Of a stretch of 34,568 bases of DNA, positions 1-34,568 are shown piece after piece. The position numbers and the translations under genes were made by a program. Position 1 is the stretch's first letter; each line of letters starts with the position of its first letter. The stretch is from Pseudomonadota bacterium (GTDB taxonomy: Bacteria; Bdellovibrionota; Bdellovibrionia; Bdellovibrionales; JACTMU01): assembly GCA_014584465.1 (NCBI GenBank), contig JACTMU010000016.1:1-34568 (forward strand), read 5' to 3'. Under the pieces are notes generated by a model. It made no database searches. It was not told where the DNA came from and worked only from the letters and a program-made list of their open reading frames with translations.

Positions 1-1
1 G

Positions 2-265
2 AATTTGCAGACACTGTTTGATGCTCTTTATCATCTTGGGGTTATTGAACCTCTTTTAAAGAAGAATTGGCGAGAGTTGATGATGACGCGAAAGAGGGAC
101 ACTCATGAGTGGGACGAAGTGATTGCCGTTGCAAATCAGTGCCAAAACAATCCCCGCCAACTTATGTACTATCTCGAGAAATTCGATCAAGGAAGGCTCA
201 ATCTATTGGCCATGGAGGTGGCTCGTGAATATGCTGAGTTTCACGCAAGAACAAATCTACAGTAG
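2..265 (+). CDS. 3' end of an unknown protein, cut by the window edge
   Basis: The frame is open from the first bases to a TAG at 263-265, so this is the C-terminal 87 or so residues of a longer protein. The visible part is hydrophilic and probably helical, ending in an LNLLAMEVAREYAEFH stretch. There is no signal peptide, membrane segment or motif I recognise. Its last 40 bases overlap the likely start of the cupredoxin-like gene in another frame, which suggests translational coupling. Function unknown; reality as a coding end is supported only by the open frame and the tight join to the next gene. Confidence 0.55.
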   Translation, partial: NLQTLFDALYHLGVIEPLLKKNWRELMMTRKRDTHEWDEVIAVANQCQNNPRQLMYYLEKFDQGRLNLLAMEVAREYAEFHARTNLQ

Positions 266-752
266 ATGTCTCCAAGCTTTTTTGCTCTTTGGAGTTGTTT
301 GGCCCAGCGTAGCCGGAAGTTGGGAGATTGATCTTTCGCGCAGACAGCAACTTCTTCGAAACAAAGAGATGACTCGAGAACCTGCTTCAGTAAAACAACC
401 ACCAGGTTTTTTTGAAAAACTTCTTGATTCCAGTGAGCCAGTGCAAGACATTGTCATACTCAATACGGCAACTGGATTTGTTCCCAAAACCATTCATCTT
501 CGAACAGATCTCAAGTACCACCTCTATGTGGTCAACGTAAATCGAGACGAACGAAATGTAAGTTTCATTCTCGATGCTTTTTCTGAGCACCATGCAACTT
601 ACTATGGAGTCATAAAAGAGTTTGTCATAAGTCCTAAAAAAGAGGGAATTTTCCCTTATCAATGTCCTGAGACCTCTGAGCAGGGAAGAGTGGTTGTGCA
701 TGCGGCTCCAAAAATGGGACTTCGTCAACCGGCTGAATTGAGCGAGAGATAG
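225..752 (+). CDS. Secreted cupredoxin-like protein
   Basis: About 175 residues. After a few polar residues comes a hydrophobic stretch (CLQAFLLFGVVWPSVAGS) that fits a signal peptide ending near AGS, so the protein is probably periplasmic. The rest has a beta-rich cupredoxin-like pattern: an ILNTATGFVPKTI strand, a YVVNVN strand, then LDAFSEHHATYYG and FPYQCPETS, where His and Cys could be copper ligands. A complete His-Cys-His-Met set is not evident, so copper binding is an inference. GGAGG at 214-218 suits the GTG at 225; ATG at 231 is the alternative. The longer frame from 123 lacks support. It ends 2 bases before the CpaF start, so the two genes are probably co-transcribed. Confidence 0.6.
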   Translation: MNMLSFTQEQIYSRCLQAFLLFGVVWPSVAGSWEIDLSRRQQLLRNKEMTREPASVKQPPGFFEKLLDSSEPVQDIVILNTATGFVPKTIHLRTDLKYHLYVVNVNRDERNVSFILDAFSEHHATYYGVIKEFVISPKKEGIFPYQCPETSEQGRVVVHAAPKMGLRQPAELSER

Positions 753-754
753 GG

Positions 755-1870
755 ATGTCACAGGAGGAGTCACTGAGCGTATTTCAGGCGGCAATCAAGA
801 ATTTTCTTGGCCCCATTTCTGAGTTCTTAGCAGATGACACCATCTCAGAAGTCATGATCAATGGACCAAGTGAGATCTTCATTGAGCGAAAGGGGAAGAT
901 TCACAAGACGGAAGCTCACTTTCGTGACGAGGATGCCCTACGGGCTGCAGTCAACAACATTGCACAAAGTGTTGGACGTCGAGTTGACGATAGTGAACCA
1001 CGGTTGGATGCTCGACTTCCCGATGGATCTCGAATTTGTGCGGTCATCCCTCCGTGCTCGTTGGTTGGTACCGTGGTTGCCATTCGGAAGTTTTCCAAAA
1101 CCAAAATGACCTTTAAGGACTATTTAAAGTTTGGATCCATCACTGCGGAAGCCGCCCAGTTTCTCGACATTTCAATGTATCTTGGTAAAAACATTCTCGT
1201 TAGCGGAGGTACTGGTTCTGGTAAGACCACACTTTTAAGCCTCTTGTGTGGACGAATTCCACGTGGACAACGAATCATTGTCATTGAGGACTCAAGTGAA
1301 CTTGATATCGACTATGATCACCTTGTGCGTTTTGAAACACGGATGGCAGATCAAATGGGGCAAGGAGAGGTCTCGATTCGAGATCTCCTCAGGAGCAGTC
1401 TACGTCTTCGCCCCGATCGAATCATTGTGGGTGAGGTGCGAGGGGCTGAGGCTCTTGAACTGATCAATGCAATGAATACAGGTCACAAAGGGTGTTTGGG
1501 CACGGTGCATGCAAACTCGCCAAATGATGCTTTGGTGAGGCTTGAAGCTCTTGCTCTGGGTGCCGATGGAAAGGTGAGCGAACGGGCTCTTCAGTATCAA
1601 ATAGCCTCTGCCATCGATCTTGTGATTCAGATCTCTCGTCTTTCAGATGGGAGCCGACGCATCGTCACGATTTCCGAAGTATTGGGATTTGAACCCTCTG
1701 GAGCCTACAATGTCTTGCCCGTCTATCATATGGAACGAATGCAGCGGGGAGTCGATGGAAGGATTATAGGCAATGCGGAGCCAACGGGTCATATACCCTC
1801 CTTTATGGGAGAGATCATCAACCACAAGATTCCGTTTGGCCCTGAAAAATTTGAGAAGAAGGCATCTTAA
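755..1870 (+). CDS. cpaF: CpaF/TadA-type secretion ATPase
   Basis: 371 residues; cytoplasmic ATPase that powers assembly of Flp/Tad pili or a related type II/IV machine. N-terminal domain about 15-125 ([15 protein letters not shown] is typical of the family). ATPase core: Walker A GGTGSGKT at 151-158, Asp box [10 protein letters not shown] near 174-183, Walker [13 protein letters not shown] near 219-230, His box [14 protein letters not shown] near 243-256. It lacks the extra N-terminal helical region of many CpaF proteins, which are usually above 400 residues. No other tad/cpa genes are nearby, so this is an isolated copy or the end of a cluster to the left. The assignment to the family is firm; the exact machine is not. 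Confidence 0.93.
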
Positions 1871-1982
1871 CCCCACCCTGCGGCATAAGGGTCCATCCAA
1901 TCATCTTGATAGGTCCTCGGGTCGGTAGAAGTCTCTCGCTTTGGGCTTGTAATTGCCCCCCTCTTCGATTTAGAAATGTGGG

Positions 1983-2990
1983 GTGCTATTTAGTTGTAAA
2001 ATTACCAACTCCGTATTGACTTACCTTGAAAATAAGAGGGCGACGCTCGAAACTCTCTATGAACGCACCGATTTGCCGTTGAATCTTTTGCGAGATCCTT
2101 GCAGTTGGTTTGAAGCTGACGACATGGAGCAGTTTTTGGTTGCAGTTGATCAAGAGTTTGGAAAGATTGCCACCAAAGATGAGTTCATTGCAGAAGTTGG
2201 TTATGCGTGTGTGGAGCTTCGCGGTTGGGGGGCTCTTGATAGCGTTTTACGTTTGATGCAGAATCCCTGGGATATCTATCGACAACCAGAGCGAATCTTC
2301 TCCTATTTTGTTTCGCCGGCTCCTCCGCTAAGAACCATCTGTTCCGATTCTGAATCGATCTCCTTTGAGGTGCCAATTTCATCCGAGCAATTTCCTTTTG
2401 TTTCTCGTTATTTGTGTGCTGCCATTGAAACGCTTCCGCAGTTTGTTGGCAAGACACAAGGGAGTGTCGCGTGGGAAGGCAATGAACTGCAGATCAGGTG
2501 GTCCAATTGCCAAAAGAGTCTCTTTGAAGATGAACCTGAAGCCTCTTGCGTACGGCCCAAGCTTCTGAAGAATCTCCTTTCGTCCGTTGAGCAAAGTCAA
2601 CAGGCTTTGGAAGAGAAAACAAGAGAGCTCTTTATCGCCAAGAAAGAGCTCGAACGGCAAACTCATAGGCAGAAAGAGGCTCAATCTTCGCAAAGAGATC
2701 CTGGAGTGCAAGATCAGGTCTGCCAACCTTTAGGGGCCGTTCTGCAAAATGTTTGGAAGATGAGAGACTATATGGCTCGCTCTCAGCAACTTGTAACTTT
2801 GTTGATTGGACAGGATCGCATGAACTCGCAAGTGCAAGAGGCAATGCGTAGGGTAAATTGGAACAGCGTTTGTAGCGAATATTCGAAGATCATTGATGAG
2901 ACCGCTGCAACTTTGGAGCGCGTTCGTAAACTAACTGGTGGTACCGAGGAGAAAGAGAGTGTCAAAGATCATTCAGATCACAGCACGTGA
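1983..2990 (+). CDS. Unknown protein with C-terminal coiled coil
   Basis: 335 residues from a GTG at 1983. Residues 1-180 look globular and alpha/beta. Residues about 195-240 ([18 protein letters not shown] onward) form a strong coiled coil. The tail (about 245-315) is helical and resembles a dimerisation helix pair, but no kinase catalytic domain follows. No signal peptide or membrane segment. A sensor or scaffold role is possible from the sensor-coiled coil-helix layout but not shown. Its last 32 bases overlap the start of eno, so translation of the two is probably coupled. Confidence 0.7.
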
Positions 2991-4233
2991 AATTCTTGAC
3001 AGTCGAGGCAACCCTACCGTCGAAGTCGACGTTGTGACGGAGATGGGAGTGTTAGGGCGTTTTGCGACCCCTTCAGGGGCTTCAACCGGAGCACATGAAG
3101 CTCATGAACTCCGCGACGGTGATAAGAAGCGATACCTGGGTAAGGGAGTTACAAAGGCAATCAAGCACATTCAAGAAGAGATTTCGGATCGTATGATCGG
3201 AGTTGATTGTCAGTCTCAGGTAGAAATTGATCGTATGTTGATTGACCTTGATGGGAGTAAGAACAAATCCCGATTGGGTGCCAATGCCATTTTGGCAGTC
3301 TCTTTGGCGAGCGCCAAAGCAGGTGCAGCCGAGGCGGATCTACCACTTTTTAAGTATATTGGTGGGGCCCAGGCGTGCCGACTTCCAGTGCCTTTAATGA
3401 ATGTACTCAACGGAGGAGCTCATGCCAACAATGGTCTTGATGTGCAGGAGTTCATGTTGGTGCCTTTGGGCTGTTCGTCGTTTAAAGAATCATTGCGTTG
3501 TGGAAGTGAGATCTTTCATACTCTTAAGGCAATCTTAAACAAGAGGGGACTCTCCACTGCGGTGGGAGATGAGGGAGGGTTTGCTCCTACTCTTAAGAGC
3601 AATGAGGAGGCCCTTCAGCTTCTAACTCAAGCCATTGAACAGGCCGGATATGAGCCAGGAAGAGAGGTCTCTCTTGCTCTGGATGTTGCGGCAACAGAAC
3701 TTTTTGAATCGGGACGCTATCGTTGGGAGAAGGAGCGCCTTTCAGGAGATGAGCTGTGTGGAATTTACAAGGATTGGTCGGCTCGATACCCTTTGGTGAG
3801 CGTCGAAGATGCATTTGCGGAAGATGATTGGAATTCGTGGGTGGCGATGACCTCACTTTTGGGAAAGAGGCTTCAAATTGTTGGGGACGATCTCTTTGTC
3901 ACCAACCCTCAGCGGTTGTCCCAGGGAATCGAGAAGGGGGCGGCCAATGCTTTGCTTGTTAAGGCCAACCAGATTGGGTCGTTGACGGAGACTTGGGAGG
4001 CCGTATCGCTGGCTCAAGGCAGCTCATTTAAGACCATCATGTCTCATCGCAGTGGCGAAACCGAGGATACGACGATTGCCGATCTTGCGGTCGGAATGAA
4101 CTGTTCCCAGATAAAAACAGGCAGTCTCTGCCGTTCCGAGCGCACCGCAAAATACAATCAGCTCCTTCGGATTGAAGAGGGACTAGGAAGTGTCGCAGCC
4201 TATTGGGGGTCGAGGGGTTTTTCTCAGCACTAA
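2959..4233 (+). CDS. eno: Enolase
   Basis: 424 residues; converts 2-phosphoglycerate to phosphoenolpyruvate in glycolysis, cytoplasmic. Diagnostic segments are all present: [17 protein letters not shown] at the N-terminus, SGASTG loop, GDEGGFAP with the catalytic Glu, metal-ligand segments [18 protein letters not shown] and VGDDLFVTN, catalytic Lys in [10 protein letters not shown], and the signature [19 protein letters not shown]. Length is normal (about 430). The start is GTG 2959, preceded by GAGGAG at 2946-2951; the frame extends upstream to 2938, but those residues (MVPRRKR) are not conserved. The start lies inside the end of the preceding gene. Confidence 0.98.
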
Positions 4234-4294
4234 GACCGGGTACTGAGAATCAGGTCTCCCGCCGCCGGGGCTTCTCTGGCAAACTTGATCTATT

Positions 4295-4564
4295 GTGGTT
4301 TCAAGAGTCTTTTGGATATGTCTCTCCATTACCAGTGCTCTACTGATTTCCAAGGGCTATCTTTGGCAACTTTGGAGCCTCTATCATCAACAGGGTCTTT
4401 TAAGTCAAAGAATTCTCGAGCAGCAGGCTGAGATTGAAAAGACAACGGGGCAAATCAAGAAGGCTCAAGATATTGATTTTATTGAACAAATAGCCAGAGA
4501 TCGTTATGGTCTTGTCAAAGATGGCGATCTGGTCTTTCTCTTTCAGGAGGGACCTGGTCACTGA
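4295..4564 (+). CDS. FtsB/DivIC-like septum-formation protein
   Basis: 89 residues. One N-terminal membrane segment (VFWICLSITSALLISKGYLW) is followed by a coiled coil (about 30-58, QRILEQQAEIEKTTGQIKKA) and a short tail containing IEQIARDRYGLVKDGDLVF, the ending typical of FtsB/DivIC proteins. In known systems FtsB bridges FtsL and FtsQ in the divisome, with the coiled coil outside the inner membrane. It lies 61 bases after eno, and an eno-ftsB order is seen in many proteobacteria. The GTG at 4295 has no strong ribosome-binding site. Confidence 0.82.
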   Translation: MVSRVFWICLSITSALLISKGYLWQLWSLYHQQGLLSQRILEQQAEIEKTTGQIKKAQDIDFIEQIARDRYGLVKDGDLVFLFQEGPGH

Positions 4565-4693
4565 GTGGTGGCCGGGATGCACTTGTCGTCTTTTCGGACC
4601 TGGGTTAAACGTTTTGCCTTTCATCGAGAGTCAGGGTAAACATCGATACAAGTAATTCCACGGGGGATGTAGGGCATCATCAAGGAGACGAAG

Positions 4694-5005
4694 ATGGCAG
4701 AGAGATCGGAATGGTCGGCTCATCAGATCAAAACATTGCGTTATCAGCTGGGGTGGAGTCAGGCTGACATGGCTCGTCGGCTAGGTTGTACACTTCAGTG
4801 CATTATGAATTGGGAAGAGGGGGCTGATCTGCCGGAGGCTGATCAGTCAAAGAGACTCGATCAGCTGCGCTTTACGGCTGGTCATCACGGACGTAAACTT
4901 GGCAGACTTCCAATTGCAGAGAAGCACATGGGTGAAAGGAGTCTGGCCCAGATTCGTGACGAGGAGCTCGACCTTCTTTCTGAGGATGAAGGACTTCCTG
5001 TTTAG
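4694..5005 (+). CDS. Small XRE-family HTH protein
   Basis: 103 residues, good ribosome-binding site AAGGAG at 4682-4687 before ATG 4694. Residues about 9-45 are a Cro/C1-type helix-turn-helix: IKTLRYQLGWSQADMARRLGC followed by the recognition helix region TLQCIMNWEEG. The C-terminal half (LPIAEKHMGERSLAQIRDEEL) is acidic and of unknown role. Predicted DNA-binding regulator; target unknown. It sits between the FtsB-like gene and polA, 51 bases upstream of the proposed polA start. Confidence 0.78.
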   Translation: MAERSEWSAHQIKTLRYQLGWSQADMARRLGCTLQCIMNWEEGADLPEADQSKRLDQLRFTAGHHGRKLGRLPIAEKHMGERSLAQIRDEELDLLSEDEGLPV

Positions 5006-5056
5006 CGATGAGTGCAACCCCCGTTGTGTGACCTCAAGCGAAGGGGGAATGGGCTC

Positions 5057-7591
5057 TTGAAGACGCTTTATCTCGTGGATGTCAGTGCGATGTTCTTTCG
5101 CGCTTACTATGCCATTCGACCGCTTTCCACTTCAAAGGGTTTTCCGACGAACGCTCTCCATGGCTTTTTAAGCATGACCGTCAAGCTTTTAAGAGAGCTC
5201 CCTGTGGACTATATGGCATTCTGTTTTGATGTTAAGGGGCCTTCATTTCGAAAGGAGCTTGATCCACGCTACAAAGCACATCGAACGGAGATGCCTGACG
5301 ATTTGGCCCTTCAGGTTCCTTATATCTCTCGTCTAACCACTGCACTTGGGATACCACGATTTGAGGCGGCGGGATTTGAAGCAGATGATGTCATAGGAAC
5401 TCTTGCGGCATTTGGTCGTCGAGAAGACTTGGATGTGACCATTGTCAGTGGTGATAAAGATTTCGCTCAGCTTGTTAAACCCTATGTGACTTTGCTCGAC
5501 ACCATGAAAGAGGAGCGCATGGATTCTCAGGCTGTGATTGAAAAGTGGGGGATCACGCCAAGCCAATTTGTGGATTATTTGTCTATAGTGGGTGATTCAA
5601 GCGACAACATTCCAGGAGTTAAGGGGATTGGACAGAAGGGCGCCCAGAAACTCTTGGCACAATATCAGAGCTTGGACTCCATTTATGAACATCTTTCAGA
5701 GATTCGAAATGCCTCAATTGCCAAGAAGCTTGAAGAAGGGCGTGATGAAGCCTATTTGTCAAGGACCTTGGTGACCATTCGTGAGGATGTTCCTTTCAAC
5801 TTATCACTAAAGGATTTGAGCTTAAAGGAGATCGACAAGGAGCAACTTCATAGTTTGTTGCAAGAGCTTGAATTTCGTGCGTTTGAGAAGCGATTGATCG
5901 GATCTGATTTTCTTGAGGAGGGTGTTCGTAAAAACCAGTTAGCGAACGTACAAACTCAGGAGATCATGAAGATCAGTGAGAGCGAAGTTTCGGCTTCTGA
6001 TTTGCACGAGAAATTGAAAAAAGGTCAAGATCTTTGGGGTTTTCTGACAGAGCGAGGGCTCTACTTGGGAATCGAAGGTGAGGTTTTGGTGGTTCGTGAC
6101 AGTCTTACAAAGATTGCAGCCATCTTAGATGAGAAGGACCTTCAGTGGAAAGGATACGACCTCAAGAAATTATGGAAGGAGCTTGATCTTACCAATCCGA
6201 AGGCCAAATGGGATCAGATGCTTGCCGCTTATGTTGCACGAACGGGACCGGTTGAGAGTTTCGAGGAGATTTTTCGACGATATGTTGGGGATTCACTTCC
6301 TGAACTTCCAACACCTCAGCAAACTTATCAAAATCATCTTCGATTGGAAGAGTCTCTTAGAAAGGAGATCGGAATAATTCATGGTGAGAAGATTCTCTTT
6401 GAAATCGAGTTGCCTTTGATCCCAGTTCTCTATTCTATGGAGCGACATGGAATTCTCATTGACCAGGGGGTTTTGCGGATTCAAGGTCAAGATTTGAGTA
6501 GAGAGTTGAAGTCTCTTGAGCGAGAGATCCACGATCTTTGTGGTGAATCATTTAATATCGCAAGTCCTAAACAACTTTCTCAAATTCTCTTTGTAAAGAT
6601 GAAGATGCCAGTTCAGAAAAAGACGAAAACAGGTTTTTCGACTGATTCTGAAGTGCTTGAGAAACTGGCCGAAAGCTATCCTGTCTGCTCAAAGATCATT
6701 GAGCATCGGGAAATTTCCAAGTTGAAGACGACTTATGTTGATGTGCTGCCTCTTCTTGTGGACAAGAAGACGGGTCGAATTCATACCCATTTCAATCAGG
6801 CACTGACGGCAACAGGGCGCCTCTCAAGCCACAACCCCAATCTCCAGAACATTCCCATCCGATCTGAGCGCGGAGTTCAGATTCGACGGGCATTCATCGC
6901 GCAACCTGGATTTCAGTTGCTTGCGGCCGATTACAGTCAGGTGGAACTTCGAATTTTGGCCCATATCACGGAAGACAAAGGACTGTGTCGCGCCTTTGAA
7001 AGTGGTGAGGACATTCACGCCATGACGGCTGCGGAGATCTATGGTGTAGAGCTTAATGAGGTTAATTCCGAGTTGAGGCGAAGGGCCAAAGCCGTGAACT
7101 TTGGTATCGCTTATGGCCAAGGATCATTTGGACTTTCTCAATCTCTAAAGATAAGTCCAGCAGAGGCAAGCGAGATCATTTCAAGATATTTTGAAAAATT
7201 CCCAGGCGTTCAGGATTATATGAATGCAACTGTTGAGACGGCCAAAAGCAAGGGATATGTGGAGACTCTGTTTGGCAGAAGGCGGTACATTGAGGAATTG
7301 AAATCAAAAAACGGAGCGATACGCAAATTTGGCGAACGAGCTGCAATCAACGCACCAATACAAGGAACGACCAGCGATCTGGTGAAGAAGGCGATGGTCG
7401 AGATCCATCGTGATGTGGGCGATCATATGTTGCTCCAAGTGCATGATGAGCTCGTGTTTGAAATTGCTTCAAATCATGTTGAGGAAACACGAAGGGCTGT
7501 AGTTGAAAAAATGGAGGGGGTTGTAAAGCTCAAAGTGCCTCTTAAAGTTACGGCTGCAGTAGGCACCAATTGGGAAGAGGCTCACTCCTAA
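5057..7591 (+). CDS. polA: DNA polymerase I
   Basis: About 844 residues. N-terminal 5'-3' exonuclease (1-290): VDVSAMFFRAYYAIRP, GFEADDVIGTLA, IVSGDKDFAQLV, GDSSDNIPGVKGIG. C-terminal polymerase: motif A LAADYSQVELRILAHI near 623, motif B RRRAKAVNFGIAYGQ near 674, motif C LLQVHDELVFE near 795. In the middle domain the 3'-5' exonuclease carboxylates are not seen: where E. coli has DTET there is WGFLTERG, so proofreading is probably lost, as in Taq and some Bacillus enzymes. The TTG at 5057 has AAGGGGG nine bases upstream and starts directly before the conserved KTLYLVDVS; an in-frame GTG at 5012 is less likely. Role: Okazaki-fragment maturation and repair synthesis. Confidence 0.96.
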   Translation: MKTLYLVDVSAMFFRAYYAIRPLSTSKGFPTNALHGFLSMTVKLLRELPVDYMAFCFDVKGPSFRKELDPRYKAHRTEMPDDLALQVPYISRLTTALGIPRFEAAGFEADDVIGTLAAFGRREDLDVTIVSGDKDFAQLVKPYVTLLDTMKEERMDSQAVIEKWGITPSQFVDYLSIVGDSSDNIPGVKGIGQKGAQKLLAQYQSLDSIYEHLSEIRNASIAKKLEEGRDEAYLSRTLVTIREDVPFNLSLKDLSLKEIDKEQLHSLLQELEFRAFEKRLIGSDFLEEGVRKNQLANVQTQEIMKISESEVSASDLHEKLKKGQDLWGFLTERGLYLGIEGEVLVVRDSLTKIAAILDEKDLQWKGYDLKKLWKELDLTNPKAKWDQMLAAYVARTGPVESFEEIFRRYVGDSLPELPTPQQTYQNHLRLEESLRKEIGIIHGEKILFEIELPLIPVLYSMERHGILIDQGVLRIQGQDLSRELKSLEREIHDLCGESFNIASPKQLSQILFVKMKMPVQKKTKTGFSTDSEVLEKLAESYPVCSKIIEHREISKLKTTYVDVLPLLVDKKTGRIHTHFNQALTATGRLSSHNPNLQNIPIRSERGVQIRRAFIAQPGFQLLAADYSQVELRILAHITEDKGLCRAFESGEDIHAMTAAEIYGVELNEVNSELRRRAKAVNFGIAYGQGSFGLSQSLKISPAEASEIISRYFEKFPGVQDYMNATVETAKSKGYVETLFGRRRYIEELKSKNGAIRKFGERAAINAPIQGTTSDLVKKAMVEIHRDVGDHMLLQVHDELVFEIASNHVEETRRAVVEKMEGVVKLKVPLKVTAAVGTNWEEAHS

Positions 7592-7593
7592 AT

Positions 7594-7745
7594 AGGGGCT
7601 GTCCGGCAATTCCATTTATTTTTGCCGATTTCTATAAGTTTTCCTTCTAGTTAGGGGCTGTCCGGTAATTCGCTTTTTGATCGATTTTGATAAGTTTTTC
7701 TTATACCGAGGCGGGCCGACGAAGGGCTAGCCAGAGGCGCTAACT
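7594..7745. repeat. Palindromic repeat, copy A (rearranged)
   Basis: Two head-to-tail pieces each begin AGGGGCTGTCCGG (7594 and 7653). The first continues into ATAAGTTTTCCTT, as in copy B. The second holds ATAAGTTTTTCTTATACC and then the family core (about 7709-7745, containing GGCTAGCC) in the opposite orientation to copies B and C. It fills the space between polA and the convergent lipoprotein gene and reaches that gene's stop codon. The short hairpin ATAAG-loop-CTTAT is kept. It may act as a bidirectional 3'-end element, but has no clear terminator T-run. Confidence 0.85.
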
Positions 7746-7748
7746 CCC

Positions 7749-8408
7749 CTAGTTAGTCTCCCAACCGATCACGCGCCCTGACTCGAAATAGACAGTTCTT
7801 GTTTCCGTGGTATAGCCATCTTCTGTGGGAACTTGCCGCTCAAAGATCCATCTGAAATTTTGAAAGATGGGATTTCCTGCAACCTCTGTGATCCGAGGCT
7901 CTCCCCAACTTTCCGCAACGGCAGATGAGGACATTCCAACAAAGATATCACCTAAGTTGATCGCCTCCTTCTCATGGGGTGAATGGAGTTGAGTGGGGCT
8001 GTCTAGCTTGTGTTGAGAGATCCAACGGCTCTTTGTCTCGTAGCCACGGAGATTTAAGAACTGAATTCTCTCACTGTCTGTCTTTAGATATGGACGAACC
8101 TGATAGTACTGTTCTCTTTCAATTTGAGAGGCGATCTCTTTTTCCAATCGTCTCAGCCAGATTCTTGTTTGAATGGCAGATCTCTGGTCTTCTGTGAGTT
8201 CATTTCTGATATCGATGCCAAGTTCCTGTGCGGTCTGATTCCATTGGTAGGCCTGCCGATCCGAATAGAAATCAATGTTGGACTCTTCGTATCCAGTCTC
8301 ATAATAGCCACTTTTGGGATGGCGGGACGGCAACAGAGAGCAGGACGTAAGTCCTAAGATTCCAATGATCAAGGATGCACTCAAGGGAAATGAATCATTC
8401 ATCGCCAT
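7749..8408 (-). CDS. Predicted lipoprotein
   Basis: 219 residues. The N-terminus (PLSASLIIGILGLTSC) is a lipoprotein signal peptide with lipobox LTSC and lipidated Cys at residue 23, so the mature protein should sit in an outer or inner membrane leaflet facing the periplasm. The middle is charged and helical (DQRSAIQTRIWLRRLEKEI). The C-terminal part, GMSSSAVAESWGEPRI followed by beta strands ending FESGRVIGWETN, resembles the small lipoprotein fold of SmpA/BamE-like proteins, but I would not name it so. Divergent from the FliL-like gene across about 105 bases. Start ATG 8408 or 8402; no strong ribosome-binding site. Confidence 0.75.
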   Translation of the reverse strand: MAMNDSFPLSASLIIGILGLTSCSLLPSRHPKSGYYETGYEESNIDFYSDRQAYQWNQTAQELGIDIRNELTEDQRSAIQTRIWLRRLEKEIASQIEREQYYQVRPYLKTDSERIQFLNLRGYETKSRWISQHKLDSPTQLHSPHEKEAINLGDIFVGMSSSAVAESWGEPRITEVAGNPIFQNFRWIFERQVPTEDGYTTETRTVYFESGRVIGWETN

Positions 8409-8432
8409 GACAATCTATCGGCAAGATCACGC

Positions 8433-8480
8433 TTGTAGATTAGAGTCACTTTGTCATAATAAAGAGGTTGGCACCTCTTT
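8433..8480 (+). promoter_or_regulatory. Predicted promoter and leader hairpin of the FliL-like gene
   Basis: TTGTAG (8433-8438), 16 bases, then CATAAT (8455-8460) fits a sigma-70 promoter. Directly after it lies a perfect 8-bp hairpin, AAAGAGGT-TGGC-ACCTCTTT (8461-8480), which would fall at the 5' end of the transcript. It could stabilise the mRNA or be an operator; a terminator is unlikely because the T-run is short and it lies between divergent starts. Confidence 0.45.
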
Positions 8481-8513
8481 TCCTTAGAAAATTGAGGTCC
8501 AGGGGGAGTGTCG

Positions 8514-9635
8514 TTGGCGGAGAATGATGGTATTGATCTCGATCAAGTTGTCGAAGATTTTATATCACTTGATGATTTGGCCGGCGGTGGTCCGTCCACA
8601 AAGAAGCCAAGAAATAAGGGAGATTCGAACGAGGAGGTAATTTCCCTCGAAGGATTGACCGAAGAAGGGGGCTCCAAGCCGAAGGGAGCTGGGCAGCAAA
8701 AGGGCGCTCCTGGAAAGTCCTTAGGTGAAATTGACTCCATCCTGAAGAAGGAGGCGCCTGACCTCGAAGAGAATCTGAATTTTCTCGGAAAAGATCTTGA
8801 TGAATCAGGCCAGTCCTTTGATCCCCTTGACCTACGCACCGCCCTTAGTGATGATTCGGAGCAAAAATTATCTCGGGCTGGAGGTCTTCAAAAATGGCTA
8901 TTCTCTTTGCCACGCAAATTTAAACGAGGGGTCATCAATTACAGTAAAATTCTTTTCATTCTCGGAACTGATCTTATCTTTGAAGGATACCTCAAGACTT
9001 CCAAAATGGTGGTCCATTTTGTAAAGGTTGGGCACAAAGACATCTTGAGTCAGTTAAAGATAGGAATCGAGAAGACAACCAAGAAGATAGGTAAGGTTGT
9101 CGGAGCGCTGCTGAGTTTAAGCATCTTTGACAAGATTTTGATTCTTTCGACTCCGGTCCTTCTCTGGGTGGCCATTACATTACTTCAGCAGACATTGAAA
9201 GGTGGTTGGATGCCGGCGACTTATGAGCCATATCTTGAAAGTTTCAACTCGGTGGCATCAAAGGTTTATCACATTCAGCCAGGAGAAACCTTTGAGCCTT
9301 TTGACAGTCCATTACGGCATCCTGAGTACATTGTTCTCTTAGATAAGATTGTTGTGAACTTAAAACGAACTCGGCGCTCTGATATGAGACCGATGGGGGC
9401 CTTTGAGTTTTATATCGATGGATCATCCAAAGAGACTTCGATTGAGATTAAGAATCGGGAACGAGAGGTGTTAGATATCATTCAACGCGATATTGAACAC
9501 TTCAGCTATGATGAACTCGACACTGTTGAGGGAAAACAGAAACTAAAGCTGATGCTAAGAAAGAAAATCAATGAGATATTGAACAATGGATGGGTTAAAA
9601 GAATTTATTACAAGACGATCATCATAAAGCCCTAA
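8514..9635 (+). CDS. FliL-like protein with long acidic N-terminus
   Basis: About 373 residues. Residues 1-115 are acidic and low in complexity, probably disordered. A basic stretch follows, then one membrane segment (about 203-227, ILILSTPVLLWVAITLL). The C-terminal hundred residues match the FliL pattern: IVVNLKRTRR, IQRDIEHFSYDELDTVEGKQ, LRKKINEIL and VKRIYYKTIIIKP. FliL proteins surround the flagellar stator in the inner membrane with this domain in the periplasm. Typical FliL has about 150-180 residues with a short cytoplasmic end, so the 200-residue N-terminal part is unusual. TTG 8514 has AGGGGG seven bases upstream and is preferred over GTG 8508. The chemotaxis-type neighbours fit a motility role. 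Confidence 0.72.
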   Translation: MAENDGIDLDQVVEDFISLDDLAGGGPSTKKPRNKGDSNEEVISLEGLTEEGGSKPKGAGQQKGAPGKSLGEIDSILKKEAPDLEENLNFLGKDLDESGQSFDPLDLRTALSDDSEQKLSRAGGLQKWLFSLPRKFKRGVINYSKILFILGTDLIFEGYLKTSKMVVHFVKVGHKDILSQLKIGIEKTTKKIGKVVGALLSLSIFDKILILSTPVLLWVAITLLQQTLKGGWMPATYEPYLESFNSVASKVYHIQPGETFEPFDSPLRHPEYIVLLDKIVVNLKRTRRSDMRPMGAFEFYIDGSSKETSIEIKNREREVLDIIQRDIEHFSYDELDTVEGKQKLKLMLRKKINEILNNGWVKRIYYKTIIIKP

Positions 9636-9640
9636 GAAAA

Positions 9641-9655
9641 TTTCGCGCCAGGCAC
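9641..9655. repeat. Solitary copy of the repeat-end motif
   Basis: TTTCGCGCCAGGCAC is identical to both inverted ends of palindromic repeat C (33912-33929 and 34057-34074). Here it stands alone, without the core, six bases after the stop of the FliL-like gene and just before the end of the convergent response regulator. Probably the remnant of a decayed copy. Confidence 0.7.
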
Positions 9656-9658
9656 TAC

Positions 9659-10039
9659 TTATCCGTTCGACAAAACGGACTGGACATCCTTCATAAAAGC
9701 ACTGGCAACGATAGGCTTTGAATAGATTTTGGCCACTCCAAGGGTCTTAAGTGGTTCAAGATCCTTGTGAGTGGCATCACTTGTGACCACAAAAATAGCC
9801 ATCTCACCCCAAAGACAATCCACACTGATCTTTCGAAGAAGTTCATCACCTCTATAGTCTGGTAAATTGAGGTCAAGTATCATAAGTCGTGGGATCTCGA
9901 TTTGAAGTTGTTTGTGTGCTAGGCCTGAGCTCTCAAAGACTTTTACGGAATAGTTGTGACTCTCAAGAAGATTTTGGAGGAAAGTCATCCATACAGGATC
10001 ATCTTCAACTATGTAGATGTCAGTTGGTTGTTTTGTCAT
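9659..10039 (-). CDS. Single-domain CheY-like response regulator
   Basis: 126 residues from ATG 10039; ATG 10051 is in frame, but GAGGAG lies between the two and serves 10039. It is a receiver domain alone: acidic pocket IVEDD, phospho-acceptor Asp in LMILDLNLPD, conserved Thr in VVTSD, and Lys in YSKP. There is no output domain, so it should act by protein-protein contact, as CheY does, or as a phosphate sink. No kinase is adjacent. A PAS-MCP receptor is divergently encoded about 430 bases away, which suggests, but does not show, a chemotaxis-type partnership. Confidence 0.9.
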   Translation of the reverse strand: MTKQPTDIYIVEDDPVWMTFLQNLLESHNYSVKVFESSGLAHKQLQIEIPRLMILDLNLPDYRGDELLRKISVDCLWGEMAIFVVTSDATHKDLEPLKTLGVAKIYSKPIVASAFMKDVQSVLSNG

Positions 10040-10471
10040 AAGGCTCCTCATTGGATGGACGCCAATACATCACTTCTTATTTTGACCCATTTGTTGATAT
10101 TCTGAAAAGATTTTTGAAAAATTGTCTCTAAGTCCGAGGAGTTGATTCGATTTAACTAAATCTAGAGTCAAAATTCTATAGAAATATCGACGTTGGATGG
10201 ATTGTCACTGATTCTTGTTCCTCTAGAATGAATTAAGAGATTAAAAGGCGATTGTGGAGCAAAATTCTTGAATGACTTTATTCTGGACTCTACCAAAGGC
10301 TGGATTGGTGAATCTATATCTATCATGAATGTATGAGTATCGCATTAAGCGGACATTTGTGATAATAGAGGACTTGTCGATTTGGCAAGAGTGTAGCAAA
10401 ATCATTAGAGATATTATATTGTATCTTGGATCACCTGAATTTTTAATACAATGGATCATGGAGGAGAGTTT
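10040..10471. other. Intergenic region between response regulator and MCP
   Basis: About 430 AT-rich bases between divergent genes with no convincing coding frame. It should hold the promoters of both genes. A sigma-54-like site is described separately. A possible extended -10 (TGTGATAAT, near 10360) has no clear -35. I see no RNA gene, repeat or strong hairpin. Confidence 0.5.
10382..10398 (+). promoter_or_regulatory. Sigma-54-like promoter upstream of the MCP gene
   Basis: TTGGCAAGAGTGTAGCA has the sigma-54 layout: GG (10384-10385) and GC (10396-10397) exactly ten bases apart, with TTGGCA matching the -24 element and TAGCA close to the -12 TTGCA. Transcription would start near 10409, about 60 bases before the MCP start. 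No activator site was identified. Confidence 0.45.
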
Positions 10472-11701
10472 ATGTCGGCACAGGCGGTAAGAGATCTAAA
10501 GATCAGTGAAGTTGAAAATGAGAGAAGCGATGCGGGTCTGACAGGATTTGAACAGGGAAGGTTCTTTAGCATGATCAACAACTCGCCGCTTAACATATTT
10601 ACCGCAAACCTGGATGGAGTTATTGATCTGGTCAATCCGATGGCGTACAAGACTCTCAAGAGAATCGAACATCTTCTCCCAGTCAGTATCGATAAGGTCC
10701 AAGGATCTAATTATGATATTTTTCATAAGAATCCCGCTTATGTAAGAAAGATCCTCTCCAATCCAAGGAACTTGCCTCATAGAGCCAAGATTCGTCTGGG
10801 CGATGAGATACTGGATCTTTTGATATCTGCCCTCTACGACTCGAACGGAATTTTTTTGGGTCCAATGGTGACATGGGATATTATTACACACAAGGTTCGA
10901 ATTTCTGAGGCCTTGGAAAAGACCGCGGAAGAGCTTGGTGTGGCAGTAACGTCGCTTCTTGAGATTTCAAGTCAGATGATAGAAAATACTGAACGTACGG
11001 ACGCTCAATCCGTGACCGTATCAACTTCAGCTCAAGAGGTCTCGTCGGGAGTGACCACTGTGGTGACCAGTATGGAAGAGATGACCGCATCGATTCGGCA
11101 GATCACACAGTCAACGAATCAGTCCTCCTCGATGTCCAATGAGGCGCTTGAAAAGGCGAAGAATGCGAACGCAATCATTTCGCAGTTGGATGTCAGTAGC
11201 CAAGACATTGGCAATGTCACGAAGGTGATCAGTTCGATCGCTCAACAAACAAACCTATTGGCCCTGAATGCAACGATCGAGGCGGCGAGGGCAGGTGAAG
11301 CAGGTAAGGGCTTTGCGGTTGTCGCCAATGAGGTTAAAGACTTAGCGAAAGAGACGGCCAAAGCAACAGCTGACATTACAAAGAAGATTGAGGCGATTCA
11401 AACAGACACGGGTGAGGCCATCTCTGCAATAGGTGAAATCACTGAGTCTATTGAGAGCCTGAATTCTGTTTCTACCAACATAGCAGCAGCTGTCGAAGAA
11501 CAAGCTGCTACAACCAATGATGTGACTCGGGTCGTTGGGGAATCTGCAAGGTCGCTTGCGAAAATTTCCGAAAATACAGACCTTGTTGTTCAAGCAAGTC
11601 GGGAGACCTCTATAGGAGCCTCCAAAACAGATGAAGCCGCAAGACAACTCAACATGCTTGCAGAGAAGATTCGGGAGCTTGCAAAGCAAGTTCAGATTTA
11701 A
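10472..11701 (+). CDS. Soluble PAS-containing methyl-accepting chemotaxis protein
   Basis: About 409 residues from ATG 10472, with GAGGAG five bases upstream. There is no membrane segment, so this is a cytoplasmic receptor. A PAS domain (about 25-140, [20 protein letters not shown]) is followed by a long helical MCP signalling domain whose conserved hairpin tip is [20 protein letters not shown] followed by [16 protein letters not shown]. In known systems this tip docks CheA and CheW. Ser/Thr/Ala/Gln-rich flanking helices offer likely adaptation sites. Input could be redox, oxygen or a metabolite through PAS; no ligand is evident. A sigma-54-like promoter lies upstream. Confidence 0.93.
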
Positions 11702-11704
11702 AAA

Positions 11705-12289
11705 TTAAATTGAATGTTGTAAGAACTCTCGGACACCGGCGAATGCTCGTCGGTGTTCTTCTGTTGGCCCCCATTTGAGGATGGCCTCTCGATGAATCTT
11801 TGTTCCATACCCTTTATGTTTTTCAAAACCATATTGTGGATATCTTTGACTTAACTCGGCCATGTAGCGATCGCGTGTCACTTTTGCGACAATGGAAGCT
11901 GCTCCAATGGCTCGAATCTTTTGATCTCCTTGCACAATGGTCTTTTGTTGAAATCCTGCAAGATTGGGAATTGCTTGGTTGCCATCCACAAGAACCAATC
12001 CTTTAGTTACGCCAAGCCCTAAAACAGCACGGTTCATTGCAAGAAGTGAAGCATGCAGGATGTTGAGTTCAAAAATCTCCTCAACCGTGGCAAAGGCGAT
12101 GCTGACGGTGTGATCACGTAGGATTTTTTCACAGAGAGTCTGACGGCGCGCACTGGTCAGCCCTTTTGAATCCACAAAATCGGCCCAGTCGTGTTGTTCA
12201 TTGAGTATGACGGCCGCGGCATAAACGCGGCCAGCGAGGCATCCCCGCCCCACTTCATCGACACCAATGGTGGTCGAGTTCTCCATCAT
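11705..12289 (-). CDS. rnhB: Ribonuclease HII
   Basis: 194 residues; removes RNA from RNA-DNA hybrids and single ribonucleotides misplaced in DNA. The acidic catalytic set is visible: Asp-Glu in IGVDEVGRG, Asp in VLVDGNQ, Asp in KVTRDRYM. The usual GRGPLAGPV segment reads GRGCLAGRV, with both prolines replaced; the GRG that recognises the ribonucleotide is kept. Last gene of the minus-strand cluster; ATGATG at 12289-12284 overlaps the rplS stop, so the two are coupled. Confidence 0.95.
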
Positions 12290-12690
12290 CCTTCAGAGGA
12301 GGGGCTCTTAGAACCTTCAGAATTTGCTTCACTCTCCCCCTGCAGTATTTCGGAACGAATCGAAGCAGCCTTTCCTCTAAGATTACGAAGGTAGAAGAGT
12401 CTGGATCGACGAACTTTTCCCTTAGAGACAACTTCCACACCGGCTACTGCGGGACTCATGTAGGGAAAGGTACGCTCAACGCCCACCCCATCAGAGATTT
12501 TTCGAACCGTAAAACTGCGGCTTACCCCTGACCCAACGATCTTTACAACCCGACCCTTAAACGCTTGAAGGCGTTCTTTGTCACCTTCTCGAACGCGGAC
12601 CGAGACCACCACCATGTCGCCGGATCGAAATGGCGAAAAACTTGGCATCTTCTTTCCGTCCAAAATGACTTCCTGAATCAAATCTCTCAT
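12286..12690 (-). CDS. rplS: 50S ribosomal protein L19
   Basis: About 134 residues from ATG 12690, preceded by GAGGAAG; the frame runs up to 12720, but those ten residues are not L19-like. Typical L19: [68 protein letters not shown]. The last 20 or so residues ([18 protein letters not shown]-like) form an acidic serine-rich tail beyond the usual end near 115. L19 sits at the 30S-50S interface. Order trmD-rplS-rnhB is common, but here a repeat separates trmD from rplS. Confidence 0.96.
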
Positions 12691-12724
12691 GATCTCTTCC
12701 TCGTTTTTAGGGTTAACCAATACC

Positions 12725-12846
12725 TAGGGGCTATCCGGTAATTCCATTTTTGCCGATTTCTATAAGTTTTCCTTATACCTTCGTTGAGCCTCCTCGAGTT
12801 AGCGCCTCTGGCTAGCCCTTCGTCGGCCCGCCCGGACAGCCCCTAC
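12725..12846. repeat. Palindromic repeat, copy B
   Basis: Begins TAGGGGCTATCCGG (12725-12738) and ends with the near-inverse CCGGACAGCCCCTA (12832-12845). Inside are ATAAGTTTTCCTTATACC (about 12762-12779) and the family core (about 12780-12831, with CCTCCTCGAGTTAGCGCC and GGCTAGCC) shared with copies A and C. It lies between trmD and rplS in the translation cluster, so it should be transcribed in the mRNA and could affect processing or stability between the genes. Confidence 0.88.
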
Positions 12847-12930
12847 CTAACCCACCTTTTTATTCAGATCGGGGACTCAAGGCCAACCAGTAGCATGCGG
12901 TCCAAAAAGGGTCAAGGAGTTGAACCAGAT

Positions 12931-13671
12931 CTAAGTTGAAAGGTGGGTGAGCGCTTTCAGTTCATCTTGCGTTACGGGAAATTGGACCAGTAGATCAGGG
13001 CGCCGTTGGATGGTGACCAAGAGGTTCATGGCCAATCGCCACTGCTCAATGCGCTTATGGTCGCCGCTCAAAAGAACCTCAGGAGGGGTCAGCCCCTCGA
13101 AGTTTCGTGGCTTCGTGTAGAGGGGGTGTTCCAGTCGGCCATGGGCAAAGCTATCGTCAAGGGCGGATCGTTCGTGTCCCAGCACTCCAGGGATCATCCT
13201 TGCAACCGCATCTGCAACGGCAAGAGCTGGCAGTTCACCACCACTAAGTACATAGTCGCCCGTTGAAATCTCAAGATCCACGTACTTTTCCACAAAGCGT
13301 TGATCGATCCCACTGTAACGACCACATACGAATATGATTTGTCGAGTCTTCGTCAGCTCAAGTGCAAGTTTAGTGCTCAGCGGAAGGCCCTGAGGGGAGA
13401 GTGAGATCACCTTGGTTTGGGTTCGATCATGGAGGGGGGCTTCAGGCAATATGGACTTCAATGCGCCGGTAAGAGGTTGGGGCAGAAGCACCATTCCATC
13501 TCCCCCCCCAAATGGGCGGTCATCCACACTTCCATAGTCGTTGATGGCGAACTCCCTTGGATTGATTGTGGAGTGGGAGATAACTCCTGACTTTCTTGCT
13601 TGCCCCAAGATCCCATGCTCAAAAAATGGGTCGATCAACTGAGGAAAGAGAGTTAAAAAGGTAAAATTCAT
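12931..13671 (-). CDS. trmD: tRNA (guanine37-N1)-methyltransferase
   Basis: 246 residues, normal length. SPOUT-class enzyme that methylates G37 of tRNAs using S-adenosylmethionine and prevents +1 frameshifting. The trefoil-knot segment is clear: FVCGRYSGIDQRFVE followed by ISTGDYVLSGGELPALAV and ARMIPGVLG. The N-terminus MNFTFLTLFPQLIDPFF is typical. Its start overlaps the rimM stop as ATGA, indicating coupling. A repeat (copy B) follows before rplS. Confidence 0.97.
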   Translation of the reverse strand: MNFTFLTLFPQLIDPFFEHGILGQARKSGVISHSTINPREFAINDYGSVDDRPFGGGDGMVLLPQPLTGALKSILPEAPLHDRTQTKVISLSPQGLPLSTKLALELTKTRQIIFVCGRYSGIDQRFVEKYVDLEISTGDYVLSGGELPALAVADAVARMIPGVLGHERSALDDSFAHGRLEHPLYTKPRNFEGLTPPEVLLSGDHKRIEQWRLAMNLLVTIQRRPDLLVQFPVTQDELKALTHLST

Positions 13672-14207
13672 AGGAGAGCCTCAACTAAGCCTTCGGGGAG
13701 ATTCATCTGAATGATCCCATTTTCAAAATCGAGTTTGACAATGAAGTCCTTGACCAGGGGGACTTCGCACTTCCCATCCAGATTCTTAAGTTGAATGACA
13801 ATGAGATCTTGGGCGAGATTGGAGGAAAAATCGATGATCGTTCCAATGGAGGTCCCAGGAGGGGATTCAACATCGAAATTTAAAATCTCTCTTAAATAGA
13901 TGTTCTCTCCACTTTTGGATGTGAGTTCGGTGTGGTCTAGGAGCAAAAAGGAACCCTTGAGCTCTTCAGCTTGATTTCGATCCCTCATCTCTTTGAAGGA
14001 GAGGATCAACCCTTTTTTATGGGGGCGAAAACGCTCAACGGTCAAAAGGCGGTCTTGCTGAGTTTGAGGGCAGTGGATTCGAACCTCTTTGCCAATGGAG
14101 AGCCAATCCAGCGAGTTGATAAAGAGGATCACGTAGAGTTCACCTCGAATACCATGAGCGTCAGAGACTTTGCCTATCTTTTGCACTGGCCTGGTTACCT
14201 CGTTCAT
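13668..14207 (-). CDS. rimM: Ribosome maturation factor RimM
   Basis: About 179 residues from ATG 14207; an upstream TTG at 14225 is in frame but lies in a hairpin. RimM helps mature the 16S 3' domain and binds S19. The N-terminal beta-barrel KIGKVSDAHGIRGELYV and the C-terminal PRC-barrel-like half (REILNFDVESPPGTSIGTII and LVKDFIVKLD) are recognisable. Unusually, a perfect 8-bp hairpin with a T9 run ends one base before the ATG, and the best ribosome-binding match (GAGGGG) lies in the hairpin's 3' arm. Expression may therefore depend on read-through and unfolding. Confidence 0.93.
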   Translation of the reverse strand: MNEVTRPVQKIGKVSDAHGIRGELYVILFINSLDWLSIGKEVRIHCPQTQQDRLLTVERFRPHKKGLILSFKEMRDRNQAEELKGSFLLLDHTELTSKSGENIYLREILNFDVESPPGTSIGTIIDFSSNLAQDLIVIQLKNLDGKCEVPLVKDFIVKLDFENGIIQMNLPEGLVEALL

Positions 14208-14208
14208 C

Positions 14209-14237
14209 AAAAAAAAACCCCTCAAAACTGAGGGGTT
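14209..14237 (-). terminator. Intrinsic terminator/attenuator at the rimM start
   Basis: On the minus strand AACCCCTC, loop AGTTTT, GAGGGGTT is followed by nine T in total (14217-14209), one base before the rimM ATG. Stem 14216-14223 pairs with 14230-14237. This is a strong Rho-independent signal for transcripts coming from ffh-rpsP-khpA. Its GAGGGG also serves as the only good ribosome-binding site for rimM, about ten bases upstream, so the hairpin would hide it. Confidence 0.82.
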
Positions 14238-14280
14238 AACTTAAAACTAAATTCGGTTACCTTATGTACTAAGGTTCTCG

Positions 14281-14526
14281 TTATTCGACGATTTCTAAAA
14301 CGCTTCGCTTTTGAAGTTTCGTGCTTGCTGCATTCAAGATCGTTCTCATTGAGCGAGCGGTTCGCCCCTGCTTGCCAATGACTTTACCTAAGTCTTCTTT
14401 TGCAACTCGAAGCTCTACAACAGTTGTTTGCTCGCCCACAATTTCGTTTACTTCCACCTCTTCAGGAACATCAACAAGTGATTTTGCCATGAATTCCACC
14501 AGATCTTTTAAGCTCGAATGATCCAT
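14281..14526 (-). CDS. khpA: KH-domain RNA-binding protein KhpA
   Basis: 81 residues, a single KH domain. The nucleic-acid-binding GxxG loop is in [16 protein letters not shown]; flanking strands are [10 protein letters not shown] and SVLEIVE. The family (KhpA/YlqC) binds RNA, partners KhpB in some bacteria and lies next to rpsP in many genomes, as here (73 bases after it). A terminator follows before rimM. Confidence 0.93.
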
Positions 14527-14599
14527 CTCTCACCCCTTCTACAAAACAAACTCCACTGACTCATATTCTACTCAATTGGTGAATAAAAACAACTCAATA

Positions 14600-14854
14600 T
14601 CATGAGTGCTGGGCGGAAGCCTCGTCGATAAGCTTCTTCACACGTTCCGATGGTTGGGCACCCTTATGGATCCACTCCTTCGCCTTTTCCACATTTAAGA
14701 CCAGGCGTTTTTCTTGCCCTTTAGGGGAGGGAATGTACTGGCCAATCACCTCAATAAAGCGTTTTTTGGCCGCAAACTTAGAATCTGCAACTGTAATTCT
14801 GAATTTTGGGGTGTGGGCTGAACCAGTTCTTGCTAAACGGATTACAACGGGCAT
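14600..14854 (-). CDS. rpsP: 30S ribosomal protein S16
   Basis: 84 residues, normal length. Starts MPVVIRLARTGSAHTPKFRI, with FIEVIGQYIPSP and WIHKGAQPSERVKKLI all typical of S16, a protein needed for 30S assembly. Ribosome-binding site AGGAGAAAAAGAAG lies just upstream. It follows ffh by 155 bases and precedes khpA by 73, with codon style like the other translation genes. Confidence 0.97.
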   Translation of the reverse strand: MPVVIRLARTGSAHTPKFRITVADSKFAAKKRFIEVIGQYIPSPKGQEKRLVLNVEKAKEWIHKGAQPSERVKKLIDEASAQHS

Positions 14855-15009
14855 CTTCTTTTTCTCCTATAATGCAATAGGCCACATTGCGCCTAACATA
14901 CCAAGTCCCTGCTATGTTTAATGCCTTTCGGCCATGAGACTTTGTACTTAGCCAAAGGCAACCTTTACAGCGCCGGAGGCGATTCTGCAAGGGAAATGTC
15001 AATCTCAGC

Positions 15010-16338
15010 TTAAAAGAGACCGCGCCCTCCTCGACCCAAGCCCATCTTCATCATTTGGGACATCATCTTCTGAGATTGCTCAAACTGCCTCACAAATCGG
15101 TTGATTTCACTGACCTGGGTTCCACTTCCCTTAGCGATCCGAAGTCTTCGTGAACCGTTAAGGATCTTTTGGTTGGCTCTTTCCGCAGGGGTCATGGATT
15201 GAATGATCGCTTCAATCTTCTTAATCTCCGCATCAGGGGGGGCCATGCCCTCGAGTTTCTTCATCATTTGACCAGCTCCAGGAAGCATTTTGAGAAGGCT
15301 CTCCATGCCGCCCAATTTCTTCATCATTTGAATCTGTTTCAAGAAATCTTCAACAGTGAATTGGTTTTTTGCGATCTTTTTTGCTGATTCACGCGCAAGC
15401 TTTTCATCCATGACCTCTTGGGCTTTTTCAACAAGAGTAAGGACATCACCCATGTCCAATATGCGTGAAGCCAGACGATCAGGGTGAAAGGGCTCAAGTG
15501 CACTGCTCTTTTCGCCAACGCCCAGGAATTTAATGGGTATGCCTGTGGTCTCTCGGATGCTCAGTGCGGCTCCACCACGAGCATCTCCGTCGATCTTTGT
15601 AAGGATAAGGCCCGTAAGACCTAACTGGCTATGAAACCCTTCAGCCACATTGACCGATTGCTGTCCAAGCATCGCATCTGCCACAAGCAATATTTCATGT
15701 GGTGGCCAAACCTCCTTCATGCGAACCAATTCGCTCATGAGGTCTTGATCGATTTGAAGTCGTCCAGCTGTATCGACAAGGACGACATCCACCATCTGAT
15801 CCGTTGCCCATCGTTTGCTCGCCGCTAAGATCTCTTCAGGTTTTTGACCCGGTTGTGTGTCAAAGACCGGGACGTCAATCTGCTTGGCAAGAGTTTTGAG
15901 CTGATCGATCGCAGCCGGTCGATAGATGTCAGCAGGTACGAGACCCGGTCTTTTCTTGAATTTCTGACGAATGTACAAGGCAAGCTTTCCGGAGCTGGTT
16001 GTCTTTCCAGACCCTTGAAGTCCCACGAGAAAGATCACAGTCGGGTGGCCCTTAAGAACAAGGTCTTCGATCTTCTCACCAAGTATCGAAACGAGCTCAT
16101 CATGAACGATCTTGGTAAATTGTTGTCCTGCAGTGATCTTGTCGATGACCTTTTCACCCAAAGACTTTTCTTTGACTCGATCTATGAATTTCTTAACGAC
16201 TTTAAAGTTTACATCGGCCTCTAAGAGTGCAAAACGAATTTCCTTAATGGCCTCTTCAATATTTTTTTCTGAAATGCGGCCGCCACCGCCCAATTTTTTT
16301 AAACTCGAGAGAACTCGATCTGAAAGACCTTCAAACAC
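15010..16338 (-). CDS. ffh: Signal recognition particle protein Ffh
   Basis: 442 residues; with 4.5S RNA it delivers nascent membrane proteins to FtsY. N domain about 1-90, G domain about 90-295: P-loop GLQGSGKTTSSGKLA, G3 DTAGRLQ, G4 TKIDGDARGGAAL. The M domain (about 325-435) is methionine-rich (MMKKLGGMESLLKMLPGAG), contains the RNA-binding NGSRRLRIAKGSG and ends QMMSQMMKMGLGRGGRG. Lies 29 bases after prfC in the same direction. Confidence 0.98.
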   Translation of the reverse strand: MFEGLSDRVLSSLKKLGGGGRISEKNIEEAIKEIRFALLEADVNFKVVKKFIDRVKEKSLGEKVIDKITAGQQFTKIVHDELVSILGEKIEDLVLKGHPTVIFLVGLQGSGKTTSSGKLALYIRQKFKKRPGLVPADIYRPAAIDQLKTLAKQIDVPVFDTQPGQKPEEILAASKRWATDQMVDVVLVDTAGRLQIDQDLMSELVRMKEVWPPHEILLVADAMLGQQSVNVAEGFHSQLGLTGLILTKIDGDARGGAALSIRETTGIPIKFLGVGEKSSALEPFHPDRLASRILDMGDVLTLVEKAQEVMDEKLARESAKKIAKNQFTVEDFLKQIQMMKKLGGMESLLKMLPGAGQMMKKLEGMAPPDAEIKKIEAIIQSMTPAERANQKILNGSRRLRIAKGSGTQVSEINRFVRQFEQSQKMMSQMMKMGLGRGGRGLF

Positions 16339-16367
16339 CTATCTATCTCCTTCATCAACATGATCTG

Positions 16368-17945
16368 TTATCGTTGTGTTGAGATCAATGTCCCGAACTC
16401 AATCTCGGGATTTTCCTTCTGGACCCAGTTGAGGTCCCACTCTTTGTTTAAAAGAATCACGGGAGCCCCTTGTCCGTCAAGAAGTCGCAGGAATGACCCC
16501 TTAAGATCTCCCATGTAGCTTTTCCCATTTTTTCGAGGCCACCGGGCAACGCTATAAGAGAGTCTCTCCAATCGCACATCCAAACCATATTCGTCTTTCA
16601 GTCGGTGCAAAAGAACTTCAAACTGAAGTTCCCCGACAGCTCCCACCACGGGTTCCTGAAGGCCAATGTAGGGGTCAACAAAAAGTTGGATGGTCCCCTC
16701 TTCAGTGAGTTGTTTTACACCCTTCTGCAACTGCTTTCGTTTCATCGCGTCGCTTACATAGATCTTCGTAAAGAGTTCAGGGTTAAACTGTGGAATGGGT
16801 TCAAATTGAATGTCAGGTCCTGACGTGAAGCTGTCGCCAATGAGGAAATTTCCAGTATCATTGATGCCGATCACGTCGCCAGCAAACGCTTCGTCGACGG
16901 TTTGCCGCTCCTGCGCAAGAAATTGGTTGGAATAGTTAAGTCTCAGGATGCGTCCTGATCTTACGTTTTTGACTTTCATTCCACGTTCAAACTGCCCTGA
17001 ACAAATGCGAGCAAATGCAACACGGTCTCTATGTTTAGGGTCCATGTTGGCTTGGATCTTAAAGACGAAAGCAGAAAAATAGGGATCCGTTGGTTGGACT
17101 GTTTTGCCGTCGACGGTCGTTCGGGGAAGAGGGGGAGGCGCGTATTGGGTAAAAAAATCTAAAAACAGATCGACCCCGACATCTTGCTTGGCAGACCCAA
17201 ACAGAACAGGACTTAGCTTCCCCTCAAGAAATTGAGTTGTATCCATCGGTGGGAGAGCCTCTTCAACAAGAGTCATCTCTTCGATGGCGGGGTCAAGGAC
17301 TTCTTTCGGGATGAGGGATTCCAGTTTAGGGTCACCCAAATTGTCTGTCGAAATCCACTCAAATTGACGTTCTCGCCAATTTAAAAGGAGAAGCTCTTTA
17401 CGGAGTCGATGATAGATACCGCGAAATCGGTCCCCTGAACCAATGGGCCACATCATAGGGGTGCAACTCATTTTTAAGGTGGTTTCAATTTCATCCAGAA
17501 GCTCGAGGGGAGGTTTCCCCTCCCGATCCATCTTGTTCACGAAAGTAAATATAGGAATATTACGATATCGGCAAACCTCATAGAGCTTTTTGGTTCGCTC
17601 CTCAACTCCCTTTGCGGCATCGATCAACATCAACGCACTGTCAACCGCAACCAAAGTGCGATAGGTATCCTCACTGAAATCTTTGTGCCCAGGGGTATCT
17701 AGAAGATTGACCCTAAGATCCTTGTACTCAAATTGCATAACACTTGAGGTGATGGAAATTCCTCGCTCTCTCTCCATGGTCATCCAATCTGATTGAGCGG
17801 CCCTTTGGCCAGGCTTCCCGTCAACTGTGCCAGTTTGGTGGATCACGCCTCCATGGAAAAGCAGCTTTTCCGTCATCGTCGTCTTTCCCGCATCGGGGTG
17901 AGAGATGATTGCAAAAGTTCTGCGACGCGATGAGTCGTTTTTCAT
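16368..17945 (-). CDS. prfC: Peptide chain release factor 3
   Basis: 525 residues, normal RF3 length. A GTPase that removes RF1/RF2 from the ribosome after termination. G1 ISHPDAGKTTMTEKLL, switch I region MERERGISITSSVMQF, G3 LLDTPGHKDFSEDTYR, G4 FVNKMDREG, followed by RF3-type domains (FEPIPQFNPELF, GAVGELQFEVLLHRL). Probably the first gene of the minus-strand cluster; about 247 bases separate it from the divergent exported-protein gene. Confidence 0.97.
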   Translation of the reverse strand: MKNDSSRRRTFAIISHPDAGKTTMTEKLLFHGGVIHQTGTVDGKPGQRAAQSDWMTMERERGISITSSVMQFEYKDLRVNLLDTPGHKDFSEDTYRTLVAVDSALMLIDAAKGVEERTKKLYEVCRYRNIPIFTFVNKMDREGKPPLELLDEIETTLKMSCTPMMWPIGSGDRFRGIYHRLRKELLLLNWRERQFEWISTDNLGDPKLESLIPKEVLDPAIEEMTLVEEALPPMDTTQFLEGKLSPVLFGSAKQDVGVDLFLDFFTQYAPPPLPRTTVDGKTVQPTDPYFSAFVFKIQANMDPKHRDRVAFARICSGQFERGMKVKNVRSGRILRLNYSNQFLAQERQTVDEAFAGDVIGINDTGNFLIGDSFTSGPDIQFEPIPQFNPELFTKIYVSDAMKRKQLQKGVKQLTEEGTIQLFVDPYIGLQEPVVGAVGELQFEVLLHRLKDEYGLDVRLERLSYSVARWPRKNGKSYMGDLKGSFLRLLDGQGAPVILLNKEWDLNWVQKENPEIEFGTLISTQR

Positions 17946-18122
17946 TTGTGCTCCAATTTCTGCATGCTGCCTACCTTGTCCAACAAGGGACTATCGATCG
18001 TTGCTTCAAGGGCGATCTTCATCAATAACCATGTTCAGATCGTCAATAGATCAGTTGGAAAGGGGCAATGTCGCTAAGCAATAGACGTCTTTTGACAATT
18101 TTTCAAGTCTGATTCGTCGGGA

Positions 18123-18150
18123 TTGACCAGGGCAGTACCTTTTCGATAAT
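18123..18150 (+). promoter_or_regulatory. Predicted sigma-70 promoter
   Basis: TTGACC (18123-18128), 16 bases, then GATAAT (18145-18150), about 40 bases before the exported-protein start at 18193. An 18-base spacing to TAATAA is an alternative reading. Confidence 0.5.
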
Positions 18151-18192
18151 AATGGGCGATTTTAGAGAATATTAAGTTTACTTAATGGGAAA

Positions 18193-19305
18193 ATGGAAAA
18201 GGGAAAGTTTGTCTTGAAGAGTACACTTATCTTAGCAGGGCTTCTATGGTGTCTTACTTCTTTAGCCAATGAAGATGCATCGTTTTGTGTTCGATCATTG
18301 AACCTGCATGGATCCCTCTACTTTAAAAGCAGCGGAGAGGGGGCGGAGCTTGTCAAACGACTCTCTGATCCGCAGTATACATGTCCCATCACCCACGTTA
18401 AAGAGGTTTGGGTCAAGAGCCAGAAAAAAGAGCTTGTGGATCTACTTCAAACCTTAGGGGGTGGGCGCCTTCAGCCTGAATTTGATTCTTCTCGAAATGA
18501 TGGAAAAACCATCGGGATGTTGAGTTTCGTCCAAGGCGATGTTGGTGAGTGGGGGAGTGCGCTTTTTGATGTTATGCAGGATGACCTAAAGAGCACTTTG
18601 ACCTCCCTGATCGGGGTTCGCAAGGGGTTTAGTTACGTCTATACAAAAATGGGGCCTCAGAAGACTCCTGTTTTGGCGGTGAATGCCATTCTCAGTGCAA
18701 GCTCCGAAGAGGTGCGGCTGGGTCAGATTTCACAATTGGCAGAGTGGCTGACATCACAAATGCCATTCTCTGCCTCGGTGATCTTGACGATCAAGCTCAA
18801 TGCTCCGTTCAAGTCTTTGGAGTGGCGATATCTAACTCGCGTGCTCCCTTTTAAGGACGCTCTTACGATTTCATTGAATTGTATGGGTTGTGAACATCGC
18901 CACAACGGCACAGATTTCCTTTTTGTCCAGGCCCATCCGACTTTGGACCTCGTCGTCACAAAAGCTCAAGTCGTAGAGGGTGGTGACGACATCCAAGTAA
19001 GATTTCTTCCCCGTTTGCAGAACATCAATGAGGCGACTGAGGGACTTGATCTCAACTCTTGTGAAGCTCGAAAGCGAATCGCACGTGTGACGGTCGATGA
19101 GGCACAACGGTCGGTGGCCAAATCAGGGCGGTACGTCAAGCTCAAACTCGATCTGGAACGAGTACGAGGGTCTTTGGAGCGGCAGTCGCTGGTATCTGAC
19201 AATCTTTGTGGTGTTTTCAAAAGACCCACCAGCCCACCGGAGGATCCCTCACCGTCGGTTCAGTTCAGCCAGGTTAGCCAGGGACTTTTTTCTCCTACGC
19301 ATTGA
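18193..19305 (+). CDS. Exported protein of unknown function
   Basis: 370 residues. The N-terminus (KSTLILAGLLWCLTSLANED) is a signal peptide with likely cleavage after LA. The mature part has several Cys (CVRSLNLHG, TCPITHV, LNCMGCEHRH, LNSCEARKR, DNLCGVF), enough for disulphides in the periplasm. Predicted mixed alpha/beta; no motif or family recognised. A FlgA/SAF-like role was considered but the resemblance is weak. Promoter and start fit (ATG 18193). It ends just inside the tRNA-fMet promoter. Confidence 0.72.
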   Translation: MEKGKFVLKSTLILAGLLWCLTSLANEDASFCVRSLNLHGSLYFKSSGEGAELVKRLSDPQYTCPITHVKEVWVKSQKKELVDLLQTLGGGRLQPEFDSSRNDGKTIGMLSFVQGDVGEWGSALFDVMQDDLKSTLTSLIGVRKGFSYVYTKMGPQKTPVLAVNAILSASSEEVRLGQISQLAEWLTSQMPFSASVILTIKLNAPFKSLEWRYLTRVLPFKDALTISLNCMGCEHRHNGTDFLFVQAHPTLDLVVTKAQVVEGGDDIQVRFLPRLQNINEATEGLDLNSCEARKRIARVTVDEAQRSVAKSGRYVKLKLDLERVRGSLERQSLVSDNLCGVFKRPTSPPEDPSPSVQFSQVSQGLFSPTH

Positions 19306-19330
19306 CGTCAATGTTTTTTTGCCGTACAAG
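19302..19330 (+). promoter_or_regulatory. Predicted promoter of tRNA-fMet with palindromic -35
   Basis: TTGACG (19302-19307), exactly 17 bases, TACAAG (19325-19330), 34 bases before the mature tRNA. The -35 lies inside a perfect 14-base palindrome, CATTGACGTCAATG (19300-19313), that could be a protein-binding site. The -35 overlaps the stop codon of the preceding gene. Confidence 0.5.
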
Positions 19331-19364
19331 GAACATCTTATCAAAAAGGAACAGATCCCTTTGC

Positions 19365-19436
<72 letters not shown>

Positions 19437-19441
<5 letters not shown>

Positions 19442-19536
19442 ATTTCGAACCTGGAGAAATTGGTTAACTGATCGAATCCACAGGTAAAATCAAAAAATGA
19501 AAATTTAAAGAAGCGCGCTCCAGGTTCGGTGGCGCG
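19437..19536 (+). other. Two hairpins with complementary loops (kissing-loop element)
   Basis: Hairpin 1: AACCAATTTC (19437-19446) pairs perfectly with GAAATTGGTT (19456-19465); its 9-base loop is GAACCTGGA. Hairpin 2: CGCGC (19514-19518) pairs with GCGCG (19532-19536); its loop contains TCCAGGTTC, the exact complement of loop 1. The first arm includes the tRNA ACCA end. Could be an RNA structure affecting tRNA 3' processing, a structured recombination site, or part of a leader for the downstream operon. Seen directly; function unknown. Confidence 0.55.
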
Positions 19537-19645
19537 TGAAGTCCCCTAAGGTTGAGAGGGTACGCTTTGCCATTTCATCCTGCGAAGTCATCACTAATTT
19601 AGCTCGGTAGACCCTCTTGTGCGTGCTGAACACGAGGAGGAAGTC

Positions 19646-21289
19646 GTGGAAGTTAACCCCACACAGCGATTTAGCGACCGAGTTGGAAACTACGTTAAGT
19701 ACCGACCAAGCTACCCCTTCGAAATCCTCGATTTCCTAAGGAATCGATTGGGACTTAATTCTGCGAGCGTCATCGCTGATGTTGGATCTGGAACTGGCAT
19801 TTCTTCCGAAATGTTTCTGAAAAATGGGAACAAGGTCTTTGCCGTAGAGCCAAACGATGAAATGAGGCAAGCCGCAGAGAAGGCGTTTAGCGGACAGTCC
19901 AATTTTCATAGCACGAAAGGAACGTCAGAAAACACGGGCATTCAGGACAAGGTCGCGGATTTTGTCGTGGCCGCTCAAGCTTTTCATTGGTTTGAGCCCA
20001 ACCAAACAAAGAAGGAGTTTCGCCGAATACTGAAAGATGATGGTCGAATCATTCTCATCTGGAACGACAGAAAAACGTTAGGATCTGCGTTTGCCGAGGA
20101 ATACGAGGCTCTCATCACTTTGTTTGGTACTGACTATAAGCAAGTGAAGCATAAGAACATTGGCGAGCAACTTATCCGAGACTTCATGGGTGCTTTTGAA
20201 GTTCAGCACTTCGCGAATCATCAAGATTTTGACTTCGATGGGCTCTTGGGTCGCCTGGCATCTTCCTCGTATGCGCCCAATGTCGATCATCCTCGCTTTG
20301 CCGAAATGCGTTCAGCTCTAAAGCACCTTTTTGACAAGCATCAGAAGAATAGCCTTGTTCGAATAGAATATGACACTCAAGTCTACTACTCAGTCACGCG
20401 ACCAGAATTCATCAAGCACTACTCTGAAATCCAGGAAGGACCAGAGTCATCCTACTACCGTGGGACCAAAGAGTTTCTCTCGATCGGCTCGCCCTTTGCC
20501 AAAAAGTTCGGACTTATTCGGTTGGGTATTCACCACGAGCTTCTCCCTCCAGGGAGACGGACCTCATGGCCTCACGCCGAAAGCGCCGAGGAAGAGTTTG
20601 TCTATGTCATCGAAGGCAATCCCGACGCATGGATCAATGGCGACATTCATCGACTGAATCCTGGCGATGCAGTTGGTTTCCCCGCTGGCACAGGTATCAG
20701 TCATACGTTCATCAACAACACGGATGCGGATGTACGTCTTCTCGTGGTTGGTGAGACTTCAAAGAAAGAAAACAAGATCTACTATCCGTTGAATCCTAGT
20801 CGCCGCGAGCAATGCAGAGACTCTTGGTGGCACGACATTCCCAGACACAATCACGGACCCCATGACGGTTTACCCGACAGACTGCGCGGCTCCGAGGCAC
20901 TAGGGCCACTCAACTACACCGGCGAAATCATCGTTGAAAGCCTTCAAGATAAATCGGTTTTGGACGCCCTTGAGCCGTTCAAAATCAAGAGCCGCCGGGC
21001 AGACTTGCCCAATGAGCAGGTCAAGGTTTGGAACATCAATAGATACTGTCTTGATGAACAGACGCTCAGCGAAGTTATCCCACGCCTCGAGAAAGCCGTT
21101 GGGCCTGGCGGATGGTATGTCCATTTCTACAGTGACCTCGACAACAAGCTGTATGTCATCTTCAGGGGCAAGCATTTCATCGTTTCAAAAAAGAAGGACT
21201 CCACCTGGGATGAGATGATCCGCTTCGGAGAGTCAATCGGTGTCGAGCGACGCTGGACAGAAACAATCCCTGTGAGTTTTCGAGTATGA
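19646..21289 (+). CDS. Methyltransferase-cupin-unknown triple fusion
   Basis: About 547 residues from GTG 19646, chosen for GAGGAGG five bases upstream; GTG 19619 is also in frame. Residues 1-255: class I SAM methyltransferase opening FSDRVGNYVKYRPSYP, motif I ADVGSGTGIS near 44-53, acidic VEPN near 67-70, AQAFHWF. Residues about 265-395: cupin, motif 1 HAESAEEEFVYVIEG and motif 2 GFPAGTGISHTF, with His/Glu ligands plausible for one metal. Residues about 425-547: a separate domain (WYVHFYSDLDNKLYVIFRG) of unknown role. Substrate unknown. First gene of an operon; its stop overlaps the next start as ATGA. Confidence 0.85.
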   Translation: MEVNPTQRFSDRVGNYVKYRPSYPFEILDFLRNRLGLNSASVIADVGSGTGISSEMFLKNGNKVFAVEPNDEMRQAAEKAFSGQSNFHSTKGTSENTGIQDKVADFVVAAQAFHWFEPNQTKKEFRRILKDDGRIILIWNDRKTLGSAFAEEYEALITLFGTDYKQVKHKNIGEQLIRDFMGAFEVQHFANHQDFDFDGLLGRLASSSYAPNVDHPRFAEMRSALKHLFDKHQKNSLVRIEYDTQVYYSVTRPEFIKHYSEIQEGPESSYYRGTKEFLSIGSPFAKKFGLIRLGIHHELLPPGRRTSWPHAESAEEEFVYVIEGNPDAWINGDIHRLNPGDAVGFPAGTGISHTFINNTDADVRLLVVGETSKKENKIYYPLNPSRREQCRDSWWHDIPRHNHGPHDGLPDRLRGSEALGPLNYTGEIIVESLQDKSVLDALEPFKIKSRRADLPNEQVKVWNINRYCLDEQTLSEVIPRLEKAVGPGGWYVHFYSDLDNKLYVIFRGKHFIVSKKKDSTWDEMIRFGESIGVERRWTETIPVSFRV

Positions 21290-21675
21290 AAGCAAATTTC
21301 ATTCTCTATGTAAAAGACCAAGAACGAAGCACCGCCTTCTACGCCAAGGTCCTCGGTTATGAACCAACACTGAATGCGCCCGGCATGACAGAGTTCAAAT
21401 TGGGCGAGGGATGTGTTTTGGGCCTCATGCCTGAAAATGGAATCAAGCGCCTTCTTGGCCATGCACTCCCTGATCCCGCTGGCGCCAATGGCATTCCTCG
21501 AGCCGAAGTCTATCTTACTGTTGACGATCCTTTCGAATTTCACCAACGATCAATTAAAAACGGCGGCAAAGAGCTCAGTCCCGTTGACAAGCGCAATTGG
21601 GGTGACATCGCCGGATATACGATAGATCTCGATGGTCATGTTCTTGTTTTTGCGAGGACGGTTTCAAATGACTGA
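21286..21675 (+). CDS. VOC (glyoxalase/bleomycin-resistance) family protein
   Basis: 129 residues. Opens FILYVKDQERSTAFYAKVLG and ends IAGYTIDLDGHVLVFA, the beta-alpha-beta-beta-beta signature of vicinal-oxygen-chelate proteins. Such proteins are metal-dependent isomerases, dioxygenases or drug-binding proteins; the substrate cannot be told from sequence. ATG 21286 overlaps the previous stop (ATGA) and its own stop overlaps the next start, so it is translated with its neighbours. Confidence 0.87.
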   Translation: MKANFILYVKDQERSTAFYAKVLGYEPTLNAPGMTEFKLGEGCVLGLMPENGIKRLLGHALPDPAGANGIPRAEVYLTVDDPFEFHQRSIKNGGKELSPVDKRNWGDIAGYTIDLDGHVLVFARTVSND

Positions 21676-22090
21676 TGCGGCTCACGGTATCAACTCGACC
21701 AGAATCGAAGGTGAAAGCAGGTTGTTCCCAAATCTGAAGTTTGAGCTCAGTGAAGTTCAGCTTCGCGAAGTCAAAACCGCAATTGCCCGCATTGAAAGCA
21801 AAAGAACGACGAACATTTGGTTCGGACCATTCTCTCTGGCAAGGAATAGCCTTTCAATTCATGCATTGGACCTATTGAACGTACTTTCCCGTTGTGGTCG
21901 TAATGCGGGCACGGAGATTGAACTATTTCGGCTTCGCAAAGAGGCAATAGAACAATTGGAGCATTTGCGCATGCGTGCCCGAAATAAAGTGAAGCTAGGC
22001 ACCCTTGATTCATGGCTAGAACTCTATAGTAAGCCATGGATTGGCATCGATGCCCCAAAATTGTCGATGATGACTGTGAGCGAAGCATGA
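21668..22090 (+). CDS. Unknown small protein, operon gene 3
   Basis: About 140 residues from ATG 21668, which overlaps the VOC stop by 8 bases; an earlier in-frame start at 21632 would lie well inside the VOC gene. Mostly helical and charged, with LSEVQLREVKTAIARIESKR, an IWFGPFSLARNSLSIHALDLL stretch and LRLRKEAIEQ-type helices. No signal peptide, membrane segment or known motif. Kept as real because of the overlapping-stop chain and the ATGA join to the next gene. Confidence 0.62.
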   Translation: MTDAAHGINSTRIEGESRLFPNLKFELSEVQLREVKTAIARIESKRTTNIWFGPFSLARNSLSIHALDLLNVLSRCGRNAGTEIELFRLRKEAIEQLEHLRMRARNKVKLGTLDSWLELYSKPWIGIDAPKLSMMTVSEA

Positions 22091-22416
22091 CCACAGAGAA
22101 AGCAACCCGAGCCAAGGGCTTTCAAGCAGCGCGAGAAATTGGCATTGCATTTGGGCAATTTGGATCCTCAGAGGAATACGACGCCGCCTTCGCGCCCTTT
22201 GTGACATGGGCTGGTCTCATTGGACAATACGAGCGAGCTCTCCAAACCTATATTAACTCCCCAAATCGGAATAACTGGATCGCTGAACAGAGTAAGCTGG
22301 AGAGACAGTTCGTCGCTCGATACCAGGCACTTTATCTCAATTCTCAAGCACCTGTTCAGTTTCTACCACAGAAATGGATTGTCGATTTTTACTCTAGTCT
22401 AGATTACAGCGAATAA
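22087..22416 (+). CDS. Unknown small protein, operon gene 4
   Basis: About 109 residues from ATG 22087, four-base overlap with the previous stop; the frame from 22036 adds residues with no support. Helical and aromatic-rich (FAPFVTWAGLIGQYERALQ, WIVDFYSSLDYSE). No family recognised. Last gene of the four-gene chain; its end overlaps by 18 bases the end of the convergent gene 22399-23040. Confidence 0.6.
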   Translation: MTTEKATRAKGFQAAREIGIAFGQFGSSEEYDAAFAPFVTWAGLIGQYERALQTYINSPNRNNWIAEQSKLERQFVARYQALYLNSQAPVQFLPQKWIVDFYSSLDYSE

Positions 22417-23040
22417 CTGATTTCGCTGCTGGGCGAGATTGGCTCTGTTCATTACGATGTTTGTTCTTGCGCCCCAGCCACGAATGATCTTGTTTGCCGT
22501 CGTAGTTAGATGTTGTCGTCCGTTTGCAATTTTTAAAGCTATGCAAACAGCCATTTTCTGATCGCGGCTCATCGTCCCCAAACACAAATTAAAAAGTCCG
22601 TTCACTGCCTGCAAGTAGTTCCCTCTCCCGTTGGTTGTTCTGTTTGTGGGAAGATCTTCCACTTCTTCGACAGCGATCTGATTGGCGCGTCCAAAATTTT
22701 GGATCTCGTCTTTGACACTGCGGGTAAGCTGAGTGGCTGTTTTCTGCCCCCCGAATCCAACCGCAAAAGCAGGTGGAGCATTTCTTGTATATGACTTTTC
22801 GCGAATCAGAAGTTGGCGGTGCCCATGCCGATGCAATTCGTTGAGAACTGATTGAAGGCCATTCCTGACCAATGCCATATCTGCGGCAGTTGGATTCGCT
22901 ACGCTACTAAAGCCACTAATCGCCTGCGATGTAGCTGGGAAAATAGGGCCAGTCCACGAGTGATCCTGATCGTCGATACATTCTATAATCAGTTCTGAGT
23001 TAGTTGCTGATGAATGCCAATAGCAGCCGATGATGATCAC
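22399..23040 (-). CDS. Unknown protein, faint RuvC-like layout
   Basis: 213 residues from GTG 23040, with GGAGG six bases upstream. Order of elements: an N-terminal strand IIIGCYWHSS and a second strand ELIIECIDD, helix VRNGLQSVLNELHRHG, strand QLLIREK, then a C-terminal helix MSRDQKMAVCIALKIANG. This order is reminiscent of RNase H/RuvC-fold proteins of mobile elements, but the catalytic acidic set is not convincing. Neighbours give no function. Convergent with the methyltransferase operon. Confidence 0.6.
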   Translation of the reverse strand: MIIIGCYWHSSATNSELIIECIDDQDHSWTGPIFPATSQAISGFSSVANPTAADMALVRNGLQSVLNELHRHGHRQLLIREKSYTRNAPPAFAVGFGGQKTATQLTRSVKDEIQNFGRANQIAVEEVEDLPTNRTTNGRGNYLQAVNGLFNLCLGTMSRDQKMAVCIALKIANGRQHLTTTANKIIRGWGARTNIVMNRANLAQQRNQLFAVI

Positions 23041-23191
23041 GAGTCCTCCAAGTTGAAATGCAACGCCATCAACTTATCGGCTTTAATCCAGTTTTCTAAA
23101 CTGTCTCAATTTGACTGCCTCAACTGATTAGGTCGATCTTTGTCTTCACTAGCTCTTTGGCCCGCGCCTGGCGATTGATCTGCTCGAACAG

Positions 23192-23689
23192 ATGGACGTA
23201 GCTATGCGAGCCGCGCATCTCGCTAAAAAGGAACAAATGGGAGCGGCACCACTGCAAAAGAAAATCGTCGCGAAAGTCACAGGAACATCGACAGGGCCAC
23301 TAGCGTGCCCAATTCAGACAGCGAAGAGCTACGTAATAGATGCAAACCTTGGCAATCCATCGAACGGTAAGGAAATTCAAGGCGTCGAATTCTTAATCGA
23401 TACTGGCTGCCACTTCGCCGTAGTCATTCCTGCCTTCGTAGCAGATCAAATTGGTCTCGATGAATCAACGTTGGTGAAGGTGTTCGGCATTGCCAATGCC
23501 GACGGCTCCGCTGTTGAAGCCCCAACACACAACGTGATTCTTTTAATCAATGGCATACCAATAAGAACAACTGCTGCCGTTTCTGGAACGACCGGAGAAA
23601 AGGCACTGATTGGAGCTGAGCTATTGTCGCTGTTCGATTTGCAGATCCGCGGCGATTCATGCCAACTGACTCTGGTCGCTCCAAAGTAG
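23192..23689 (+). CDS. Retropepsin-like aspartic protease domain protein
   Basis: 165 residues. Residues about 50-160 follow the single-domain aspartic protease pattern: strand VEFLIDTGCHFAVVIP with the catalytic Asp-Thr-Gly, then TAAVSGTTGEKALIGAELLSLFDLQI, matching the ILG.. second half. Such proteases work as dimers; bacterial ones are poorly understood. No signal peptide. The start is uncertain: ATG 23192 has no ribosome-binding site; ATG 23237 has AAAAGGA nearby. Function in this island unknown. Confidence 0.68.
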   Translation: MDVAMRAAHLAKKEQMGAAPLQKKIVAKVTGTSTGPLACPIQTAKSYVIDANLGNPSNGKEIQGVEFLIDTGCHFAVVIPAFVADQIGLDESTLVKVFGIANADGSAVEAPTHNVILLINGIPIRTTAAVSGTTGEKALIGAELLSLFDLQIRGDSCQLTLVAPK

Positions 23690-23742
23690 CGCGAAACAAA
23701 ATTTTCTGAGCATTTTCTGACAAACGTGGTGATGAATCGCTC

Positions 23743-23955
23743 ATGGACGAGCGAAAAGAACTCCGTTTCACCACTTTCATTGACGAGCACACCCAATGTG
23801 AGGTGTACGCGACGGTCGAAAACGGTGAGCCAGTCATTCAAACGGTCAACATCGTCGGTGACTGTGTCGTCACCATGGATGATCTCGATGACGAGGGCAA
23901 AGAATTTTTTCTGAGCGAGACTCGGCGATTCATGGCTGAAAGCCAAAAATCATAA
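23743..23955 (+). CDS. Small acidic protein, unknown
   Basis: 70 residues, acidic, with predicted strands (LRFTTFIDEHTQCEVYATVE, VNIVGDCVVTMDDL) and a C-terminal helix. It reads as a compact domain rather than noise, but there is no clear ribosome-binding site and antisense frames are open here too. Follows the protease-like gene by 53 bases in the same direction. Confidence 0.42.
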   Translation: MDERKELRFTTFIDEHTQCEVYATVENGEPVIQTVNIVGDCVVTMDDLDDEGKEFFLSETRRFMAESQKS

Positions 23956-24012
23956 TCATCGCTCAAACAATCAAGCTTTCAGTTTGACGAAACTCCTTAG
24001 GCTGAGAACAGG

Positions 24013-24046
24013 CCGGGGGCCGCCCGGATACCATAAAGATTTATGG
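24013..24046. promoter_or_regulatory. GC hairpin and palindrome before the nuclease-like gene
   Basis: A GC-rich hairpin CCGGG-GGCCG-CCCGG (about 24013-24027) is followed by a perfect palindrome CCATAAAGATTTATGG (24031-24046). They lie between 23955 and the start at 24151. The first may end the upstream transcript, though it has no T-run; the second looks like an operator. No protein is known to bind it. Confidence 0.4.
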
Positions 24047-24150
24047 ATAGTTTAGAACCCAAATTTGAATCAGCCCTTTGTCCAGCGGTCTGATCTAGTC
24101 TTCAGAGAATCCTCAGAGATGTCGATGAGTTGCCCCGGAGAACTCTTCTG

Positions 24151-26373
24151 ATGTCACAGAAACCATTCAGTGCAAATGACTTTTATGCAGTTCTTCGACC
24201 ACTTAGAAATGCATTTGTAATCCCTCATGACCTTCCGACCGACTTCATCTTGAATCAAGTATTGCCATGGACTTCTAGTCACTGGTCAGGAGCAAACCAA
24301 TTTTTCTTCCCAATTTTCCCGCAAGGCGACGCCCATCCTGATTTCGATCGGTGGCTGAGGCTTCTTAAAAAATATGATCCTGATTTTGTCGTCAGCATCG
24401 GAAACTTCCCCTCTGCACTTTTGGACACAATACAAAGCCATACTCTTTCAAGAACGGACTGGTTCCAGTTCAACGCCCACTCGGTTGTTACTCCAAATAT
24501 GATTCAACGAGGATTTCATGGAATGGAAATCGAAGATGTTATTTGCGCATCAAACAAGACAGTGACCGTGGATGAGTTTCCACTTACGGGCAGTGCCGAT
24601 CACGACATTTGGTTTTTTTCTCAGTTCGGCAGACTAGGTGGGCATTCGGCTACCTGCGCGGGGCCAAAGATCATTGTCAATCAATCCCAAATTACTTCCC
24701 AACAAATCGAAACCTCAGCACAAGATATTGCTTACGGTCGATTCGGAAACAATTTTTCCGCGAGCCCAATGCTACACTCCTTGGAGTGTCTTGGAGGACG
24801 TTGGACCACAGGTCCGCAGGTGGACTACTTTCTGCCTTACTTTGTCGTTGTCGGTGATTCAGCGGCAGATTGGGCCCTATTCACGTCGCTCAAATATCTC
24901 TATGATGGAGTGTTTTGGATTAAACCAAGTTTACTCGCGGCCAACCAAACTGGGTACCCGGGTGATTTCGAACATTTGCTTCATCACATCCTAGCAGACG
25001 ACACAAGACAAGATGACGCGCTTGTTGTCTCTGCATCTCTTCCCCAAGCTCAAGTACAAACTCTTGTAAATGGGGTCCTCGGGTGGATTGGCCAAACATA
25101 TTCAGGGTTTCGCAGCGGGAGCTTTAGACAAACGAATGACTTCGATAATTTATCCAACTGGAAGGAATTAGCTGAGATAAATAACTCCACTGAATCTTCG
25201 CTGATTTTTGACGAGAAGAAGTCGGTGCAAAGAGTTCCTATTGTTGGGCCAAAACACTTCAGTCCAACTCCGTCGACAGCAAAGTTCATGTCGGTACTTG
25301 TCTCAGACTCTTATTCTTACTTATCACACCCACTCACTGACGCCCCCACAGCAATTTGGAAAAATCCGAGGGCAGTTGTGACAGGCGATATTCGCCGATC
25401 TTGCGATGGAGGAATTTCATTCAATTCTGTTCAGCATCTCATTTATGGCAGTCAGGATATGGATAGTGTTCAGCACGGCCCGAAGTTGATCAAACCTTCA
25501 ATTTTTGACGACTTCACATCAATTCTTAGCAAGTTCAATTTGCGACCGAGAAAAACAATCAAAACCTTGAATGTGAGTTCCGTTCTTGACCTTTGGGGTT
25601 CCACTGAAAACTTTAGCGATGACTTTTTTAGACGGGATACTAAGCGAATTTTTGAAGTATTCCGCATGGACAAGAAAACGCGGGCCCAAAAGCGAAACTC
25701 AATTGGCTTACTGAGCTCTTCGGGGCTCGAGCTGGCACAAAAGTTCTACTTTAGTCATCCGATAGCAGGTGCGTTCACGCCAGCACTTGCCGACCTGAAT
25801 GACGAAAAGCTGGATTCGTGGATTGAAAAAGGGATCATTCTTAGAGGAGAGCGCCTGGTATGCCAGAGATGCGGCTGGGCAGATTTTTACTCCGAGGAAG
25901 AGTACAGCAGGCAATTTACCTGCGATAGATGCTCGGCAACTTGGAAGAGAAATTTGAATACAATGGGCGCGATTGAACCAAGGTTCCTATACGGTCTAAA
26001 TCCATTGATTTACGGTTTGTTCGATAACACAAGTGAGTTGACGATTCTTGGGATTGACTCCCTGAAAAAGACATCAAAATGGTACCTAGAAGCTGAAACA
26101 GAGATTGAGATCCTAGACGCTCAAAACAAAGTCATTATGGAAGTGGATCTTATTGCCAACCTTGATGGGAAGTTTGTGATTGGCGAGTGTAAAGTAGACG
26201 GGGCATTGAATGGCAATCAGCTTCAAAGCTATGTGCGATTTTGCAGACAAGTAAGAGCCGATATTTTTTGCTCCGTTTCAGCGTCCTCGTGGAATCAGCA
26301 GCGGATACAGAGTATATCTGGCCAATTCAGTAGTCCCCATTTTTGTCCTGAGCTTCATTTTTTTAGCCCTTAA
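24151..26373 (+). CDS. Large protein with zinc ribbon and PD-(D/E)XK-like nuclease domain
   Basis: About 740 residues from ATG 24151, with GGAGA upstream; TTG 24130 is also in frame. Residues 1-570 or so are not recognised (FVIPHDLPTDFILNQVLPW near the start). Around residues 570-595 CQRCGW and, some 20 residues on, CDRCSA form a zinc ribbon. The C-terminal 100 contain EVDLIANLDGKFVIGECKVD, with Asp and Glu-x-Lys spaced as in PD-(D/E)XK nucleases, then a helix NQLQSYVRFCRQ. It ends 16 bases from the convergent TOTE-like primase-helicase gene. A defence or mobile-element nuclease is inferred from domain and context only. Confidence 0.72.
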   Translation: MSQKPFSANDFYAVLRPLRNAFVIPHDLPTDFILNQVLPWTSSHWSGANQFFFPIFPQGDAHPDFDRWLRLLKKYDPDFVVSIGNFPSALLDTIQSHTLSRTDWFQFNAHSVVTPNMIQRGFHGMEIEDVICASNKTVTVDEFPLTGSADHDIWFFSQFGRLGGHSATCAGPKIIVNQSQITSQQIETSAQDIAYGRFGNNFSASPMLHSLECLGGRWTTGPQVDYFLPYFVVVGDSAADWALFTSLKYLYDGVFWIKPSLLAANQTGYPGDFEHLLHHILADDTRQDDALVVSASLPQAQVQTLVNGVLGWIGQTYSGFRSGSFRQTNDFDNLSNWKELAEINNSTESSLIFDEKKSVQRVPIVGPKHFSPTPSTAKFMSVLVSDSYSYLSHPLTDAPTAIWKNPRAVVTGDIRRSCDGGISFNSVQHLIYGSQDMDSVQHGPKLIKPSIFDDFTSILSKFNLRPRKTIKTLNVSSVLDLWGSTENFSDDFFRRDTKRIFEVFRMDKKTRAQKRNSIGLLSSSGLELAQKFYFSHPIAGAFTPALADLNDEKLDSWIEKGIILRGERLVCQRCGWADFYSEEEYSRQFTCDRCSATWKRNLNTMGAIEPRFLYGLNPLIYGLFDNTSELTILGIDSLKKTSKWYLEAETEIEILDAQNKVIMEVDLIANLDGKFVIGECKVDGALNGNQLQSYVRFCRQVRADIFCSVSASSWNQQRIQSISGQFSSPHFCPELHFFSP

Positions 26374-26389
26374 AGTAATTCCTATGGTG

Positions 26390-28864
26390 TTAAGTGAATT
26401 TGTCGGGACTATCAATCGGACTCTCAAATAAACTGGCCTGTCCGTACACAATCCGCTGGGCCCTGCCAACTTCAGGAGCTTCAATTCGGTAACCCATCAT
26501 TTTGTACGCGGCCATTCTCTTTTTGAACATTGATACCGTCAGAGCACTTGAAGAATCCAAATAGTCATGAATCAGCACTTCGCTTTTACCCGTAAAGGCG
26601 CGGTGGAGCCGGCCAGCGTACTGAATCAATTTTCCCTTGAATGAAACCGGCATTGCAATGATCAGAGTGTCTAAGGCAGGCAAATCGAAGCCTTCGCCAA
26701 CAAATGAACCTGTAGCCATAATATAGGACGGGATTTTTGAGGTGAGCGCAGTATTGATTTCTGACAGCACTGCAGCTCTAGCTTTCTTTCCCATTCCGCC
26801 GACCAACGTGAAAGCCTTCACATTGCGTCCGGCAAGCTTTTTGTCGAATGCCTGGGTCAAGAGAGACAAATGTTCTTTGCGTTCTGAAATAACAAGTGGG
26901 AAACGACCTCGATCTAACGCTTCGACGAGATCATTGGCTACGAGAACGAGTCGAGCTTGGTCTGCTACCAGCTGTTCCCAGACAAGATGGATCGCCGGCT
27001 GAGGCCCTGCGTCCTCTGGCATTTTAAATTCTGTTTCTCTGACCAAGACTCGTTTCAAGAGCGCCGGTCCATCTACATGCTTGATCTCGTGCCGAATGGG
27101 TCCGCATTGCATGTGAATAATCGATTGGTGACCATCTTTTCGGTAAGGGGTCGCGGTCAAACCAACGACGTGCTTCGGAGAGCATTTTTTAAGCGTAGCT
27201 TCAAATGACACTGCCGGAATGTGGTGACATTCGTCGATGATGATTTGTCCGTAAGAACTTAACTCCTCAACTGCATCCTCCATATTGGCCAAAGTTTGCA
27301 GCATGCCGATGTCGATCTTGCCAGTTTTCTTTTTTTTATTTTTTCCGAGAGTTCCGATCTTTTTGGGATCAACGCCAAGGAACGTCGTAATCTGTGCTCG
27401 CCACTGTTCAAGCAACGGCATTCGGTGGACAAGGATCAGCGTCGGCAGCTTTCGTTTTGCAATGAGGGCACATCCCATAACAGTCTTGCCGGCGCCAGGT
27501 GGTGCAACCAGAACGCCGGTATCCATTTCCGTCATTGCATCAATGGCCTTCTTCTGAGTCGATGACAGCTCACCACTAAATGAAGCCTTGATCTTTTTGA
27601 ATGGAGGAATTGAGTTATGCAGGACAACCTGACTGCCGGCCTTCTCTGCGATCTTGAGACAGGCATCCAAACAACCCCTAGGTAGAATTAGTCGATCATG
27701 TTGAACTTCGCCGCAGAAAATATAGCGTGGCGTTTTCCAGGTCGAAAATCGCATTCGCTCAAGTTCAAAGTATTTTGGATTTGCAAATGTAGCTGTTCGC
27801 TTAAAGGCGGCTACTATTTCAGAAGGAAGACCATCGAGTTTAATTTCAATCTGATTTTTGCATTCAATGTCAATTCGCCCAGGGAAGCAACCAGCTACAA
27901 CTTTTCTCCCACCAGCATCCAGGGCTCGCTCTGCTGTGGAAACTGCGACATCCTCAAATCGTACCATCGAAAATGATTCTTGCTGCATGTGCTGATTCAA
28001 AAGAGCACGCAGGTCATCACCTGAAATTCGCTTCACACCGCTCAAGTGCGCCCACTGGTCTGGGACCTCATTTAGATTTTCATCCAAAAATACAGAGTTC
28101 CCCTTCTCTCTAGGTGCGCGTTGCAAAGGGAGCGCGATCAGGTTTCCAAACCCACCTTTCGGCAAATAGTCCTGATTAGGAAAAAATCGATCATAGGATT
28201 CAAGGCTCATGGTATGTCGAGAAGCCTGAGCTCGGGTCATGATGACGGTACCAAGTTGACGGGCAAGACGTGCTGGCACCTTCTCTGCGAAAAAGATCCA
28301 TGCATGAGCGCCTTCTCCAGAGCGAGACCGCTCAACCTCGATTTGGACGCCTATTTCGCGGCCAGCAGTTTTGTAGGCAATGGTGTCGGCACCCCAACCT
28401 TTGCCGTCAAAGTCAGCCGCCAAGAAAGTGCACGAATCATCTTCAAGAATCGAGTACGTTCCGATCGTGTGCTTTCCTTGCAGGTGATCTCGGACGGCAG
28501 TACTATCCAATTTCAAAAATGCCTGGTTGGGACAATCGGTACATTTAACCTTTGGTTTCCCGCAAACTTGCCTATCCCACTCATTCGAGCAGGCTGGTGA
28601 ATAGCCCTTAATGCCCTTCGAAGGATTTTCCCAAAGCTTGGGGTAGACCGAGGTGCGTGCGGCAAAAAGCGCGTGAAAAAGATGAACCTTGTCGTCGGGA
28701 GTTTGAACTTCGATCCCGACAGGAGAACCTATGATTTTTGGAAGTTCAGCGACTGGAGTTGCCTGAGTGCGGAGCTTTGCCAATTCAGAAACGAGGTCAC
28801 GCATCTCAGTGTCGAGAGCTTCAAGGCGTCGTTCAATATCTTGAATGCGTTGATTTTGCGACAC
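26390..28864 (-). CDS. TOTE-type primase-helicase
   Basis: About 824 residues from GTG 28864, four bases after the antitoxin stop; the frame also opens at ATG 28918 inside the antitoxin gene. A short N-terminal coiled coil (IQDIERRLEALDTEMRDLVS) leads to an archaeo-eukaryotic primase domain of the TOTE conflict type: CTDCPN, metal-binding TFLAADFDGKG, SRSGEGAHAWIFF, GFGNLIALPLQ. Then an SF2 helicase: VLVAPPGAGKTVMG, IIIDECHH, GLTATPYRKDG, GEGFDLPALDT, motif VI QYAGRLHRAF. TOTE modules combine primase, helicase and often nuclease activity and are linked to selfish or defence elements. Same direction as a toxin-antitoxin pair. Confidence 0.88.
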   Translation of the reverse strand: MSQNQRIQDIERRLEALDTEMRDLVSELAKLRTQATPVAELPKIIGSPVGIEVQTPDDKVHLFHALFAARTSVYPKLWENPSKGIKGYSPACSNEWDRQVCGKPKVKCTDCPNQAFLKLDSTAVRDHLQGKHTIGTYSILEDDSCTFLAADFDGKGWGADTIAYKTAGREIGVQIEVERSRSGEGAHAWIFFAEKVPARLARQLGTVIMTRAQASRHTMSLESYDRFFPNQDYLPKGGFGNLIALPLQRAPREKGNSVFLDENLNEVPDQWAHLSGVKRISGDDLRALLNQHMQQESFSMVRFEDVAVSTAERALDAGGRKVVAGCFPGRIDIECKNQIEIKLDGLPSEIVAAFKRTATFANPKYFELERMRFSTWKTPRYIFCGEVQHDRLILPRGCLDACLKIAEKAGSQVVLHNSIPPFKKIKASFSGELSSTQKKAIDAMTEMDTGVLVAPPGAGKTVMGCALIAKRKLPTLILVHRMPLLEQWRAQITTFLGVDPKKIGTLGKNKKKKTGKIDIGMLQTLANMEDAVEELSSYGQIIIDECHHIPAVSFEATLKKCSPKHVVGLTATPYRKDGHQSIIHMQCGPIRHEIKHVDGPALLKRVLVRETEFKMPEDAGPQPAIHLVWEQLVADQARLVLVANDLVEALDRGRFPLVISERKEHLSLLTQAFDKKLAGRNVKAFTLVGGMGKKARAAVLSEINTALTSKIPSYIMATGSFVGEGFDLPALDTLIIAMPVSFKGKLIQYAGRLHRAFTGKSEVLIHDYLDSSSALTVSMFKKRMAAYKMMGYRIEAPEVGRAQRIVYGQASLFESPIDSPDKFT

Positions 28865-28868
28865 TGGC

Positions 28869-29186
28869 TTATGAAGCGTGAGGCCGCTCTTCAACCGTGA
28901 GCCTGAGCCCCAGAGCATTCAAAAGTTTGACAATAGTTTCAAAGCGCGGCTTGGCATCTTTAGAGTCTGAGAGAATTTTGTAGAGGCTCTTTTGGCTCAG
29001 ATCGGCGGCCTCGGCAAGCTGCTCGAAACCGCGGGCCTCGGCGATATCTCGAAGCGCCATAAGAATAGCCTCGGGCATATCCGAATTCTCTTCGAGAGAA
29101 GCCTTCAAGTATTCAACCTGAAAATCGGGATCTTTTTTGAGTCTTTCAATCAGACCTTTGCGGTAATCACTGCTTCTTTTTGCCAT
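28869..29186 (-). CDS. HigA-like antitoxin
   Basis: 105 residues from ATG 29186, with AGGAG about 8 bases upstream; longer readings of the frame overlap the toxin gene. N-terminal MAKRSSDYRKGLIERLKKDP, then a helix-turn-helix of the addiction-module type (ILMALRDIAEARGFEQLAEA then LSQKSLYKILS). Expected to bind the toxin and repress the shared operator at 29527-29544. It overlaps the toxin gene by 20 bases and ends just before the primase-helicase start. Confidence 0.9.
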   Translation of the reverse strand: MAKRSSDYRKGLIERLKKDPDFQVEYLKASLEENSDMPEAILMALRDIAEARGFEQLAEAADLSQKSLYKILSDSKDAKPRFETIVKLLNALGLRLTVEERPHAS

Positions 29187-29517
29187 GGTCTCGTCTCCTA
29201 TAGTCTTGCAGGTAGGCTTTCGCTTCACGAATGTCCCGATCCTGCGATCCTTTGTCACCGCCACAGAGGAGCAAGATGATCTTGTCTCCGTCCTGGGCGA
29301 AATACACGCGGTAGCCTTTTCCAAAAGCCAGCCGTAACTCACTGACTCCTGCACCAACGGATTTCACATCACCAAGATTCCCCAATGCGACCCGATTGAG
29401 TCGAGCTGCGATTCGGGCAAGGGTCACTCTATCCTTAAAGCCATCCAACCATTCATCGAATGGCCGCTTGCCGTCGGCGGTTTCATAGGTGCGAAGTTCT
29501 TTCGGTGATGTGGCCAC
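29167..29517 (-). CDS. HigB-like (RelE/ParE superfamily) toxin
   Basis: 116 residues from GTG 29517. TYETADGKRPFDEWLDGF at the N-terminus, ARIAARLNRVALGNLGDVK, SELRLAFGKGYRVYFAQDGD and IILLLCGGDKGSQDRDI are the hallmarks of phage-derived Gp49/HigB-type toxins, usually ribosome-dependent mRNA interferases. Toxin before antitoxin is the HigBA order. The basic tail YRRRDHGKKKQ runs into the antitoxin start. Confidence 0.9.
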   Translation of the reverse strand: MATSPKELRTYETADGKRPFDEWLDGFKDRVTLARIAARLNRVALGNLGDVKSVGAGVSELRLAFGKGYRVYFAQDGDKIILLLCGGDKGSQDRDIREAKAYLQDYRRRDHGKKKQ

Positions 29518-29526
29518 TTCTTACAA

Positions 29527-29544
29527 GGTATCCATTTGGATACC
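29527..29544. promoter_or_regulatory. Operator palindrome of the toxin-antitoxin operon
   Basis: GGTATCC-ATTT-GGATACC, a perfect 7-bp inverted repeat ten bases upstream of the toxin start. Position and symmetry fit the autoregulatory operator of HigA-like antitoxins. Confidence 0.72.
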
Positions 29545-29792
29545 AAAAGTCAAGGGCTTTTACTGCGCCTGCCGCAAGATGGGTCACCGAAACTAGAAAT
29601 ACGTTGCCTAATCAATAACTTAGACGCCACGCGATATTATATAGGTATGAAGTTGTCATTTTCAGCCCGAACTCATACTTTGGAAGAAACCTGCGGGTGC
29701 GCAACAGTTCCCCGCAACCATTCGTTCGAAGAGAGCACTATGAATCTACCACGACAAGTTGATCGTGTGGTTCAAGCTTGGACATTGGGTCG

Positions 29793-30950
29793 CTAACAAA
29801 GTCCATTTATATACTCTAAAGCGCCCGGTACATTTAGAATATTGCATTCTTGGCTGTGAGTTTCCTTTTCTGTATTACAGATCACAATTTTTTCGTCAGC
29901 TTTAACCAATTCGCTGGTCTTTATAAATCGGCCAATCATTGACGAACTGGGTGAGCTGGTACTTTTAATCTCGAGGGCCAGGAGTTTTCGGCCAATTTTT
30001 ATTATCAAATCCAGTTCATAGTTATCTGAAGTTCTAAAACTAAATGTTTCAAAATCGACTCCATTTGCCTTAAGTGAACCAGTAACTTGCTCAATAACAA
30101 ATCCCTCGAAACTAAGTCCCATGTTGCGATCATTCATTAAATCCTCAAGAGTTTTGAAACCGTAAAGGCTATGCAAAAGACCACTGTCGCGCCAGTAAAA
30201 CTTTGATGCCTTTGAAACCCTCTTTTTCAAACTACTGGGATGATAGGAAGGGATCCTACGAACCAAAAACATTTCTTCGAGGAGATCAACATAGTTATTA
30301 ATTGTGTGATAAGTGACCCCAAGGCTTTTTCCCACACTACTCGCATTCCATGTTGTGCCATGAGCAGAGGCTAGTACAGAAAACAATCTTAACGCATGAG
30401 ACGGTCTCATACCACCTCCTAGCTCGGGAATGTCTCTTGAGGCAATGCTTTCCAAGTAATCCTTCTGCCAAATGAAGTACATCTCGTGATTAAGCAGCCC
30501 TCCGTCGGGATAACCGCCATAAAACCACAAATCCTTCCATGATCTTTTACCTATCTCATCTAGAATAAAAGGTGCTAGCTCCAATCTTGATACCCTGCCA
30601 GCCAATGACTCTCCGACCTCACTTATTAGATTGGGTGAGACTGAGCCCAACAGTAAGAATCGACCATTGGTTTTTCTCTTTTTATCGATTTCTGAGCGGA
30701 GCCTGTTAAATATCTCTGGACGCACCTGGGCCTCGTCTAAAATGAGCAGCTGATTGCGAGCCATCCATTCGCCCCATTCAAAATCTAGACGGTTCCAATC
30801 CTGGTCGGATTGAAGGTCAAAATACTCTCCGTCTAGTTTCTTTGCTAGGGTTGTCTTGCCGCCCTGCCTCGGGCCCATGAGGTAAACTGCCGGGAAAATT
30901 TGTAGTCTTTTCTCTATCAAGGTCTTAAGTCGCCTCTTTACATGTTTCAT
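29793..30950 (-). CDS. AAA+ ATPase with DUF4143 domain
   Basis: About 385 residues. Walker A LMGPRQGGKTTLAKKL near 25-40, Walker B LLILDEAQ near 70, FLLLGSVSPNLI sensor, a winged-helix-like part (SVGKSLGVTYHTINNYVDLL), and a C-terminal domain with DLIIKIGRKLLALEIKST, resembling the nuclease-fold DUF4143 module. Widespread in bacteria; function unresolved. ATG 30950 overlaps the TGA of the group II intron RT frame (TGATG), and there is no clear ribosome-binding site. Its natural leader and promoter probably lie beyond the intron, near 32730-32840. Confidence 0.88.
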   Translation of the reverse strand: MKHVKRRLKTLIEKRLQIFPAVYLMGPRQGGKTTLAKKLDGEYFDLQSDQDWNRLDFEWGEWMARNQLLILDEAQVRPEIFNRLRSEIDKKRKTNGRFLLLGSVSPNLISEVGESLAGRVSRLELAPFILDEIGKRSWKDLWFYGGYPDGGLLNHEMYFIWQKDYLESIASRDIPELGGGMRPSHALRLFSVLASAHGTTWNASSVGKSLGVTYHTINNYVDLLEEMFLVRRIPSYHPSSLKKRVSKASKFYWRDSGLLHSLYGFKTLEDLMNDRNMGLSFEGFVIEQVTGSLKANGVDFETFSFRTSDNYELDLIIKIGRKLLALEIKSTSSPSSSMIGRFIKTSELVKADEKIVICNTEKETHSQECNILNVPGALEYINGLC

Positions 30951-32257
30951 CAAGTAAACAGTGGCCGTTGCCGACCACTGCTCCTTTCAGAACCGTACTT
31001 GCGATTTTCCCGCATACGGCTCTTCGGTTTACGTTTCAGTTCAGTACCAAGTCCGTTCGTAATGTCAATGATCAGAGATCCAATCGTAAGCGCTGGGATC
31101 GGGTTGAGCATGAGTCGCCGTCGAAAACTCTCCCATGTATAGGAGCGTTTTTGTGAGCGGCGGTTCTCCTTAATCCAGTCGGTGAACGCCTGGATTGCTA
31201 AACCGGGCTTCTTTGTGTGAGTTTTTACTTTGAGGAAGATCTTGCGCCCCCAGTTTCTGCCCCAGTAAAAAGCAAATCCTAGGAAGGGTAGATCTCCCGT
31301 CTTTGAACGTTTGTCAAAAGCGCGAATGCCACTCTTGTCCAAGTTTAGTTTGAGACCAAACTCAGTCATACGTTCAGTGAGTGCTGCTCGAAATGCTTCT
31401 GCGGTAGCCATGTCATTGAAGACAAAAACGGCGTCGTCAGCATAGCGAACCATCTCTCCCTTTGTACTCCACTGCTTTGAGAACCATTCATCCAGCACAT
31501 AGTGAAGGTAGATATTGGCAAGCACCGGGCTCACAGGACTTCCCTGTGGGGTTCCCAACTCCTGCTTTTCAACTACCCCTCCCTCTGTGAGGATCGAGTT
31601 CCTCAGAGCTCGGCGGATAAGTCTTAGAAGTTTCTGATCGCCTATTCTTCGCTCAAGAAGTTTCATCATTTGATCGTGATTCACGGTATTGAAGAACTTT
31701 TCAATATCCATTTCCACCACAGTGCAGTTACCTGCACGTCGGTTGATCTCCTGGTAGAGTCTAGCGATGGCCTGGTGAGTATTTTTACCACTTCTAAAAC
31801 CATAGCTGTGTCTTGAGAAGATCGGCTCATAGACGGTCTCTAAGATTTTAGCCAGTAGCGTTTGGAAAATTTTGTCCTCCAAACAACCAATGGCAAGCGG
31901 TCTGAACCCGCCTTGCGGCTTTGGGATCATGACCTGGCGTGCTGGCTTCGGTCTCCAGCCACCACGATAAATCTCATTGAAGAGTTTATCGATGTTGGCT
32001 CGAAGATCCTTGCCGTACTCTTTCTTCGTGACTTGGTCGATACCCACAGCCTTTGCTCCATCGAGCTGCCGGTATGCCTGGCACAAGTTGAACTCGTTGA
32101 TGTGATGAACAAGATTGTTCATTTTCTCTTCGGGTCCAAGTCTTCGTGCTACTGAACTTATCCTCTCTAGGCCCACATAACCTTTGAACATCCCGTCTGG
32201 GCAGGGTTCTGGCATGGGCTTACTTCGGTTCGTTCGCCGTGTCTCCCTTCGCTCCAT
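30950..32257 (-). CDS. ltrA: Group II intron reverse transcriptase/maturase
   Basis: 435 residues. RT motifs: GIDQVTKKEY, IPKPQGGFRPLAI, HSYGFRSGKNTHQAI, DIEKFFNTVNHD, LGTPQGSPVSPVLANIYLHYVLDEW and the catalytic MVRYADDAVFVF (near 31435). Then the maturase domain (RRSQKRSYTWESFRRRL). There is no HNH endonuclease domain. The frame continues through domain V into domain VI, and its TGA overlaps the ATPase start. Intact by eye, so mobility is possible. Confidence 0.94.
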   Translation of the reverse strand: MERRETRRTNRSKPMPEPCPDGMFKGYVGLERISSVARRLGPEEKMNNLVHHINEFNLCQAYRQLDGAKAVGIDQVTKKEYGKDLRANIDKLFNEIYRGGWRPKPARQVMIPKPQGGFRPLAIGCLEDKIFQTLLAKILETVYEPIFSRHSYGFRSGKNTHQAIARLYQEINRRAGNCTVVEMDIEKFFNTVNHDQMMKLLERRIGDQKLLRLIRRALRNSILTEGGVVEKQELGTPQGSPVSPVLANIYLHYVLDEWFSKQWSTKGEMVRYADDAVFVFNDMATAEAFRAALTERMTEFGLKLNLDKSGIRAFDKRSKTGDLPFLGFAFYWGRNWGRKIFLKVKTHTKKPGLAIQAFTDWIKENRRSQKRSYTWESFRRRLMLNPIPALTIGSLIIDITNGLGTELKRKPKSRMRENRKYGSERSSGRQRPLFT

Positions 32258-32728
32258 GGGCGTTACCCCACTTCCCGGCTACTATGAAGACATCTGACTT
32301 CTTTTGTGGGAGTGATGGCGGACTCAGTCATCAGCTTTGCCCTACCAATCTGAGCCATCCTGCTCGACCCACGAAAGATCTCATTCGTTCCTCTAGCAAC
32401 CTTATACATGCCATGTTCTCGGACCCCGGTGGTGCCAGTTCCCTGCACTGGCTGTGCAGGTACCCCTGGTGTTGTCTTCGCTTCCGCATACTGGCTCGGC
32501 CACCACAAGCTTAATTGTTTGATGGGGCTCAATCTCTTCACGCTAAAACCCTCCGGCTTCGCATTACGGCCTGCATGATTTCTGTCTACGCTTCGTGGGA
32601 TGGGTCGCCCCATCGCTGCACGCAAGACTCGATACCCGGACCTGACGGTGTTTCCCTGCTTTGAACTAAAGATCTCGTCTCCCGACGAGGTCTCACACCA
32701 AATGGCTGTTAGAAACCTCGACTCGCAC
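30954..32728 (-). mobile_element. Group II intron
   Basis: On the minus strand it starts GTGCGAG (from 32728), the group II 5' consensus. It holds about 470 structured bases (domains I-III), a reverse transcriptase gene, then domain V (31022-30990, GAGCCGTATGCGG and matching CGTACGGTTC arms, AGC triad) and a domain VI hairpin (CAGTGG..CCACTG, 30980-30959). The 3' end is placed after GTTTAC at 30954 because introns end AY; this could be off by a few bases. It is inserted in the leader of the DUF4143 ATPase gene. Confidence 0.85.
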
Positions 32729-32749
32729 ATATCTACAATGACAACATAT

Positions 32750-32777
32750 GTAAATTAGAAATTCAATTCTAATTTAC
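32750..32777. promoter_or_regulatory. Perfect AT-rich palindrome and CAATTCTA motifs
   Basis: GTAAATTAGAA, loop ATTCAA, TTCTAATTTAC: an 11-bp perfect inverted repeat. CAATTCTA recurs at 32764, 32810 and 32831, the second inside ATAGAA-GTGCAA-TTCTAT (32801-32818). These lie on the promoter side of the intron that interrupts the ATPase leader, so they may be its operator. Confidence 0.45.
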
Positions 32778-32879
32778 AATTTTTCTAGGACTCATGTAGA
32801 ATAGAAGTGCAATTCTATATTGCGAGCAGTCAATTCTATTGGATTTTAACTGGATTTCGACTAAATTCGGGGAGACGGA

Positions 32880-32907
32880 GGTTCAAAACGGACCGCCCGT
32901 AACCAAT
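32880..32907 (+). repeat. Candidate attR: degenerate tRNA-fMet end
   Basis: GGTTCAAA, a 13-base C/G-rich middle, then AACCAAT, matching 19417-19443. It is followed by a hairpin ACCAATCT (32902-32909)/AGATTGGT (32922-32929) at the same place as hairpin 1 beside the tRNA; the stem differs by paired changes. Not a functional tRNA: no acceptor or anticodon arms precede it. Confidence 0.38.
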
Positions 32908-33110
32908 CTTTAACGTACGAGAGATTGGTAATTAGCTGAAAAGACAATGGAAACAAAGACTGAAAACTCCCGGGATGAGGCTTAAAGGTTAAAAAGGTAA
33001 GCGGAGTAGGAAATGAAATTAATAATCAACGACTCCTACCATATCTGATACAAGTTCTTTTTTGGTTGAAATTCTATCATGACGCACTCTTGATTTCTCG
33101 CTTGCTCTCA

Positions 33111-33670
33111 TTAATGAATTCCTTCATTGCCTTTCTTAGTTCTGCGATAAACAAGCTTCTTTCTAAATTTCACTTGATCTTCTTTGTTCAAATAACTAAG
33201 AACATTTTCTCTCTTATGCCACTGACATCTCTGGATGACCGCGTTGTATCCCATGACATCCCTTACACCCCTATGTAAACCTTTACCTCCGTCAAGAACA
33301 AAAAGTATCTCCTTGTCAATATCAAGGCCTCTTTCTTTCAGCCCCAGAATAAACTCTCGACAAACAATATGGTTCTCCGGACTTGTTTCTACAAAGCCAA
33401 GAAGAATCTTTTCACCCTCAGAGGTCACTCCAAGGGCAATCACAATCTGCCTCTCAGCAAAGAACTTGCCCTCGATAAAGATAGCCACTATCTCATGAGC
33501 GCTGAGATCTCTCTCCAAAAATTCTTTCAATTTCTTAGCGGAGGATCGAATGAATGCCTTGCAGACTGATGTCTTTTTGATACCGAAGATCTCGGGAATT
33601 GCAATGGAGGCCTTCTCATAGTTTCTTTGACTCATACCATGAATCACTCGATTTAAAGCCATTTCATCGA
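33111..33670 (-). pseudogene. IS256/Mutator transposase remnant
   Basis: About 185 residues from the middle of an IS256-type transposase: MSQRNYEKASIAIPEIFG, ALGVTSEGEKILLGFVE, FVLDGGKGLHRGVRDVMG, QRCQWHKRENVLSYL. Full enzymes have about 400 residues; both ends and the third catalytic residue are missing. The usual first Asp (FLDGK) reads FIEGK. The N-terminal side abuts an IS3 remnant in the opposite direction near 33670. Confidence 0.85.
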
Positions 33671-33671
33671 G

Positions 33672-33826
33672 TGCCTCGATGAGCACGTGTTCTTCTCTTT
33701 AGAGGCCGAAAGAAACAAAACTGATGATTGGCATTGGAAGTACAACAACTTCAATCCTCACTCATCACTGGGAATGAAAACCCCAAAAGAATTTGCAAAA
33801 AAACAGGTTTCCATGTTAGCAAGCTA
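33672..33826 (+). pseudogene. IS3-type integrase C-terminal remnant
   Basis: The frame reads CLDEHVFFSLEAERNK, then DDWHWKYNNFNPHSSLGMKT and PKEFAKK to a TAA at 33824-33826. This is the conserved end of IS3-family OrfB integrases (YN..RPHSSLG..TP.EF). Nothing upstream of it remains; it joins the IS256 piece. Confidence 0.82.
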
Positions 33827-33911
33827 ATGCCACCTGACTCAACTGATCCGACACACAGAATCGTAGGCCAACCGCCAAGTTTTTAGGATCTCAATTTCCC
33901 AATACTAAATA

Positions 33912-34074
33912 GTGCCTGGCGCGAAACCTCATTTCGGCGAATTCACCATAAGTTTTCCTTATACCTTCGTTGAGTCTCCTCGAGTTAGCGCCTCTGGCTA
34001 GCCCTTCGTCGGCCCGCCTCGGTATAAGAAAAACTTATGGCAATTCGCTCGAAAGCAGGTTTCGCGCCAGGCAC
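33912..34074. repeat. Palindromic repeat, copy C (complete)
   Basis: Ends are an 18-bp perfect inverted repeat, GTGCCTGGCGCGAAACCT (33912-33929) and its complement (34057-34074). Inside, CCATAAGTTTTCCTTATACC and the inverse (19 of 20 matching) extend the arms to about 55 bases. The 54-base core (about 33965-34018) is shared with copies A and B. It looks like a MITE-like or REP-like unit. It overlaps and supplies the 3' end of the yjdM-like gene. Confidence 0.9.
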
Positions 34075-34401
34075 GCATTTTAAGTATATCGATCCAAAAC
34101 CATCAACTTTACATGAGATATCGTGGCCGTCTTCAGGCTCATCGAGTAAACGTATATTCTTCACCTTAGTGCCGGATTTAATTGTACTACTGCCTACTTT
34201 GAGATCTTTAGCAATAATGACCGTGTCGCCATTTTGTAAAACTGCCCCATTAATATCAATAAACTTAGGCTTATCTCTAGTGTCATCATTCTCAGTGGGA
34301 GGAGTCCACTCATGAAAACACTCCGGACATATCCAAAGCGAACCTTCGCAATAACAGTAAGTAGATGAACATTTCGGACAAACTGGATTTTCTTCTGACA
34401 T
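33985..34401 (-). CDS. yjdM: YjdM/PhnA-like zinc-ribbon protein with repeat-encoded tail
   Basis: 138 residues. Zinc ribbon CPKCSSTYCYCEGSLWICPEC at the N-terminus; core FIDINGAVLQNGDTVIIAKDL and SGTKVKNIRLLDEPEDGHDI and CKVDGFGSIYLK match YjdM (formerly PhnA), about 111 residues in E. coli. After YLK the last 30 or so residues (CVPGAKPAFERIAISF on) are read from repeat C, so the native end was replaced. The core seems intact. Function in the family is unresolved despite the phosphonate label. Confidence 0.87.
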   Translation of the reverse strand: MSEENPVCPKCSSTYCYCEGSLWICPECFHEWTPPTENDDTRDKPKFIDINGAVLQNGDTVIIAKDLKVGSSTIKSGTKVKNIRLLDEPEDGHDISCKVDGFGSIYLKCVPGAKPAFERIAISFSYTEAGRRRASQRR

Positions 34402-34568
34402 TCCAAAACCTTATTCTGAATATTAACTTTAGTCAAAAGGTAGTTATGGTGTCCCACCAGATATGCTTTTTAACTTGAATCTTGCGTGAATTTTCGAAAA
34501 ATCTGATGAACACCATTTCTGACAAGGTTTTCCAGTTTATGAACACGTGAAAGACCTGCAGTTATTGG
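34402..34568. other. Upstream region of the yjdM-like gene
   Basis: 167 bases at the window edge, AT-rich, no convincing gene. It should hold the promoter of the yjdM-like gene; I could not pick a -35/-10 pair with confidence. Confidence 0.35.

Follow-up and report, generated by a model that had tools for sequence, protein, structure and literature searches.

A gene in a Bdellovibrio-like bacterium raises the question of what a large protein does when only its C-terminal quarter can be read. The gene encodes 740 amino acids and lies in a 34,568-nt stretch of DNA that was analyzed as a whole (“the window”). An initial annotation had described two CxxC pairs, then an Asp and a Glu-x-Lys, at the C-terminal end of an ORF with an unrecognized N-terminus. 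Here, we ask what the protein is made of, where its relatives occur, and what it might do.

An intact gene with full-length relatives

24151..26373, + strand: nuclease-family gene, whole, 740 aa; read from the ORF and its translation, with full-length homologues in several phyla and no family-library match

The ORF is intact, running over 740 codons from an ATG to a stop codon. An alternative TTG start lies 21 nt upstream and would give a 747-aa protein instead; we accept the ATG because GGAG is found ~11 nt upstream of it. The motifs of the initial annotation all lie at the positions claimed, i.e., C571/C574, C591/C594, E664-V-D666, and E679-C-K681, with residues 664–681 reading EVDLIANLDGKFVIGECK. 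Because several bacterial classes have full-length homologues with the same motifs and N-terminal region, the ORF is not a chance one. For the protein and the homologues scanned, Pfam, NCBIfam, PADLOC, and PHROGs gave no match above cut-off, and residues 1–565 had no match in these libraries or among PDB sequences, so the N-terminus was rightly called unrecognized. Two sets of marginal matches were set aside: those to HlyA/CyaA are due to chance, and those to Cas12f/TnpB zinc fingers (E 0.009–0.1) reflect a generic CxxC, cover only residues 570–608, and come without RuvC.

A nuclease domain of the Can2 type

25981..26370, + strand: PD-(D/E)XK nuclease domain of the Can2/Card1/VC1899 type, residues 611–740; from the predicted core, Foldseek, and profile matches to 8bao and 1xmx
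26140..26193, + strand: catalytic E664-x-D666 ... E679-x-K681, residues 664–681; present in 15/16, 16/16, 16/16, and 15/16 sequences, respectively
25843..25950, + strand: zinc ribbon, CxxC (571, 574) and CxxC (591, 594), residues 565–600; Cys invariant in 16/16, aligned to the Sec24 zinc finger

The assignment of the C-terminus as a nuclease is well supported. Residues 628–709 are predicted to form an alpha-beta-beta-beta-alpha-beta core (helix 628–641, strands 645–655, 661–671, and 674–681, helix 688–701, strand 704–709) with a D and E-x-K active site, the combination that defines the PD-(D/E)XK superfamily. The pLDDT of this domain is 67–90 in the window model and up to 93 in the model of a homologue (L010; L numbers denote homologous loci). 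In Foldseek searches against the PDB, the top matches of the window model were VC1899, Can2, Cdn1, and Card1 (E 1.6e-6 to 2e-4), and those of the homologue model were Can2/Card1 (E 2.4e-4 to 2.7e-3). Similarly, a profile of the nuclease domain searched against 177,635 PDB sequences found Can2 (8bao, E 0.0014) and VC1899 (E 0.0098) first. The profile alignment pairs “aEiDlvalldgklilGEcK” with “NELDVATVVNNKLHIIECK”, matching the E-x-D ... E-x-K pattern and placing E664 and D666 on the E-D pair of VC1899, whose active-site residues are Glu291 and Asp293 (PMC7969007).

Conservation was assessed in an alignment of 16 sequences with 14–20% identity to the window protein. Only six columns are fully invariant: C571, C574, C591, C594, D666, and E679. 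E664, K681, D240, and S294 are each conserved in 15 of the 16. The exception at E664 is an Asp, and the one at K681 is found in L029, a probably decayed copy in which the first N-terminal unit is missing too. The Asp and Glu-x-Lys singled out by the initial annotation are thus held across the 16 sequences, apart from this one Lys. Judged by these residues and the core around them, the protein would be expected to cleave nucleic acid in a metal-dependent manner.

At E ≤ 1, neither the 740-aa protein nor its homologues matched PF09002; the likeness to Can2 appears at the profile level only. We therefore describe the domain as Can2-like by profile and predicted fold, yet leave it out of DUF1887.

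The four-Cys segment directly N-terminal of the nuclease reads as an ordinary zinc ribbon, and in a profile alignment it pairs with the Sec24 zinc finger (E 2e-4). From its position, it probably contacts nucleic acid or stabilizes the adjoining domain.

A conserved N-terminal module

24190..24480, + strand: Rossmann-like unit 1 (RPxR, WxG, DPDxVV), residues 14–110; predicted beta-alpha-beta-alpha-beta in both AF2 models at low pLDDT, conserved in homologues
24814..25125, + strand: Rossmann-like unit 2 (GDSxxDxALxxLxxL ... SxS), residues 222–325; predicted beta-alpha-beta-alpha-beta-alpha, pLDDT ~50–70, with D240 and S294 in 15/16
25483..25830, + strand: mostly helical linker domain, residues 445–560; pLDDT 70–86 at residues 451–490 in the window model and 75–83 in the L010 model

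In both AF2 models, a strand-helix-strand-helix-strand order occurs at residues ~20–95 and again at ~230–316, with pLDDT mostly 30–70. These may be two Rossmann-like units, an assignment of low confidence: mean pLDDT is 48 and 55 for the two models, and the N-terminus is mostly <50, which is too poor for fold assignment. The WxG motif of unit 1 can also be written WGG, and the motif of unit 2 GDSxxDxALxxLR...SxS. Neither unit matched any PDB sequence. When the units were compared with each other by hhalign, they aligned end to end with an E-value of 0.0037 and a probability of 9%, which is not significant; an internal duplication is suggestive at most, and we do not adopt it. A reading of unit 2 as a TIR domain, made by eye, was likewise dropped, since the catalytic Glu is not conserved (it is Q in the window protein) and Pfam gave no TIR match.

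A common housekeeping fold was looked for in the N-terminus, and no known family matched, housekeeping or other. Because the N-terminal region and the nuclease are retained together in different phyla, we consider it a genuine new module. The earlier suggestion of a “new effector or sensor domain” therefore holds as far as the novelty is concerned. The effector role fits the C-terminal nuclease better, and N-terminal sensing is plausible by analogy with Card1 and Can2.

The N-terminal units could also be diverged CARF domains, paired as in Can1, which would make the protein a nuclease activated by cyclic oligonucleotides in the absence of a local type III CRISPR system. The nearest relatives of the nuclease, in structure and in sequence, are all CARF-nucleases, and the pair of alpha/beta units is reminiscent of Can1. 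VC1899 provides a precedent, being an orphan CARF-nuclease not accompanied by type III CRISPR (PMC7969007). Some Foldseek alignments extend to ~300 columns, but the clean ones span ~120–150 columns and cover the nuclease only. Moreover, hhalign found no match between either unit and one Card1-like protein, whose TGGTK-type motif is absent here. Cas10 (PF22335) had no match in the window's genome, a 120-contig assembly that may be incomplete, whereas control genomes were matched; unless the assembly misses Cas10, type III CRISPR signaling cannot be the trigger in this genome. On balance, we consider diverged CARF domains unlikely.

A sporadic and often plasmid-borne family

An initial tblastn search of plasmids returned three actinobacterial matches, in the C-terminus only. 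The three plasmid genes are of similar size, are full-length relatives, and have the N-terminal pattern in common. Iterated searches added eight further genome contigs and then members in other genomes, including one of the window's own order (L030). In total, ~20 homologues have the same full-length layout, some of them frameshifted or truncated, and their hosts are Actinomycetota, Alpha-, Beta-, and Gammaproteobacteria, and the L030 genome. Plasmid-borne copies occur in Bradyrhizobium, R. erythropolis, Burkholderia glumae, S. griseorubiginosus, and Piscirickettsia; Sphingomonas and Hoyosella yielded fragments. Full-length conservation extends from Bdellovibrio-like bacteria to plasmids of Streptomyces and of proteobacteria, yet none of Pfam, NCBIfam, PADLOC, and PHROGs includes the family.

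The distribution is sporadic and rich in plasmids: the family is present in 2 of 369 genomes of the window's phylum and in 5 of 296 genomes sampled from the phylum of an actinomycetotal host (that of L012). Frameshifts or truncations affect several copies (L006, L012, L027, L028, L029, L039, L040, and L044). Broken copies are common for genes that are rapidly gained and lost, and this may be the case here; sequencing errors in draft contigs may also contribute. In a phylogenetic tree with moderate support and long branches, the 740-aa protein clusters with Actinomycetota (84/88), while L030, from its own order, joins Bradyrhizobium (91/93), a placement suggestive of horizontal transfer. No relatives turned up in viral contigs, scanned once with an alignment and three times with single proteins, or in a phage collection. 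As far as seen, the family is not one of phage genes.

Mixed neighborhoods of defense and mobile-element genes

26390..28918, − strand: TOTE-type AEP primase and helicase fusion, 842 aa, convergent neighbor; PF22548 E 6e-89, ResIII E 4e-24

The leftmost 19.4 kb of the window carries core chromosomal genes (enolase, PolA, TrmD, Ffh, and RF3) up to a tRNA-Met. The right part is island-like, with the TOTE-type primase-helicase, a toxin–antitoxin (TA) pair, an AAA_14/DUF4143 ATPase, a group II intron, and an IS256 remnant. The tRNA-Met (19365–19441, + strand) stands at the border of the two parts; a second copy of its 3′ end, which would mark an island attachment site, was sought and not found in the window's contig or genome. 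The primase-helicase gene is convergent with the nuclease gene on the opposite strand and so forms no operon with it. No TOTE AEP gene was annotated or recognized among those neighbors of homologues that were scanned. We treat it as context, not as a proven partner.

Several other features of the window deserve mention in their own right. Upstream of the nuclease gene is a small protein resembling retroviral-type aspartyl proteases (23192–23689, + strand), whose gag-asp_proteas match (E 6e-6) is just under the cut-off. At 28869–29517 on the − strand, a Gp49-like (HI1419-type) toxin ORF (29167–29517) is overlapped at its end by an HI1420-type antitoxin ORF. The group II intron (30949–32729, − strand) is apparently complete and encodes a 435-aa RT/maturase, with Rfam matches to group-II-D1D4-6 (32414–32669) and Intron_gpII (30949–31024). 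It seemingly starts with GTGCG just past an AT-rich terminator-like hairpin, and it ends directly before the ATG of the ATPase gene, which is intact and resembles the PADLOC candidate PDC-S01.

Across ~13 loci judged by eye, homologues sit in mixed neighborhoods of defense, TA, and mobile-element genes, bearing in mind that islands gather unrelated genes. In a defense cluster on a Bradyrhizobium plasmid (L034, 2464–13152), IetAS, an AbiJ-like protein, and a PrlF/YhaV TA pair lie immediately upstream of a family member, which follows yhaV after 3 bp; other homologues neighbor HTH and PIN genes, RelE and HTH genes, AbiEi with an integrase-like ORF, STAND/NB-ARC ATPases, or restriction-modification genes. 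No conserved operon partner emerged from a search across the homologous loci. The lack of a neighbor family common to all loci suggests a one-gene unit.

These surroundings bear on two other explanations. One is restriction: the protein would be an endonuclease acting alone, in the manner of type IV or type IIS enzymes, with an N-terminus that reads DNA sequence or modification and a nuclease that cuts nearby. A zinc ribbon adjoining a PD-(D/E)XK domain suits DNA cleavage, and methylase, restriction, or HATPase-REase genes are found near some homologues. However, no methyltransferase is conserved beside the nuclease gene across the homologous loci, the N-terminus resembles Rossmann-type alpha/beta units and not known modified-base readers, and Pfam gave no SRA, EVE, or similar match. 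We judge this explanation improbable. The other is that the nuclease serves the mobile elements themselves, as a recombination or replication helper or as a plasmid competition factor, and has no part in defense. Copies are often on plasmids and beside recombinases or transposases: three tyrosine recombinases lie just upstream at L036, tandem integrases at L035, and a Mu-type transposase downstream at L004. The types of recombinase vary among loci, however, and are missing at others, and the window copy is near core chromosomal genes, albeit in an island-like stretch. We give this explanation little credence.

A possible mode of action

The explanation that we favor, and hold to be rather probable, is a stand-alone, horizontally mobile Can2-type PD-(D/E)XK nuclease, controlled by a new module at its N-terminus, that acts in conflict with mobile genetic elements. 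The metal-dependent C-terminus would be the cutting part, and the zinc ribbon would help to hold nucleic acid. At rest, the N-terminal ~560 residues, i.e., the two Rossmann-like units and the helical linker, would keep the nuclease inactive. Binding of a trigger by this module, perhaps a small ligand or some part of the invading element, would release the nuclease for non-specific cutting of DNA and/or RNA, comparable to cA4 binding to CARF in Can2. Can2 itself is a cA4-activated DNase/RNase (PMC7969007).

A more specific version is possible but doubtful: an immune nuclease encoded by one gene and independent of CRISPR, with a Rossmann-like pair of a kind not described before. This pair would directly sense a ligand derived from the infection, or a nucleotide second messenger, and turn on the Can2-type nuclease, making it a new sensor class. 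If the N-terminus is indeed a sensor, the family would be a compact one-gene defense system, with a new trigger module on a type of nuclease best known from type III CRISPR signaling. It would also bear on whether stand-alone defenses based on Can2-type nucleases existed outside CRISPR.

Comparison with known systems

Among known systems, TOTE (TPR, OB, TBP, Effector) conflict systems share with this locus the AEP primase domain of the convergent neighbor. The two genes are on opposite strands, and no TOTE AEP gene was recognized among the scanned neighbors of homologues; we treat the primase-helicase as a neighbor and not as part of the same system. Type IV and type IIS restriction endonucleases similarly combine a large N-terminal region and a PD-(D/E)XK cleavage domain in a single chain, but here no reader domain was recognized and there is no methylase partner. 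Can1 (PDB 6sce) consists of two CARF domains, one dead nuclease domain, and one live nuclease domain. The 740-aa protein resembles it in having two putative Rossmann-like units per chain and one active-type PD-(D/E)XK domain, with a weak Foldseek match (rank 27, E 0.08); it differs in its zinc ribbon and in showing neither a second nuclease-like domain nor a sequence match.

The closest comparison is with Can2, Card1, and VC1899 (DUF1887, PF09002). These proteins have ~370 aa, as opposed to 740 aa here, where a zinc ribbon precedes the nuclease, the two N-terminal alpha/beta units carry no recognizable CARF motifs, PF09002 is not matched, and the genome has no Cas10 match. Like them, however, the protein appears to have alpha/beta units N-terminal to a C-terminal PD-(D/E)XK nuclease, with equal E-x-D ... 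E-x-K spacing, and they are its best matches in the PDB by both profile and fold.
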